In this document: piece after piece, positions 1 through 55,515 of the stretch
Numbering within the stretch: position 1 is the first letter of the stretch
How the letters are laid out: each line of letters starts with the position of its first letter
Origin: Candidatus Bipolaricaulota bacterium
GTDB taxonomy: Bacteria; Bipolaricaulota; Bipolaricaulia; RBG-16-55-9
Direction of reading: 5' to 3'
NCBI GenBank assembly: GCA_026982655.1
Contig: JALSGO010000108.1
Location: forward strand, 1 to 55,515
Length of the DNA: 55,515 nucleotides
The notes under the pieces: model-generated
The model's input: only the letters and a program-made list of their open reading frames with translations
Told to the model about the DNA's origin: nothing
Database searches by the model: none
Position numbers and translations under genes: made by a program

Positions 1-376
1 GCGGCGTGGCGCAGGCGGTCGATCTCCTCGTTGATGGAGGCGTCCTTCTCGATGTAGGTGTCCGTCTGAGGGATGTACGCCTCGGGCTGGTAGTAGTCGT
101 AATAGCTCACGAAGTAGTGGACGGCGTTCTCGGGGAAAAACTGCCGAAACTCGTTGCAAAGCTGGGCGGCTAGAGCTTTGTTGTGCGCGATGACGAGGGT
201 GGGGAGCTGAACGTTTTGGATCACGTGGGCGATGGTGTACGTCTTGCCCGTTCCCGTAGCACCCAGCAGGGTCTGATAGCGCAGGCCCTGCTCCAGTCCT
301 TCGGTGAGCTCTTGAATGGCCTTGGGCTGATCGCCCTTGGGCTCGTAGGGGGCGATGAGTTTGAACCGTTCGCTCA
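1..376 (-). CDS. uvrB: UvrABC system protein B, N-terminal part (gene runs off the window)
   Basis: This is the first 125 codons of the damage-verifying helicase subunit of nucleotide excision repair. UvrB acts in the cytoplasm with UvrA and UvrC. The protein begins [21 protein letters not shown], which is the usual UvrB opening. It shows the Walker A loop GATGTGKT near residues 39-46 and the beta-hairpin region with [12 protein letters not shown], the part that inserts between DNA strands. The ATG at 374-376 overlaps the TGA of the upstream DUF2442 gene as ATGA, so translation is probably coupled. A good promoter (922-950) lies upstream of the three-gene unit. The remainder of the gene, with the other helicase motifs and the UvrC-binding end, lies beyond base 1. 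Confidence 0.96.
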
Positions 377-694
377 TCGTGAATGGGGTTTAGGACCTCT
401 CTTGCGCGCCTTCAGCCATCGCTCCCAAGACCGTGGGCTCTCTGTAGATCGCTTGCCCGCCAGGAGCCCCTCGACGCTGACGTCCTCATCGAGATCGGGC
501 CAGTGGATGCCGTACCCGGCCCCTACGATCTCAAAGCGTTGCCGCTCCTCCGGCGTGGCATGGGTCAGCCGGGGATACCACATCAAGGGCACCGAAATCG
601 TCCGCCTGCCCTCGAGGTCTACACTGAGGGCGTCCTCGGTGATCCGAACGGCGGTAATCCTAGGGAGATCCAGCGTCATCACCACAGAAGGCAT
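374..694 (-). CDS. DUF2442-family protein
   Basis: This small protein of 106 residues matches the DUF2442 pattern: an acidic-aromatic beta-rich core with [19 protein letters not shown] and a following [21 protein letters not shown] block. The family is commonly encoded next to DUF4160 and the pair is often treated as toxin-antitoxin-like, but the biochemical function is unknown. The partner is present here only as a decayed copy (660-897), and its reading frame overlaps the start of this gene. The C-terminus is basic ([12 protein letters not shown]). The stop overlaps the uvrB start by 4 bp. The reading frame itself is intact, so it may survive as a solo gene or simply as the leader cistron that couples translation into uvrB. 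Confidence 0.8.
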
Positions 695-897
695 CCCATC
701 TCCTCCGGAGAAGCTCTGAATGTTCCGTTAGCAAGCGTTCGATGTCCCTCAGCTCCGACCGGGAGTACCCGTGGTTCCGTGCTAGGGTCACGACCGGATC
801 CAACTAGAACTCCGGTCTACGTGGACGTGCCGTGGCTCCCCGCAGTCGTGGGAGAGATATCTCGATAAGGCCCCGTGCGGAGCAGCGTGGGACTCAT
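660..897 (-). pseudogene. decayed DUF4160-family gene
   Basis: Reading the minus strand in three frames recovers a DUF4160 protein in pieces. A start at 897 gives MSPTLLRTGPYR. After a frame change comes SHDCGEPRHVHVD. After another comes PEF-stop-LDPVVTLARNHGYS, followed by RSELRDIERLLTEHSELLRRRW and a short tail to a TAG at 660-662. In intact relatives the block reads FWLDPV, so the in-frame TAG replaces a TGG tryptophan codon. The damage is thus two frameshifts (small deletions) plus one nonsense change. The last part overlaps the start of the intact DUF2442 gene, the normal arrangement for this pair. Sequence errors could mimic frameshifts, but three separate lesions make real decay more likely. 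Confidence 0.75.
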
Positions 898-921
898 GGC
901 GCTTCTCCCGTATCCCGCATC

Positions 922-950
922 ATGGTAAGAACGGAGGAGAAGATCGTCAA
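922..950 (-). promoter_or_regulatory. predicted sigma70-type promoter for the DUF4160-remnant/DUF2442/uvrB unit
   Basis: On the minus strand TTGACG (945-950) and TACCAT (922-927) are separated by 17 bases. The predicted start of transcription falls just upstream of the ATG at 897. It is the only good promoter I see for uvrB, so it is probably kept although the first gene behind it is broken. Confidence 0.6.
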
Positions 951-960
951 CCGGAGGGGT

Positions 961-1179
961 CTACGGCACCGGATCGGGCCCGCCGGGGTGCCAGGGATGA
1001 CACCGTAGCACCCGCCTTGCGCTTAGCCAAAGGCCCTTGATGATCCCGTGTTTCGAGAGGGCCTGCCGGGCGTACTCCGAGCAGCTGGGGGAGAAGCGAC
1101 ACGACGGGGGGAACAGGGGCGAAATCAAGAGCTGATAAGCTCTCACCAAAACGACAAGCGCCCGGCGCACCATCCCCAT
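961..1179 (-). CDS. yidD: membrane protein insertion efficiency factor YidD
   Basis: This 72-residue protein is of the YidD family, an inner-membrane-associated factor that helps YidC insert membrane proteins. The signature is clear: an amphipathic N-terminus ([19 protein letters not shown]), then the Cys-rich block [22 protein letters not shown], and later [13 protein letters not shown]. Length is normal for the family. The ATG at 1179 follows GAGGAGG closely; the next in-frame ATG at 1173 has a better 8-base spacing and is an equally good start. In many genomes yidD sits with rnpA, rpmH and yidC; none of these is here, so it is a detached copy. Confidence 0.93.
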
Positions 1180-1313
1180 GGCCTCCTCTTCTCGTGGATG
1201 GTACGCGGGCGCCCCCGGCCCGTCAAGCGCGCTCCTGCCGCTTACCATCGGGCCCGCCCGCCTTGCCTTGTGTCGTCTCTCACGTCGGACGGATCCCGGA
1301 TGGAGATGGAGAC

Positions 1314-2033
1314 CTAGATGCCGCTCTTCTCCTTGAGGCGCTCCTCGTCTTTGACGATGATGCGGTAGCGTTTCTTGTCGAGGATGCCCTCTTTCGCCAG
1401 GCGGTTGAGCGCGCTTGTGGTATTCTCCCGAGCGCTCCCGATGAGATCGGCAAGCTCCTTGTGGGTGATCTTGAAATCGATCTGGACCCCCTCGCGGGTC
1501 TCCACGCCGTGCTCCTCGATCAATTTCAGGATCTGGCGCGACAGCCGCGTGGGGATGTCCTTGAAGACGAGATCTTCGAGCTTGCGCTCGATCTCCTGGG
1601 TGCGCCTGCCGAACAGCTCCATGACCTCGAGGGCCAGCTCGGGTTTTTCCCGCAGCAGCTCGAGGAAGCGGCTCCGCTCGATCTCGTAGATCACGGCGTC
1701 TTGGAGGACCTGGGCGAGGAGGTCCCGCTCTTTCCTCCCGATGAGCACCATCTCCCCGAAGATCTCCCCCTCCCCCAGGATGGTCAGGGTGAGCTTGCGC
1801 CCGCTCTCGTCGAGATAGGCCAGCTTCACCTTCCCCGAGTGGATGTAGTAGAGGCTGTCGTCGATGTCGCCGGGCTGATAGATGACGTCGCCTTTGTGGT
1901 AGCGCCGGCCCTGGCGACGGGCAAACAGGCGCTTGAGCTCCCGGATGAGCCGCTTCTCCTCCGCCGTCGGGTTCCCGAAGGACCCGGGGAAGCTACCGTA
2001 TAGGTACGATCGGTTCATCTTTGTGGTGGACAT
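1314..2033 (-). CDS. Crp/Fnr-family transcriptional regulator
   Basis: This 239-residue cytoplasmic DNA-binding regulator has an N-terminal cyclic-nucleotide-binding-type beta-roll at about 40-140, including [20 protein letters not shown] and [14 protein letters not shown]. It continues with a dimerisation helix and a C-terminal winged helix-turn-helix at about 185-230 ([20 protein letters not shown]). No cysteine cluster for an FNR-type iron-sulfur centre is present. The cAMP-contact pattern of the GE-x-x-L/RS kind is only partly kept, so the ligand cannot be named. No Shine-Dalgarno precedes the ATG, and a TACAGT -10-like box lies only 13 bases upstream, so the mRNA may be leaderless. The targets are unknown. 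Confidence 0.9.
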
Positions 2034-2046
2034 GATCGGTATCCGT

Positions 2047-2052
2047 ACTGTA
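2047..2052 (-). promoter_or_regulatory. candidate -10 box (TACAGT) immediately upstream of the Crp/Fnr gene
   Basis: On the minus strand TACAGT sits 13 bases before the start codon, which places the transcription start within a few bases of the ATG. The -35 region is weak (TTCCGT). It belongs to the group of possible leaderless genes described in the findings. Confidence 0.35.
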
Positions 2053-2112
2053 GCGGATCTGAGGAGGGGACGGAAGGAACGAACGGTCCAAGCGTAGGGA
2101 GATTCTGTGTGC

Positions 2113-2132
2113 CCGCGGGCAGACCCCCGCGG
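2113..2132. other. GC-rich inverted repeat downstream of the 2157-4298 gene
   Basis: The arms CCGCGGG (2113-2119) and CCCGCGG (2126-2132) flank a 6-base loop. On the minus strand this lies 25-45 bases after a stop codon, where a terminator hairpin would be expected, but no T-run follows. It could be a weak terminator or an mRNA-end stem. Confidence 0.35.
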
Positions 2133-2156
2133 CCTTGAGGTGACCCCTGCGACGAC

Positions 2157-4298
2157 CTAGGGAGAGGACCGGTGTCCCGAACCGGCGGGTGGGGAGGGGG
2201 AATCGGCATCCGAACGGCGCAAGCGACGCAACCGAAGGAGGCCCACGGCGAAGAGCACGATTCCGAGAAGGGCTAGGGCGGCCACCAGGACCTCGGAGCT
2301 CCCTACCCCGGGGAGGAGGACGCTGCGGGCGAGCAGGCGCTCTTCGAGGACTCCTACCCGCTCTTGGAGGTTTTGGACCTGTGCGCGCAGGCGCTCGAGT
2401 TCTTCGCGCGTGGGCGCCTCGGGACGGGTCTCGAGCAAGGCCTCCAGCCGGCGTTGGAGGTCCTGCAGGCCCTCGGAGAGGGAGGCGACGGGAGGATCGA
2501 GGAGCTCCGCGATGCGCTCCTCTACGCGTTCTCGAACGCGTTCTTCGAGGGCTTCTTCGTCCACGGCCGGCGGCAGCCTACGGAGGATCTCCTCCCGCCA
2601 GGTTTGCAACCGGCGCTCGAGGACCTCCTGGAGGGCGAGCAGGTCCTGGACGCTTGCGAGGTCTCGGTCGGGGTCGGGGAGGCGTGTGAGGAGCTCCGCG
2701 AGCACGGCCTCCATCCGCAGGACGCTCTCTTCCAAAGCCCCTACACGGCGGGGGAGGTGGAGGGCCTGCACGGCGGGGGAGGTGGGCAGGCCCGACGGGG
2801 AGAGGCCACGGAACCCCTCCCCGGCCGGCTCCCCCAGCCAAAGCCACGTAGCCACGATGCGCAGCAGCGGGGCGGTCCGCACGCGTCGATCGACGATCCG
2901 CCACCCGAGTTGAGGGTCGAAGCGGGCTGCCGCCACCAGCACCGGGGGTTCGTCCACCTCGCCGATCCAGGGAACGGGATCCCCATCGGCCGCTCCCCCG
3001 GCCTCCCGGGATTCCGACCGGAGGAGACCGGTGCGCTTTAAGCCCTCCAGGAAATGGGCGTAGAGCGATCGAATCTCCTCGAGGGAGGGGACGAGATCGG
3101 CGTCCTGGGCCCGCACGGAGAGCATCGCGTGAAACGCGGAGAGGACCTCCGCTACGTCCTCCACGGTCAGGAGGTAATCCCCAGGGGGATCCGTACGGGG
3201 AGCCGGAAAGCGGAAGAGCCCCAGTTCTTCATCCCAGGCTTGGAGGAGGAGCGCCCACGCGCGTTCGGCCTCTCGGAGGTAGCGGCGATCGTCCGTGAGG
3301 GCGTAGGCGTAGAGGAGTCCGCTGACGAGCGCGGCTTGGCTTCGTAGCTCCGGCGGCTCGGGCGGCGAGAGGGCGGCGGGGTCGGGTTCGGGTTCGAGGG
3401 AGGAGCGAGCGTTGAGCCTTCGCAAGCGTTCGGCGTCTTCGACGAGGCGTCGAGCCGCTTGGGCCCGCAGGACCTCATCTTGCGTGGCTTGGACGTACCA
3501 AGCGAGCGCCCAAATGCGAAGGGCGACCTCGGGGATCGGGGGGGTAGTCTCACTCCAAGGATCCGCGCGCTGGAGTGCCTGGAAGAGAGCATCGGCAGGG
3601 GAAAGGGGGAATCCGGCGATCGAGGCGGCCGATAGCGCGGCCAGCCAAGCGAACTGTGGAGACCAAGGAGGGGGGCCCTCCTTGAGGGGGAGATCCCGCC
3701 ACCAGCGGAGCGCGTTTTCGTAGAGCCCGTCCGGTCGCCGTAGCTTGCTCTCGGCGAACTGCAGGCTTGCGCCGGCCAGGGCCCGCAGGAGCCGAGCTTC
3801 CCGCCGCAGGGAGACAGAATCACTCTGCACGTGGAGAAGCTGCTCCAGGCGGTCGGCCCACCCGATCGCGGTCAACACGGCAAAGGCCAGCGAGTCCAGC
3901 GCGACCGTCTCGTCGGAGACCCCGGCGCGCCAGCGTCTCGTCTCGGGCCGTCCGGGGACGGGGTCTTGCGCGAACTCAGGGCGTCCTGCACGGAAAGGGG
4001 CGAGCACGGGCGAGAGGCCCGCGAGGTCCTCCCCGGGAAGCGCCAGCTCCCCGGGTCGTGGAGGGACCCCCATTCCCGAAAACAACAGGAGGCTCTCCAT
4101 GCCGGAGAAGGAATACCAAAACGACTCCTCCGCGGCCGGCTCCCAGGGGAGGGGCTCTCGAGCCGTCGCCACGTCGGGGGCGGAAGAGGAGAGGAAGAGG
4201 GCGGCGAAAACTCCCAGCGCGATCCCCCGGACCGGCCCCCCTTCGGAACCGATCCCGAGCGACCTCTGTCGGCGCTGCCGCAAGGGGCATCGGATCAT
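2157..4298 (-). CDS. exported type I membrane protein: helical toroid-like domain, coiled coil, C-terminal anchor
   Basis: I do not recognise the family. The 713-residue protein starts MIRCPLRQRRQRS, followed by a hydrophobic signal segment (about 23-40). It then has a long Leu/Ala/Trp-rich helical region (about 90-470). Repeats such as LLYAYALTDDRRYLREAERAW followed by an aromatic turn resemble alpha/alpha-toroid proteins (six-hairpin glycosidase or thioredoxin-domain toroids). After that come about 150 residues of heptad-rich coiled coil, a membrane helix near 668-688 (VLVAALALLGIVLFAVGLL) and a basic cytoplasmic tail. Catalytic residues are not evident. The ATG at 4298 was chosen because the TATAAT box at 4366-4371 lies upstream of it; the longer frame to 4418 would start before that promoter. 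It is transcribed away from the LamG cluster. A second protein of the same layout lies at 8327-9838. Confidence 0.8.
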   Translation of the reverse strand: MIRCPLRQRRQRSLGIGSEGGPVRGIALGVFAALFLSSSAPDVATAREPLPWEPAAEESFWYSFSGMESLLLFSGMGVPPRPGELALPGEDLAGLSPVLAPFRAGRPEFAQDPVPGRPETRRWRAGVSDETVALDSLAFAVLTAIGWADRLEQLLHVQSDSVSLRREARLLRALAGASLQFAESKLRRPDGLYENALRWWRDLPLKEGPPPWSPQFAWLAALSAASIAGFPLSPADALFQALQRADPWSETTPPIPEVALRIWALAWYVQATQDEVLRAQAARRLVEDAERLRRLNARSSLEPEPDPAALSPPEPPELRSQAALVSGLLYAYALTDDRRYLREAERAWALLLQAWDEELGLFRFPAPRTDPPGDYLLTVEDVAEVLSAFHAMLSVRAQDADLVPSLEEIRSLYAHFLEGLKRTGLLRSESREAGGAADGDPVPWIGEVDEPPVLVAAARFDPQLGWRIVDRRVRTAPLLRIVATWLWLGEPAGEGFRGLSPSGLPTSPAVQALHLPRRVGALEESVLRMEAVLAELLTRLPDPDRDLASVQDLLALQEVLERRLQTWREEILRRLPPAVDEEALEERVRERVEERIAELLDPPVASLSEGLQDLQRRLEALLETRPEAPTREELERLRAQVQNLQERVGVLEERLLARSVLLPGVGSSEVLVAALALLGIVLFAVGLLRLRRLRRSDADSPSPPAGSGHRSSP

Positions 4299-4365
4299 CT
4301 CGTCCCCACGATACGTCTCGGGGAGACGCTCCCCGAGGAAGTCTGTCCCCTCGAGGGGGGACCGT

Positions 4366-4371
4366 ATTATA
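4366..4371 (-). promoter_or_regulatory. consensus -10 box (TATAAT) for the 2157-4298 gene
   Basis: A perfect TATAAT on the minus strand (ATTATA on the plus strand) lies 68 bases upstream of the ATG at 4298. No good -35 hexamer is seen 16-18 bases further up. Its position supports the downstream start codon. Confidence 0.5.
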
Positions 4372-4381
4372 CCCGAGAGGG

Positions 4382-4410
4382 TAGCCGGTCGGGCGACACC
4401 TCCGTAGAAT
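4382..4410 (+). promoter_or_regulatory. possible promoter overlapping the start of the LamG-PHP gene
   Basis: TAGAAT (4405-4410) with a weak TAGCCG 17 bases upstream (4382-4387) would start transcription around 4417, on the ATG at 4418. No Shine-Dalgarno is present. The divergent TATAAT of the neighbouring gene is only 34 bases away, so the two transcripts probably share a control region. Confidence 0.3.
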
Positions 4411-4417
4411 GAGAGCA

Positions 4418-6682
4418 ATGAACTCCGGAAGAAGGTCGACGAGACGGTCCCCGACGGGCGCGTTGCGGGCCATCTTGCTCCTCGGCTTCGGGGCCGGGGT
4501 CGGGCTCAGCACCGCGCTGGCGCTGGCGACGGCGGAGCACCGCTTGGGCGCGGACACCGGCGCGGAGCTTCGCATCCTCCCGGCGGAGGGAGAAGCCCTG
4601 ATCTGGCGCTTTGACGAAGGGGGGACCTATGTCGTCCGCGAGGCCCGAGGACGGGTTCCCGAAGGATGGCTGTGCGGAGCGCGGCGCATCGTCGGCCCGT
4701 CGGGGCGAGGCGGCGCGCTCTGGTTTGATGGGAGAGACGACTTCGTCCTCCTGCCCGTCGCTTCGGCCCTCTCTCCCCGGGATGGACTCACCCTTGCCCT
4801 GTGGGTGTGGTTGGATCGCCGTCCGGAGATCCCTTGGCGCAACGACTTCCGCTTCGTGCTCGCCAAGCCGAGCCTCCGTGCGTATAGTCTGGTCTTGGAG
4901 CAGGACGGCACGCTCCAGGGATCGGTCTACGTAGGGGGCCGGCGGCAAGGGGTACGCACCCACTCCCCTCTGCCATTGAGGACGTGGGTGCACGTGGCCT
5001 TCCTCTACGACGGCCGCACAGGCCGGGGGCAGATCTACCTCAACGGGCGCTTGGAGGCGGAGGAGGTGCGGACACCAGGCTCGCTCGAGGTCAACGACGA
5101 TCCCTTGGTGTTGGGATCGGCCCTCCTTCACCGGGTGGGCGACCCGGGTGCGGGGATCCGTTCCTTCCCGGGGGGGATCGACGAGCTGCGGATCTACCCT
5201 CGCGCTCTGGACCCGGACGAGATCGCGCGGCTGGCGACGCTGCCCTCCTCCGCAGCACGTCGACGGGGCGGGGACGACGCGCCTCCCCCTCCGGCGCGGT
5301 TGGTGGTGCAAGCGGTTCAGGACGGAGAACCGGTCGTCGCCCGCGTGGTCGTCTGGCCTGTCACCGCTCCCCCCGCCTGTCCTGAGGTGGCCTACACCGA
5401 CGGCTCCTTGACTCCTCCCCCGCCCCCGGGTCTCCTCCCGGCCGGGACGAGCGCGAGCCCGATGGCCTACGCGGGGAGGGCGGACGGCGATCGGGGGACG
5501 GCAGAGCTCTTCCTCGAGCCGGGGCGAGCGCGGATCGCGGTGGACCTGGGAGGGGGGATCACCGGGGAGGTCTGGGAGCGGGAGATCGCCCTCGAGCCGG
5601 CGCGGACCTATAGGCTCTCCGTCGAGCCACCGAGGACCTACAACCCGCGACTCCGCCGGTACTTCGGAGCGGACCTCCACCTCCACAGCCGCGCAAGCGG
5701 GGACGCGGTGACCCCTCTTGCGAGGCTGATATCCGCTCAACAAGCGGCGGATCTCGATCTCGTCGTACTCAGCGACCACAACACCGCGGTGGGGCACCTC
5801 CCCTTTGCGGAGATCGCCGCACGCCGTGGGATTCCCTACCTGCTGAGCGAGGAGATCACCACCGCCTCCTGGGGCCACTTCAACCCCTTCCCCCTGCGGC
5901 CGGGGGAGGCCATCCCCGTCTCCGCGGGGAAGCGCCCTCGGGATTACTTCCAAGAGGCCCGCTCTCGAGGGGCGGTCCTCATCCAAGTCAATCACCCCCT
6001 CTGGGGGGGAGGCCAGGGGTACCTCCATCTCCGGGACGACCCCGCCTTCGACGGGAACTTCCAGCTCGTAGAGGTGCTCAACGGCTTCCTGGGGAAGCGG
6101 GTCGGCGAGACGGACCGCCGGGCCGTGGAGGCCGTCTTCGCCCTCTGGTCCCAGGGGAGGCGGGTGGTGGCCACCGCGGGCTCCGACGACCACAACGCGG
6201 ATAAGCTCGTCTCCCAAGTGGGAACCCCGCGGACGTACGTCGCCCTCGAACTCGAGGAGGGCGAGCCCCTGACGGCGGAGCGTTGGCTGGACGCCCTGGC
6301 CCAGGGACAGGCCTTTGTGACCACGGGACCGCTCGTCTACCTCGAGGTAGTACGGGCGGTAGCGGATCGCCCGGAGGCGGGACCGGGCCGCCGGTTGCGC
6401 CTCGACGCGGCGGAGGAGCTTCGCTTCCGGATCGCCCTGGAGAGCGTGCAAGAGCTGAGAAGCCTCTCCCTGTGGTACAACGGACGGGTGCTGCGGACCT
6501 ACCCTCTCCAGGGCCGTACGGCGCAGCTGACGTGGGTCGGACGGGCCCGGCCCGGATGGTACGCCGTCACCGTCGAGGCCGAGGGCGGAGGGTTCGCGCT
6601 CACCAACCCGGTGTGGGTGGAGAGCAGACCCCCGGTCGCTCCGGGCCAGGGCCAGGGCCAGGGGGTGCCGCCGGGCCCCTAA
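4418..6682 (+). CDS. exported LamG-domain protein fused to a PHP-type metallohydrolase domain
   Basis: The predicted secreted or anchored protein has 754 residues. After an N-terminal signal (ALRAILLLGFGAGVGLSTALA) comes a concanavalin/LamG beta-sandwich at about 60-270, with GGALWFDGRDDFVLLP, TLALWVWLD, TWVHVAFLYDG and GGIDELRIYPRALDPDEI. From about 415 there is a PHP domain of the CehA/McbA kind: ADLHLHSRASGD (His421, His423), VVLSDHNTAVG (Asp453, His454), the glutamate-containing LSEEIT, VNHPLWGGG and TAGSDDHN (about 589-593). These residues would bind two or three metal ions, as in PHP phosphoesterases. A beta-rich C-terminal domain follows and ends in a short Gly-Gln repeat. An upstream in-frame ATG at 4409 is the alternative start. 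Related LamG proteins follow at once. The substrate is unknown. Confidence 0.85.
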   Translation: MNSGRRSTRRSPTGALRAILLLGFGAGVGLSTALALATAEHRLGADTGAELRILPAEGEALIWRFDEGGTYVVREARGRVPEGWLCGARRIVGPSGRGGALWFDGRDDFVLLPVASALSPRDGLTLALWVWLDRRPEIPWRNDFRFVLAKPSLRAYSLVLEQDGTLQGSVYVGGRRQGVRTHSPLPLRTWVHVAFLYDGRTGRGQIYLNGRLEAEEVRTPGSLEVNDDPLVLGSALLHRVGDPGAGIRSFPGGIDELRIYPRALDPDEIARLATLPSSAARRRGGDDAPPPPARLVVQAVQDGEPVVARVVVWPVTAPPACPEVAYTDGSLTPPPPPGLLPAGTSASPMAYAGRADGDRGTAELFLEPGRARIAVDLGGGITGEVWEREIALEPARTYRLSVEPPRTYNPRLRRYFGADLHLHSRASGDAVTPLARLISAQQAADLDLVVLSDHNTAVGHLPFAEIAARRGIPYLLSEEITTASWGHFNPFPLRPGEAIPVSAGKRPRDYFQEARSRGAVLIQVNHPLWGGGQGYLHLRDDPAFDGNFQLVEVLNGFLGKRVGETDRRAVEAVFALWSQGRRVVATAGSDDHNADKLVSQVGTPRTYVALELEEGEPLTAERWLDALAQGQAFVTTGPLVYLEVVRAVADRPEAGPGRRLRLDAAEELRFRIALESVQELRSLSLWYNGRVLRTYPLQGRTAQLTWVGRARPGWYAVTVEAEGGGFALTNPVWVESRPPVAPGQGQGQGVPPGP

Positions 6683-6714
6683 GCGAAGGGAGCCAACGGG
6701 AGGGATCTCATCGC

Positions 6715-7548
6715 ATGAATCGCAATACCGAACGGGTGATCACCGGTCGGCTGCCGGGGGCCCTCCTCCTGTTCCTGCTCCTGCTCCTGCCCGGCGTGGG
6801 GGAGCTGGGAGGATGGGGGGCGATCGTCCTTGATCCCTCGCTCGCGCGCAGCCTCGTGGCCTATTGGCCCTTGAACGAGGGGGCCGGAGAGGAGGCACAG
6901 GACGCTTCGGCTCGAGGCCGCATCGGACGGCTGCGAAACGGGCCCACATGGACGGCCGGTTGGACAGGTCGTGCCCTGCGGTTTGACGGTCTCGACGACT
7001 ACGTCTGGGTTCCGTATCACCCAAGCTTCGACCTGCCTCAAGGGTTTTCGCTGGTCCTCTGGGCTCGGCTGGAGGCAGCGCCCGACACCACGCCGGGCAA
7101 CGATTGGCGTCTTCTCGTGGGACGTAGCGGCTTCCGACCGTACGGATTGGCCTTGGAGCAGAACCGGCAGCTCACCGGATCGGTCTACGTGGGCGAAAGG
7201 AGACGCTCGATTCGCAGTCGTGAGGAACTCCCCGTGGGCGAGTGGGTGCACTTGGCCTTCACCTACGAAGCCTCCTCGGGCACCTTGCGCCTCTATCGGA
7301 ACGGCGCGCTCGAAGTCGAGGAAGTCAGCAACCCGGGGCCTCCGGACGTCCAAGCCGGACGGCCTCTAACCCTCTCGCTGCCGGCTCCGTCTGCGGGAGG
7401 GGAACGGCGGGCTTGGCCCGGGGTGCTGGACGAAATCCTCCTCTTCGACCGGGCCCTCCGTGCGGAAGAGATCCGCGCCCTGTGGGTCGGGCAGCCGGAC
7501 CCGTATAATAGAAGCACTCATATCGCGACGAGGAGGGCGCATCGATGA
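6715..7548 (+). CDS. exported LamG-domain protein (second of three)
   Basis: The 277-residue protein has a signal peptide (LPGALLLFLLLLLPGVGELGG, residues about 13-33) and one LamG/concanavalin-like beta-sandwich at about 45-265. The blocks LVAYWPLNEGAGE, ALRFDGLDDYVWVPYH, GNDWRLLVGRSGF, EWVHLAFTYE and VLDEILLFDRALRAEEI line up with the LamG domains before and after it, so the three are tandem relatives. No catalytic motif is present; LamG domains usually bind glycans or mediate adhesion. The ATG at 6715 follows GGGAGGGA. It lies 32 bases behind the LamG-PHP gene and is likely co-transcribed. The extreme C-terminus overlaps the promoter and first codon of the next gene. Confidence 0.88.
   Translation: MNRNTERVITGRLPGALLLFLLLLLPGVGELGGWGAIVLDPSLARSLVAYWPLNEGAGEEAQDASARGRIGRLRNGPTWTAGWTGRALRFDGLDDYVWVPYHPSFDLPQGFSLVLWARLEAAPDTTPGNDWRLLVGRSGFRPYGLALEQNRQLTGSVYVGERRRSIRSREELPVGEWVHLAFTYEASSGTLRLYRNGALEVEEVSNPGPPDVQAGRPLTLSLPAPSAGGERRAWPGVLDEILLFDRALRAEEIRALWVGQPDPYNRSTHIATRRAHR
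7504..7509 (+). promoter_or_regulatory. consensus -10 box (TATAAT) before the third LamG gene
   Basis: A TATAAT lies inside the last codons of the previous gene, about 36 bases before the ATG at 7545. The -35 region is poor (TGTGGG, 17 bases upstream). It may give the third LamG gene and the toroid gene behind it extra transcription. Confidence 0.4.
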
Positions 7549-8330
7549 AAAGGACGATTCTTACGGTCGTCGTAGGCACCCTAGGGGTGATCGGGGGAGG
7601 CCTGCTGGGGGGAGGACCGCCCGCGGCGCAGCCGACGGACCCACCGGTGCCTCTGTCCGAGGGCCTGATCGCCTATTGGGCCTTAGACGAGGGGGCCGGA
7701 ACGATCGCCGGGGACGGTTCGGGCAACGGTCACGACGGAGAGCTCCAAAACGGACCGGTGTGGGTGGAGGGAGTCCGCGGAAGCGCTCTGCGCTTCGACG
7801 GGTGGGATGACTACATCCGGGTGCCCTATGCTCCGGCTTGGGACCTTCGAGAGGAGATCACGCTGGTGCTGTGGGCCTACCTGGAGGAAGCCCCCGACCG
7901 GAGCGAGGGGAACGACTGGCGGCTCCTCATCGGCCGCAACGGGTTCAGCCCGTATGGCCTCCTCCTCGAGCAGAACGGGCGCCTTAACGGGACCGTATAT
8001 ATCGGGTCGGAACGACAGGCGATCCTCAGCGAGACCCCTTTTCCCCTACAAGAGTGGGTCCACGTGGCGTTTAGCTACGATGCGAAGGCGGGTCGGGCTC
8101 GTCTCTACCTCCAGGGAGACCTTCTCGTGGAGACGGAGGCCGCGGTGGGAACCTTCAAGGTGCGGGAGGGACGCCCCCTTACGATTTCCCTCCCCAAGCG
8201 AGAAGACTCGCCCGATCTCCACGCTTGGCCGGGCAGGTTGGATGAGATCTACCTGTTCCGGCGGGTCCTCCGTCCGGAGGAAGTCCGTGTCCTCTTCGAA
8301 CACGCAGCCCTTGAGGCGAACGTCCCATGA
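7545..8330 (+). CDS. exported LamG-domain protein (third of three)
   Basis: This 261-residue protein has a signal peptide (about 4-28) and a single LamG domain (about 38-252). It is the closest relative of the preceding gene: LIAYWALDEGAGT, ALRFDGWDDYIRVPYAP, GNDWRLLIGRNGFSPYG, EWVHVAFSYDAKAG and RLDEIYLFRRVLRPEEV match block by block. It starts at ATG 7545, behind GAGGAGGG, and overlaps the previous stop by 4 bases. Its own stop overlaps the start of the toroid protein gene as ATGA, which ties the LamG proteins and that membrane protein into one transcription unit. It probably has a binding rather than catalytic role; the ligand is unknown. Confidence 0.88.
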   Translation: MKRTILTVVVGTLGVIGGGLLGGGPPAAQPTDPPVPLSEGLIAYWALDEGAGTIAGDGSGNGHDGELQNGPVWVEGVRGSALRFDGWDDYIRVPYAPAWDLREEITLVLWAYLEEAPDRSEGNDWRLLIGRNGFSPYGLLLEQNGRLNGTVYIGSERQAILSETPFPLQEWVHVAFSYDAKAGRARLYLQGDLLVETEAAVGTFKVREGRPLTISLPKREDSPDLHAWPGRLDEIYLFRRVLRPEEVRVLFEHAALEANVP

Positions 8331-9838
8331 GGGATCGAGCTTGCTCCCTCCCTCGTCGACCGATCGCCGGGTGTCCGTGGCGTCTGAAGCTGCTGGTCGG
8401 AGCGGTGACGGTGGGAGGCCTGGGGGGGGTGTCCCTGGGGTCTGTCTCCGCGTCGGTCCCCGAAGCGGACGCCCTCCGCGCTGCGGCCCAAACGGTAGAG
8501 TGGGTTGTCTTGCGATCGGGCTGGGGGGTTCCCTGGACCCCCTCGGCGTCGATGGAACGACGTCTGGAGAGAGCCCTCGGGCGCCCTTGGAAGCGACAGC
8601 GGCCGCTGAGCGCTCCCTATGCCCGCTCAGATGAGGAGGTCGTCTCCGCAGCCGTCCTCGCCTGGGCGGTGCTCGCCGAGATCGCTCAAGCACAACGCCT
8701 CGATGCTCAGGGGGATCCGGCTGCCCTCGTCTACCTTTACCTGGCCTCCCGCCACGTCGGCTTCGCTCAGGAGGCGCTTTGGGATGAGACGACCGGCCTC
8801 TACCTGCCCCGGTGGGATCCGCGGACCGGAGCGCAGGGGGACCCCCGCTTGGACGACCAGATGCTATGGCTCTGGGCCCTTTCGGTGTACAGCACCGTAG
8901 GGGGATTGCTCTCCCTGCAGGAGGGGCCGGGCGCGCAGGTCTTCCAAAGGCAGGCAGGCCGGTTGGCCGATCGCCTCTTCCGATCTCTAGTGCCTCTCTG
9001 GAACGCGCCGAGTCAGGGGGAGAAATCGTCCGGGGAAGCCCTCCTTCTGCAGGGGGCTGCTCTCACCGCCTATGTGCGCGCAGGCCGGGTCGAGGCACGG
9101 GAGGGGGAGAAGATCCGGGCCGCTCTGCTGCCTCGCTTGCCCCAGCCGGAGGAGATCCTCACACAGGCGCTCCGCCCGTGGGGCGACGTGTTGCGCCTCA
9201 GGGAGCTGGCTCAACGGGCCGTGACCCTGCAGGCCGCTCTCGTCGTCTTTCGGGACCGGGACCGGGACGCGGACCGCCGTCGGGTCGAGGCGGCTCTCCG
9301 CGACGCCCTCCGGCGCTTGTTAGGGGCTCCGGCCGCCCGCGCTCTCCTCCGGACCGTCCCGTGGCCTTCGCAGGTCGTCCGCGCCGCAGGACAAGGGCCC
9401 GAGGAGTGGCGTCCGGCGCCTCCGGAGGCGTCGGAACGATCGGACGTGGAGGCTTCTCTAGCCCTCGCCTATAGCCTGCTTGCCGCGTTCCCTCCGAACG
9501 GACGACGGGAACCGCCGCCGGAAGCGCAGCCGGAATCCCCGCTGCAGGGCCTGGAGCGGGTGGCCCAAGCCCTACGGCAGGCTGAGGAGGAAGTGCACCG
9601 CCTGCGCCTCCAAGCCGCGACCTTGCTTGCCGAGAGGGATGAGGATCGTCCCGCTCCTCCCGCTTTCCTGCCGACGGAGGCCGAGGGGACGGCCGGTCGG
9701 CCGACGCGCGAGCCCGAGGCTGTAGGGAGCTTGGGGATCGATCGCACCGGCACCGGCGCGTGGTGGATGGGGGTAGGAGGGATCCTGCTCCTAGGAGCGG
9801 CGCTCGCGGTGTGGGGATGGCGTGCGATGCGGGGGTAA
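8327..9838 (+). CDS. exported type I membrane protein of toroid/coiled-coil type (second copy)
   Basis: The 503-residue protein is of unrecognised family but has the same plan as the 2157-4298 product. There is an N-terminal signal (about 18-44, LKLLVGAVTVGGLGGVSLG) and a helical domain rich in Leu, Ala, Trp and Tyr (about 50-370). Toroid-like turns such as QEALWDETTGLYLPRWDP and DDQMLWLWALSVYSTVGGLL are visible. A coiled coil at about 405-435 (LERVAQALRQAEEEVHRL), a Pro-rich linker and a membrane helix near the end (WWMGVGGILLLGAALAVWGW) follow. It is translationally coupled to the LamG gene through ATGA. Together the two toroid proteins bracket the three LamG genes, which suggests that they act at the same place in the envelope. 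No active-site residues were identified. Confidence 0.78.
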   Translation: MRDRACSLPRRPIAGCPWRLKLLVGAVTVGGLGGVSLGSVSASVPEADALRAAAQTVEWVVLRSGWGVPWTPSASMERRLERALGRPWKRQRPLSAPYARSDEEVVSAAVLAWAVLAEIAQAQRLDAQGDPAALVYLYLASRHVGFAQEALWDETTGLYLPRWDPRTGAQGDPRLDDQMLWLWALSVYSTVGGLLSLQEGPGAQVFQRQAGRLADRLFRSLVPLWNAPSQGEKSSGEALLLQGAALTAYVRAGRVEAREGEKIRAALLPRLPQPEEILTQALRPWGDVLRLRELAQRAVTLQAALVVFRDRDRDADRRRVEAALRDALRRLLGAPAARALLRTVPWPSQVVRAAGQGPEEWRPAPPEASERSDVEASLALAYSLLAAFPPNGRREPPPEAQPESPLQGLERVAQALRQAEEEVHRLRLQAATLLAERDEDRPAPPAFLPTEAEGTAGRPTREPEAVGSLGIDRTGTGAWWMGVGGILLLGAALAVWGWRAMRG

Positions 9839-9844
9839 GGCGGC

Positions 9845-10951
9845 GTGGCTCCTCTCGTCGTCTTCGGCACCCGACCCGAGGCGATCAAGCTCGCCCCCGT
9901 CTTGCGGGAACTCACGCGAAGGGGGGTCCCCTACCGGGTGTGCGTGACGGCCCAACACCGCGAGCTGCTCGACCCCCTGTTGAAGCTCTTTGAGATCCCC
10001 GTCCACTACGATTTGGGCGTGATGGAGCCCGACCAAGACCTCTTCCACGTCACCACCGAGACCCTGAGCCGGCTCAAGGGTGTGCTCCGCCGGGAGAGGC
10101 CCGAGCTGCTGTTGGTCCAAGGGGACACGACCACGTGCTTTGCGGCGGCGCTGGCCGCGTTCTACGAGCGCGTCCCCGTGGCCCACGTCGAGGCGGGCCT
10201 GCGCACGGGCGATCCCTACTGCCCCTACCCCGAGGAGATGAACCGCAGGCTCACGGACCACCTCTCGCGGTGGCTCTTCGCGCCCACGGCCCATGCGGCC
10301 CGCAACCTCCGAGCGGAGGGCGTGGACGAAGGGCGCATCGTGATCACGGGGAACACGGCGGTGGACGCGGTTCTGTGGGCCCTGCAAGACGAGCGCTTCC
10401 GCTCCACGCCCCCGCCGCTGGAGATCCCGGAGGACCGCAGGCTGGTGTTGGCGACGGCCCACCGCCGCGAGAGCTTTTCGCAGGGCATTCCCCGGATCTG
10501 CGAGGCCCTTCGGGAGCTGGTCCGGCGCCATCCCGACGTCGAGATCGTCTATCCCGTGCACCCGAACCCCAACGTCCGGAAGGTGGTCGAAGAGCGCCTT
10601 CGGAGCCTAGAGCGGGTGAGGCTCCTCGAGCCCCTGGAGTATCTCCCCTTCTTGAAGCTGATGGCCCAAGCCGCGCTCATCTTGACGGACTCCGGGGGCA
10701 TCCAAGAGGAGGCCCCGACGCTAGGAGTTCCTGTGTTGGTGCTGAGGGAGAAGACGGAGCGGCCCGAGGGCTTGGAGGCGGGCATCGCCAAGCTCGTGGG
10801 CACCGACCCGGAGCGGATCGTGAAAGAGGCTTCTCCCCTCTTAGAGAGCCCTCAAGAGCGAGCCCGGATGGCCCAAGCGAAAAACCCCTACGGCGACGGG
10901 CAAGCTGCAAGGAGAATCGTGGAAGTCCTTCTCTCTTCCCTCCGAACATAA
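9845..10951 (+). CDS. wecB: UDP-N-acetylglucosamine 2-epimerase (non-hydrolysing)
   Basis: The cytoplasmic enzyme interconverts UDP-GlcNAc and UDP-ManNAc, feeding ManNAc-containing wall or surface polysaccharides. It is 368 residues long, normal for the family. It shows VFGTRPEAIKLAPVLREL at the start, VQGDTTTCFAAALAAF, VAHVEAGLRTGD, NTAVDAV, TAHRRESF, VYPVHPNPNV and the UDP-binding DSGGIQEEAPTLGVPVLVLR with KTERPEG. All typical active-site blocks are intact. The GTG start at 9845 comes 6 bases after the toroid-protein stop, so it may belong to that operon. The gene could therefore supply a sugar for the surface structures encoded upstream, but that link is only positional. The symbol mnaA is also used. 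Confidence 0.95.
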   Translation: MAPLVVFGTRPEAIKLAPVLRELTRRGVPYRVCVTAQHRELLDPLLKLFEIPVHYDLGVMEPDQDLFHVTTETLSRLKGVLRRERPELLLVQGDTTTCFAAALAAFYERVPVAHVEAGLRTGDPYCPYPEEMNRRLTDHLSRWLFAPTAHAARNLRAEGVDEGRIVITGNTAVDAVLWALQDERFRSTPPPLEIPEDRRLVLATAHRRESFSQGIPRICEALRELVRRHPDVEIVYPVHPNPNVRKVVEERLRSLERVRLLEPLEYLPFLKLMAQAALILTDSGGIQEEAPTLGVPVLVLREKTERPEGLEAGIAKLVGTDPERIVKEASPLLESPQERARMAQAKNPYGDGQAARRIVEVLLSSLRT

Positions 10952-10984
10952 GCTCGCAGTACAATGCCGTAGGAGGTGATGGGC

Positions 10985-12001
10985 GTGATCGGGTCGCTTC
11001 AACGACCGTTTCTCTTCCTCCTTCTCTCGGCTCTCACGTTTGCGGGAACCCACGCTCAGGAGCCACCGGGTCGGGTGTGGACGGTCTGTGCCGAGGGCTG
11101 TGACTTCACGAGCATTCAAGAAGCCATTGACATCGCCGCGGACGGCGACACGGTTCGGGTGCTGCCCGGTGGGTATCGGGAAAACCTCGTCCTCGAGAAG
11201 GCCATCACCCTGGAGGGCCTCGCCGACGAAGAGGAGGGAGAGACCGTCACGGTCCACCCGGAGAGCTTCGAGGAGCCGACGCTGCTCATCCGCCGTCCCG
11301 GGGCGCTTGGCAGCTTGGAAGGCGTCCTCGTGCGGGGCTTTGTCCTTCGCACCCTGGATCTGATCCCCGGGACGCCACCCCGCGCGGGCGTCGCCGTGCG
11401 GATCGAGGGCGTCGGCGCCGTCCTCGAGGGGAACCGCATTGTGGAGGGCATCGGCCTAAGCGCCTTCGTCCTGGGAGGGACGGAGATCGTCCTCCGCGGG
11501 AACGAGATCCGGGGCAGCGGCGCGCTCGGCATTCAAGCGGCAGGGGACGGGCGCCTGCTCGTCGTCGACAACCGCGTGGAGGACAAGTTCTCAGGGGTGG
11601 CGATCGCTGGGTTGCTCCGGGCGGAGCTGCGCCGGAACCTCATCCAGAACAGTCAGACCGGGCTGGTCATAAACGGCTCGGGCGAGGTCCTCGCGGAGGA
11701 GAACGAGATCCTCTTCAACATCGTGGGCGTGCAGCTGGCGGGGTCGCCCGAGGTGGAGCTCAACCGCAACGAGATCGCCCGTAACATCGATTGGGGGTTG
11801 GTCCTCCACAAGCCCGCCTGCACCGAGTCCTTCGATCCTAAGTTCGAGTTCCAAGGGGCGGTCCAAGGGCGGGACAACACGATGTTCGACAACGGGAACG
11901 GGAACCTCTGCCCCGGCCCCGAGGACTACCCCTGGCCGGAGGGGTTCGTACGGCCTCCCGATGAGGGCGGGTCCGACGATGACGATGACGATAACGCTTA
12001 A
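10985..12001 (+). CDS. exported right-handed parallel beta-helix protein (NosD/pectate-lyase-like fold)
   Basis: This 338-residue protein has a signal peptide (RPFLFLLLSALTFAGTHA). A Cys-containing strand (WTVCAEGCDFTSIQEAID) then leads into the parallel beta-helix that NosD-like proteins share: DGDTVRVLPGGYRENLVL, followed by rungs ending in asparagine such as LEGNRIVEG, LRGNEIRGS, VVDNRVEDK, LRRNLIQNS, AEENEILFN and LNRNEIARN. It ends in a run of six aspartates. The GTG at 10985 was chosen because AGGAGGTGA (10971-10979) is 7 bases ahead; GTG 10976 and ATG 10979 lie inside that ribosome site. The stop overlaps the converging folD stop by 4 bases. A carbohydrate-binding or surface role is likely; no catalytic residues are seen. 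Confidence 0.82.
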   Translation: MIGSLQRPFLFLLLSALTFAGTHAQEPPGRVWTVCAEGCDFTSIQEAIDIAADGDTVRVLPGGYRENLVLEKAITLEGLADEEEGETVTVHPESFEEPTLLIRRPGALGSLEGVLVRGFVLRTLDLIPGTPPRAGVAVRIEGVGAVLEGNRIVEGIGLSAFVLGGTEIVLRGNEIRGSGALGIQAAGDGRLLVVDNRVEDKFSGVAIAGLLRAELRRNLIQNSQTGLVINGSGEVLAEENEILFNIVGVQLAGSPEVELNRNEIARNIDWGLVLHKPACTESFDPKFEFQGAVQGRDNTMFDNGNGNLCPGPEDYPWPEGFVRPPDEGGSDDDDDDNA

Positions 12002-12855
12002 GCCGTAAGCCCCCGCAGGCGCCGGGTGGCCTCGACGACGTTCTTGAGCACGATCGTGGCCGTCATCGGCCCCACGCCCCCGGGAACGGGCGTGATCATC
12101 CCCGCCTTCTCCTTGACGGCCTCGAAGTCGACATCGCCCACCACGCCCTCCTCCGTGGCGTTGAGCCCGATGTCGATCACCACCGCCCCCTCCTTGACCA
12201 TGTCCGCGGTGATCAGCTTCGGGCGACCGGCGGCCACACACAGGACGTCCGCCCGGCGGGTGTGGGCCCCCAGATCCCTCGTCCGGGAGTGACAGATCGT
12301 GACGGTGGCGTGGGCCTGGAGCAACAGCAGGGCGAGCGGCTTGCCCACCACCTCGCTGCGGCCCACCATCACCGCGTCGGCCCCCTGAAGCTCGACCCCC
12401 GAGGCCTCCAAGAGCTCCATCACCCCGTAGGGCGTCGCGGGGATGAGCCCCTCCTCCCCAATTAAGAGCTTCCCCAAGTTGACGGGGGTGATCCCGTCGA
12501 CGTCCTTCTCCGGGGCGATCGCCGCCCGGACCGCTTCGGGGGAGATCCCCTCCGGCAGGGGGAACTCCACGAAGATGCCCTCCACCTCCGGGTCTTCGTT
12601 GAGCCGATGGATGCGCTCCAAGAGCGCTTCCTGGGAGGTGTCGGCGGGCAGGACCTCGCCGCGGAACTCGATCCCCAGCTGAGCAGCCAGCCGCTGCTTC
12701 GAGCGATAATATACCCCGGAGGCGGGGTCCTCGCCCACCCACAACACGGCCAGCGTGGGCACGATCCCCTCCGCTTTCAGCTTCTCGACTTCACGGACGA
12801 GTTCCTCTCGAATGCGCTGAGCAATCGCCTTGCCGTCGATGAGGGTTGCGCTCAT
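11998..12855 (-). CDS. folD: bifunctional methylene-tetrahydrofolate dehydrogenase/cyclohydrolase
   Basis: The 285-residue cytoplasmic enzyme of one-carbon metabolism converts 5,10-methylene-THF to 10-formyl-THF via methenyl-THF, with NADP. The catalytic Tyr and Lys are in VYYRSKQ. DVDGITPVNLGKL, TPYGVMELL and the nucleotide-binding GRSEVVGKPLALLL are all present, as is the C-terminal TPVPGGVGPMT. Length is normal. The ATG overlaps the nusB stop as ATGA, placing it as last gene of the operon starting at mutS2. This nusB-folD order is also found in Firmicutes. Its end overlaps the convergent beta-helix gene by 4 bases, leaving no room for a terminator between them. Confidence 0.97.
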   Translation of the reverse strand: MSATLIDGKAIAQRIREELVREVEKLKAEGIVPTLAVLWVGEDPASGVYYRSKQRLAAQLGIEFRGEVLPADTSQEALLERIHRLNEDPEVEGIFVEFPLPEGISPEAVRAAIAPEKDVDGITPVNLGKLLIGEEGLIPATPYGVMELLEASGVELQGADAVMVGRSEVVGKPLALLLLQAHATVTICHSRTRDLGAHTRRADVLCVAAGRPKLITADMVKEGAVVIDIGLNATEEGVVGDVDFEAVKEKAGMITPVPGGVGPMTATIVLKNVVEATRRLRGLTA

Positions 12856-13280
12856 GGTGTTTGCTCCTTCTGTTGTTTCTCTTGAGGTTCGGGTTCGGGG
12901 TTCGGTTCCTGCACGAGTTTCTCCTTGTAGATGCGGTCAAGGATGCCGTTGAGGAAGGCGGGGGAGCGCTCCGTGCCGTACTTCTTGGCCAGCTCCACGG
13001 CCTCGTCGATGACCACTTCCGGGGGCACATCCGGGCGGTAGAGCAGCTCGTAGATCGCCAAGCGCAGGAGGTTGCGGTCCACGCTGTGGAGGCGCTCCAG
13101 AGGCCAGCCCTCCGCCCGCTCCTCGATCAGCCGGTCGATCTCCCCCCGATGCGCCTCGACGCCCTGAACCAGCTCCCGTCCGTACGGGTCTTCGGGGAGG
13201 TCCTCCTCGCCCAAGGCGTTCGTGAACTCCTCCTGAAAGAGGGCTCGTAGCGCTTGTTCTCGGGCTTGGCGGCGTCTCAT
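12852..13280 (-). CDS. nusB: transcription antitermination factor NusB
   Basis: The 142-residue all-helical RNA-binding factor forms a complex with NusE (S10) at boxA and supports rRNA transcription antitermination. It begins MRRRQAREQALRALFQ, the typical NusB arginine-rich first helix. It contains LHSVDRNLLRLAIYELLY and PPEVVIDEAVELAKKYGTERSPAFLNGILD, the conserved C-terminal half. A Glu/Gln/Pro-rich tail of about 20 residues is an addition. The ATG at 13280 lies 14 bases behind the DUF2273 gene; the end is coupled to folD by ATGA. Longer frames upstream only overlap the amaP gene. Confidence 0.96.
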   Translation of the reverse strand: MRRRQAREQALRALFQEEFTNALGEEDLPEDPYGRELVQGVEAHRGEIDRLIEERAEGWPLERLHSVDRNLLRLAIYELLYRPDVPPEVVIDEAVELAKKYGTERSPAFLNGILDRIYKEKLVQEPNPEPEPQEKQQKEQTP

Positions 13281-13294
13281 CGTCGTTGCCCCCG

Positions 13295-13477
13295 TCAGCG
13301 GAAGAAGACGGAGAAGAGCTCGCGCGCCTTCTCGCGCAGCTCCTCGGACTCGAGAATTCGCCCCGTGAAGTACCCCAACGCTGCCGGGACGACGATCACC
13401 AACAGCTTGGGGTACAGGATGACCGCCCCCAGCAGCCCGCCCACGAGTCCGCCCACGATCGAGGGGGAGAGTTTCAT
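13295..13477 (-). CDS. DUF2273-type small membrane protein
   Basis: A 60-residue protein is almost wholly one or two membrane helices (VGGLVGGLLGAVILYPKLLVIVVPAALGYFTGRIL), with an amphipathic acidic-basic tail. It fits the DUF2273 small integral membrane proteins that in Gram-positive genomes accompany Asp23 and AmaP. Its likely role is to help hold the Asp23 envelope-stress complex at the cytoplasmic membrane; this is inferred from position. The ATG overlaps the amaP stop by 4 bases. Confidence 0.8.
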   Translation of the reverse strand: MKLSPSIVGGLVGGLLGAVILYPKLLVIVVPAALGYFTGRILESEELREKARELFSVFFR

Positions 13478-14187
13478 GCCCGATCACGCTCCGATCCTTG
13501 AGGGCCTTCTTCGGTCTCCGTTTTCGCTTCCGCTTCCGCTTCCCCCGGCTCCGATTCCTCCTCGGCCTCCCTGCTTCCCTTTCCGTCTCCGGCGTCCGCC
13601 CGCCGGGCCGGGATCTGAATCGCGGAGGCCGGCTCGGGGGAAGCGGAGGTGGCAAGAGGCGAGGGGGTCGGCTGCACGCTTCGGGCCAGCACCTCCACCC
13701 GCTCCACGGTGACGCCGATGCGCTCCTCCACGCGGGCCTTGACGTGGTCTTGGATCTTGGCCCCCAGCTCCGTGACGCTCTGGTGCAACGGCAGGGGGGT
13801 GCGCACGTGGACAACGATCCCGTCCCGCCCCTGCCTCAGGGAGACGGAGGCGTGGGCAAAGCCCATCTCCTCCCGCAGGGATTGCAGGATAAACTCCCGG
13901 ATGGCGCTCTGGGAGATCCAGATGGGGCCGCGCGGCCCGGCGCTCATCACCCGAGGCTCCGCGCCGCGGGCCACCCAAACCCCGCGGACGAGGAAGTAGA
14001 GGGCCAACAGGAACGAGAGCCCGGCCCAGACCGTGAAGGTCTCCCTCCCCGGCCCCTGAAGGAACTCCGCCACGCGGGGGGGTAGCCTCTCGAAGCGTAC
14101 GGCCAGGAGGTAGAGCCCGGTAAGGACCAGCACGAGAAACGCGAGGCCGTGGAAGACCTCGGCGAGGAAGACGCTAGAGCGCCTCAT
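13474..14187 (-). CDS. amaP: alkaline shock response membrane anchor protein AmaP
   Basis: The 237-residue protein has two N-terminal membrane helices (about 8-28 FHGLAFLVLVLTGLYLLAV and 52-70 VWAGLSFLLALYFLVRGVW). A cytoplasmic domain follows (ISQSAIREFILQSL, VSLRQGRDGIVVHVRTPL, LGAKIQDHVKARVEERIGV) that itself resembles the Asp23 fold. A Glu/Lys/Pro-rich disordered tail of about 70 residues ends it. In staphylococci AmaP recruits Asp23 to the membrane. Here it lies between asp23 (14-base overlap) and the DUF2273 gene (4-base overlap), which supports one complex. No counter-evidence was seen. Confidence 0.9.
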   Translation of the reverse strand: MRRSSVFLAEVFHGLAFLVLVLTGLYLLAVRFERLPPRVAEFLQGPGRETFTVWAGLSFLLALYFLVRGVWVARGAEPRVMSAGPRGPIWISQSAIREFILQSLREEMGFAHASVSLRQGRDGIVVHVRTPLPLHQSVTELGAKIQDHVKARVEERIGVTVERVEVLARSVQPTPSPLATSASPEPASAIQIPARRADAGDGKGSREAEEESEPGEAEAEAKTETEEGPQGSERDRA

Positions 14188-14680
14188 CGGGAACCGGTGC
14201 CCTTCCCCTTTCCTTTGGCCTTGGCCTGTCGCTCTCCGCTGTCTCTTCCGCCTCCGTCTCGGGCTGCAACCGCGCCGCCGCGGGGTCCTGCGGGGCCTCG
14301 GAATCCCAAGCCCTCTTGGGCAGAGTGAGATCGCTTACGTAAACGTCTACGGATCGTACGCGCAACCCCGTCATCCCCTCCACCTCCGCTTTGACCACCC
14401 GCTGGAGCTTCTGGGCCACCTCGTGGATGGGGTGGCCGTACTCCACGGCCACATGGAGCGCGAGGTAGACGTCCTCCCCTTCGACTCGGGTGGTCACCCC
14501 GCGGCCCGACCGGCCTTCCTCCCCCAAGATGGCCTTAAGGTTGTCCGCCACGCTGCCGCGCAGCTCGCTGACCCCCTCGACGCTCGCGGCGGCCATCCCC
14601 GCGATGGAGGCGATCACCTGCTCCGTGATGTTTACCCGGTGACGCATCTTCTCCTTCCCGCCCCCGATGCAGTCGGTCAC
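14174..14680 (-). CDS. Asp23/Gls24 family envelope stress protein
   Basis: The 168-residue cytoplasmic protein has an Asp23 domain at about 14-120: VNITEQVIASIAGMAAASVEGVSEL, GVTTRVEGEDVYLALHVAVEYG and AEVEGMTGLRVRSVDVYVSDL. The C-terminal 50 residues are charged and probably disordered. Asp23 proteins form filaments or patches at the membrane and protect the envelope under stress. The GTG at 14680 overlaps the efp stop as GTGA, in keeping with the coupling used across this operon. The ATG at 14647, three bases behind AAGGAG, would give 157 residues and is a real alternative. The gene order efp-asp23-amaP-nusB-folD is Firmicutes-like. Confidence 0.93.
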   Translation of the reverse strand: MTDCIGGGKEKMRHRVNITEQVIASIAGMAAASVEGVSELRGSVADNLKAILGEEGRSGRGVTTRVEGEDVYLALHVAVEYGHPIHEVAQKLQRVVKAEVEGMTGLRVRSVDVYVSDLTLPKRAWDSEAPQDPAAARLQPETEAEETAESDRPRPKERGRAPVPDEAL

Positions 14681-15237
14681 GAACTCACCCGCTCGATGTA
14701 TCGCCCGTCGCGGGTATCCACCTTGACGACGTCCCCGGCCTTGACGAAGAGGGGCACCTTCACCTGGAGGCCCGTCTCCAGGGTGGCGGGCTTCTCCCCG
14801 CCGGACTGGGTGTCGCCCTTGACCCCCGGGGGGGTTTCGACCACCCGGAGCTCCACGGTGATGGGCAGCTCGATCCGTAAGATCCGCCCCTCGTAGAAGA
14901 GCCCCGTGACGTCCGTGTTCTCCTTGAGGTAATACTTGCGATCTCCGATCTGCTCCTCGGAGAGGGTGAACTGGTCGTACGTCTCCTTGTCCATGAAGTG
15001 GTAGCTGCTCCCGTCGTGATAGAGGTACTGCAGGGGCCGCTCGTCGAGGCGGACGACCTGGAAGTTGTCCGCATCCGTGAGGGTTTGTGAGATCACCCGG
15101 CCGGTGAGCAGGTGCTTGAGCTTCGTCTGGGCCACGGCCTTCCCTCGGCCCTTGAACATGTGGCTGTAGTCGACCACGGTGTAGAGTTCGCCTTGGTACT
15201 CGATCGTCACCCCGCGGCTAAGGTCGCTTACACCCAT
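14677..15237 (-). CDS. efp: translation elongation factor P, with Arg at the tip position
   Basis: The 186-residue protein relieves ribosomes stalled at polyproline stretches. All three beta-barrel domains are present: KOW-like 1-64, OB domain with YDQFTLSEEQIGDRKYYLKE, and C-terminal GDTQSGGEKPATLETGLQVK. In the tip loop the sequence is MFKGRGKAVAQTKLK. The residue aligned with E. coli Lys34 is Arg31, and the usual Pro before Gly is a Lys. Arg occurs at this site in EarP-rhamnosylated EF-Ps, but earP, epmA and epmB are not in this window. The gene is preceded by an unusual purine-rich leader containing several ribosome-site-like GGAGG repeats, and is followed by asp23 with a GTGA overlap. 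Confidence 0.95.
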   Translation of the reverse strand: MGVSDLSRGVTIEYQGELYTVVDYSHMFKGRGKAVAQTKLKHLLTGRVISQTLTDADNFQVVRLDERPLQYLYHDGSSYHFMDKETYDQFTLSEEQIGDRKYYLKENTDVTGLFYEGRILRIELPITVELRVVETPPGVKGDTQSGGEKPATLETGLQVKVPLFVKAGDVVKVDTRDGRYIERVSS

Positions 15238-15245
15238 CGGTCGTG

Positions 15246-15290
15246 CCTCCTCGCCTTCTCCTTCTCCTTCTCCGTCTCCTCCTCCTCCTC
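15246..15290 (-). promoter_or_regulatory. purine-rich mRNA leader of efp with repeated GGAG motifs
   Basis: On the minus strand 43 of 45 bases are purines, with GAGGAGGAGGAG and three GAGAAG-type repeats, ending 8 bases before the efp ATG. Several positions could pair with 16S rRNA. Such a tract can also form triplex DNA. Only the last copy (CGAGGAGGCACGACC before ATG) has useful spacing. Confidence 0.4.
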
Positions 15291-15327
15291 GGCTTTGTGG
15301 GAGGGGGGGATCCCTAGAGCAGGGCTT

Positions 15328-16248
15328 TCAAGTCGTCGGTTCGGTCTCCTCCCGGACGGCCTCCTCTTCGGGGCGGGCGAACCGGGTGGCCAAAAGGCCT
15401 ATACCGTATAATAGCACAATGGCGCTGGCCATCGCCACTTGCGTGAAGATGTCGGGCGGGGTGAACATCGCCCCCACCAGAAAGGCCCCTAAGACCACGA
15501 AGCGCCACTGACGCACCAGGGTTTGGCGCTGGACGAGACCGAGTTTGACAAGGAGATACATGGCCAGGGGCATCTCGAAGCTGAGCCCGAAGACCAACAT
15601 GAAGAGCATCGTGAAGGAGACGTAGTTCCCCACGGAGAAGAGGGGGCTCAACAGAGGGCCGCCGATGCCGATGAGGAACTGCATCGCTAAGGGCAGAACG
15701 ACCCAGAAGCAGAAGACGACCCCGGTATAGAAGAGCCCGCTCCCGAAGACGAAGAAGTTGACGAGGTATTTGCGCTCATGGCGATAGAGCGCGGGCATCA
15801 CAAACCGCCACAGCTGCAGGAGAACCCAGGGCATCCCCGCCAACAGCCCCGTCAGGAGCGAGAGCTTGATGTACGTGAAGAAGGCTTCCACGGGGTGGGT
15901 GAAGATCAAGCCGCCGACGAGGAGCTGGGCGGCCCGGCGGGCCACCCGCTCGGAGATCCCTTCGGCCTGCAGGTGGGCGATCAAGCGCTCGTAGTCCTCC
16001 GAGGGGCCGAAGGTGCCCTGCAGGGGACGGATCAGAAACTCCAACAGAAAATCCTTGAAGACGTACGCCACCACGGCAAGGAGGAAGACGACGAGGATGG
16101 CACGGATGAGCCGCATCCGTAACTCATCGAGATGCTCCGTGAGGCTCATCTTATACGCCTCAACCTCGTCTTCCGGTTCGGTAGGCCCTGTGGGTTCCGT
16201 CTGCCCTGCCGATACCGAGGCTTGGGCTGTCTCCTCCGTCGGGCTCAT
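15328..16248 (-). CDS. tatC: Sec-independent protein translocase TatC
   Basis: The 306-residue polytopic membrane protein is the receptor of the twin-arginine pathway, recognising RR signal peptides. The hallmark SLTEHLDELRMRLIRA before the first helix is present, followed by six membrane helices. The family residues in GMPWVLLQLWRFVMPALYRHERKY and FGLSFEMPLAMYLLVKLG (with the membrane Glu) are kept. The ATG at 16248 follows GAGAGGAGAG; the longer frame to 16314 lacks a site. An N-terminal extension of about 30 acidic residues before SLTEHLDEL is unusual. tatA is about 29 kb away at 45083 and no tatB is seen. The gene just upstream encodes a subtilase with a Tat/lipoprotein-like segment. Confidence 0.96.
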   Translation of the reverse strand: MSPTEETAQASVSAGQTEPTGPTEPEDEVEAYKMSLTEHLDELRMRLIRAILVVFLLAVVAYVFKDFLLEFLIRPLQGTFGPSEDYERLIAHLQAEGISERVARRAAQLLVGGLIFTHPVEAFFTYIKLSLLTGLLAGMPWVLLQLWRFVMPALYRHERKYLVNFFVFGSGLFYTGVVFCFWVVLPLAMQFLIGIGGPLLSPLFSVGNYVSFTMLFMLVFGLSFEMPLAMYLLVKLGLVQRQTLVRQWRFVVLGAFLVGAMFTPPDIFTQVAMASAIVLLYGIGLLATRFARPEEEAVREETEPTT

Positions 16249-16347
16249 TGAGCTCTCTCCTCTCTCCCTCGGTTGTTCTCGAGCGACGCATCGCGTGATC
16301 GAGCCGGGAGGCACCGAACGCCCCCGTTAGTACCCCATTAGGGGACA

Positions 16348-17826
16348 CTACGGCCCAAGGACGGCGCGGGCGGCGTCCACGAGCCCGCGGCCCTGGGCCT
16401 GGACGAAGAGCCCCAGGTCCTGAGCCGTCTCCTCCAGTCGTCGGCGGACGGCTCCCGCGTCCCGCAGCCCGGCGGCCATCACGAGCGCCGCCACGCCCGC
16501 CACCTGGGGCACGGAGAACGACGTCCCGCTCACCCGCTGGTATTCCCCGTCCCGAGCGGTAGTGAGGAGATTGGTCCCCGGCGCGACGAGGTCGACCTCG
16601 GGGCCCATGTTGCTGAACCAAGCCCGTTGGTCGTTCTCGTCCGTGGAGGCCACCGCGATCACCTCGGGGTACGCCGCCGGGTACAAGACGCGATACCCCT
16701 TGTTCCCCGCCGCGGCGACCAGCAGCACGCCCGCTTGATGGACTGCGCGGATCGCGTCCCGCAGGGCGGCGTTGTCCTCCTCGGTGCCCAGGCTCATCCC
16801 GATGATCTGCACGCCCTGCCGCAGGGCCCACTCCAGCCCGCGGATGAGGTCGCTGATCGAGCCCCGCTCGTCGTAGCTCAAGATCTTCACCGACCAGATC
16901 TTCACCCGGGGGGCCGTGCCCACTAAGCCGAGGCCGTTCTCGGCGGCGGCCAGCAGCCCCGCCACCCCCGTCCCGTGGCCGTTGTCGTCCGAGGGATCGT
17001 TGTCGCCGTTGACGAAGTCGATGCCCCCCAGAACGTTGCTCCTAAGATCCGGATGGGCAAGGTCGACGCCCGTGTCCAGAAGGGCGACGGTGACCCCCTC
17101 GCCGAGCACGCCCGGATGGGGCAGCACCCACGCCGCCGTACATCCCGAGAGCGCCGCGAGCGTCCCCACCAGCAGCCCGCCCACGACGAGGCGGGATCGG
17201 CGGCGCAGCGGGCTCATCCGAAGCCCCAGCGCCCCCAGTGCCCAGAGAACCCCCAGGGCGCCGAGCGCCAGAGCTCTGCCGGATCCCGTATCGGATGCCC
17301 CGGGGACCGCTGCGAGTCGGGTGCGGTGGACCTCCGGGGCGCGGATGCGCTCGACCCCCCAGCTGTAGAGCTCCACGGGGATCGCGGAGCCCGTCACGCT
17401 CCGGGGGGCAAGCGACGGCTCCCCGGACCCCTGCTCCGGACCCGGAGCAGGAGCGAGGCGGGCCCAGAACTCGGGCGTCCCCACCACGCCGTCGGGGACG
17501 ACGTAGCGCACCCGGGGATCGCCCTCCAGCTCCTCTCTCAGCTCCGCGTCGAGGGTGGCCACGACGGCGTCGATCAGCTCCAAGCGCTCCTCGACCCGCC
17601 CTCCCCCGCTCTCGATGCGGACCTCGAGGGCGCGCACCAGGCCCTGAGTGGATACCCCTACCCCCTGAGCCTCAGCGCGCAGCCCGATGATCACCCTCTG
17701 CTTTGGATCTGGGGTTCGGGCTTGGGCTTGCGCTTGAGCATCCCAAGCGCCGAGCGCCAGCGCAACAAGCCCTACCAAGGCGATCCCGACGATGCCCGGA
17801 AGCCGGATGCCAAAACCGTTCCTCAT
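16348..17826 (-). CDS. subtilisin-like serine protease (S8) with an internal lipoprotein/Tat-like signal segment
   Basis: The 492-residue exported protease has a signal peptide (about 10-33) and an I9-like propeptide region (about 44-112). The peptidase domain carries Asp251 in ALLDTGVDLAHPDL, His284 in DNGHGTGVAG, oxyanion Asn375 in AAAGN and Ser436 in SGTSFSVPQVAG. The triad is complete. Oddly, the domain is interrupted between the first helix (SWGVERIRAPEV, 155-166) and the first strand by about 75 residues. These carry two hydrophobic stretches (184-202 and 212-228). The second starts MSPLRRRSRLVVGGLLVG and ends in the lipobox-like LSGC (Cys229). An internal start at Met204 (17217) would give a lipoprotein, but no Shine-Dalgarno precedes it. 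The gene starts 25 bases behind mutS2. Confidence 0.92.
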   Translation of the reverse strand: MRNGFGIRLPGIVGIALVGLVALALGAWDAQAQAQARTPDPKQRVIIGLRAEAQGVGVSTQGLVRALEVRIESGGGRVEERLELIDAVVATLDAELREELEGDPRVRYVVPDGVVGTPEFWARLAPAPGPEQGSGEPSLAPRSVTGSAIPVELYSWGVERIRAPEVHRTRLAAVPGASDTGSGRALALGALGVLWALGALGLRMSPLRRRSRLVVGGLLVGTLAALSGCTAAWVLPHPGVLGEGVTVALLDTGVDLAHPDLRSNVLGGIDFVNGDNDPSDDNGHGTGVAGLLAAAENGLGLVGTAPRVKIWSVKILSYDERGSISDLIRGLEWALRQGVQIIGMSLGTEEDNAALRDAIRAVHQAGVLLVAAAGNKGYRVLYPAAYPEVIAVASTDENDQRAWFSNMGPEVDLVAPGTNLLTTARDGEYQRVSGTSFSVPQVAGVAALVMAAGLRDAGAVRRRLEETAQDLGLFVQAQGRGLVDAARAVLGP

Positions 17827-17851
17827 GAAGCGCTTGTTCCCTCCCTCTGGG

Positions 17852-20248
17852 TTATTTCAACTCCACGACGGTGACCCCGTCTCCCCCCTGATAGGCGGGC
17901 GCGGGGTAGATGCGGGCCACCCGGGGGTCCTTGGCGAGGCGATCCCGGATCGCCTGGCGCAGCGTCCCCGTCCCCTTGCCGTGGACGATGTAGGCCTTGC
18001 GGATGTCGTGGAGCGTCAGTCGGTCGAGGTAAAGGTCGACCTCTCTCAGGGCCTCGCTCGTGGTCATCCCGCGGACGTGCAGCTCCAGGCCGGGGCTCTC
18101 CGGGGAGAGCTCGTGCGGCGGCGGCGTAGCCCTTCGCGTGGGCTCTTGGGCTTTCGGCTTGGCCCGCGCGGCTTGGGGGGGCGGGGGCGTTCGAAGGTCC
18201 TCCCGCTTGGCCCGGATCTTGACGCTCCCGATCTCGATCTCCACCCGCTCCCCTTCGGCGTCGAGCACCTCCCGGATCACCCCGGTCTGGCCCAGCGGGA
18301 TCACGTAGACGGCCCGACCGGGGACCACCTCCTCCGGGGCCAAGGGGCGCGAAGGCTCTTCCACCGCGCGCTCCGCCGCGCGCAGCCCCTGCTCCTGGGC
18401 GCGGAGCTCGTGAAGCTGCCGTCGCAGTTCCTCCTCCCGCGCCCCCCGGCGGGCGCGGTGGAGCGCCTCCTCCAGTCGGCGACGGGTTTCCCTCAGCTGC
18501 TTCTCCAGCTCCCGGATCTCGGCCCGCAGCGCGCTCGTCGTCTGCTGCTCGATCTGCTCGAGCTTCCGGCGGAAGCGCTCCCGCTCGGCACGGGCCGCCT
18601 CCCGCTCTTGTTGGAGTCGAAGCCGCTCGCGGGAGAGGGCGAGTCGCTCCTGCTGAAGCTGCTGGAGGATCTCCTCGAGGTCGAGCGCGCCCTCGGAGAG
18701 GAAACTCTGCGCGTCGCGGACGATCTCCTCCCGCAATCCCAGCCGCCGGGCGATGATGAACGCGTTACTCGCCCCCACGCCCTCCACCAGGCGATAGGTC
18801 GGGCGCAGCGTCTCGACGTCGAACTCCACGGAGCACGTCTTGAGGCGCTCGTGCTGGTACGCGAAGTGTTTTAAGGGGCTGAAGTGCGTCGTGACGACGA
18901 CGCGCGCGCCCGTGGCCAAGAAGGAGCGCAACAGGGCGATCCCCAGCGCGGCCCCCTCCTGGGGGTCCGTCCCGGCCCCCAGCTCGTCCACCAGCACCAG
19001 GGAGCGCTCGTTCAGCTCCTCCAAGATGCCCACCAGGTTGCGCATGTGGGAGCTGAAGGTACTGAGATTCTGCTCGATGGACTGCTCGTCGCCGATGTCG
19101 CTGCGCACCACGTCGAAGACGGCCAGCTCCGTTTCGGGCTCGGCGGGGACGGGGATCCCCGACTGGGCCATCAGGGTCAGGAGTCCCACGGTCTTGAGGG
19201 TGACGGTCTTGCCTCCCGTGTTCGGGCCGGTGATGACCACCCCCTGATGGCAGCCCCCGAACTCGAGGTCGATGGGCACCACGCTTTTCGGGTCCAAGAG
19301 GGGATGGCGGGCCCCCTTCAAGCGGATCCGGCCTTGGGCGTTGAGTTGGGGGATCACGCATCGGCACTCGAGGGCCCAGCGGGCGCGGGCGTACAGGCCG
19401 TCCAAGATCCGGAGGGCCTTGAGCGTCTCCCGGATCCCGCGGGCCTCGCGGCGCAGCCTCCCCGTTAAATCTCTCAGGATGCGCAGCTTCTCGTCCCGGA
19501 TCTCGCTTTCGAGCTCGCGGACCTCGTTGTTGAGTTCGACCACGGCGCGAGGCTCCACGTAGAGGGTCTGCCCGGAGTCGGAGCTGTCGTGGACCACACA
19601 ATCGAGATCGCGCTTGTGGCCGCTCTTGATGGGGATCACCAAGCGCCCGGAGCGGCGGGTGATCAGGGGCTCCCGAATCAAGGCGGCGTTCTCCGGGGCG
19701 TACAGAAACTCTTTCAGAAGGGCCTCGACTTGCTCTTCGAGAGCGAGCTTGCGCTCGGAGAGGGCGCGCAGGCGGGGGGAGGCGTCGGGGCGCACTTCCC
19801 CGTCTTCGTCGAACGTCCGCCGGATGGCCCCCTCCAGCTCGCGGAAGACCCCGACCCGCTCCGCCAGGCGTCGGAGTTCGGGGTAGTCGCCCTCCAAATC
19901 GAGGAGGGCCTGCCGGAGGCGGCGGGCGCTCTCCAGCGTCTTGAGCACCCCCAAGAACTCCTCGCCCCCCAGCGCGGTGGTCTCGTGGGCCTGCTGCAAG
20001 AGGGGCTCCAGGTCGTCCATGGGTCCGGGGGCGAGGGCGGGACCGGCCTCCTCCAGCGCGCGGCGCATCTCCTCCACGCGGGTCAGCTCCCTCCGGATCT
20101 TCTCTACGTCTGCGGTGGGGAAGAGGGCCGCGACGGCCTCCCGGCCCAGGGACGAGGCAGCATAGCCTTGAATGCAGGCTTGGACCCGCTCCAGCTCCAG
20201 GTCCCGCAGGGTCTTCTCGTTCGCCACCGGGGCTGTGATCACGGTCAT
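17852..20248 (-). CDS. mutS2: endonuclease MutS2
   Basis: The 798-residue MutS-like ATPase with a C-terminal Smr nuclease domain acts on recombination intermediates and, in some bacteria, on collided ribosomes. The core and clamp regions are followed by the ATPase with Walker A GPNTGGKT, STFSSHM, Walker B VLVDELGAGTDP and TTHFSPLK. A long coiled coil (about 510-630) and the Smr domain with LELHVRGMTTSEAL and YIVHGKGTGTLRQAI near the end complete it. The mismatch-recognition domain I of MutS is absent, as expected. The ATG at 20248 has no Shine-Dalgarno, and a good promoter ends 15 bases upstream. It is the first gene of the nine-gene run ending at folD. Confidence 0.96.
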   Translation of the reverse strand: MTVITAPVANEKTLRDLELERVQACIQGYAASSLGREAVAALFPTADVEKIRRELTRVEEMRRALEEAGPALAPGPMDDLEPLLQQAHETTALGGEEFLGVLKTLESARRLRQALLDLEGDYPELRRLAERVGVFRELEGAIRRTFDEDGEVRPDASPRLRALSERKLALEEQVEALLKEFLYAPENAALIREPLITRRSGRLVIPIKSGHKRDLDCVVHDSSDSGQTLYVEPRAVVELNNEVRELESEIRDEKLRILRDLTGRLRREARGIRETLKALRILDGLYARARWALECRCVIPQLNAQGRIRLKGARHPLLDPKSVVPIDLEFGGCHQGVVITGPNTGGKTVTLKTVGLLTLMAQSGIPVPAEPETELAVFDVVRSDIGDEQSIEQNLSTFSSHMRNLVGILEELNERSLVLVDELGAGTDPQEGAALGIALLRSFLATGARVVVTTHFSPLKHFAYQHERLKTCSVEFDVETLRPTYRLVEGVGASNAFIIARRLGLREEIVRDAQSFLSEGALDLEEILQQLQQERLALSRERLRLQQEREAARAERERFRRKLEQIEQQTTSALRAEIRELEKQLRETRRRLEEALHRARRGAREEELRRQLHELRAQEQGLRAAERAVEEPSRPLAPEEVVPGRAVYVIPLGQTGVIREVLDAEGERVEIEIGSVKIRAKREDLRTPPPPQAARAKPKAQEPTRRATPPPHELSPESPGLELHVRGMTTSEALREVDLYLDRLTLHDIRKAYIVHGKGTGTLRQAIRDRLAKDPRVARIYPAPAYQGGDGVTVVELK

Positions 20249-20262
20249 CGTAAGCTCACGAA

Positions 20263-20291
20263 AGCTTAGGCCATTCCCAACGGAATTTCAA
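20263..20291 (-). promoter_or_regulatory. predicted promoter of the mutS2-to-folD operon
   Basis: TTGAAA (20286-20291) and TAAGCT (20263-20268) on the minus strand are spaced 17 bases apart. The -10 forms an inverted repeat with TAAGCT at 20251-20256 on the plus strand. Transcription would start around 20256, giving a leader of only about 8 bases. Confidence 0.55.
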
Positions 20292-20540
20292 CGCCCCGGC
20301 GCTGGGGATATATACCAGGAACAAACGTCCCCTCCGGAGGGGGAACGTGTCCTTGAGGGGGCTTGGAGATGGGGTAAGATCCGATATCAGGAGAAATCTC
20401 CTGGAGAGGGCTTGGTGGCCTGATCTGGGGTCCCTCCTTCCCCAGACCAGGTCGGGGGCTGCCAGAGTTTTGCCGCGTGCCCCGCCTCTTCACGCGGATT
20501 TTTGCTCAGCAGCCCTCCAACAGGCCAAGTCCCTCTTTTT
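20292..20540. other. gene-free segment with a plus-strand promoter-like site and two inverted repeats
   Basis: No coding frame is convincing here. On the plus strand TTGAGG (20353-20358) and TAAGAT (20375-20380) are 16 bases apart. At the predicted start lies the inverted repeat CAGGAGA-AA-TCTCCTG (20388-20403). A second hairpin, TCTGGGG/CCCCAGA with a 9-base loop, is at 20424-20446. A T7 run at the end belongs to the stop region of the MFS gene on the other strand. A small RNA or an operator is possible. Confidence 0.35.
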
Positions 20541-21986
20541 TTATCGCACAAGCTCCTCCCGCTCCTCCGGCTCTACCTTCCCGGAGAGACCGCCTCCGGG
20601 GGCTTTCTCCGAGCGACGCCCGAAGAAGGCGTAGAGCGTTACGGTCGAGATCGTGTAGAAGAGGGCCATGAGCGCGAACTCGACGGAAAACCCCCGCTCA
20701 AACCCCAGAAGATCGCGGAGCCATCCCGATACCCCGGAGCTTACGGCCCAGGTGAGGCTCCAGACGACCTCCGTGGTGCCGCTGAAGGTGGCCCGCTCCC
20801 TGCGGGGGAGCCGCTCCATGCAGAAGGCCATGTACACGGGGTTGGCCATGTTCATGAGCATCCCCCGCACCAAGAGGGCCACCGCCACCAGGGGGAAGTA
20901 GGGCGCGTAGCCCATTACGAGCAAGAAGGGCAGGGAGAGGGCCTGCACGATCACCACGGAGCGGACCTTGCCGACCCGATCGGCCAACAGGGGCTGCAGG
21001 AGCATCCCCACCGCGGTCATGAGCGAGGAGAGGGCGTAGAGCCAGCCCAGTTCCTCGAACGAGATCCCGAACTTCCCGCGCACGAAGAGGTTGAGGAAGG
21101 GCATCGTGAGCCCGGCCCCCAAGCCGATGAAGACCGTCGGCACCAAGAGCTTCCCGAAGAGCGAGGGGTTCTGCAGTCGGAGCCCCCCGAAGGCCCGAGA
21201 GGCGGGCGGGGCCGGAGGGGCCTCTCCGCCCGGCGGCACCTCCGCCGCTCGCACCGAGGCCGCGGACGCGACTCGGGAGCCGTCGGCGCTTCGACCCCAG
21301 CCCTCTTCGGGTTCGCTCAAGGGGGAAGCCTCCCGCAGCAGCAGGAGCGGGAAGAGCGCGAGGAACTGGAGCAGGGCGACCACCCCCAGGGTGACCCGCA
21401 AAGGGAGCACGTCGTGGGGGGTCATCCCCAGAGAGGACGCGACGAGCGCGGGAAAGTACCCGCCCAGAAGGCTTCCTAAGAAGCCCGTGGCTGTGGACAG
21501 AGCGGCCTGCAGGCTGAAGAGGGCCGTGCGCTGGGCCGCGGTGCTGTGCTCGGCCAGGAAGGGCGAGATGTTCGTAAAGATCGCGGTGAGCCCGATCCCC
21601 GAGAGGACGGTGAACCCCAGCAAAAGGGCGGGCGTCGAGGAGAGGGCCACCCCCAAGGAGCCCAGCGCGGCCAGGAGGGTGCCCCCCAGGAGCACGGCCT
21701 TGCGGGAGACCCGATCGCTTAAGATGCCCACAGGGATGCCCAGCACGGCGGCGGTGAGCGACCCGGCGGCGTTGATCGCGCCGATGAGGGACTGGCTCAG
21801 CCCCAAGCTCTGCAGGTAGAAGTTGAGCATGAGCCAGCCGACGCTCATCCCGACGCTGCCCAGCGTGACGCTGAGCAGGAAGAGCTTGGCCTCCCGCGAA
21901 AAGCCGCGGAAACGGCGGAGGTATTCCTGTAACGAATGCACGGGCGGGATCGTCCCCTCCTCCTCCGGCAGCATGGAGCGAGTCAC
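20541..21986 (-). CDS. major facilitator superfamily transporter
   Basis: The 481-residue protein has about twelve membrane helices in two halves. Each half carries a version of the MFS loop motif: GIPVGILSDRVSRKAVLLGG after helix 2 and PLLADRVGKVRSVVI in the second half. The central cytoplasmic loop (about 230-285) is long, acidic and Ala/Pro-rich. The substrate cannot be told from sequence; drug-efflux-like (DHA1) and sugar-type porters share these features. The start is taken at GTG 21986; ATG 21974 is an alternative, and neither has a clear ribosome site. A TACAAT box (22017-22022) lies 31 bases upstream. It is transcribed divergently from the CNNM gene. Confidence 0.88.
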   Translation of the reverse strand: MTRSMLPEEEGTIPPVHSLQEYLRRFRGFSREAKLFLLSVTLGSVGMSVGWLMLNFYLQSLGLSQSLIGAINAAGSLTAAVLGIPVGILSDRVSRKAVLLGGTLLAALGSLGVALSSTPALLLGFTVLSGIGLTAIFTNISPFLAEHSTAAQRTALFSLQAALSTATGFLGSLLGGYFPALVASSLGMTPHDVLPLRVTLGVVALLQFLALFPLLLLREASPLSEPEEGWGRSADGSRVASAASVRAAEVPPGGEAPPAPPASRAFGGLRLQNPSLFGKLLVPTVFIGLGAGLTMPFLNLFVRGKFGISFEELGWLYALSSLMTAVGMLLQPLLADRVGKVRSVVIVQALSLPFLLVMGYAPYFPLVAVALLVRGMLMNMANPVYMAFCMERLPRRERATFSGTTEVVWSLTWAVSSGVSGWLRDLLGFERGFSVEFALMALFYTISTVTLYAFFGRRSEKAPGGGLSGKVEPEEREELVR

Positions 21987-22109
21987 CGGATCCGAGAAGC
22001 AGGTCCTGGAGTTCGCATTGTACTACACGTCCGCCGGCTCCGGCGACCCTCCCGGCAGCGCAACGGCATCTTTTGCCCTGTCCGGCCGGACAAGATCCAA
22101 AGGGGGTGC

Positions 22110-22115
22110 TACAAT
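22110..22115 (+). promoter_or_regulatory. candidate -10 box (TACAAT) for the CNNM/nhaA/sua5 run
   Basis: TACAAT lies about 100 bases before the ATG at 22215, with a poor -35 (GGACAA) 17 bases upstream. The divergent MFS gene has its own TACAAT on the other strand at 22017-22022, so this 228-base gap holds two back-to-back start regions. Confidence 0.4.
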
Positions 22116-22214
22116 AGTCCAACGGTGACCGGTGTCGATGGAACACGACAGCGTTCAGGTGCCCTCGGCTCGGGTGGCGAGGAGCAGGCAAGCCGTGTGG
22201 AAAGGGGCTTGGAA

Positions 22215-23627
22215 ATGATAGGGGTGGAAATTCTCGTAATCCTCCTGTTGGTCGCGCTCAACGGGGTGTTGGCGATGTCCGAGATCGCCCTGGTCTCCGC
22301 GCGCAAAGCCCGATTGCAGGAGTTGGCCAACCAGGGGGATCCTCGGGCCCGTCTCGCCTTGGAGATGGCGGAGGCCCCCACTCGGTTTCTCTCCACGGTC
22401 CAGATCGGGATCACCCTGGTCGGAGTGCTGGCCGGGGCGTTTGGCGGGGCGACCCTGGCCGAGGAGATCGCCGAGCGCCTCCGAGTCGTCCCGGGCCTGG
22501 GACCCTACAGCGAGGTGTTGGGAGTGGGCTTGGTCGTCCTGGGGATCACGTACTTGTCCTTGGTGCTGGGCGAGTTGGTCCCGAAGCGACTGGCTTTGTA
22601 CAATCCAGAACGCGTGGCCGCTGCTGTCGCCACGCCGATGCGGGTACTCGCAGCGGCGGCTGCCCCCGCCGTGCACCTGCTGAGTCTCAGCACGGAGATG
22701 ATCATCCGGGCGATGGGCATCCGTCCCCGCCCTGAACCCCCAGTGACCGACGAGGAGATCCGGATCCTCATGGAACAGGGGATTCAAGCGGGCACCTTTG
22801 AAGAGACCGAGCTGGACTTGGTGGAGCGGGTCTTCCGCCTGCGCGATCGGCGGGTTAGCGAACTGATGACGCCACGGACCGAGATCGTTTGGTTGGAGGT
22901 GGACGACCCTCCGGAGAGGATTCGACGCAAGATCGCCGAAGGCATGCACTCCCGTTTCCCCGTCTGCCGCGGCGGCCTCGATCACGTCTTGGGCGTCGTG
23001 GAGGTCAAAGCCCTCCTCCCCCAAGTCCTGGCCGGACGACCCATGGACCTTACGACTTCGCTGCAGGAGCCGGTCTTCGTCACCGAGAGCATGTCCGCGC
23101 TTAAGGCCCTCGAACTCTTCCAGCGCTCTCGGACGGCCCTCGTCTTGGTGGTCGACGAGTACGGCAGCATTCAAGGGTTGCTCACCCCCAGCGACCTCCT
23201 CGAGGAGTTGGTGGGGGAGATCGCGTTAGGCGACGCGGCACGACCCGAGTCCGTCCGTCGAGAAGGGGACTCGTGGATCCTCGATGGACGACTGCCCCTG
23301 ACCCGCTTGAAGGACCTTCTAGGGTGGGAGACGCTGCCGGACGAGGAGAAGGGGTACTATCACACGGTGGGAGGGTTCGTGTTGGCGAGGCTGGGACGCA
23401 TCCCTTCGGTCGGAGATCGCTTCGAGTGGGGAGGAGTCCGCTTCGAGGTGGTGGCCATGGATCGGCACCGCGTGGCTCAGGTGCGGGTCTCGCCGGTCGC
23501 TCCTCCCTCCACCTCCACCTCCACCTCCCAGACCCGAAGGTCCGAGGTCTCCGAGCGCGGGCTCCCGGATGCCGACAACGGGATACCGGAGAAGAGAGGG
23601 GAAGGGGAGGGTCGTCGTGGACCGTAA
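22215..23627 (+). CDS. CNNM/CorC (HlyC-type) transporter-associated membrane protein
   Basis: The 470-residue protein has three recognisable parts. A DUF21/CNNM membrane domain (about 1-150) contains NGVLAMSEIALVSARKARLQ, GITLVGVLAGAFGGATLAEE and LGELVPKRLAL. A CBS-domain pair (about 195-325) contains LMTPRTEIVWLEVDD and LVVDEYGSIQGLLTPSDLLEELVGEI. A CorC_HlyC C-terminal domain (about 340-430) contains GRLPLTRLKDLLG. The family is linked to Mg2+ or Co2+ efflux and Na+-coupled transport. The tail holds an ST repeat from a CCTCCA microsatellite. The ATG follows AAAGGGG. The stop lies inside the start region of nhaA (11-base overlap), so the two cation-handling genes are probably co-expressed. 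Confidence 0.94.
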   Translation: MIGVEILVILLLVALNGVLAMSEIALVSARKARLQELANQGDPRARLALEMAEAPTRFLSTVQIGITLVGVLAGAFGGATLAEEIAERLRVVPGLGPYSEVLGVGLVVLGITYLSLVLGELVPKRLALYNPERVAAAVATPMRVLAAAAAPAVHLLSLSTEMIIRAMGIRPRPEPPVTDEEIRILMEQGIQAGTFEETELDLVERVFRLRDRRVSELMTPRTEIVWLEVDDPPERIRRKIAEGMHSRFPVCRGGLDHVLGVVEVKALLPQVLAGRPMDLTTSLQEPVFVTESMSALKALELFQRSRTALVLVVDEYGSIQGLLTPSDLLEELVGEIALGDAARPESVRREGDSWILDGRLPLTRLKDLLGWETLPDEEKGYYHTVGGFVLARLGRIPSVGDRFEWGGVRFEVVAMDRHRVAQVRVSPVAPPSTSTSTSQTRRSEVSERGLPDADNGIPEKRGEGEGRRGP

Positions 23628-25098
23628 GGGGCGTCGGTGGGGGGGGCGAGGTCGAGAGCGGCTCCGACCTCAGAACTCCGTGGAGGCCATCTTGCGGATG
23701 GTGGTCCGCTTCATCCACCAAGAGACCACCAGCGGGCTGCTCTTGTTGGGGGCGGCCGTGACGGCCTTGATCTGGGCCAACTCCCCCTGGAGCTCCTCCT
23801 ACTTCGCGTTGTGGGAGGTCCCCCTTGCGTTTCGTGTGGGGGATCTCTCGTTGGAGAAGCCCCTGCTGCTCTGGATCAACGAGGGCTTGATGGCCCTGTT
23901 CTTCTTCGTGATCGGGCTGGAGATCAAGCGCGAACTGCTTGTGGGCGCGCTCTCCTCGCCCAAGCGGGCGCTGCTCCCCCTGGCCGCCGCCGTGGGCGGG
24001 ATGCTGGTTCCTGCGCTGATCTACGCGCTGGTCAACGCGGGGGAGCCCACCCTGCGCGGCTGGGGGATCCCCATGGCCACGGACATCGCCTTCTCGCTCG
24101 GGGTGCTCGCCCTCTTGGGGACGCGCGCCCCCCTCAGCTTAAAGGTGTTCCTCACGGCGCTGGCCATCGTGGACGACATGGGAGCGGTACTCGTGATCGC
24201 GCTCTTCTACTCAGAACCGCCCGTTTGGGGCTATCTGGGATTGGGGGTCGGGTTGCTCGCCTTTGCGGCCCTGCTGGGGGCTCGGGGGGTGCGCCAACCC
24301 TGGGTCTATGCCGTGATAGGGGCTGTCCTCTGGTGGGCGTTCCTCCAATCGGGGATTCACACCACCGTAGCCGGGGTGCTCTTGGCGATGACGATTCCGG
24401 CCCATACGCGCATGGAGGCCGGTTCCTTAGCGGCCTTGGGGCGCCGGATCGTGCAGGAGTTCGAGCACCCCGCACCCGCAACAGCGGCCGGTTCCGTCGA
24501 TCCGGACATGACGGCGCGCCAACAGGCCGCCGTGCAGGCGTTGGAGCTGGCCTGCAAGGACATTGAGTCTCCGCTCCACCGTCTGGAGCGAGCGCTCCAC
24601 CCGTGGGTAGCGTACTTCGTCGTTCCCCTCTTCGCGTTGGCCAATGCGGGAGTGGCCCTCGACGAGGGCGTGTTGCGCTCGGAGATCCACCCCGTGAGCT
24701 TGGGGGTCGTCTTGGGGCTCCTGGTGGGCAAGCCCTTGGGGATCGCCGGGTTCGCCTGGCTGGCCGTCCGGTTCAAGCTGGCTGCGCTGCCCTCGGACTT
24801 GGGGTGGCGGCACATCACGGGCGTAGGACTCCTGGGCGGGATCGGGTTCACCATGTCGCTCTTCATCGCCCAGCTCGCCTTCCCCGCTCCCAACGGAGCG
24901 TGGCTTGGACGGGCCAAGGTCGGAATCCTCATGGGATCGCTGCTGGCCGGCCTAGCAGGGTGGATCGTGCTGCGCACCCTGGCCCCCCACTCCCCTGCGC
25001 CGACTCCCTCTTCGGAAGCGGCCCGACCGGAGGAGGAGACGGCAACGGCTCAGGAGGCAGCAAGGGTAAGCCATGAGGATCGTGCGAGCCACCCCTAG
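23617..25098 (+). CDS. nhaA: Na+/H+ antiporter NhaA
   Basis: The 493-residue inner-membrane antiporter exports Na+ in exchange for protons. It shows INEGLMALFFFVIGLEIKRELLVG, GWGIPMATDIAFSLGVLALLG and the ion-binding Asp pair in ALAIVDDMGAVLVIALFY (equivalent to Asp163/Asp164 of E. coli). GIHTTVAGVLLAMTIP and the C-terminal GIGFTMSLFIAQLAF are also present. It is longer than E. coli NhaA owing to the insert before HPWVAYFVVPLFALANAGV and a Glu/Ala-rich tail. The GTG at 23617 was chosen because GGGGAGGG is 5 bases ahead; earlier ATGs lie well inside the upstream gene. The end overlaps the next gene by 26 bases. Confidence 0.96.
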   Translation: MDRKGRRWGGRGRERLRPQNSVEAILRMVVRFIHQETTSGLLLLGAAVTALIWANSPWSSSYFALWEVPLAFRVGDLSLEKPLLLWINEGLMALFFFVIGLEIKRELLVGALSSPKRALLPLAAAVGGMLVPALIYALVNAGEPTLRGWGIPMATDIAFSLGVLALLGTRAPLSLKVFLTALAIVDDMGAVLVIALFYSEPPVWGYLGLGVGLLAFAALLGARGVRQPWVYAVIGAVLWWAFLQSGIHTTVAGVLLAMTIPAHTRMEAGSLAALGRRIVQEFEHPAPATAAGSVDPDMTARQQAAVQALELACKDIESPLHRLERALHPWVAYFVVPLFALANAGVALDEGVLRSEIHPVSLGVVLGLLVGKPLGIAGFAWLAVRFKLAALPSDLGWRHITGVGLLGGIGFTMSLFIAQLAFPAPNGAWLGRAKVGILMGSLLAGLAGWIVLRTLAPHSPAPTPSSEAARPEEETATAQEAARVSHEDRASHP

Positions 25099-26083
25099 GG
25101 CGATCGCACGGGCTGCGGAGCTCCTCCGCCGGGGGAAGCCGGTGGCCTTCCCCACGGAGACGGTCTACGGCCTGGGGGCCGACGCCCTCAACCCGGAAGC
25201 CGTCGCCCGCGTCTTCGAAGTGAAGCGCCGCCCTCGATTCGATCCCCTCATCGTGCACGTCGCCGATCCCGAGGAGATCGAGAGGCTCTGCACCCGGGTG
25301 GACGAGCGGGCGCGCGCCCTGATAGGGGAGTTCTGGCCCGGGCCCTTGACGTTGGTGCTCCCCAAGCGGGAGCGGGTCCCCGAGATCGTGACGGCGGGGC
25401 TGCCCACGGTGGCGGTGCGGATGCCCAACCATCCCGTGGCGCTAGAGCTGATCCGAAAAGCGGGAACGCCCATAGCGGCCCCGAGCGCGAACCCCTTCGG
25501 GTATTTGAGCCCCACCACCGCGGAGCACGTCCGGGAGCAGCTGGGGGAGCAGGTCGAGCTCATCTTAGACGGCGGGCCCTGTCCCGTAGGGGTGGAGTCC
25601 ACCGTCTTGGACCTTACGGAGGAAGAACCCCAATTGCTGCGGGCGGGCGGGGTGCCCGTAGAGGAGCTGGAGCGCGCCTTGGGGGGCAAGATCCGCGTTC
25701 CTCAAGCGGGAGATCGCCCGCGATCCCCGGGACAGCTGCCGAGACATTATTCGCCGAGGACGCCCCTTCGGCTCCTCGCGCCCGGCGAGGGGGAGCGGGA
25801 GGACGTCGGGCCCCCGGAGGGCCGGCGGGTGGGGCTCCTTTTGTTTCGCAGGCCCAAGACGCCTCTCCGGGGATACGCCCACGTGGAGGTCCTCTCCGAG
25901 GGGGGGGATCTGCGCGAGGCCGCGGCCCGCCTCTTCGCCGCGCTGCACCGCATGGACCGGGCCGGGCTGGACCTCATCCTGGCGGAGCCCGCCCCGGAGG
26001 AGGGCTTAGGGGTAGCGATCAACGAGCGGCTGCGCAAGGCCGCAGCCGTCGGACTCTCCCCAGAGGACCAATCCTTTCGTTAA
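25073..26083 (+). CDS. L-threonylcarbamoyladenylate synthase, Sua5 type
   Basis: The 336-residue enzyme makes threonylcarbamoyl-AMP from threonine, bicarbonate and ATP, the first step of the t6A37 tRNA modification. The YrdC domain (about 8-190) contains GKPVAFPTETVYGLGADAL, VKRRPRFDPLIVHV and PIAAPSANPFGYLSPTTAEHV. It is followed by the PR-x-PGQ-type linker SPGQLPRHYSPRTPLRLL and a C-terminal Sua5 domain (about 235-336), so this is the long rather than the short TsaC form. The ATG at 25073 sits inside the end of nhaA behind AAGGGTAAG. The gene stops 16 bases before the converging vapC. Confidence 0.95.
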   Translation: MRIVRATPRAIARAAELLRRGKPVAFPTETVYGLGADALNPEAVARVFEVKRRPRFDPLIVHVADPEEIERLCTRVDERARALIGEFWPGPLTLVLPKRERVPEIVTAGLPTVAVRMPNHPVALELIRKAGTPIAAPSANPFGYLSPTTAEHVREQLGEQVELILDGGPCPVGVESTVLDLTEEEPQLLRAGGVPVEELERALGGKIRVPQAGDRPRSPGQLPRHYSPRTPLRLLAPGEGEREDVGPPEGRRVGLLLFRRPKTPLRGYAHVEVLSEGGDLREAAARLFAALHRMDRAGLDLILAEPAPEEGLGVAINERLRKAAAVGLSPEDQSFR

Positions 26084-26099
26084 CCCCTACCCTTGCCCT

Positions 26100-26516
26100 T
26101 TACGAAGGCAGGATTTGAAACGCCCCCCGCCCGTGCAGACGATAGACGGAAAACCCGCGGCGATCTAGGGTAAACACTCGATTCGTGCCGATTTCTTCCC
26201 CCAAAGCCACCAAGGTGGCATCCGCGAAGTCCATAGGCACGTCTTGGTATTTCTCCATGAGGGTCGAAACCCTCCTCAAACTCTCCCGGGAAGAGGGAAT
26301 CAATAGCACCGCCCCGCGCAGGACGAACTCCAAGCAAATCCGCTGAGCCTTCCAGCTTGGACCTACCAGATCGAGGGTTTCCGTCAAGACGGCCTCCGTA
26401 GTGACGATCTGTCCTGTCCAGCCCTCTAGGACGGTCACGCAGGCTTCATGATACTGTTCGCTACGATCCATCAGGGCAACCCAGGCCCCGGTGTCCAGCA
26501 GCAAGACCTCGGGCAT
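26100..26516 (-). CDS. PIN-domain toxin of VapC type
   Basis: The 138-residue PIN-fold ribonuclease is the likely toxin of a VapBC module. Acidic residues expected at the metal site are visible: Asp8 in LLLDTGAWVALMD, Glu in TTEAVLTETLDL, Asp in MDFADATLVALGE and Asp in VFTLDRRGF. Length is typical. It starts 5 bases behind the ribbon-helix-helix gene and shares its promoter. The cellular RNA target cannot be deduced. Nothing looks broken, so the pair is probably active. Confidence 0.9.
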   Translation of the reverse strand: MPEVLLLDTGAWVALMDRSEQYHEACVTVLEGWTGQIVTTEAVLTETLDLVGPSWKAQRICLEFVLRGAVLLIPSSRESLRRVSTLMEKYQDVPMDFADATLVALGEEIGTNRVFTLDRRGFSVYRLHGRGAFQILPS

Positions 26517-26521
26517 TGCGC

Positions 26522-26803
26522 TTACTGCCCAGGAAGGGAAGAAGATCGCCGCAGGCGCGCGATCAGAGACTCCCGATGTCGTTGGCCGAGATCGGGCACT
26601 CCGCTCTCGATCTGTCCCAGAAGATCCCGCACCCGCTCGATGGGCCGAGTCATCTCGTCTTCGACATCTTCAAGGACGTCTTTCAGGAAGCGCTCGAGGG
26701 CCAGTCGCACGACCTCCGAGCGCCGTCGGCGAAGGAGTCGCGCTGCCTCCTCCAGCTTCGCGGCCATCTCCTCCGACATCCGAACCGTGAGTTGCTGCCC
26801 CAT
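26522..26803 (-). CDS. ribbon-helix-helix antitoxin of the VapBC-type pair
   Basis: The 93-residue protein has a CopG/RHH DNA-binding start: QQLTVRMSEEMAAKLEEAARLL (beta strand and first helix) and RRRSEVVRLALERFLKDV (second helix). A charged C-terminal half should wrap the PIN toxin. It is the first gene of the pair. The ATG at 26803 is preceded by GGGAGGAAAG. A 7+2+7 inverted repeat overlaps the -10 box upstream, as expected for self-repression by an RHH protein. Confidence 0.88.
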   Translation of the reverse strand: MGQQLTVRMSEEMAAKLEEAARLLRRRRSEVVRLALERFLKDVLEDVEDEMTRPIERVRDLLGQIESGVPDLGQRHRESLIARLRRSSSLPGQ

Positions 26804-26837
26804 CGGGCTTTCCTCCCATCGTCATGGCCTGTATGCA

Positions 26838-26870
26838 TTGCATTGTAATGCAACGCGATTCGCGAAGCAA
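26838..26870 (-). promoter_or_regulatory. promoter with overlapping operator of the vapBC-type module
   Basis: On the minus strand TTGCTT (26865-26870) and TACAAT (26842-26847) are 17 bases apart. The inverted repeat TTGCATT-GT-AATGCAA (26838-26853 on the plus strand) covers the -10 box, so bound antitoxin would block RNA polymerase. Confidence 0.65.
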
Positions 26871-26962
26871 AGGGGGATCATTGAGGCATGACGTGCCCGC
26901 CGCCAGCGGGCCTGCTCCGAGGCCAAAAAGACGAGGGCACAACATGCCCATCTTGGCTCTCT

Positions 26963-28339
26963 TCAGCTTGTCCGGGCCTGTAAGGTCTTCATCGCGATCT
27001 TCATGAGCACGCGTACGCTCAGCTCCAGGCTCTCGAGGTCGATGCGCTCGTTGTCGTTGTGGATGAGCTGCGCCCGTTCGGCCAGCGACATCTTCGTCGA
27101 GAGCGGGTAGAAGCCGTAGGCCACGGCCCCGATCTCGCGGAAGAAGCGGGAATCCGTCGCGCCCGTGAGCAGATAGGGCACCGCCTCCGCGTCCAGCTCC
27201 TCCCGCACCGCCTCCTCGATCACCCGGTAGAAGTCGGTGTCCGCCGGGGACTCCGAGGCCTGGTGGTGCTGCAGCGTCTCCACTTCGATCTCGATCCCCA
27301 GCTCCTCGGCGAGGCCTCTTAGCACCTCCTCGATCTGCTCCCGCGAGTAGCCGGGCACGTAGCGGAAGTCGAGCACGAACTCGCACGAGTCGGGGATCAC
27401 GTTCTCCTTGAGGCCCGCCTGGATCTTCGTCGGCGAGCAGGTCGTCCGCAGGAAGGCGTTCACCAAATAGGGGTTCATCGGCGTGCCCTGAAGATAGCGC
27501 TTGAGCTCCTCGAGATCGGGCCGGTCTCCCTCAGAGACGAGCAGGCTTACCAGCTGGCGGCCCGCCTCCCCGAAGGCCTCCCCCGCCTTCTCGAAGAAGG
27601 CCCGCACCGAAGGGGAGACGATCTTAGGAAACTTTTCGCTGGCAATGCGGTCGATAAAACGAGCGCTCTTGACCAACGGGTTGTCGTCGTGGGGCACCGA
27701 GCCGTGGCCCGCCGTCCCCGGGACCGTGACCCGGACCCACCAGAGCCCCTTCTCCACGGTGTCCACGGTGTAGAAGGTCTTCCCGTTGAGCTGCAGGGGC
27801 ATCCCGCCGCCCTCGTTCAGCACGTAATCCGCCTTCACTTTGTCGGGGTGCTCCTCGGCGAGGAACTTGGCCCCGTAGGTTCCGCCCATCTCCTCGTCGG
27901 CCACGGCCACATACAAGAGCTCGCCCGCAAAATCGAGGTTCAAGCGCTTAAAGAGCGAGAAGACGACGGCCTCGGTGGCCGTCATCGACTTCATGTCCAG
28001 CGCGCCGCGGCCCCAGACGTACCCCTCGGCCACGGCCCCGCTGAAGGGGCCGTGCTCCCACTGATCGGGGTTCGTGGCGGGCACGACGTCCGTGTGCGAG
28101 AGCAGCATCAGGGTGGGGCCGGGCCGCGAGCCCCTAAGGCGCGCCAGGAGGTTCGTGCGCCCCGGCTCCTTCTCCAGCAGCTCGCACTCGATGTCGTATT
28201 GGGCGAAGTATCTCTGCAGGTGCTCCGCGGCCGCCCGCTCGTTCCCCGGCGGGTTCGTGGTGTCGATCTGCAGCAGCTCCGAGAGCAGCCGGGTCGTCTC
28301 CTCGCCCCATTCCTGCCAACGCGCGTTGAGATCGGCCAT
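26963..28339 (-). CDS. M20-family metallopeptidase (ArgE/DapE/CPG2-like)
   Basis: The 458-residue zinc amidohydrolase/peptidase is probably cytoplasmic, since no signal is seen. Metal ligands and catalytic residues appear in the usual order: LLSHTDVVPA (His), WGRGALDMKS (Asp), VADEEMGG (catalytic Glu and ligand Glu), YVLNEGGG and, near the end, LIHNDNERI (His). The dimerisation lid (about 200-320) has GTAGHGSVPHDDNP. DapE, ArgE, carboxypeptidase G2 and dipeptidase members cannot be separated by eye. TTNPPGNE and GATDSRFFREIGAVAYGF are typical of the acetylornithine-deacetylase-like subgroup often annotated M20/M25/M40. The ATG at 28339 follows AGGAGGT with good spacing. The gene is divergent from the eRF1-like gene. 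Confidence 0.92.
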   Translation of the reverse strand: MADLNARWQEWGEETTRLLSELLQIDTTNPPGNERAAAEHLQRYFAQYDIECELLEKEPGRTNLLARLRGSRPGPTLMLLSHTDVVPATNPDQWEHGPFSGAVAEGYVWGRGALDMKSMTATEAVVFSLFKRLNLDFAGELLYVAVADEEMGGTYGAKFLAEEHPDKVKADYVLNEGGGMPLQLNGKTFYTVDTVEKGLWWVRVTVPGTAGHGSVPHDDNPLVKSARFIDRIASEKFPKIVSPSVRAFFEKAGEAFGEAGRQLVSLLVSEGDRPDLEELKRYLQGTPMNPYLVNAFLRTTCSPTKIQAGLKENVIPDSCEFVLDFRYVPGYSREQIEEVLRGLAEELGIEIEVETLQHHQASESPADTDFYRVIEEAVREELDAEAVPYLLTGATDSRFFREIGAVAYGFYPLSTKMSLAERAQLIHNDNERIDLESLELSVRVLMKIAMKTLQARTS

Positions 28340-28393
28340 GGATAAACCTCCTGTTCGACATCTCTTCTCTTTGTGGTTCCGCATGAACGCCCG

Positions 28394-28399
28394 ATTGTA
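28394..28399 (-). promoter_or_regulatory. candidate -10 box (TACAAT) for the M20 peptidase gene
   Basis: A minus-strand TACAAT lies 55 bases before the ATG at 28339. The -35 position (GTGCCG) is poor. It lies 37 bases from the opposite-facing promoter at 28436-28464. Confidence 0.4.
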
Positions 28400-28435
28400 C
28401 CCCGTACCCTCCCGGGCGGCACCTCGGGGGCGAAG

Positions 28436-28464
28436 TTGCTCGCACCTCGACGCTCTTCTAGAAT
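28436..28464 (+). promoter_or_regulatory. predicted promoter for the eRF1-like/SDR pair
   Basis: TTGCTC (28436-28441) and TAGAAT (28459-28464) are spaced by 17 bases, about 70 bases ahead of the ATG at 28536. Confidence 0.55.
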
Positions 28465-28535
28465 TAGGGGCGCTCAATTCCGATAGGAACTCGCCGAATC
28501 GGCACCGCGGACGCAAAGCGCAAACGGAGGACCCC

Positions 28536-29711
28536 ATGGCGATCTACAAGGACCAAGTGAAGGAGCTGCTGGCCTTTCGGGAGCGGGCTCGGGAGCACCC
28601 CGTAGTGAGCTTATACCTCAACGTGACGCCGCCGCGGCCCTTCGTAAGCGAGCTGCGCTCCCTGCTGCACGCCCGCCGCACCCGACTCCGGGAGAGCGAT
28701 TGGGCCAAGGGCGAGATTCGAGCGCTCGAGGAGCTCTTCGAGCGCATCGAGGCCCGGGTGGAGGAGCTGGAGCGGGCCCTGGAGCGGACGCGCCTCCTGG
28801 TGCTCTTCGCCGACCCGGGGGGCTTCTGGCAGGAGTATCGGCTGCCCGTGGCCCTGCCCAGCCGCCTGATGGTCGAGCCCGATCCCTACGTGCGCCCGCT
28901 CACGGTGCTCCTGGACGAGTTCGACCGCTATTGCGTGGTCGTCACCGACGCGCGCAAGGCCCGCCTCTTCTCCCTCTATCTGGGCGACTTCGAGGAGCAC
29001 CCGGACGTCTTCGTGGAGGACGAGGTGCCGAACCGCGTGACGGTGAGCCGTTCGCTCACGAGCGCCTCCGGGAGCGGCGTCTGGGGCGGCCTCGGGGATC
29101 AGCGCATCCAGCGGCACATCGAGGACCACGTCCATCGGCACCTCAAGCGGGTGGCGGACCTCACGTTCCGGTTCTATCAGGAGACGGGGTTCGACCGGCT
29201 CCTCCTGGGCGGGCCGGAGGACAAGGTCCTGCCGTGGCTGAGAGACCACCTGCACAGCTACCTCCAGGGGCGGGTGGCCGGGGAGTTCCACGCCCGACCC
29301 GAGTGGAACGAGGCGCAGCTCAAGGAGCGGGCGCTCGAGGTGGCCGCCCGCTGGGAGCGCCGCTGCGAGGAGGAACTGATCGAACGCCTGCTGGAGCTCT
29401 GTCGCCCCGGCGGGAAGGGCGCGCTGGGCCTGGAGCCCGTGCTGGAGGCCCTCATGCTCGGCCAGGTCCACACCCTCGTCGTCCGGCACGACTTCCGCGC
29501 CGAGGGGAGGCTTTGCCCTCAAGACCATTACCTGTCCACGTATCTGGAGAAGTGCCCCCTCTGCGGCGGGGCGATGGAGCCCGTGGAGGACCTCGTGGAC
29601 GAGATGGTCGAGGAGGCGATCGCCCAGAACGCGGAAGTGGAACACGTCTTCACCGAGCACGAGGGCTTCTCGGAGCACGGCGTCGGGGCCATCCTGCGGT
29701 TTACCCTCTAA
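28536..29711 (+). CDS. bacterial eRF1-like (archaeo-eukaryotic release factor family) protein
   Basis: The 391-residue cytoplasmic protein has the layout of the bacterial eRF1-related group (baeRF/VLRF1 type). An N-terminal domain (VVSLYLNVTPPRPFVSELRSLL) is followed by a central RNase H-like domain: FDRYCVVVTDARKARLFSLYLGDFEE, then the insertion with DHVHRHLKRVADLTFRF, and FDRLLLGGPEDKVLPWLRDHL. The C-terminal domain (ALGLEPVLEALMLGQVHTLVV) resembles L30e. Near the end KCPLCGG could be half of a zinc site. The GGQ motif of true release factors is not seen, so a ribosome-rescue or hydrolase-like role is possible but unproved. The ATG follows ACGGAGG. An SDR gene follows 81 bases on. Confidence 0.8.
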   Translation: MAIYKDQVKELLAFRERAREHPVVSLYLNVTPPRPFVSELRSLLHARRTRLRESDWAKGEIRALEELFERIEARVEELERALERTRLLVLFADPGGFWQEYRLPVALPSRLMVEPDPYVRPLTVLLDEFDRYCVVVTDARKARLFSLYLGDFEEHPDVFVEDEVPNRVTVSRSLTSASGSGVWGGLGDQRIQRHIEDHVHRHLKRVADLTFRFYQETGFDRLLLGGPEDKVLPWLRDHLHSYLQGRVAGEFHARPEWNEAQLKERALEVAARWERRCEEELIERLLELCRPGGKGALGLEPVLEALMLGQVHTLVVRHDFRAEGRLCPQDHYLSTYLEKCPLCGGAMEPVEDLVDEMVEEAIAQNAEVEHVFTEHEGFSEHGVGAILRFTL

Positions 29712-29792
29712 GCGTTGACGGTCGGCTGCCGACCGGCGTACCCTGAAGCGCACGGCGAGGACAGAACATCCACGAGGAGAGGGAGGGGGAGC

Positions 29793-30557
29793 ATGAAGGC
29801 CGATCTACAAGGGAAGGTCGCGTTGGTCACGGGAGCGGGCAGCGGGATCGGGCGGGCGATCGCCCTTGCGCTGGCGGAGAACGGCGCGAACGTCGCCGTA
29901 AACGACATCGACCGGGAACGGGCCGAGGAGACGGTGCGGCAAATGGCCGAGCTCACGGGGGAGGGCTTCGCGGTCATCGCCGACATCACGGACTACGCCG
30001 AGGTGCGCCGCATGGTCGACGACGTCATTCGATACTTCGGGCAAATCGACATCCTGGTGAACAACGCCGGGTGGGACAAGCTGGAGCCCTTCCTGCAGAA
30101 CCGCCCGGAGACGTGGGAGCGGATCATCGCGATCAACTTCAAGGGCCCCATCCACGTCACCCGGGCCGTGGCCGAGCACATGGCCGAGCGCAGGACGGGG
30201 AAGATCATCAACATCGCCTCCGACGCCGGACGGGTGGGCAGCACGGGGGAGGCGGTCTACTCCGGCTGTAAGGGGGGACTCATTGCGATGAGCAAGACCT
30301 GGGCCCGCGAGTTCGCCCGCTACCAGATCCGGGTGAACGTCGTAAGCCCCGGCCTGACGGACACGCCCCTCTTGGAGGAGCTCAAGCAGACGGAGTTCGG
30401 GGGCAAGATACTGGGGGCGATTGAGAAATCGATCCCCTTCGGGCTGGCCCGGCCTGAGGACGTGGCCAACGCGGTGCTCTTCTTCGCCGACGACGCGAGC
30501 AACTACATCACAGGACAGGTCCTCAGCGTCTCCGGCGGGCTCACCTTCCACGACTGA
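29793..30557 (+). CDS. short-chain dehydrogenase/reductase
   Basis: The 254-residue NAD(P)-dependent oxidoreductase of the classical SDR family is cytoplasmic. The cofactor loop is VTGAGSGIGRAIA (about 12-24), with Asp in VNDIDRE suggesting NAD(H). NNAGWDKLEPF, the catalytic Ser region IASDAGRVGS, Tyr and Lys in VYSGCKGGLIAMSK and the C-terminal NYITGQVLSVSGGLTFHD follow. It resembles 2-hydroxycyclohexanecarboxyl-CoA dehydrogenases and FabG-like enzymes, but the substrate is not certain. The ATG follows a strong GGAGGGGGAG. It is probably expressed with the eRF1-like gene upstream; no metabolic partner adjoins it. Confidence 0.9.
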   Translation: MKADLQGKVALVTGAGSGIGRAIALALAENGANVAVNDIDRERAEETVRQMAELTGEGFAVIADITDYAEVRRMVDDVIRYFGQIDILVNNAGWDKLEPFLQNRPETWERIIAINFKGPIHVTRAVAEHMAERRTGKIINIASDAGRVGSTGEAVYSGCKGGLIAMSKTWAREFARYQIRVNVVSPGLTDTPLLEELKQTEFGGKILGAIEKSIPFGLARPEDVANAVLFFADDASNYITGQVLSVSGGLTFHD

Positions 30558-30648
30558 AGCCCGAGGGAGTACCCCCGTAGAGATCGTCCCGCTCCCGTGG
30601 GGGAGGGGAGGGGGTGCCTTCCGGCGATGTCGCGGTAGCGCAAGTCGC

Positions 30649-31326
30649 TTAGCGGAACCGGGCGTAGAGCACGAGCAGGGCGGTCGTCGACGGGTCCGGG
30701 GCTAGGTCCAAAGCCGGGAAGAGGGCCAAGAGGGCCGTCTCGCTCAGACTTCCCGCCTGGCTCCGGCTGTACAGCCGGAGGCCGATGGGGATCTCCTCCT
30801 CGGTGCGAACCCATAGGTTGCGCCGCCAACCGGCTTGCGCGAAGTGTCGATCGTAGAAGGCGACGACCTCGGCGGGGGAGGACGGTAGGGTGGAGAGGGT
30901 CGCCCGGAAGACCTCGGTAGCTGCCACCAACCGGCGGGCGAGCTCGGTCGAGATCTCCCCGGCAACCCGGCCTAGCTCGTAATAGATCGAGAGGAGGACC
31001 TCCAGCTCTTGGCCGCCTTTTGCGTAGGCGCCTTCAAGGCGGGGGAGCAGCTCCTGCAGCGGGGGGAGCTCGCGGGTGAGCTCCAGAAGCACGTTCAAGA
31101 CCCGTTCGATGCCTCCAAGGAAATCCTCTCTCGTGAGGAGGACCTCGAACTCGAGTCGAGCTCCCGGGTAGGAAGGGACCGTCTCCTCGGGGGACGCCGA
31201 TTCCGAGGAAGGCTCCAGCGCCGACGGCGGAAGGGGGACGAGGCTAAGCCCTCCCAGCAACAGGAGCAAGACGAGCCCAATACCTCTCCCCAGCGGTCGC
31301 ACACGCCATTTCCCTCGCATGCGCAT
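30649..31326 (-). CDS. exported protein of unknown function, last gene of the CARDB operon
   Basis: I do not recognise this 225-residue protein. It begins MRMRGKWRVRPLGRG and has a strong hydrophobic signal (IGLVLLLLLGGLSLVPL). A mostly helical acidic region (about 50-150, LNVLLELTRELPPLQELLPRLEG) leads into an AEVVAFYDRHFAQAGWRRNL segment. That segment is reminiscent of small secreted domains in which a peptide binds a partner at its helix face. It is encoded 42 bases behind the eight-repeat CARDB gene and ends head-on with the SDR gene. It shares with the 34710 gene the general build of a signal plus about 200 residues, but no clear alignment. The ATG at 31326 follows a GGGGGGG site; 31359 is an alternative. 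Confidence 0.7.
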   Translation of the reverse strand: MRMRGKWRVRPLGRGIGLVLLLLLGGLSLVPLPPSALEPSSESASPEETVPSYPGARLEFEVLLTREDFLGGIERVLNVLLELTRELPPLQELLPRLEGAYAKGGQELEVLLSIYYELGRVAGEISTELARRLVAATEVFRATLSTLPSSPAEVVAFYDRHFAQAGWRRNLWVRTEEEIPIGLRLYSRSQAGSLSETALLALFPALDLAPDPSTTALLVLYARFR

Positions 31327-31368
31327 GATCCATCCCCCCCTTCTAGGGAGAGGGCACATCTTCTACGG

Positions 31369-34300
31369 CTACTGCACGCGCAGGGTGCTGCGGGCCTCGT
31401 TGTTCTCCTCGTTCGACTCGGGGACCTCGTCGTTGATGTCCACGACCACCAGGATCTCGAAGCGTCCGCGCCAGATGATGGACGTATCGAGCTCGGCGCG
31501 GAGGGTCCGCTCGGCACCCGCGGCCAAACCGTCTAGGCGGAAGTTGGCGAAGTTGACCTGTCGGTCCCCACCTTCTCGACGGTAGAAGAACACCACCCGG
31601 AAAGCCCCGGCGTCCCGGGGGCCCTGGTTCCGGATCGTCGCTCGTACGGTGACGATCTCGCCTACGCGCGCCTCTTGAGGGATCAGGCGCAAGCGGGCTA
31701 CGACGAGATCGGGGCCTTCCCCGACGGCGACGCGGCCCTCGCCGAGGAGGTCGAAGGAGAGCACGAAGGCGTTGTTGGTCTCGTCCCGTTCCGGGATTTC
31801 GTCGTCGGGGTCGACGACGACGCGCAGCTCGTAGCGGCCGGGTGCGAGCGAAGCGGTGCCCAGTTCGACCTTGGCAGCGGCCTGGTCTCCCGGGGCGATC
31901 TCCGGGAGCGTCACGCGGGCGAACGGCTCGAACTCGGGGGGCGGCCCCTCGCCCTCGCCCTCGCCCCCGTCCCGGTCGGTCTCCGGGGGAAGCGGTCGGA
32001 GGGCAAACTCCACCGTCAGGGGACGCGCCGGAGGCCCCTCCCCCTCGTTGCGCACGTCGGCGAAGAGGGTGAGCTCCGTCCCGACGGCGACGGGCGGGGT
32101 GGGGGAGAGGACCACGCGTTCGACGCGGAGGTCCGGCTGCGGGAGCACCCCGAGCGGCAGGACCGAGGTGTTGTTCTCCTCCACTTCCTCGGCGACCCGT
32201 CCGAAGGGGCGGTTGGCCTCGGGGGGGTCGACCACGGCCACGATCTCGACGTTCCCCGGAGGCAGGGCGGAGGTATCCAGCACGGCGCGGGCTTCCACGA
32301 ACACCTGAGGATCCGCTGCCAGGCCTGGGAAGGGGACTCGTGGGCCGAAGGCGGTGCAACGGGCGCTCCCCACCGGGCGCCAGCAGAACTCCACGTCAAA
32401 CGCCCCGGCTGCGGCGATCCCGATGTTGAAGACCTGTGCGATGACCTCGACCGGCTCCCCGCGGTTGACGACGGGAGCGAGGGGGGAGATCCGTGGGTCG
32501 GCGTAGCGGAGGCTGAGGATCACCAAGTCCGGCCCGCGCACGAAGAGGGGGGCTCCCACCTGCGGGTTGGTCCCCGTGCGGAAGGCGTTATTCGTCTCAT
32601 CCAGCTCCTCGACGCGGTCTTCGGGGTCTGCGACGATGCTCAGCTCGTACAGACCCGGTCGCAAGGGCGCGGTGGGTAGGAGCGCCTGGAACTCGCGGCG
32701 TTGACCGATCGCCAGGGACTCCAGCTCGAAGCGAGCTGCCGGGATCGTCTCTCCGAAGGCGACCTCCGCCGCGCCCGGGTTGAACTGTTCCAGGCGGCGC
32801 AGGGCGACCTCGACGACGAAGTCCTCGGCGTCTCGCTCCCCGACGTTCTCCACGGAGAACGTAAGGGTCAGGGCAGTGCCCCGGGGGACCTGCAGTCCCG
32901 GCTCGACCCGCACGCGGGTGGGGTCTACGAACAGGTCGGGCAGGCGGGGGGCCAACAGGGTGAAGGCGCTGCGCATCTCGTTGTTCGTGTCGTCTTGTTC
33001 GGGCACCCGCCCGTCGGGGTCGACCAGGACCCGGATCTCGTAGTTGCCCGGGGCGAGGTCGGAGAGGGGGAGGCTGCCTTGGGCCGTGGCGCCGGAGCCG
33101 GGCGCCAGCTCCGAGATGGTGCAGCGCGTCGCACAGGGGATGGGGACCCAGCGCAGGCGTCCGGCGGCCCGATAGAAGAAAGCGATCTCGAAGTCCTCCG
33201 CGGCGACGTCTCCCGTGTTGACCACTTCGGTCAGGACGTTCAATCGGCGCTGCGGGCGGATCTCCACAGGCGAGCTAGGCTCTAAGATCAACTTCTTGGG
33301 GTGGAGCTCCGCTCGACGGGGGACCCGCGGCTGGAGGGTGAGCGCCGAACGGATCTCGTTGTTCGTCTCGTCCCGTTCTGCGATTCGGTTGTCAGGGTCG
33401 ACGACGACCCGCAGCAGGTGAACGCCGACCTCGATTCCCCAAGCGTCGGTGTCCAGGACGCCTTCCACCGTCACCTCAGCCCCTTGGGGGATCGTCACCG
33501 TGGGGCGGGCGAACTGCAGTCCGTCGAGGAAGAAAGCGACTTCTACGTCTTGAGCCGGACCCAGCCCCGCGTTCTCCACGGCCACCGATACCCGGATCCG
33601 TTCCCCTACGCTCGGCACCGTGGGGGCAAAGCGCAGAGTGGTGGGGAAGAGCTCCGGCCCCTGGAGGAAGAGGGAAGCGAACAGCACGTTATTCGCTTCG
33701 TCCTGCTCGTCGATGCGGCCGGAGGGGCGCTCCGGGTCCGTCGGGTCCACCGTCACCCGAACGAGGTACTGTCCCGGGGCAAGCCCCAGCTCGGGGATGG
33801 GGAAGTCTACCGCGATGTCCTGAGCGGCGCCGCGGGGGAGGCCGCCGGCGAGCGTCGGGCGGGCGAGCTCGACGAACTCGGTGGGACAGGTCGTCCGCCC
33901 CTCCGGCAGGAGACAATAGGCGAACGCCACGTCGAAGGGGGGCGCATCGGCGTCCCCGGTGTTCTCGATCCGCGCCTGCAAGAGTACCGTATCCTGCGGG
34001 GTTACGGGGGAAGGGGGTTTGAAGACGAGTCGGGTCGGGCGGAGATCGGGTTGGCCCAGCTTGGAGGGGATCACCCGCAGGGTGGTGATCAGCTCGTTGT
34101 TCGTCTCGTCGAGCTCCGGGATCTGGTCGTTGGAATCTACCAGCACTCGGATCTCGTAGATGCCGGGCTCGGGGATCCGTCCGCGATCGGAGGTGTCCAA
34201 CAGCCCTTGAACTTCAATCTCTTGTTCTTCCGGGGCCAGCCCGTCGAGCTCCACCAGGGCGAAGCTGGTCCAGCTGCCGGATCCTTCCTCCTCCCCTTCC

Positions 34301-34575
34301 CCCGCCGGCGGCTCGACGCGGGGGCGCAGGAAGAACTCCACCCGGAACGCCGAAGCCGCCCGCGCTCCGGTGTTCTCCAGCTTCGCGATCAGACGGACCG
34401 GTGTCCCTTGGGGCACGGGCGAGGCGGGCTCTAGGATCAGCGTAGTGGGGTGGAGCTCCGGTCGGTCTCGACCCTCCTCGCTTCCCGGACCCGGAAGGCT
34501 TCCCAGCCCGATGACTAAGATCGTGATCGCCAGCCCTGCGACCCCCCCGTACGCCCACGTCCTCTGATGCCTCAT
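31369..34575 (-). CDS. large exported protein made of eight CARDB repeats
   Basis: After an N-terminal membrane/signal segment (GGVAGLAITILVIGLGSL), this 1068-residue protein consists almost wholly of eight CARDB beta-sandwich repeats of about 120-140 residues. Each opens with a PDL/PEL-type strand (RPELHPTTLILEP, QPDLRPTRLVFKP, GPELFPTTLRFAP, RAELHPKKLILEP, LPDLFVDPTRV, GPDLVILSLRY, QPDLRVERVVLSP, GPDLVVARLRLIP). Each closes with the family's D-x-DETNN-type turn, such as IPELDETNNEL and VPESNEENNEA. CARDB domains usually serve as adhesion or spacer modules on the cell surface. No enzyme domain or sorting signal is present. The ATG at 34575 follows AAGGAGGT. Repeats 2, 4 and 6 carry Cys pairs. 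Confidence 0.93.
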   Translation of the reverse strand: MRHQRTWAYGGVAGLAITILVIGLGSLPGPGSEEGRDRPELHPTTLILEPASPVPQGTPVRLIAKLENTGARAASAFRVEFFLRPRVEPPAGEGEEEGSGSWTSFALVELDGLAPEEQEIEVQGLLDTSDRGRIPEPGIYEIRVLVDSNDQIPELDETNNELITTLRVIPSKLGQPDLRPTRLVFKPPSPVTPQDTVLLQARIENTGDADAPPFDVAFAYCLLPEGRTTCPTEFVELARPTLAGGLPRGAAQDIAVDFPIPELGLAPGQYLVRVTVDPTDPERPSGRIDEQDEANNVLFASLFLQGPELFPTTLRFAPTVPSVGERIRVSVAVENAGLGPAQDVEVAFFLDGLQFARPTVTIPQGAEVTVEGVLDTDAWGIEVGVHLLRVVVDPDNRIAERDETNNEIRSALTLQPRVPRRAELHPKKLILEPSSPVEIRPQRRLNVLTEVVNTGDVAAEDFEIAFFYRAAGRLRWVPIPCATRCTISELAPGSGATAQGSLPLSDLAPGNYEIRVLVDPDGRVPEQDDTNNEMRSAFTLLAPRLPDLFVDPTRVRVEPGLQVPRGTALTLTFSVENVGERDAEDFVVEVALRRLEQFNPGAAEVAFGETIPAARFELESLAIGQRREFQALLPTAPLRPGLYELSIVADPEDRVEELDETNNAFRTGTNPQVGAPLFVRGPDLVILSLRYADPRISPLAPVVNRGEPVEVIAQVFNIGIAAAGAFDVEFCWRPVGSARCTAFGPRVPFPGLAADPQVFVEARAVLDTSALPPGNVEIVAVVDPPEANRPFGRVAEEVEENNTSVLPLGVLPQPDLRVERVVLSPTPPVAVGTELTLFADVRNEGEGPPARPLTVEFALRPLPPETDRDGGEGEGEGPPPEFEPFARVTLPEIAPGDQAAAKVELGTASLAPGRYELRVVVDPDDEIPERDETNNAFVLSFDLLGEGRVAVGEGPDLVVARLRLIPQEARVGEIVTVRATIRNQGPRDAGAFRVVFFYRREGGDRQVNFANFRLDGLAAGAERTLRAELDTSIIWRGRFEILVVVDINDEVPESNEENNEARSTLRVQ

Positions 34576-34709
34576 CCGCGACCTCCTTATGCTCCCCCCC
34601 TGATCGTACCTGCCTGTCCCCTGTGTCGGGGACAAGGCATCCTAGCACACGTCGGCTCGCCGAGACAAGAGCGAATCGGTATTGAGGATCACCTTCGAGA
34701 CGGTCTCGT

Positions 34710-35435
34710 TCAAGGGGTCTCCTCCTCCAAGGGCACGCAGTACGCGGGGACGGCGTCGGAAGGGAGTTCGCCGGCGTCGACCTGGGCCGTGCGCTCGGCG
34801 CAGAAGTCGAGGACCTTCTGGAGTTGACGGGCCCCAACCCGCAGGAGCTGATCGGTGCGCTCCTCGGTCGTGAGCGTCCCTTGAGGCTGCTGAGCGAGCC
34901 GCACGAAGAGGAGCAACTCGTTCCTCTGCAGGAGGACCTGCTGTTGATCCCGCTCCAAGTAGAGCAGGATCGCCCGCTGGGTCTCCTGCAGGATCGGCTC
35001 CGGGAGGAGCTCCGGGGTCTCCTCGGCCTCGGCCCGCAGGTCCCGCGGGGGGGCTTGGAGCTGGGGAGCCTCGAGGATAGCGGCTACGAACGTATCTAGT
35101 AGTTCCGGCGTCTCGAAGCGGATGAGCCCGATGACCAGCGACAGGAACCGGTTCGGGTTCGCGTAGGTGGCCACCGCGGAGACCCCGCCCTCCGGCTCCG
35201 GACTCAAGCGGTCGACCGTCTTGATCACCCAGCCGGTGTCCTCCAGGACCTCGATGAGCTCCTCTTGGGTGAGCAGCAGCTGAGCGAGCTCTTCTCGTGG
35301 TTCCGGAGGCTGTGACAAAGCTCCCAGAGCAGCCATCGCAATCCCCAGGCCCAGCGCCGTCATGCCCAACAGCAGGCTTCCCGTTCGACGTGGCCTCGAC
35401 CTGGCGTTCCCGTTCCGGGGTCGTGTGCGCTTCAT
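34710..35435 (-). CDS. exported protein of unknown function, first gene of the CARDB operon
   Basis: The 241-residue protein has no family I recognise. A strongly basic N-terminus (MKRTRPRNGNARSRPRRTG) precedes a membrane/signal segment (SLLLGMTALGLGIAMAALGAL). Then follows an acidic alpha/beta region with LTQEELIEVLEDTGWVIKTVDRL and FLSLVIGLIRFETPELLDTFV. After that come a Gln/Glu-rich helical stretch and a C-terminal part with two Cys (FCAERT, AYCVPLEE). The ATG at 35435 follows AAAGGAG; upstream starts lie beyond this site. A TATAAT promoter (35552-35581) is about 115 bases ahead. It leads the operon containing the eight-repeat CARDB protein, whose ATG is 134 bases downstream. Confidence 0.72.
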   Translation of the reverse strand: MKRTRPRNGNARSRPRRTGSLLLGMTALGLGIAMAALGALSQPPEPREELAQLLLTQEELIEVLEDTGWVIKTVDRLSPEPEGGVSAVATYANPNRFLSLVIGLIRFETPELLDTFVAAILEAPQLQAPPRDLRAEAEETPELLPEPILQETQRAILLYLERDQQQVLLQRNELLLFVRLAQQPQGTLTTEERTDQLLRVGARQLQKVLDFCAERTAQVDAGELPSDAVPAYCVPLEEETP

Positions 35436-35551
35436 CTTCGCTCCTTTCCTCTTGCGCTTCCCTTGGCCCGGTCCCGTGGGAGGGCTCACCATCGGATCCC
35501 GTCCACGTGCCTTCAGCTCCACGAGTGAGTGAGTCCCGTAGGCCCTTAGCC

Positions 35552-35581
35552 ATTATAGGCCGCTGCTCTGCCCCGGAGCAA
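35552..35581 (-). promoter_or_regulatory. predicted promoter of the minus-strand CARDB operon
   Basis: TTGCTC (35576-35581) and a perfect TATAAT (35552-35557) on the minus strand are spaced by 18 bases. Together with the palindrome and the opposite promoter it fills the 354-base gap between 35436 and 35789. Confidence 0.6.
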
Positions 35582-35648
35582 TCGCCGCCTCGTTCTCGAG
35601 CTCCTTGGGGCTCCCTCGCCGGCCCGTCGACCCATTCTACCGTTGACC

Positions 35649-35668
35649 CCCGTGAAACGTTTCACGGG
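35649..35668. promoter_or_regulatory. perfect 20-bp palindrome between the divergent CARDB operons (operator candidate)
   Basis: CCCGTGAAAC followed directly by GTTTCACGGG has no mismatch. The TGAAACGTTTCA core with central CG fits operators of LacI/GalR-family regulators. It ends 25 bases before the -35 of the plus-strand promoter and lies 67 bases above the minus-strand one. It is not a parS site: the two half-sites are in the opposite order. Confidence 0.6.
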
Positions 35669-35693
35669 AGCGAGGGGTAGACGTAGGGAGCTT

Positions 35694-35723
35694 TTGACAG
35701 GCTTTTTGTCGATCGGGTAAGAT
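35694..35723 (+). promoter_or_regulatory. strong predicted promoter of the plus-strand CARDB/propeller operon
   Basis: Consensus TTGACA (35694-35699) and TAAGAT (35718-35723) are spaced by 18 bases, 66 bases before the GTG at 35790. Confidence 0.65.
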
Positions 35724-35789
35724 CCTTCAAGAGGCGAAGATCCGCAGCGCGTTCCGGCCGGAGCGGAGCGTGGGAGGGAGAGGAGAAGG

Positions 35790-37913
35790 GTGAAGCGCAG
35801 AGGTGACCGAGGCGGACGAGAGGCCGGCGGGCGGGAGAGGGGAAGGACGGTGACGCGGGCTGTCCTGGCGGCGGCCCTGATCTCCCTGGTGCTGTGGGGA
35901 GGGGGAGCGCCGGAGGCCGGTCGGAGTCAGACGGGCCCGGGCGTGCCGAACTTGCGCATCCAGAATATCTCGTTCTCGCCGAGCTTTTTCATCGAGGATC
36001 CTCGACAGACCCAGCTCGTCCAGATCGAAGCGGCGATCGTCAACGACGGAACCGCGGACATCACGTCGGGCGCGTTCACGGTGAGCATGGCGTACCGAAG
36101 CGAACTCGCCTCGGAGTTCACGCCGATTTCGACCTGTACGGGGACCTCTTACGCCTTTAGCGAGGAGTCCCCCCTGCGGGTGCGGGAGACACGCTTGACT
36201 ACGTGCTTCTTCCCCGTGGCCACCCTGGAGCCGGGTCGGTATCTGGTCCGGGTGGAGATCACGCCGGTGGGGATCGCCCAGTCGAGCCTCGAGGATGACG
36301 TGCGGGAAGCGCTCTTGGTGATCGGGATCCCGGAGCCGGAGTTCCACCCCATCTCGATGGTCTTTAGCCCGCCTTCCCCCGTGGCGGTGGGGACGCGGGT
36401 GACGGTGCGCGTCCAAATCGAGAACACCGGGCGGCCCGCCAACCCGCCCCTAGACGTGATCTTCGAGTACTGTCTGCCCCCGGCCAACGCCACCTTCTGC
36501 GACGAGGACGAGTTCACCCGCTTCGGCTTCGCTGCGGGACGCAAGAGCCTCTCTTCGGCGCAGACCCGACCCCTCAGCGAGGGCCGGATCCTGGAGGTGT
36601 CCGACGAGATCGACACCGGCGTGCTGGAGCCGGGACGCTATCTCTTCCGGGTGCGGGTCCTCCCCCAGCAAGGGACGGAGCTGGACGAGACGAACAACGC
36701 CTTGATGGCCTTCCTGCGCGTGGTGGGCAGCCTTCCCGGCGCGGGGGGGACCAACCCACCGGTCTGCCAGCTCGAAGGCGAGGTCATGACCCTAGGGCGC
36801 GGGGTGGGGACCTCCGTGGAGGGGGGCAACGTAACCGTCCTCTATGTGGGCGTGACGGACGCCTCGGGGCGGACCACCCTGCACGCCCTCCGCAAGAGCG
36901 ACGTGGATCGGGCGGAGCCGGGGTCGGTCTGCCCGGAGATCCAAGGGTCGCCCCTCACCCTCCCGGCGCGGATCACCTCCTTTGTGCTGGACCAGCGGGT
37001 CAAGCTCCTCTATGTCGGGCTGGAGAACGGACAGCTCTTCCTCGTGAACGTGGACTCCCCCGAGATCCTGCTCGCCACGGCCCGATCCATCTCCGGTCGA
37101 GCCCTGACCACGTTGGCCTCCCGGCTCGCCGGGACGGGCGTCGGCCAAGTCTTCGTGGGGACGGCGGATGGGAACCTCTTCCGCGTCGAGGTCCGCAAGA
37201 ACGCCAATCGCATCGTCACCAGCGCCGTATCCCGCCTCTGCGTGCGGGGCAACGCGGCCATCACCGCCCTGACGATCTTCAAGGGGAACCTCTACTTCGG
37301 GACCGAGGACGGAACGGTCTACCGGATGTCGGAGCGCCGCTGCGACGAGAGCGCGGTGGAGTTCTTCCGGGGCAGCGACGCGGTGCGGACGTTGGCCATC
37401 GGAGTGGTGCAGCTTACGACCACCACCACCGATCGGGTGCTGATCGGACTGGAAAACGGGCGGTTTCACATCCTCAACCTCGCCGGCCGGGATGTATCGG
37501 GCTCCCCCCTGCGGTTGGAGGAGCCGATCACCGCCTTGGCCGTGGACCGCGGCCGACAGACGGCCTTCGTGGGGACGCAGAGCGGAACCCTCTACTCCGT
37601 GGACCTCAACGGGCGCTTCGTCCGTTGCGCCTTGGAGGGGACGATTGGTGGAGCCGTCCGAGCCCTGGCTGTGGACGACGGGGGCGACGCCGGCGAGCTG
37701 CCGAATCGGGGGACCGTACTGGTCGGATCCGACGACGCGAAGCTCTACATAGTCCGCTGGGACACCTGTGCCCTGGTCCGGGACCCCTTGACGACGCGGG
37801 GGCCGATCCGGGCCGAGTTCGTCCTCGACCCCATCGTGGGCTCGTTAGGCATCGATGGGGTCCTCGTCTTCTTCGGCGGGGGCAGCGGACTCTATCGGCT
37901 GGCGATCGACTAA
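35790..37913 (+). CDS. exported protein with two CARDB domains and a beta-propeller-like domain
   Basis: The 707-residue protein starts with a basic segment and signal (TRAVLAAALISLVLWGGG). Two CARDB modules follow, about 53-180 (PNLRIQNISFSPSF to DDVREALLVIG) and 185-315 (EFHPISMVFSPPSPV to ELDETNNALMAFLRV). From about 325 come repeated blade-like units of the form VKLLYVGLENGQLFLVN, GQVFVGTADGNLFRVE, GNLYFGTEDGTVYRMS, DRVLIGLENGRFHILN, TAFVGTQSGTLYSVD and TVLVGSDDAKLYIV. These are PQQ/WD-like propeller repeats, about seven in all. Paired Cys suggest disulfides. The GTG start follows GAGGAGAAG. A consensus promoter and palindrome lie upstream. A surface binding role is likely; no active-site residues are identifiable. 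Confidence 0.85.
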   Translation: MKRRGDRGGREAGGRERGRTVTRAVLAAALISLVLWGGGAPEAGRSQTGPGVPNLRIQNISFSPSFFIEDPRQTQLVQIEAAIVNDGTADITSGAFTVSMAYRSELASEFTPISTCTGTSYAFSEESPLRVRETRLTTCFFPVATLEPGRYLVRVEITPVGIAQSSLEDDVREALLVIGIPEPEFHPISMVFSPPSPVAVGTRVTVRVQIENTGRPANPPLDVIFEYCLPPANATFCDEDEFTRFGFAAGRKSLSSAQTRPLSEGRILEVSDEIDTGVLEPGRYLFRVRVLPQQGTELDETNNALMAFLRVVGSLPGAGGTNPPVCQLEGEVMTLGRGVGTSVEGGNVTVLYVGVTDASGRTTLHALRKSDVDRAEPGSVCPEIQGSPLTLPARITSFVLDQRVKLLYVGLENGQLFLVNVDSPEILLATARSISGRALTTLASRLAGTGVGQVFVGTADGNLFRVEVRKNANRIVTSAVSRLCVRGNAAITALTIFKGNLYFGTEDGTVYRMSERRCDESAVEFFRGSDAVRTLAIGVVQLTTTTTDRVLIGLENGRFHILNLAGRDVSGSPLRLEEPITALAVDRGRQTAFVGTQSGTLYSVDLNGRFVRCALEGTIGGAVRALAVDDGGDAGELPNRGTVLVGSDDAKLYIVRWDTCALVRDPLTTRGPIRAEFVLDPIVGSLGIDGVLVFFGGGSGLYRLAID

Positions 37914-37938
37914 GAACGAGGAGGAGAAGCAGGCGATC

Positions 37939-39783
37939 ATGAAGCGGGGGGAGACGGAACGCGGGCGCGGGCGCAGGTGCAGGTATGGGAAGGTGCGCAG
38001 CGTCGGGGTGTGGCGAGGGCTTCTGCTTGCGTTGGCGGCCGGGGGGCTGGGAGCGCTTCTCCCGGGCAGCCCGGGGGGCGAGGCCCAGAACCTCCCGGAT
38101 CTTCAAATCACCTCTCCCTTCACGGTCCAGCCGGGGGAGATCGAGCAGGGCGGGGTCGTCTCGATCCGAGCGGTGGTGACGAACAACGAGACGGGGGCGG
38201 TCCCGGTCGCCTTCGATGTGAAGTTCCAGGTGCTGCGGGAGGACACCGGGGAGGTCCGGGATCTCTCGGCCGAGGAGATCGTCTGCGTGAACGCGCCCAA
38301 GAGCGGAGACCCCTCGCGTTGTGTCGTCCCTCCGCTTGCTCCCGTAGGCGAAGCGGGGGATTCCTTCGAAGTCCGAGCGCGCTTGGACACCTCGTTCCTC
38401 AGCCCGGCCTCCTACGTGTTGCGGGCCGTAGCGGACCCGGACAACGTGGTCCAAGAGCGCACCGAGAACAACAACGAGGGCGAGGGGTTCTTGATCGTTC
38501 TCCCCCGGAAGCCGAACCTCTCGATCCTGGCCGACGTCCGCCTGGACCCGGCCGCGCCCCGACAGGGGGACTTGCTCACCGTGGAGTTTGTGGTGGAGAA
38601 CGACCGGCAGGCGGGGATCGCGGCGCCGATTCCGATCAGCCTGGGGATCCGCAGCCGGGCGGACCTGGCGTTGGGGCGGAGCGACTTCACGGAGCTCATT
38701 CCCCCAGCGATCCGCTGCCCCGGCCTGGTCATCCTCACCGGCCCTCAGGGGATCCCCCGCTGCGCCTTGGGGGACGGGTTGCCGGGCAATACCCGTCGGA
38801 CGGTGACGGTTCAGATCGCTACGGCCTTCATCGAGCCCGGGGAGTATCAGATGCGGATCTTCGTCGATCCCGAAGACGACATCGACACCGAAGCCGACGA
38901 GTCGGACAACGTGCTCCTCTTCGATTTCACGCTCCGCGCGCCTCCGAGCAACCTGACCCTCGAAGCGGGCTCCCTCGCCCCCAGCCGTCTCCTCCCCGGG
39001 CAGGTCGTGACGGTGACCTTCCGGGTGCGCAACGAGGGGCCTACGGCCCTCGAGGGCGTGGACGTCGCGCTGCGGGTGCGGGAGCTGGCGACCGGGGAAG
39101 TGCGGGATGCCCGGGACCTGAGGGGATTTACCTGCGGACCGGTAGGGACCGTCCAGCCGGGGGAGGATCGCTGTCGAGACCTGCGGCTGGAGGGCCGTGC
39201 CGGCGTCGAGCTCTTCGCCCAGTTTGCGGTAGAGGGGCTGGCCTTCGGATCCTATGAGCTCGTGATCCGGGTCGATCCCGACGACGAGATCCCGGAGGAG
39301 GCAGGCGGCGGGGAAGCCGACAACGAGCTGCGCCTTGCCTTTGCCGTGGTGGAGGAGCCGCTGCCCGGACCGGAGGAGGCAGAGCTCCGACCGGAACTCC
39401 ACCCCAGCGCCGTGCGCCTGACCCCCAGCTCCCCCCTTCCGGAAGGGGGGACGGCCCTCGTGCGGGCTACGGTGGAGAATCGAGGCACCCGGGATGCTGG
39501 GGCCTTCCGCGTGGAGTTTGCCCTGCGCCCTGAGGCCCCGGCCTCCCCCGAAGGGGGAACGATCCCCTTCCAGACGTTCGCCGAGCGGACCTTCCCCCGA
39601 CTCCGTTTGGGGAACACGCTTCAGGTCCAAGCCCTCCTCGACACCGAGGCCCTCGGCCTGCAGGAGGGAGTCTACGCCCTCCGCGTGCGGGTGATCGCCC
39701 TCGAAGACCGGGAGCTCGACCCGAACAACAACGACCTGATCGTCTTCTTTTCGGTGATCTCGCCGCCGGAGTCCTCCCCCTAA
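37939..39783 (+). CDS. exported protein with four CARDB domains
   Basis: The 614-residue protein has a basic start and signal (VWRGLLLALAAGGLGALLPG). Four CARDB-type modules follow, starting at PDLQITSPFTVQPG, PNLSILADVRLDPA, SNLTLEAGSLAPS and PELHPSAVRLTPSSP. Most end with an N-rich acidic turn (RTENNNEGEG, DESDNVLLF, GEADNELRLAF, DPNNNDLIVFF). The modules carry longer Cys-containing loops (IVCVNAPKSGDPSRC, IRCPGL to PRCALG, FTCGPV to DRCRDL) than those of the eight-repeat protein. It begins 25 bases behind the CARDB/propeller gene and is surely co-transcribed. The ATG at 37939 follows GAGGAGAAGCAGG. It ends 36 bases from the converging murF. Confidence 0.88.
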   Translation: MKRGETERGRGRRCRYGKVRSVGVWRGLLLALAAGGLGALLPGSPGGEAQNLPDLQITSPFTVQPGEIEQGGVVSIRAVVTNNETGAVPVAFDVKFQVLREDTGEVRDLSAEEIVCVNAPKSGDPSRCVVPPLAPVGEAGDSFEVRARLDTSFLSPASYVLRAVADPDNVVQERTENNNEGEGFLIVLPRKPNLSILADVRLDPAAPRQGDLLTVEFVVENDRQAGIAAPIPISLGIRSRADLALGRSDFTELIPPAIRCPGLVILTGPQGIPRCALGDGLPGNTRRTVTVQIATAFIEPGEYQMRIFVDPEDDIDTEADESDNVLLFDFTLRAPPSNLTLEAGSLAPSRLLPGQVVTVTFRVRNEGPTALEGVDVALRVRELATGEVRDARDLRGFTCGPVGTVQPGEDRCRDLRLEGRAGVELFAQFAVEGLAFGSYELVIRVDPDDEIPEEAGGGEADNELRLAFAVVEEPLPGPEEAELRPELHPSAVRLTPSSPLPEGGTALVRATVENRGTRDAGAFRVEFALRPEAPASPEGGTIPFQTFAERTFPRLRLGNTLQVQALLDTEALGLQEGVYALRVRVIALEDRELDPNNNDLIVFFSVISPPESSP

Positions 39784-39819
39784 CGGGCTACGGCTCGAAA
39801 TCGTCGGCCGGTAAAGAGG

Positions 39820-41232
39820 CTACGGTAGCATCTTCGCCACCAACCGCTCGAGCCGTAGGGCCCGCGATCCCTTGATCAGGATGAGGTTTCGCCGGGAGCG
39901 GAGGCGAGCTCGCACTTGAGCGTAGAGCTCTTCCAAGGTGGAGGCGCTCTCCACGCGGTCGGCCCAGCTCCCGCCCCGGTCGGCCAGGGCCCGCGCCGTC
40001 TCCTCGGCGAGCGGTCCGATCGTGAAGACGCGGTCGATCTCGTCGGTCGCGGCGAGAGGAGCCGCCAGCTCGCGGTGGAGCTCCACGGCGTGGGGGCCAA
40101 GCTCCCGCATGTCTCCCAGAATGACGACCTTGCGGTGGTCGGGGACGCGCAGACGGATCAGCGTCTGCAGCGCGGCCCGCACGGACGTGGGATTCGCGTT
40201 GTACGTGTCGTCCAGGAGGAGCCCATACCGTCTCGAGCGCTTGAGCTCCAAGCGGTGGGGAACGGGGCGGGCGTGGGCCAAGGCCCGTTGAATCCGGGAG
40301 ACGGGGACCCCGAGCTCCCGCGCCGTGGCCACCGCCCCCAAGACGTTGTAGACGTTAAGCCGTCCCAACAGGGGGGTGCGGATGGGGAACCGTTCCGTGG
40401 GGGTCACGATCTCGAACGACAGACCCTCGCAGGAGGTGTCCTCGATGCCGACGGCCCGCACCGTCGCGTCCGGGTGGTCGATTCCAAAGCCCACCGTTCG
40501 GCAAGTCAGCGATCCGATCCAGTCGGCCACGAAGGGGGTGTCCAGGTTGAGGACGGCCCACGCGTCTTCGGGGAGGGACTCGACCAACGCCCACTTGGCA
40601 CGGGCCAGCTCCTCCCGATCGCGGAAGAACCCCAAGTGGGCGTCTCCGATGGCCGTAAGCAACCCGATGGTGGGCCGGAGAATCCCCGCAAGGAGGGCGA
40701 TATCCCCCGGACGCTGCAAGGCCAGCTCGAAGACGCCGACCTCCGCCTCCGCGGGCATCTCCAACAGGGCCAGGGGCAGGCCGATCTCCGAGTTGTAGTT
40801 CCCCGGGGACCAGTAGGTCCGATAGCGTTCGCTCAAAAGGGCGGCCAACAGCTCCTTGGTGGTCGTCTTCCCCGAGCTGCCCGTTATGCCGACCACCGGA
40901 ATCCCAAACCGTTGCCGGTGGGCCCGAGCCAGCTCCTGCAGGGCCGTCAGGGGGTCGGGGACCGCGATGCAGTTGGTAGCCCTGCCGCCTTCCTCCGCGA
41001 TCTCCGGGAGATGGATGAGTTTGTCGGCAGCGATCAAAGCCCCGTGGGCTCCCCGAGCGAAGGCCTCGGAGAGGTAGAGGTGTCCATCGGTCCGGGTGCC
41101 CGGCAGCGCGACGAAGAGATCCCCGGGGCGCACGGTGCGGCTGTCCACCGAAACCCCTCGGATCGGCTTCGTCGGATCCGATCGGAGGACCCGACCGCCC
41201 ACGACCGCCGCGATCTCCTCCGCCGTCCACAT
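39820..41232 (-). CDS. murF: UDP-N-acetylmuramoyl-tripeptide--D-alanyl-D-alanine ligase
   Basis: The 470-residue cytoplasmic ligase adds D-Ala-D-Ala to the UDP-MurNAc-tripeptide, the last soluble step of the peptidoglycan precursor. The N-terminal domain contains VSVDSRTVRPGDLFVALPG and TDGHLYLSEAFARGAHGAL. The ATP loop is GITGSSGKTTTKELLAALL (about 114-132). SPGNYNSEIGLPLALLEM, HRLELKR, the MurF signature LLDDTYNANPTSV and VVILGDMRELG follow. Spacing and length are normal. It is the last gene of the minus-strand run from coaX; GGGGGG precedes the ATG at 41232. Its usual companions (mraY, murD, ftsW) are absent, and murE lies separately at 48102. Confidence 0.95.
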   Translation of the reverse strand: MWTAEEIAAVVGGRVLRSDPTKPIRGVSVDSRTVRPGDLFVALPGTRTDGHLYLSEAFARGAHGALIAADKLIHLPEIAEEGGRATNCIAVPDPLTALQELARAHRQRFGIPVVGITGSSGKTTTKELLAALLSERYRTYWSPGNYNSEIGLPLALLEMPAEAEVGVFELALQRPGDIALLAGILRPTIGLLTAIGDAHLGFFRDREELARAKWALVESLPEDAWAVLNLDTPFVADWIGSLTCRTVGFGIDHPDATVRAVGIEDTSCEGLSFEIVTPTERFPIRTPLLGRLNVYNVLGAVATARELGVPVSRIQRALAHARPVPHRLELKRSRRYGLLLDDTYNANPTSVRAALQTLIRLRVPDHRKVVILGDMRELGPHAVELHRELAAPLAATDEIDRVFTIGPLAEETARALADRGGSWADRVESASTLEELYAQVRARLRSRRNLILIKGSRALRLERLVAKMLP

Positions 41233-41263
41233 CCCCCCCGGCCGGTCCCCTGAACCGTGAAGC

Positions 41264-41277
41264 AGCAGTCGACTGCT
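41264..41277. other. 14-bp perfect palindrome between the S55 gene and murF
   Basis: AGCAGTCGACTGCT lies directly at the stop codon of the S55 gene and 32 bases before the murF start. It could form a small stem in the mRNA or bind a dimeric regulator; no T-run follows. Confidence 0.3.
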
Positions 41278-43391
41278 TAGTTTAGCGGGGCCGTATCGTC
41301 GCTCTCGTCGTCCTCGTTTTCGGTTTCGTTTTCGTCCTCGGGGTCCTCTTCGCCCGGAGCCTCGTCGCCGTCCGGTTCCCCTTCTTCGGGTTCCGGAGCC
41401 CCCTCGCTCGGCGCTTCGGGGGCCTCGGGGTCAGGGGTAGGGTCGGGTTCCGGGGCAGGAGCAGGGGCAGGGTCCTCCGGCGGGGTCGGCGCGGGCTTCT
41501 CGATGCGGATGGAGGTGCGGACCTCGCCGGTGACCACCCAGTCCCGGAGCTTGTGGATCTCCTGCGTAGGGTCGTCGGCTTGGGCCTCCTCGTCGTCCGC
41601 GTCCGGGGGGCGGGGCAGTCCGAGGACTTGGAAGGTGATCTGGTCGTTGGTGGTAAGCTCTTCGATCGCTTCGAGGAGTTCCGGGAGGCTTTCGTATTGG
41701 ACGTTCTGGGCCTGATTGTTCTGCTGCTGTCGGCGGGGGCCGCCGTAGACGTAGAGCGTCAGTCGCCGGGCGGAGAGGTCCTCGGGCAGGGAGAACGTGC
41801 CCGAGATCGTGCGCTCCTCCCCTCGGTACGGCCGGAGGCGGATGGTGTACTCCACCGTCTCACCGGGAGCGTACGTCTCCTTGTCGGTCTCCAGGTCGAC
41901 GATCTGCAGGAGTCGGACCGGCTCTGTGATGACGATGTCCACGTCGATCCACTCCAGTTGGGGATCCTGGAAGGGGTTTTGTTGGAGGAGGAAGACGACC
42001 TGGGCCACTTGGAGGGGGCCGAAGAGGGCGACGTCGCTGAAGCTGGTAAAGACGTCCGAGCGCAACAGCCGGCGGGGGAGGTTGGCCCCGCGGATGGTGT
42101 ACTCTACGCGCATCGTGCCCGGTCCGATGCGGTTGATGGCGGAGTCGACCCCCTGGAGCAGGGAGGAGAAGACCAGAAAGGCGACGAAGTTGGGGGCATC
42201 GGCCAGGTTTACGCTGAGGTCCTGTACCGTGTCGGTGGAGACGTCTTGGATGCGGGCGGTGAGCTTGATGGTCCGCGGTCGGGCGGCCAGGGAGGCCCCG
42301 ATGGCCTGGATGCGGTCCTGGAGGACGGTCCCCAGGATCTCATCGCGGTCGACTTGGGGGAGGACGAAGGAGATCGGTCCGCTGTTGACGGTGTCGATCA
42401 CCCGGGCCTTGGCCAGGAAGAGGCTTGCGGATCCCGTGAGGAAGAGTTGGTGGCCGCAGGCCAGCAGCACATCGGTCTCCGGATCGAGGTACGTCGTGGT
42501 GCACACGCCCCCTAGGGTGATGTCGCCGTTGGTGAGCAAGGCGGCCATGGGACGACCCGGGGCGAGCTCCCCGGGGAGTTCGCCCGGTGCCCCCGTCGTG
42601 GCCGCAAAGGGATAGATAGGCGATCCGTAGCGTTCCTCCAGGCCTCGCTGCATCTCATCGAGGAAGCGGAGTTCCGCGCCCGCGCCCGGCTCCGAAGCGC
42701 GCAGGGCGGGCTCCAAGGGCAGGAGCGCGCCCGCATACCGCTGTAGGAGGTTGGCTTCTACCCCTTGCCGCAGCGATTTCAACGCCCGCCCCGTAAGCCC
42801 GCTCACCCACAGGGGCGTCCCCAAGGGCACTGCGTAGATCACCTCGGGGTTCTCTCGGCGCTCCGCAAGGCTCGGAGGTCGGGAGACGAACTCCACCCTT
42901 CGCCGCTGCCCGTCGATCTCCACATACTCTAATCCCTCTTCGGTAGGGAGCCGGGCCGTCTCCGCGGCCTGCCGGATGGGGTCCACCAGCCGGAGCATCG
43001 TCTCGATGGGGCGGACCAGCCCGATGGGGTTGGGGCTCTCGTCGTACAGGAACGCAGCGAAGAAGCCGCCGATCAGGCGGTTGTCGATGTAGATGGGGCT
43101 TCCGCTCATCCCCTGCGCGTAGCCGCCGGCCTCCCGGATCAGGTCCCCGCTGGCGCGCACGAGGATGTAATCGTTGAGCTCCCCCGGGTTGTCCACCAAG
43201 CCCACGATGCGGACCTGGAAGAGACGCACCCGATCGCCTCCCACGGTCGTCCGACCGATCCCTTCCATGCCTACGCGCAGGTCTTTGAAGGGCAGGAACC
43301 GATCCGGGGGGCGATCGGCAGCGGCCGAGAGGGTCAAGGTGCCCAGTCCCATCAGGAGCAGCAGGAGTGCTCCCGCGCGCATCGCTCTCAT
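41277..43391 (-). CDS. exported SpoIVB-like peptidase S55 domain protein
   Basis: The 704-residue protein has a signal peptide (AGALLLLLMGLGTLTLSAAA). An S55 domain shows PFKDLRVGMEGIGRTTVGG, IVGLVDNPGELNDYILVRASGD and the serine motif AQGMSGSPIYIDNRLIGG (Ser96/Ser98). Further on comes DVLLACGHQLFLTGSASLFLAKA, which carries the expected His. In SpoIVB this fold cleaves SpoIVFA in sporulation, but the domain also occurs in non-sporulating phyla. A beta-sandwich-like region (about 490-570, ETYAPGETVEYTIRLRPYRG) follows. The last 100 residues are Pro/Glu/Asp-rich and disordered, ending in NETENEDDESDDTAPLN. No PDZ domain is evident. It lies between sucC and murF; the role is unknown, perhaps envelope proteolysis. 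Confidence 0.85.
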   Translation of the reverse strand: MRAMRAGALLLLLMGLGTLTLSAAADRPPDRFLPFKDLRVGMEGIGRTTVGGDRVRLFQVRIVGLVDNPGELNDYILVRASGDLIREAGGYAQGMSGSPIYIDNRLIGGFFAAFLYDESPNPIGLVRPIETMLRLVDPIRQAAETARLPTEEGLEYVEIDGQRRRVEFVSRPPSLAERRENPEVIYAVPLGTPLWVSGLTGRALKSLRQGVEANLLQRYAGALLPLEPALRASEPGAGAELRFLDEMQRGLEERYGSPIYPFAATTGAPGELPGELAPGRPMAALLTNGDITLGGVCTTTYLDPETDVLLACGHQLFLTGSASLFLAKARVIDTVNSGPISFVLPQVDRDEILGTVLQDRIQAIGASLAARPRTIKLTARIQDVSTDTVQDLSVNLADAPNFVAFLVFSSLLQGVDSAINRIGPGTMRVEYTIRGANLPRRLLRSDVFTSFSDVALFGPLQVAQVVFLLQQNPFQDPQLEWIDVDIVITEPVRLLQIVDLETDKETYAPGETVEYTIRLRPYRGEERTISGTFSLPEDLSARRLTLYVYGGPRRQQQNNQAQNVQYESLPELLEAIEELTTNDQITFQVLGLPRPPDADDEEAQADDPTQEIHKLRDWVVTGEVRTSIRIEKPAPTPPEDPAPAPAPEPDPTPDPEAPEAPSEGAPEPEEGEPDGDEAPGEEDPEDENETENEDDESDDTAPLN

Positions 43392-43469
43392 AGAGCTTCC
43401 CTCCTCATTGAGGTTCCGTATCGATTTCCTTCGGGTTCCGGCTCCGACCCCACCGGAACGGGCCGGGCC

Positions 43470-44594
43470 TCAAGCCCGGATGAGCTGGACGATCCGCTCG
43501 GCCCCCTCCTCCATGGAGGCGACGGGGACCACGCCCGCCGCCTCGCACCGGCGGCGGCCCGCCTCCTCGTTGGTGCCCACCAGGCGCACGACCAGGGGCA
43601 CGGAGACGTCGAGCTTCTCCCGGGCGGCCAAGATCCCCTGGGCCACGACGTCGCAGCGGGTGATCCCGCCGAAGATGTTGATGAAGACCCCCTTGACGTC
43701 GGGATCGCTTACGACCAGCTCCAGGGCCTTCTGCATCTGCTCCGCGGAGGCCCCGCCCCCGATGTCCAGGAAGTTGGCAGGTCGGCCCCCCACGAGCTGC
43801 ACCAGGTCGAGGGTGGCCATCACCAAGCCCGCGCCGTTGCCGATGATGCCTACCTCCCCGTCGAGCTTGACGTACTGCAGGTCGTATTTCTGCGCCTCGC
43901 GCTCGAGAGGGTCGAGCACCTCCTCGATCCCTTCGGGCAGCTCTTGGGGGAGGTCGTCGTCGTCCAGGATGAACTTGGAGTCCAGGGCCCAGAGCTCGCC
44001 CGAGGGGGTGACGGCCAAGGGGTTGATCTCCACCAGATGGGCGCGGAACTCCGTGAACGCCCGATAGAGCTTGGCCACCACGTCGCTTAAGGGACGGATC
44101 TCTCCGGGAGGCACGCCCGACGCAAAGAGGAGGGAGCGGACCTGATAGGGGTGGAGCCCCTCCAGGGGCGAGATGGGGGTCTTGTGGATGCTCTCCGGCG
44201 AGGTGCGGGCGACCTCCTCGATGTCCACGCCGCCCTGGGGGGAGAAGATCAGCACGGGCCGCCGTTGCGAGCGGTCCAACGTGATCCCGAGGTAGTACTC
44301 CCGCTCGATCTCGACGGCCTGGGTGATCAGGAGCCTGCGGACGGGCTCGCCTTGGATCGTAAGCCGCAGGATCTCCTCGGCTTTTTGTCCTGCCTCCTCG
44401 GGGCTTTGGGCGAGCTTGACGCCGCCGGCCTTCCCGCGGCCTCCGGCGGCCACCTGGGCCTTCACCACCACGGGGGCTCCCAGCCTCTTCGCGACCTCCT
44501 CCGCCTGCTCGGGGGACTCCGCCAGCTCCCCCGGCGGCACGGGCAAACCGACCCGCTCAAAGAGCCGTTTCCCTTGATATTCCAGCAGCTTCAA
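43470..44594 (-). CDS. sucC: succinyl-CoA synthetase (ADP-forming) beta subunit
   Basis: The 374-residue subunit with ATP-grasp and CoA-ligase domains works with SucD in the citric-acid cycle or in acyl-CoA energy conservation. It opens KLLEYQGKRLFERVGLPVPPG. AGGRGKAGGVKLAQSPEEA, VEINPLAVTPSGELWALDSKF, GAGLVMATLDLVQLVGGRPANFLDIGGGA and INIFGGITRCDVVAQGIL follow. No ATG is possible near the homologous start, so the TTG at 44594 behind GAGGAG is chosen. A four-codon frame ATG-AGG-AGA-CCT-TGA ends on it. sucD is not adjacent on either side, which is unusual. The substrate could also be malate or another acid, as in related MtkA-type subunits. Confidence 0.92.
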   Translation of the reverse strand: MKLLEYQGKRLFERVGLPVPPGELAESPEQAEEVAKRLGAPVVVKAQVAAGGRGKAGGVKLAQSPEEAGQKAEEILRLTIQGEPVRRLLITQAVEIEREYYLGITLDRSQRRPVLIFSPQGGVDIEEVARTSPESIHKTPISPLEGLHPYQVRSLLFASGVPPGEIRPLSDVVAKLYRAFTEFRAHLVEINPLAVTPSGELWALDSKFILDDDDLPQELPEGIEEVLDPLEREAQKYDLQYVKLDGEVGIIGNGAGLVMATLDLVQLVGGRPANFLDIGGGASAEQMQKALELVVSDPDVKGVFINIFGGITRCDVVAQGILAAREKLDVSVPLVVRLVGTNEEAGRRRCEAAGVVPVASMEEGAERIVQLIRA

Positions 44595-44605
44595 GGTCTC
44601 CTCAT
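44591..44605 (-). other. four-codon minicistron (MRRP) overlapping the sucC start
   Basis: ATG AGG AGA CCT TGA, preceded by GAGGAGG, ends so that its TGA overlaps the TTG start codon of sucC. It may couple translation or simply be an accident of the purine-rich ribosome site. Confidence 0.3.
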
Positions 44606-44774
44606 TGCCTCCTCGTCTGCAAGGCGTCTCTGTCTGGGGCTGAGTCTCGATCGGCCCCCGCGATCGGAGATCGCGGTCCGGTCTCGGAGCTCGAACCCGC
44701 TCGAACGCAGAACACACCCCTCCCCCTCCAGGGGTCGGAAGGGGTCGGACCCCGCGGAACCCGCCGGAGCTTCC

Positions 44775-45083
44775 TCAGGGAGAGCTCTTTGACTCTACGG
44801 TCTCCGTCGGCTTCGGATCGGCCGAGCTGTGGCCCTGAGCCGCGGCCTGGTCCTGCGGTTTCTCCTTCGACGTTTGGGTCTTTTGGGGCTCGGACTCGGC
44901 TTCCAGCTCGATCTCGCTCTTGAGCTTGTGAGCCTCCTCCTTGAAAGCCCGCATCGCCTGGCCCATGGAGCGGGCGACTTGGGGCAGTTTGCTGCCGCCG
45001 AAGAGCAGGAGCACGATGGCGAAGATGATCAACAGCTCCCCAGGGCCCGGCCAGCCGGCAATCAGCAGCGTCGGCGTCCACAT
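44775..45083 (-). CDS. tatA: twin-arginine translocase subunit TatA/TatE
   Basis: The 102-residue pore-forming component of the Tat export system has an N-terminal membrane helix (GPGELLIIFAIVLLLFGGSKLP, with the Phe-Gly hinge) and the amphipathic helix PQVARSMGQAMRAFKEEAH. The charged tail is Gln/Lys/Glu-rich. It looks like TatA rather than TatB because of the FGGSKLP hinge and short amphipathic helix. tatC is far away at 15328. A strong promoter (45149-45177) lies just behind coaX. The next gene downstream is sucC, 180 bases on. Confidence 0.95.
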   Translation of the reverse strand: MWTPTLLIAGWPGPGELLIIFAIVLLLFGGSKLPQVARSMGQAMRAFKEEAHKLKSEIELEAESEPQKTQTSKEKPQDQAAAQGHSSADPKPTETVESKSSP

Positions 45084-45148
45084 GTGTATCCCCTCCGTCC
45101 CGTTTCGGTTCGGGTGCCTCTCGCTCGTTGACGTCTCGGTTCGGGCTC

Positions 45149-45177
45149 ACTCTACCATAAAGCCTACGATCCGTCAA
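45149..45177 (-). promoter_or_regulatory. predicted promoter of tatA
   Basis: TTGACG (45172-45177) and TAGAGT (45149-45154) on the minus strand are spaced by 17 bases. The -35 overlaps the coaX stop codon, so tatA can be expressed independently of coaX. Confidence 0.6.
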
Positions 45178-45962
45178 CGGCACGGCGGATGGCGCTCCTC
45201 CCACGCGATCCGCAGGCCCTGGAGCGTGAGGTGGGGGTCGTAGACCTCGATGGTCTCCAGGTGTTCGTGGAAGAAGCGCCCCCGCCCCCCGGTGGCGATC
45301 ACCTTAAGGGGTTTCCCGGGTTCGATCTCCCCGTAGGCGCGGTGGAACCGCCGGATGAGCCCCTCGATCAAGTCGAAGAACCCCCACACGATCCCCGCCT
45401 GGAGGTGCTCCACGGTGTCCTTGCCCACCACCGAGGGGGGCGGGACCAACTCGACCTTGAAGAGCTGCGCCGTCCGCTTGACGAGGGTCTCGGCGGCCAG
45501 CTCCATCGTCGGCGCGATCGCCCCGCCCAAGAACCTCCCCTCGGAGGAGAGGAGGTTGAAGGTGGTCGCCGTCCCGAAGTCGATGACCAGCGCCGGTCCG
45601 CCGTAGAGACGATGGGCGGCCAGACAGTCCGCGATGCGATCCGTCCCCACCCGTTCGGGCTCCCGGACGTCGAGGGGGACCACCCCCCAGCGGTGGTCGA
45701 GGAAGTGGGCCTCTTGGTCGAAGTAGCGCCGGACCGCCTCCGTGAGGGCCCAGTTCAGGGGAGGGACCACGGAGCTGACCACCACGCCCTCGATGTCGGT
45801 GGGCTTAAGGGAAGCCGACTCCAGCAGCCGGAGGAGGCTCAAGCCCAGCTCGTCGGGCGTCTCTTCCGGGCGAGTGGCCAGGTGCCATTCCGCCTTCAGT
45901 TCTTGTCCCCGGAAGACCCCCACGGCGATCGTCGTGTTGCCCACCTTCAGCGCCAGAAGCAT
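45174..45962 (-). CDS. coaX: type III pantothenate kinase, first catalytic Asp replaced by Lys
   Basis: The 262-residue ASKHA-fold kinase should phosphorylate pantothenate in the first step of coenzyme A synthesis. VVSSVVPPLN, ERVGTDRIADCLAAHRLYGG, ALVIDFGTATTFNLLSSEGRFLGGAIAPT, TAQLFKVEL and VIATGGRG all fit CoaX. In the phosphate-1 motif, where the family has a DVGNT-type sequence with a near-invariant acidic residue at position 6, this protein reads LLALKVGNTTIAVG: Lys6, codon AAG. Two base changes separate AAG from an Asp codon, so it is unlikely to be a simple read error. The remaining acidic residues are intact. The ATG follows AAGGAGGT; its promoter is divergent from that of gyrB. Confidence 0.92.
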   Translation of the reverse strand: MLLALKVGNTTIAVGVFRGQELKAEWHLATRPEETPDELGLSLLRLLESASLKPTDIEGVVVSSVVPPLNWALTEAVRRYFDQEAHFLDHRWGVVPLDVREPERVGTDRIADCLAAHRLYGGPALVIDFGTATTFNLLSSEGRFLGGAIAPTMELAAETLVKRTAQLFKVELVPPPSVVGKDTVEHLQAGIVWGFFDLIEGLIRRFHRAYGEIEPGKPLKVIATGGRGRFFHEHLETIEVYDPHLTLQGLRIAWEERHPPCR

Positions 45963-45989
45963 AGTAGAAACCTCCTTTTCTCCATACGG

Positions 45990-46018
45990 ATGATAAGGAA
46001 CTCCAATCCTTTGGGCAA
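45990..46018 (-). promoter_or_regulatory. predicted promoter of coaX
   Basis: TTGCCC (46013-46018) and TATCAT (45990-45995) on the minus strand are spaced by 17 bases, 28 bases before the ATG. Confidence 0.6.
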
Positions 46019-46042
46019 ACCCTTGGAGAAGACGCGTGTCTT

Positions 46043-46071
46043 TTGCGATGGGAAGCGATTTATGCTACAAT
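46043..46071 (+). promoter_or_regulatory. predicted promoter of gyrB
   Basis: TTGCGA (46043-46048) and TACAAT (46066-46071) are spaced by 17 bases and lie back to back with the coaX promoter. Transcription would start near 46078, which rules out any gyrB start before that base. Confidence 0.7.
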
Positions 46072-46099
46072 CAAAGCGCACTTTTACGGGGGTGTGAGG

Positions 46100-48076
46100 A
46101 TGTTAGAGAGAGAGAAGACCGCCATGCAGACGAGGACCGATTCGTCCCCGAACGACGGGAGGGGATCCGTCGCCGGGGACGGGGATTACCGCGCCGAACA
46201 CATCCAAGTCCTCAAGGACCTCGAGGCCGTGCGCAAGCGCCCCGGGATGTACATCGGGGGCACCGGGATCGACGGCCTCATGCACCTCATCTGGGAGGTC
46301 GTCGACAACGCGATCGACGAGGCCTTGGCGGGCTACTGCACCGAGATCGAGGTGATCGTTCACCCGAACTTAAGCATCACCGTGGTGGACAACGGACGCG
46401 GGATCCCCGTGGACATCCACCCCGAGGAGGGGCTCAACACGCTGGAGCTGGTGATGACCAAGCTCCACGCGGGCGGGAAGTTCGACCACAAGACCTATAA
46501 GGTGAGCGGCGGCCTCCACGGCGTGGGGGTCTCCGTGGTCAATGCCCTCTCGGAAGAGCTCATCGCGGAAGTGCGTCGCAACGGGAAACTCTACCGCCAG
46601 CGCTTCTCCCAAGGGCGGCGCGTCAGCGACCTCGAAGAGGTCGGCCCGGCCGAGGGCACCGGCACCACCATTACGTTCCGTCCTGATCCCGAAATCTTTG
46701 GGGAGATCAAGTACGACTTCAACCGCCTCTCCCGCCGCCTGCGCGAGCTGGCCTATCTCAACCCGGGGCTGAAGATCGTCTTGGACAACCGGGTGACGGG
46801 GCTGCGCAAGGAGTTCCACTTCGAGGGCGGGATCGTCGAGTTCGTAAAGCACCTCAACGAGGGGAAGCAGCCCCTCCACGACGAGATCATCTACTTCAAG
46901 AGCGAGGAGGGGGCCAACGGCGACATCGTCATCGAGGTGGCGATGCAGTACACCACGGACTTCGACGAGAACGTCTTCGCCTTCGCCAACAACATCAACA
47001 CCAAGGAGGGCGGGACCCACCTCACGGGCTTTAAGTCCGCCCTCACCCGGGTGCTCAACGAATACGGACGCGAGAAGAAGATCCTCACCAAGGACGTCGA
47101 GAACCTCGACGGTCGGGACGTGCGCGAGGGCTTGACGGCTATCCTCTCCGTGAAGCTCACCGAGCCCCAGTTCGAGGGCCAGACGAAGACGAAGCTGGGC
47201 AACCCCGAAATCCAGGAGAAGACCTTCAACGTCGTGCGCGAGCAGCTTACGCTCTACTTCAACAAGAACCCCAACGTGGCCCGGGTCATCTTGGAGAAGG
47301 CCCTCCAGGCCGCGCACGCCCGCCTGGCGGCCAAGAAGGCCCGTCAGCTCGTGCGGCGCAAGGGGCTTCTAAGCTCCTCGGCGCTCCCCGGGAAGCTCGC
47401 CGACTGCTCCGAGAAGGACCCCTCCCGGTGCGAGCTCTTCATCGTCGAGGGCGACTCCGCCGGAGGAAGCGCCAAGCAGGGGCGAAACCGGGAATTCCAA
47501 GCGATCTTGCCGCTGCGTGGGAAGGTGCTCAACGTGGAGAAGGCTCCCCTGAGCAAGCTGCTCGACAACAAAGAGCTGAACTCGATCATCACCGCCTTGG
47601 GGACGGGGATCCGCGAGGAGTTCGACCTCTCGAAGCTCCGCTACCACAAGATCATCCTGCTGGCCGACGCCGACATCGACGGCGCGCACATCCGCACGCT
47701 GCTCCTGACGTTCTTCTTCCGCAACTTCCGGCCCCTGATCGAGAACGGGCACCTCTACATCGCCCAGGCCCCGCTCTATCAAGTCAAGAAGGGCAAGCAG
47801 GTCACGTATTTGTACAGCGACGAGGAGCTGGAGGAGTTCCGGGCGAAGAACGACGGGAAATTTGAGCTGAAGCGCTTCAAGGGGCTCGGCGAGATGAACC
47901 CGCAGGAGCTGTGGGAGACGACCCTCAACCCCGAGAACCGGGTGCTTAAGCAGGTCACCATCGAGGACGCCCTCGAAGCCGAGGAGCTCTTCACCATCTT
48001 GATGGGGAGCGAGGTCGGCCCGCGGCGCGAGTTCATCATGGAGAACGCGGCGCTGACCACGAACCTCGACATATAA
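46100..48076 (+). CDS. gyrB: DNA gyrase subunit B
   Basis: The 658-residue ATPase subunit of gyrase introduces negative supercoils with GyrA. The GHKL ATPase domain shows VRKRPGMYIGGTG, EVVDNAIDEALAGYC, VVDNGRGIPVDIHPEEG and VSGGLHGVGVSVVNAL. The transducer domain has QTKTKLGNPE. The TOPRIM domain has ELFIVEGDSAGGSAKQGR, LPLRGKVLNVE and LLADADIDGAHIRTLL. The C-terminal RFKGLGEMNPQELWETTL is intact and excludes ParE only by general likeness to GyrB. The ATG at 46100 lies after the predicted transcription start; ATG 46124 is a second choice. murE follows at 25 bases. gyrA and the dnaA-dnaN-recF set are not here. Confidence 0.96.
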   Translation: MLEREKTAMQTRTDSSPNDGRGSVAGDGDYRAEHIQVLKDLEAVRKRPGMYIGGTGIDGLMHLIWEVVDNAIDEALAGYCTEIEVIVHPNLSITVVDNGRGIPVDIHPEEGLNTLELVMTKLHAGGKFDHKTYKVSGGLHGVGVSVVNALSEELIAEVRRNGKLYRQRFSQGRRVSDLEEVGPAEGTGTTITFRPDPEIFGEIKYDFNRLSRRLRELAYLNPGLKIVLDNRVTGLRKEFHFEGGIVEFVKHLNEGKQPLHDEIIYFKSEEGANGDIVIEVAMQYTTDFDENVFAFANNINTKEGGTHLTGFKSALTRVLNEYGREKKILTKDVENLDGRDVREGLTAILSVKLTEPQFEGQTKTKLGNPEIQEKTFNVVREQLTLYFNKNPNVARVILEKALQAAHARLAAKKARQLVRRKGLLSSSALPGKLADCSEKDPSRCELFIVEGDSAGGSAKQGRNREFQAILPLRGKVLNVEKAPLSKLLDNKELNSIITALGTGIREEFDLSKLRYHKIILLADADIDGAHIRTLLLTFFFRNFRPLIENGHLYIAQAPLYQVKKGKQVTYLYSDEELEEFRAKNDGKFELKRFKGLGEMNPQELWETTLNPENRVLKQVTIEDALEAEELFTILMGSEVGPRREFIMENAALTTNLDI

Positions 48077-48101
48077 ACCCGCGCCGCGCCGAACGAGGCG
48101 G

Positions 48102-49589
48102 ATGGCCGGAATACGCCTGAGCGAGCTGCTAAGCGCCCTCTCCCCGCCCTACGAGTGGGCCGGGGAGGGCGACCCCTGGATCACGGGGATCACCGGAGAT
48201 TCCCGGCGCGTGCGCCCGGGGAACCTCTTCGTGGCGATTCCGGGCCGCTCGACGGACGGCCATCGCTTTATTCCGGACGCGATCGCCAACGGTGCCGTAG
48301 GGGTCGTCGCCGAGAGGCCCCCCCGCGCCCCCCTCCCCCGGAATGCGATCTACATCACCGTCCGCAGCGGTCGTCGGGCCCTCGCGGAGCTCTGCTCCGA
48401 GTTTTACGAGAATCCAACCCGTAAACTCTTCACCGTCGGGATCACGGGGACGAAGGGGAAGACGTCGGCGGCGCACTTCAGCGCCGCCGTGCTGGGAGAG
48501 ACGGCTACGGAACTCATAAGCACCGTGACGAACGCCCTCCAACGGGATTTGGAGCAGACGACGCCCGCTCCCGAGGACCTCCAGAGATGGGCTTTGGATG
48601 CTGTACGCCAAGGGAAACGGAATCTCGTGATCGAGGTCTCGGCGCATGCCCTCCACCAACAGCGGGTTCACGCCGTGGACTTCGATGTGGCCGTCTTTAC
48701 GAGCTTCAGCCACGATCACCTCGATTACTTCCGCGATCGGGACGAGTACCTGGACGCGAAGCTGACGCTCTTCCGGAGGCTTGCGCCCTCCGCTGCGGCC
48801 ATCGTCCATCTCGAAGATCCCGCTGCCCTTCGCGTCTTGCGTGCCACCCGCGCCAAGACGATCACCTACGGACGGAGCGAGAAGGCGGACCTCTGGGCGG
48901 ACGAGATCGAACTAAGCCCCAAGGGAACCCGCTGTCGGGTCCACACGCCCCGGGGGTCCTTCCCGTTGACCCTGAAGGTGCCCGGTCCCTTCATGTTGGA
49001 GAACGCTCTGGCCGCCGTAGGCGTCGGACTGGTTCGAGGGCTTCCCCCGGAGCGGATCCGGGAGCGGCTGGAGGGGGTGGAGTCCATCCCGGGTCGACTC
49101 GAGATCTACGCCGCGAAGGGCGGGTTCACGGTCGCCATCGACTTCGCGCACTCCCCCGACTCGCTGGAGCGGGTGCTCCGGTTTCTGAGGGAGTTCTACC
49201 CGCGGGTGATCGTCGTCTTCGGCTGCGGCGGCGACTCCGATCGCTTGAAGCGCCCCCGCATGGGGGCGATCGCCGCGCGTCTCAGCGATTATGCGATCCT
49301 CACGAGCGACAACCCCAAGGGTGAGGACCCGCGGGCGATCGTGAGGGAGATCGAACGGGGTCTCCTCGAAGCCCACCCCCAAGCGCGCTACGAAGCGATC
49401 CTCGAGCGTCGGAGGGCGATCGAGCGGGCCTTAGAGCGGGCCCGCCCCGGGGACTGCGTGCTCATCGCGGGCAAGGGGCACGAGCGCTACCAGATCTTCC
49501 GGGATCGGGCGGTGCCCTTCAACGACTACGAGTTCCTGGTCGAGCTGGGGGCTCTGGAGGCCCATGGCGCGAGCGCTCCTGCGGCTTGA
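48102..49589 (+). CDS. murE: UDP-N-acetylmuramoyl-tripeptide synthetase (MurE ligase)
   Basis: The 495-residue Mur ligase adds the third amino acid to UDP-MurNAc-L-Ala-D-Glu. N-terminal ITGDSRRVRPGNLFVAIPG and the ATP loop VGITGTKGKTSAAHF are followed by TTPAPEDLQRW, the carbamate/aspartate region FSHDHLDYFRDRDEYLDAKLTLF, AIDFAHSPDSLERVLRFL and VVFGCGGDSDRLKRPRMG. The substrate motif reads TSDNPKGEDP (Asp403-Lys406). Diaminopimelate enzymes have DNPR, so Lys replaces the Arg that binds the third residue. The Ser in EVSAHAL is also altered from the usual EVSSHAL. It fits the MurE fold, but specificity for DAP, lysine or ornithine is open. It overlaps the following ABC gene by 26 bases. Confidence 0.9.
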   Translation: MAGIRLSELLSALSPPYEWAGEGDPWITGITGDSRRVRPGNLFVAIPGRSTDGHRFIPDAIANGAVGVVAERPPRAPLPRNAIYITVRSGRRALAELCSEFYENPTRKLFTVGITGTKGKTSAAHFSAAVLGETATELISTVTNALQRDLEQTTPAPEDLQRWALDAVRQGKRNLVIEVSAHALHQQRVHAVDFDVAVFTSFSHDHLDYFRDRDEYLDAKLTLFRRLAPSAAAIVHLEDPAALRVLRATRAKTITYGRSEKADLWADEIELSPKGTRCRVHTPRGSFPLTLKVPGPFMLENALAAVGVGLVRGLPPERIRERLEGVESIPGRLEIYAAKGGFTVAIDFAHSPDSLERVLRFLREFYPRVIVVFGCGGDSDRLKRPRMGAIAARLSDYAILTSDNPKGEDPRAIVREIERGLLEAHPQARYEAILERRRAIERALERARPGDCVLIAGKGHERYQIFRDRAVPFNDYEFLVELGALEAHGASAPAA

Positions 49590-50256
49590 GCGGGTCTCCA
49601 AGACGTACGCCGCGGGAAGCGTGCCCGTGCACGCCCTGCGGGAGGTCACTCTATCCCTCGACGAGGGGGATTTCGTCGCGGTGATGGGTCCGTCGGGCTC
49701 CGGGAAGTCGACGCTGCTGCACCTCATGGGCGGGCTGGACGCCCCCACTCAGGGCCGGGTCCTCTGGCGCGGGCAGGATCTGGCGGCGATGAGCGCGGCG
49801 GAGCGGGCCCGCTGGCGCTCCCGGCACGTGGGGTTCGTGTTCCAGACGTTCCAGCTGCTGGCGCACCTCACGGCGCGGGAGAACGTGGAGTTGCCCCTCC
49901 TCCTTCAGGGGGTGTCCCCGAGGGAGCGCCGCCGCCGGGCCGAGAGGCTCCTCGCGCAGGTGGGCCTTCGGGACCGCGCCTTGCACGGGCGCAAGCCCAC
50001 GGAGCTCTCGGGGGGAGAGCAGCAGCGGGTGGCGCTCGCCCGCGCCTTGATCACGGAGCCGGAGCTGCTGTTGGCCGACGAGCCCACGGGGAACCTCGAC
50101 TCCGAGACGGGTCGCGGGATCCTGCAGCTTGTCCAAGAGCTGAACAAACGCGAGGGACTTACGGTGGTCCTGGCCACCCACAACCCGGAGGCGGCCCAAT
50201 CCGCATCGATCGTGGTCAAGCTGCGGGATGGACGGCTCGATCCCGCGCCGAGGTAA
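49564..50256 (+). CDS. ABC transporter ATP-binding protein (LolD/MacB type)
   Basis: The 230-residue ATPase has VSKTYAAGSVPVHALREVTL at the start and Walker A VMGPSGSGKSTLLHLMGGLD. Q-loop VFQTFQLLAHLTARENVELPLL, signature LSGGEQQRVALARALI, Walker B LLLADEPTGNLD and the switch His in LATHNPEAA follow. This pattern is that of the FtsE/LolD/MacB group, whose permeases extract lipoproteins, pump macrolides or act in cell division. No permease gene follows, so the partner must be elsewhere. The start lies inside the murE end, suggesting coupling to gyrB-murE. No signs of decay are seen. Confidence 0.93.
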   Translation: MARALLRLERVSKTYAAGSVPVHALREVTLSLDEGDFVAVMGPSGSGKSTLLHLMGGLDAPTQGRVLWRGQDLAAMSAAERARWRSRHVGFVFQTFQLLAHLTARENVELPLLLQGVSPRERRRRAERLLAQVGLRDRALHGRKPTELSGGEQQRVALARALITEPELLLADEPTGNLDSETGRGILQLVQELNKREGLTVVLATHNPEAAQSASIVVKLRDGRLDPAPR

Positions 50257-50394
50257 AAGATTTGTGAAAACCCCTCTTTGAGTGTCAGCACGGATGCGAG
50301 ACGGGAAATAGAGGCTTAGGGAAGCAACGATGCTGTCCAGGAACATCGATCTCCGGCGATTGGGGACGAGGGAGGCGACCCGGTCGGTACTCGA

Positions 50395-50408
50395 TTAGGA
50401 TTTCCTAA
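50395..50408. other. inverted repeat in the convergent gap after the ABC gene
   Basis: TTAGGA-TT-TCCTAA is perfect. It lies in the 216-base convergent space 50257-50472, which is visibly more A+T-rich than its surroundings and otherwise contains nothing I can identify. Confidence 0.3.
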
Positions 50409-50472
50409 ACCGAACGAAGGGCAAGAGGATTGCAAGCCCGGGGAGCCCTCGGTGGAGTCGCGGCGCGGTGGT

Positions 50473-50736
50473 TTAGTCCCCTTCGGGAAGCTTCTCGATA
50501 AGCTGATCTACCCACTCGCTTAGGGAAGAGGAGTGTTCGGTAAGGTGTGCCAAGGAGCCGAAGAACTCTGTCTCCAGCCTGTCTCGGTCCGGACACTCTC
50601 CCTCCGGGAGCTGCCGCAGTTGGGCCACCAGTTGAATGAAGCGTGCGCACTCCTCCATCAGTTCGTCGATGTATCGCTCAAAGCCTTCATCCCCCATCTG
50701 TAAGGTCCTTCCCACCAGCGAATCCGCCTTAGCCAT
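50473..50736 (-). CDS. small acidic helical protein of unknown function
   Basis: An 87-residue protein, not recognised, is rich in Glu, Leu and Asp and predicted all-helical: GFERYIDELMEECARFIQLVAQL, LETEFFGSLAHLTEHSSSLSEWVDQLIEKL. No signal or membrane segment is seen. The ATG at 50736 follows GGAGGAGAT with good spacing, and its first 8 bases overlap the end of the gene before it, which suggests co-translation. Base composition is lower in G+C than that of the neighbours. A partner-binding or antitoxin-like role is conceivable but not shown. Confidence 0.6.
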   Translation of the reverse strand: MAKADSLVGRTLQMGDEGFERYIDELMEECARFIQLVAQLRQLPEGECPDRDRLETEFFGSLAHLTEHSSSLSEWVDQLIEKLPEGD

Positions 50737-50950
50737 GGCGATCTCCTCCTTTCTTCCTTCGTTTGCCGGGCAGACGCCGACGAAGTTTATGGATTTGCTC
50801 CTGCCAACCGGCGATCTCCTTCTCCCAGTGCGCAATATCTCGTTCATTGGGATAGGGCTTAGCCCGCTCGGCTCGGATCTTAGCCTCATGCTCAGCAATC
50901 TGGGCCTCCAATCCGGCGATCCGCCTCTCCCCGGGAGGGAGCAAGCCCAA
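50729..50950 (-). CDS. small coiled-coil protein of unknown function
   Basis: The 73-residue protein is nearly all one charged helix: RIAGLEAQIAEHEAKIRAE, then RDIAHWEKEIAGWQEQIHKL and a basic tail (RRRLPGKRRKKGG). The heptad pattern indicates a coiled coil. It has no recognised family. The start is uncertain: TTG at 50950 is used because no ATG lies upstream in frame before the helix. Its stop overlaps the start of the following 87-residue gene, so the basic and acidic proteins may be made together and interact. Confidence 0.5.
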   Translation of the reverse strand: MGLLPPGERRIAGLEAQIAEHEAKIRAERAKPYPNERDIAHWEKEIAGWQEQIHKLRRRLPGKRRKKGGDRHG

Positions 50951-51044
50951 AGCTTTAGGATAGAGTGGACACGCATTTATCCTTCGGAAAGCGACGAAGC
51001 CCCCGTTGAGGGAGCGGACCTCTCCCCGGTAAGCTTCGCCCTCG

Positions 51045-51827
51045 CTACGAGTTGCCGGAGGGACACCCCAACCGTTGGGCCTCCACGGAGAAGTCTTGGA
51101 AGTACACGGTGATCGCGGGGCTGCGCTCCCGGCCCCAGAGCTGGATCGTCACCCAGACGTCGTCCTCGACTTGAGGGTTGGAACTCCACTGGCCGGTGGG
51201 CACCCACAACCGCCCGATGGGGTCCCAGTACTCCGTGGTAAAGTTAAAGTTCTCGCGCCGGACGCGCAGCTTCCCTTCCCGATGGGCCGTGGGGATGTAG
51301 CGGGCCTGCCTCCCGTTGATCTCGGAGGTGTAAAACTCCCCGCCCGAGGGGTGGAGCGTCTCCTCCCCCCTTCGCAAGCTGACGCGCTCCGAGATGACGG
51401 TGCGCAACCCCCTCGCCTTCCCCGTGAGCCCGTGAAGGGTCGTCGAGCCCAAGGGCAGGGGATTCGGATGGACCCCAAGCCCCATGCGAATCCCGTTGGC
51501 CGGAGGCCACGTCTCCAAGCGATAGCTCACCCGAGCATCGAAGTCCCCCTCGATGCGGCAGTTCAGCCAGAGGTTCAGCGCGAAGAAGGGAGCGCTGTTC
51601 CGCACGGTGAAGGAGAATTGCATCCCGCGCTCCGTTGGAATCACATTCCCATGAGCGTTGACCCGCCCGACCACCCAGCGAGCTGCGTCCAAGGACGAGC
51701 TGCGCAGCGAATCGGAGAGGGTTCCCGAACTCGACTGTGCCAGAGGGATCCCGCCTACAAGGAACAGAACACCGAGAATCGCTAACGGCGCGTGGGCTGC
51801 TTGGTATCGATTCCTTTTCATCCTCAT
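51045..51827 (-). CDS. exported beta-sandwich protein of unknown function
   Basis: The 260-residue protein has a signal peptide (about 12-30, HAPLAILGVLFLVGGIPLAQ). The rest appears to be one concanavalin-like beta-sandwich: DAARWVVGRVNAHGNVI, MQFSFTVRNSAPFFALNLWL, FDARVSYRLETWPPANGIRMGLGV, VWVTIQLWGRERSPAITVYFQDFSVEAQ. This layout resembles DUF1583/DUF1080-like sugar-binding sandwiches, although I cannot name the family. No catalytic motif is seen. ATG 51827 is preferred because a TATACT box (51837-51842) ends 9 bases upstream and no ribosome site exists; 51821 is an alternative. It is divergent from a large beta-helix protein, so the two may act on the same extracellular glycan. Confidence 0.72.
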   Translation of the reverse strand: MRMKRNRYQAAHAPLAILGVLFLVGGIPLAQSSSGTLSDSLRSSSLDAARWVVGRVNAHGNVIPTERGMQFSFTVRNSAPFFALNLWLNCRIEGDFDARVSYRLETWPPANGIRMGLGVHPNPLPLGSTTLHGLTGKARGLRTVISERVSLRRGEETLHPSGGEFYTSEINGRQARYIPTAHREGKLRVRRENFNFTTEYWDPIGRLWVPTGQWSSNPQVEDDVWVTIQLWGRERSPAITVYFQDFSVEAQRLGCPSGNS

Positions 51828-51836
51828 CTCGTTTGC

Positions 51837-51878
51837 AGTATAGCCACATGTCTTTAACGTATCCGTGACTCGGGTCAC
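51837..51878. promoter_or_regulatory. control region of two divergent exported-protein genes
   Basis: The 74-base gap contains a minus-strand TATACT (51837-51842) placed almost on the start codon of the 51045-51827 gene. It also holds an inverted repeat GTGAC-TCGG-GTCAC (51865-51878) near the start of the plus-strand gene. No clear plus-strand -10/-35 pair is visible. Confidence 0.35.
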
Positions 51879-51901
51879 CGACTGCAGCACCGAATCGAGC
51901 T

Positions 51902-53497
51902 ATGAATGCAACGGCGATGATCCAATCCGTGTGGCTTTGGGCCTTGGGAGCTTTCTTCGTGGTCTCCCTCGTGGTCACGGCGTTCTTGACCACGCCCGTG
52001 TGCCTGATGGCCGGTCCGGGGACGGCCTACCCCACCTTGGAGAGCGCCTTGCGAGCCGCGCAGCCGGGGTGCACCGTCGTGCTTCTCTCCGGGGAGTATC
52101 GCGAAAACGTCACCGTTCGCAAGGAGGTCCGCATCCTGCCCCGATCCGAGGTCACCTTTGTGTACTTTACCCAGGGCAACCCGGGAGGACCGCCGTTTGC
52201 CGTCTTCGCCGCCCGGGCCCGTCCCGTGACCCTTATCGCCGCCGATCCCGAACGGCCCGCTTTGGAGATCCGCGCCCAAGGGGTGGAGATCCGGGGGCTG
52301 CGCGTCCGCGGCGGCTCCGAGGGGATTCGCGTGTACAACACGCGAGATGTGCGACTCGTTCGGAACCGCATCACCCACGCCTCCCGAGCCGGGATCGCCC
52401 TCCTCGGAACCCAGAGGATCGTCGTCTCCTACAACGAGATCGCCCAGAGCCCGGTCGGCCTGCTCGTGGAGAACTCCCGCGAAAACGCCCTCTATAAGAA
52501 CCGGCTCCGAGGAAACGCACAAGGAATCGTGCTCCGAGGATCTCGGGAGAACCGCGTGGCCCGCAACGTCGTCGAGGCGAGCCGGGAGGACGGCATCCTC
52601 TTAGAAAGCTCGGATCGCAACGAACTCGTGCAAAACGCGATCGAGCGCAACGCCCGAGGGCTCTCCCTCCTCGCCTCAACCCAGAACGTGCTCAGGGAAA
52701 ACCGCTGGCGGAACAACCCCAAACCCCTGCGGGTCTGGGGCTCCCTCCCCCGACACTTCGTCCACGCGATCGAGACGAGCAACTCGATCGACGGTCGACC
52801 CGTGCTCTACCTGATGGGGCAGAAGGGCGTGAAGGTCACCGCACGCCATCGGCCCGCGTATCTGGCGCTCATCCGTTCCGAGGGCGTCGTGGTCGAGGGC
52901 GTCGTCCTCCCGCCGGGCTCCCAGGGGATCCTGCTCGTGGAGACGCAAAAGTCCACCCTGCGCAACGTCGTGCTCCGCCGCACGGAGTTCGGGGTGTACG
53001 CCTTGAACTCCCGCGAGAACACCCTCGAGGGGGTCCGCATCGAGCAGCCCGAGACCGACGGGATCGTGCTCGAGGATTCCCACGCGAACCGGCTGGCGCG
53101 CAACTCGATCGTGGGCGCGGGGCGCTACGGCGTGCTGCTCGCGCGCGCCGAGGGGAACTCCCTTGCGGAGAACCGGATCGAGCGCAGCCGGGAGGCGGGG
53201 ATCTACCTCAAGGAGAGCCGCAAGGCCCGGCTGGAAGGAAACCGCCTCCGGGGGAACTGGGTAGGCGTCTACCTCGAACGGGGCGGGGGGCACTCCCTCG
53301 TGCGGAACTGGATCCGCGAGAGCCAATTCGGGATCTTCCTACAGAGCTCCAGCGGGAACGCCTTCCAAGCCAATCGCTTGGAGAACAACCGCCATGACGC
53401 GAACGTGGCGACTCTTCCGGAGCCGGGGGCCCCACCCCCTGCGCCTCCACCCTCCCAGACAACGGATCCTTCCTCCTCCTCCAAGGGAGGGAGTTAG
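51902..53497 (+). CDS. exported right-handed parallel beta-helix protein (NosD-like)
   Basis: The 531-residue protein has an N-terminal membrane/signal segment (WLWALGAFFVVSLVVTAFL) and then a long parallel beta-helix. It begins TAYPTLESALRAAQPGCTVVL and LSGEYRENVTVRKEV. More than a dozen rungs follow, many with the pattern N-x-hydrophobic-x-x-N: VRLVRNRITH, IVVSYNEIAQ, ALYKNRLRGN, NRVARNVVEA, NELVQNAIER, NSLAENRIER, ARLEGNRLRG, HSLVRNWIRE and NAFQANRLEN. NosD-type helices bind or cleave polysaccharides or copper-site precursors, and here neither activity can be shown. A Pro/Ser tail ends the chain. It is similar in plan to the 10985-12001 protein but longer. Confidence 0.85.
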   Translation: MNATAMIQSVWLWALGAFFVVSLVVTAFLTTPVCLMAGPGTAYPTLESALRAAQPGCTVVLLSGEYRENVTVRKEVRILPRSEVTFVYFTQGNPGGPPFAVFAARARPVTLIAADPERPALEIRAQGVEIRGLRVRGGSEGIRVYNTRDVRLVRNRITHASRAGIALLGTQRIVVSYNEIAQSPVGLLVENSRENALYKNRLRGNAQGIVLRGSRENRVARNVVEASREDGILLESSDRNELVQNAIERNARGLSLLASTQNVLRENRWRNNPKPLRVWGSLPRHFVHAIETSNSIDGRPVLYLMGQKGVKVTARHRPAYLALIRSEGVVVEGVVLPPGSQGILLVETQKSTLRNVVLRRTEFGVYALNSRENTLEGVRIEQPETDGIVLEDSHANRLARNSIVGAGRYGVLLARAEGNSLAENRIERSREAGIYLKESRKARLEGNRLRGNWVGVYLERGGGHSLVRNWIRESQFGIFLQSSSGNAFQANRLENNRHDANVATLPEPGAPPPAPPPSQTTDPSSSSKGGS

Positions 53498-53540
53498 ATC
53501 TCGGAAGCCTCAAGAATGTCGCTTCACCCTCTGAAAGGCC

Positions 53541-53795
53541 ATGAAGTTATCCCGGCATGCGCGGAATAATATGCGACTATATCGCATCTCTCGTGAGGAG
53601 ATCGAAGATGTCCTTGCTCATCCGGATCGTGTCGAGGCAGAAGGACCCCGAAGAGTCGCTTATAAAACGTTTCCATCCCGCTTTGGCGGTCTGCCGCTGA
53701 AGGTCGTCTACGTGGAGGAGCAGGGTGAAATTGTGGTGATTACGGCGTATCCTCTCAAGCGGGGCTTCCGGCGACGGGAGCTGCCTCAGGGGTGA
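53541..53795 (+). CDS. DUF4258-family small protein
   Basis: The 84-residue protein matches the DUF4258 pattern: LSRHARNNMRLYRISREEIEDVLAHPD, a middle GPRRVAYKTF and a C-terminal LKVVYVEEQGEIVVITAYPL. DUF4258 proteins are often toxins of toxin-antitoxin pairs and share a fold with RelE-like nucleases; this is not proved for this gene. The start follows GAAAGG. Its stop overlaps the GTG codon just before the DUF2283 gene, the standard partner arrangement. Confidence 0.85.
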   Translation: MKLSRHARNNMRLYRISREEIEDVLAHPDRVEAEGPRRVAYKTFPSRFGGLPLKVVYVEEQGEIVVITAYPLKRGFRRRELPQG

Positions 53796-53800
53796 TCACC

Positions 53801-53998
53801 ATGCAGGTGCGCTACGACAAGGAAGTAGACGCCGCGCACATCCGGCTCTCGCGCAAGCGCCCAACGGGGGCTGTGGAAGTGCAAGAGGGCGTCATCCTCC
53901 ATCTCACGGACAAGGACGAACTCGTCGCCATCGAGATCCTGGACGCCAGCAAGCGTTTTCCCATCCGCAGCTTATTCACGTTCGAGTTCGTCCGGTAA
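53801..53998 (+). CDS. DUF2283-family small protein
   Basis: The 65-residue protein has the DUF2283 signature: MQVRYDKEVDAAHIRLSR, VEVQEGVILHLTDKDELVAIEILDASKR. It is the usual partner of DUF4258 and may act as the antitoxin. The ATG at 53801 was chosen because AGGGGTGAT, close to the ideal ribosome site, lies just upstream; the GTG at 53792 overlaps the DUF4258 stop. Its last 27 bases overlap the end of the converging YyaL-type gene. Confidence 0.82.
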   Translation: MQVRYDKEVDAAHIRLSRKRPTGAVEVQEGVILHLTDKDELVAIEILDASKRFPIRSLFTFEFVR

Positions 53999-55515
53999 GC
54001 GATCCAGGAGGCCTCCCAGCTCCTCGCCGCTCGTGATCGGCGCCGAGCAGCTCTGCCCTCGGCACACGTACGCCGTCGCTCTCCCCGCTACGGCCCTTAG
54101 GGGCCTGTCGCTGGCGAAGGGGGCCGACTCCGCCGGGCCTCCGTCGTCGGGGGGCTCCGGCAGGAGGAGCACGCCGCAGCGGGGCAGGAAGCGCCTGCGG
54201 ACCTCGCGGAGGAGCCCTTGGGTGTCCTCCCATCCTCGCCGTCCCACGATCGCGATCTCGATCGTCGGCCCGAGCGCGAAGTCCACCCCCAAGAGGGCGT
54301 GGGTGTGCGCGAGGGGCGAGGCCGCCATCGCGGGCCGAAGCGCCCGCAGCAGCCGGTCGGCGCGCCCTAGGAGGTCCGCGCGCCCGGTGAGGTGGCCCAA
54401 GCGCAGGAGCACCTCCAGGGCGACGGCGTTCCCCGAGGGGGTGGCGCCGTCGTAGATCTCCTTGCGGCGCACCAGGGGCGTCTCCACGCCTTGGGCCGTG
54501 TGGTAGAAGCCGCCGCGTTCCTCGTCCCAAAAGCGCTCGAGCATCGCCTCAACGAGTCGCAGGGCCCGGCGCAGGTGCTCCGCGCGGAAGGTCGCTTGGT
54601 ACAGCTCCAGCAGCCCCCAGGCGAGGAAGGCGTAGTCGTCCAGGAAGCCGGGGACGGCGGCCTCGCCCTCGCGGTAGCGGTGCCACAGCCCTCCGTTCCC
54701 GTCCCCGTCCCCGTCTGCGAGCTTCGCCTCGAGGAACCGAGCGGCCCGCTCGGCGGCCTCCCCGTACGCGGGCTCCTCCAGCACGCGGGCGCCCACCGCC
54801 AGAGCTGCGATCATGAGGCCGTTCCAATCCGTCAAGATCTTGTCGTCCCGGAGGGGCCGGACCCGCCCCTCCCGGACGCGGAAGAGCCTCTCGCGGATCC
54901 TCTCGACCCGCTCCCTCAGCCGGGACTCGGGCAGGCCCCGCCGTCGGGCCGCCTCCGAGGGGGGTCGGGGGAGGTAGAGCACGTTCGCGCCCGTGCGCCG
55001 TCCGGTAGCCTCCTCGGCGAAGTTTCCCTCCGCCTCGATCCCGAAGACCTCCACGGCCAGCTCCGCCTCCTCGGGGGACAGGGCTCGGAAGAGCTCTTCC
55101 CGGGTCCAGACGTAGAACTTCCCCTCCTGGCCCTCGCTGTCGGCGTCCTCGGCGCTGTAGAAGGCCCCCTCGGGGGAGGTGAGGTCCCGCAGCACGTACG
55201 CGAAGACCTCGCGGGCCGTTCGGGCGAACTCCTCCTCGCCCGTCGCTTGGTAGGCCTCGAGATACGTCAGAGCAAGCAGGGCCTGATCGTAAAGCATCTT
55301 CTCGAAGTGGGGGAGCTTCCACTCGCGGTCCGTGGAGTAGCGGTGGAACCCGAAGCCGAGCTGGTCGAAGACTCCGCCTGCCCGCATCTTCCGGAGCGTG
55401 TGGGTGACTTGGGAGAGGGCTTCCTCCCTCTGGTGGGGAAAGCGGTCCGCGTAGCGCAGCAGGAAACGGAGATAGGAGGGCATGGGGAACTTGGGGGCCG
55501 TGCCGAAGCCCCCGT
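53972..55515 (-). CDS. YyaL/SPATA20-type thioredoxin and alpha-toroid domain protein, C-terminal part
   Basis: The first 5' part of the gene lies beyond the window; about 514 residues of the C-terminal portion are seen. They begin GGFGTAPKFPMPS, the junction between the N-terminal thioredoxin domain (not visible) and the N-acylglucosamine 2-epimerase-like alpha-toroid. GGVFDQLGFGFHRYSTDREWKLPHFEKMLYDQALL, FYSAEDADSEGQEGKFYVWT, LTDWNGLMIAALAV, AFLAWGLLELYQATF, PSGNAVALEVLLRLG and the C-terminal VCRGQSCSAPITS are all typical. The function of the family is not settled; a role in redox or sugar metabolism has been proposed. It ends inside the DUF2283 gene, sharing 27 bases on opposite strands. 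Confidence 0.93.
   Translation of the reverse strand, partial: GGFGTAPKFPMPSYLRFLLRYADRFPHQREEALSQVTHTLRKMRAGGVFDQLGFGFHRYSTDREWKLPHFEKMLYDQALLALTYLEAYQATGEEEFARTAREVFAYVLRDLTSPEGAFYSAEDADSEGQEGKFYVWTREELFRALSPEEAELAVEVFGIEAEGNFAEEATGRRTGANVLYLPRPPSEAARRRGLPESRLRERVERIRERLFRVREGRVRPLRDDKILTDWNGLMIAALAVGARVLEEPAYGEAAERAARFLEAKLADGDGDGNGGLWHRYREGEAAVPGFLDDYAFLAWGLLELYQATFRAEHLRRALRLVEAMLERFWDEERGGFYHTAQGVETPLVRRKEIYDGATPSGNAVALEVLLRLGHLTGRADLLGRADRLLRALRPAMAASPLAHTHALLGVDFALGPTIEIAIVGRRGWEDTQGLLREVRRRFLPRCGVLLLPEPPDDGGPAESAPFASDRPLRAVAGRATAYVCRGQSCSAPITSGEELGGLLDRLPDELERE

Follow-up and report, generated by a model that had tools for sequence, protein, structure and literature searches.

A putative internal lipoprotein signal within the catalytic domain of a Bipolaricaulota subtilase

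We found that an S8 subtilase encoded in a Bipolaricaulota metagenome assembly is interrupted within its catalytic domain by an insert of about 70 residues, laid out as a membrane hairpin that ends in a lipobox. This insert is probably an internal lipoprotein signal, one that anchors, and probably splits, the secreted protease. The gene (16348–17826, reverse strand; called from the ORF list, a Pfam match and alignment) encodes 492 residues and lies in the window, the whole 55,515-nucleotide stretch of DNA that was analysed; L031/G001, a relative of the same genus, carries the label Candidatus Bipolaricaulota. From its N terminus, the protein comprises an ordinary signal peptide, an I9-like propeptide, the first S8 helix, the insert and the catalytic remainder.

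PF00082 (S8) was the sole Pfam domain above cut-off in the window protein (residues 242–471, E = 2.8e-53), and its score of 181.6 bits against a cut-off of 21.8 places the protein within the S8 profile. The complete catalytic triad described in an earlier, sequence-only reading held up: Asp251, His284 and Ser436 are invariant in an alignment of all eight orthologues, as is Asn375. The product is, by sequence, an S8 protease with an intact triad and predicted activity. The predicted Sec-type signal peptide (residues ~1–34, 17725–17826; helix 9–36 in the AF2 model) ends in DAQAQA and has no lipobox; Cys229, which lies in the insert, is the only cysteine of the 492-residue chain, and hence the signal peptide contains none. 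An I9-like propeptide was assigned to residues 43–116 (17479–17700) from PF05922 matches in 7/8 orthologues (best E = 2e-6), the window protein itself being sub-threshold at 0.066, and from superposition of the AF2 model on unprocessed pro-subtilisin E (PDB 3whi). The latter is the closest solved structure and shares the fold, the triad and the I9-like propeptide (TM-score 0.92 by target length). The first helix region of the S8 domain, placed by alignment, spans residues 152–167, 'ELYSWGVERIRAPEVH' (17326–17373; AF2 helices 156–160 and 164–167), and lies upstream of the insert; we take its helix 'YSWGVERIRAPEVH' to be equivalent to 'VPYGVSQIKAPALH' of subtilisin BPN'. The remainder of the catalytic domain, with the entire triad, occupies residues 238–492 (16351–17115), as judged from Pfam, alignment, AF2 and the structure match.

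Alignment with S8 homologues placed the insert (residues 168–237, 17116–17325) between the first helix and the first strand of the domain, as the earlier reading had proposed, although at about 70 residues (53–73 across the family) it is somewhat shorter than the 75 then estimated. Insert-less S8 relatives have about 5–20 residues between the motifs 'WGVxxIxAxxVH' and 'GxGVxVAxxDTG', where the window protein has ~70. The two hydrophobic stretches that had been noted were both recovered by Kyte–Doolittle hydropathy over 17-residue runs, with means of 2.09 for the TM1 17-mer and 1.62 for the TM2 17-mer, the latter ending in LSGC with Cys229. TM1 covers residues 183–202 (17221–17280) and, we infer, runs from outside to inside; it is followed by a basic loop, RMSPLRRRSR (residues 203–212, 17191–17220), which the composition of the orthologous loops would place on the cytoplasmic side. 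TM2 (residues 213–228, 17143–17190) resembles a lipoprotein signal and would run from inside to outside, ending at the lipobox L226-S227-G228-C229 (17140–17151), which precedes a short linker. As read before, Met204 opens the stretch MSPLRRRSRL leading into TM2. Structure prediction gave helices at 183–202 and 209–227 with moderate confidence, disorder at 228–235 and a confident S8 core, from an alignment of 20 rows that held just two insert-bearing sequences.

A whole-genome search yielded orthologues in G000–G006 and G009, a small set drawn from metagenome assemblies, in which L004 is incomplete at its N terminus. All eight, from eight species in three families (f1, f2 and f3), carry an insert of 53–73 residues at the identical site. 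No part of the protein varies more than the insert: pairwise identity there is mostly 14–46%, as against 54–77% for most catalytic-domain pairs, and its dN/dS of about 0.32 compares with 0.11 for the catalytic domain. Although it otherwise varies freely, every orthologue retains a 17-residue hydrophobic run, a loop of 4–13 residues with one to five Lys or Arg and no Asp or Glu, a second hydrophobic run and L-x-G-C. Only 3 of its 46 ungapped columns are invariant, namely lipobox −3 Leu (L226), −1 Gly (G228) and +1 Cys (C229), and none of the 34 ungapped columns over residues 168–225 is; three columns placed at random would coincide with lipobox positions −3, −1 and +1 with a probability of about 7e-5. 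These are the positions that define a lipobox (PMC8048626). The −2 residue varies among orthologues (S, G, L, P or F). Each of the eight host genomes has both lgt and lspA, and ordinary N-terminal lipoproteins of the phylum also use L-x-G-C (LAGC, LGGC, LTGC, LFGC). The full grammar of a lipoprotein signal described from the window alone is thus borne out across the family: LSGC fits the pattern [LVI][ASTVI][GAS]C after a hydrophobic segment and a basic n-region, and L-x-G-C recurs in 8/8. Cys229 nevertheless lies behind a signal peptide, a propeptide and TM1 and not near the N terminus; we therefore class the protein as lipoprotein-like rather than as an ordinary lipoprotein. A disulfide role for Cys229 was considered and rejected: it is the sole cysteine in 6/8 orthologues, so that no partner is available for an intrachain bond in these proteins.

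In a tree of the catalytic domain, the insert-bearing proteins formed one group (SH-aLRT 100%) whose branching matches the host families, a pattern that by sequence reflects one gain of the insert followed by vertical descent. The insert was absent from every other S8 protein retrieved from the rest of the phylum and from about 50 other genomes. In ~800 sampled genomes of Chloroflexota (the phylum of L050) and Bacillota (the phylum of L061), the matches listed begin at profile position 190 or later (at least 190), so none of these spans the insert. L067, taken up as a candidate insert-spanning match, was rejected, its sequence having no insert. A scan of all ORFs of the loci first examined found a TM hairpin with a lipobox inside a clearly exported protein in the insert subtilases only; we put the few other internal motif matches down to non-coding frames, a wrongly placed start and polytopic membrane proteins.

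Under the model that we favour, the N-terminal signal peptide would export the I9-like propeptide and the first protease helix, TM1 would halt export and return the chain to the cytoplasm, the basic loop would remain on the cytoplasmic side, and TM2 would lead the chain outward again, so that L-x-G-C comes to lie on the outer side of the membrane. With propeptide and first helix already exported under the first signal peptide, a lipobox further along the chain requires a return helix such as TM1 before a lipoprotein-type signal can lead outward. Lgt would then add diacylglycerol to Cys229, the predicted modification site, and LspA would probably cut before it, following the lipobox rule and the order of Lgt then LspA set out in PMC8048626 and PMC6952399. 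The catalytic chain 229–492 would thereby be lipid-anchored by its own N terminus, and the propeptide, first helix and hairpin would become a separate chain. The likely purpose lies in the position of the lipid: a subtilase lipidated at the very start of its chain would be set free once the propeptide is autocatalytically removed, but with the lipid behind the propeptide the mature enzyme would stay on the membrane. The earlier suggestion that the S8 domain is threaded through the membrane is supported by the hairpin grammar of all eight orthologues, from which the topology is deduced.

Several points weigh against a lipoprotein signal: the signals on which Lgt and LspA are known to act are N-terminal, a cut before Cys229 would detach the first helix, which is normally part of the subtilisin fold, the −2 Pro of L006 falls, by its sequence, outside the usual lipobox set, and the AF2 confidence of the insert helices is only moderate. 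The hairpin might instead be left uncut, serving as a two-helix tether only, with Cys229 unlipidated, or lipidated without cleavage, and the chain whole. TM1 by itself would hold the N-terminal part, and the first helix would be retained in the fold of an uncut chain. Moreover, our literature search returned no paper on LspA cutting a signal behind another transmembrane helix, and nothing relevant on internal lipoboxes or internal LspA processing. A bare tether, however, leaves unexplained why Leu −3, Gly −1 and Cys +1 alone are invariant in the insert, and why hairpins ending in a lipobox occur in unrelated proteins (see below); we consider an uncut hairpin unlikely, though the most credible alternative to an internal lipoprotein signal.

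The remaining explanations are far less probable. The earlier reading had raised the idea of two products from one gene, a full-length secreted form and a lipoprotein begun at the ATG of Met204 (17215–17217), which in the window immediately precedes RRRSR, TM2 and LSGC and has a G-rich stretch just upstream. Comparison of start codons argues strongly against it. Met204 is not conserved, and three orthologues offer no normal start codon from which TM2 and the whole of its basic loop could be made as a signal: the sole candidate in L008 is a TTG where TM1 ends, and those of L004 and L007 all fall within TM2. A form started at Met204 would also be without propeptide and first helix, and TM1, needed only by the full-length form, is retained in 8/8; we regard internal initiation as very improbable. 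Still less probable is Tat-dependent export with the adjacent TatC serving the subtilase, which the triple arginine before TM2 and the neighbouring gene had brought to mind. tatC is indeed the next gene downstream on the same strand (15328–16314; identified by Pfam and locus comparison), but the loops of L003 (RKNSQK) and L005 (SNHNPLALSQSR) have no twin arginines, the first signal peptide carries no twin-arginine motif, and the loop shows no more than a basic character and a lack of acidic residues. The link to tatC fails likewise, as its adjacency is confined to family f1, where the order is mutS2–S8–tatC–efp; mutS2 (17852–20248, reverse strand; from the ORF list and locus comparison) is the upstream neighbour in the window and was, like tatC, judged to lie outside the system. 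In family f2 the order is M20-type peptidase–S8–tig–clpP, and in family f3 the S8 gene adjoins priA and pcm (neighbour names read from translations). As the neighbours differ between families, we view tatC as a local neighbour and not a partner. In the f2 loci L122 (3537–5042) and L123 (5961–7544), trigger factor and clpP follow immediately downstream of the insert subtilase gene. An assembly error or a decaying gene is the least credible explanation of all: the sources are draft metagenome assemblies, but the orthologues refute it, the same insert occurring in eight species from separate assemblies, with an open frame, an intact triad and dN/dS below 1 throughout.

Among S8 proteins (PF00082), we retrieved none outside this clade with a membrane hairpin between the first helix and first strand. 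Within the phylum, the nearest relatives that lack the insert, L095–L097, are likewise exported subtilases with a predicted lipidated-cysteine anchor, but their lipobox (LTGC, TFGC or LFGC) belongs to the signal peptide at the N terminus and precedes the propeptide, whereas that of the insert clade is internal, after the propeptide and first helix; in L095–L097, propeptide loss would release the enzyme. NalP of Neisseria carries its lipid anchor at the N terminus. It resembles the proposed form of the window protein as an exported subtilase held by a lipidated cysteine, and differs in its N-terminal rather than internal lipobox; NalP is a subtilisin-like autotransporter (PMC5472700). By sequence, the best named S8 subfamily is that of the mycosins, MycP (TIGR03921, E about 1e-59), although the score of 200.4 bits is below the equivalog cut-off of 278.75. 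Mycosins carry a C-terminal membrane helix, which is absent from the window subtilase.

The earlier view that the arrangement is new to the family holds for S8 proteins outside the clade, but similar hairpins do occur in other protein families, and one kind has a name in NCBIfam. A scan of that collection returned NF058595, invert_tail, a 'lipo-invert putative C-terminal anchoring domain' that likewise has a TM segment, a basic loop, a second TM segment and a lipobox Cys within an exported beta domain; it differs in its hosts, which are C-terminal Ig/Fn3-like domains and not an enzyme. The insert subtilases reach 9.9–13.4 bits at best against a curated cut-off of 37, and membership was rejected. 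In L004, L006 and L007 the lipobox Cys does align with profile position 72, an agreement that is not a formal criterion, and at loose E-values the profile is unspecific, with weak matches in all control genomes. In Nitrospirota, the cut-off is passed by L148–L152 and narrowly missed by L144, L153 and L155, with L146 and L147 scoring more weakly; the hairpins of these proteins, set within C-terminal Ig- or Fn3-like domains, mostly have RRR or RRK in the loop and end in lipoboxes such as LLSC, TAGC, LISC and LVSC.

Following weak NF058595 matches within the order of the subtilase hosts led to three further proteins. At L125:759–1262 (G002), a Flg_new_2 (InlB-like) repeat is broken by a TM-RRRRGRK-TM hairpin ending in LTAC. 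L186:1245–2609 (minus strand, G002) and L187:780–2138 (plus strand, G006) encode exported proteins of the same order of parts, dockerin type I, a hairpin ending in LTSC or LTAC, and a cohesin-like domain; Pfam matched the dockerin, and 'cohesin-like' is our own reading. Like the subtilase, these three place a TM segment, a basic loop, a TM segment and a lipobox, in their case LT[SA]C, between two exported parts, but their hosts are unrelated to it, the hairpin parting a dockerin from a cohesin-like domain or breaking a repeat. If processed, L186 and L187 would each give a dockerin half and a cohesin-like half bearing the lipid, and the two might bind each other. Separately, the DUF4129 membrane protein at L126:964–1842 (minus strand, G097) has a TM-SREARR-TM stretch ending in FLGC some 110 residues into the chain, and may be a polytopic protein with an internal lipobox. 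No paper on hairpins of the lipo-invert type was found in the literature search. Judged by their sequences, internal lipobox hairpins recur across unrelated exported proteins and are of a kind already named in NCBIfam, and that of the subtilase is distinct in lying within the catalytic domain of an enzyme, between the propeptide and the triad, a placement that none of the others shares.

Both the definition and the prediction of lipoprotein signals treat them as features of the N terminus. We consider it an evenly balanced proposition that internal lipoboxes carried on hairpins serve some bacteria as a general means of using Lgt and LspA to split an exported protein mid-chain and lipid-anchor its downstream half, in the subtilase keeping the mature enzyme anchored after propeptide removal, and in the dockerin proteins separating a dockerin half from a cohesin-like half that is lipidated and could bind it again. 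If so, Lgt and LspA would recognise signals within a chain and serve in the maturation of split proteins, and prediction tools restricted to N termini would miss lipoboxes lying mid-chain. The subtilase would be an unusual case even among these, as its proposed cut would fall inside the catalytic domain.
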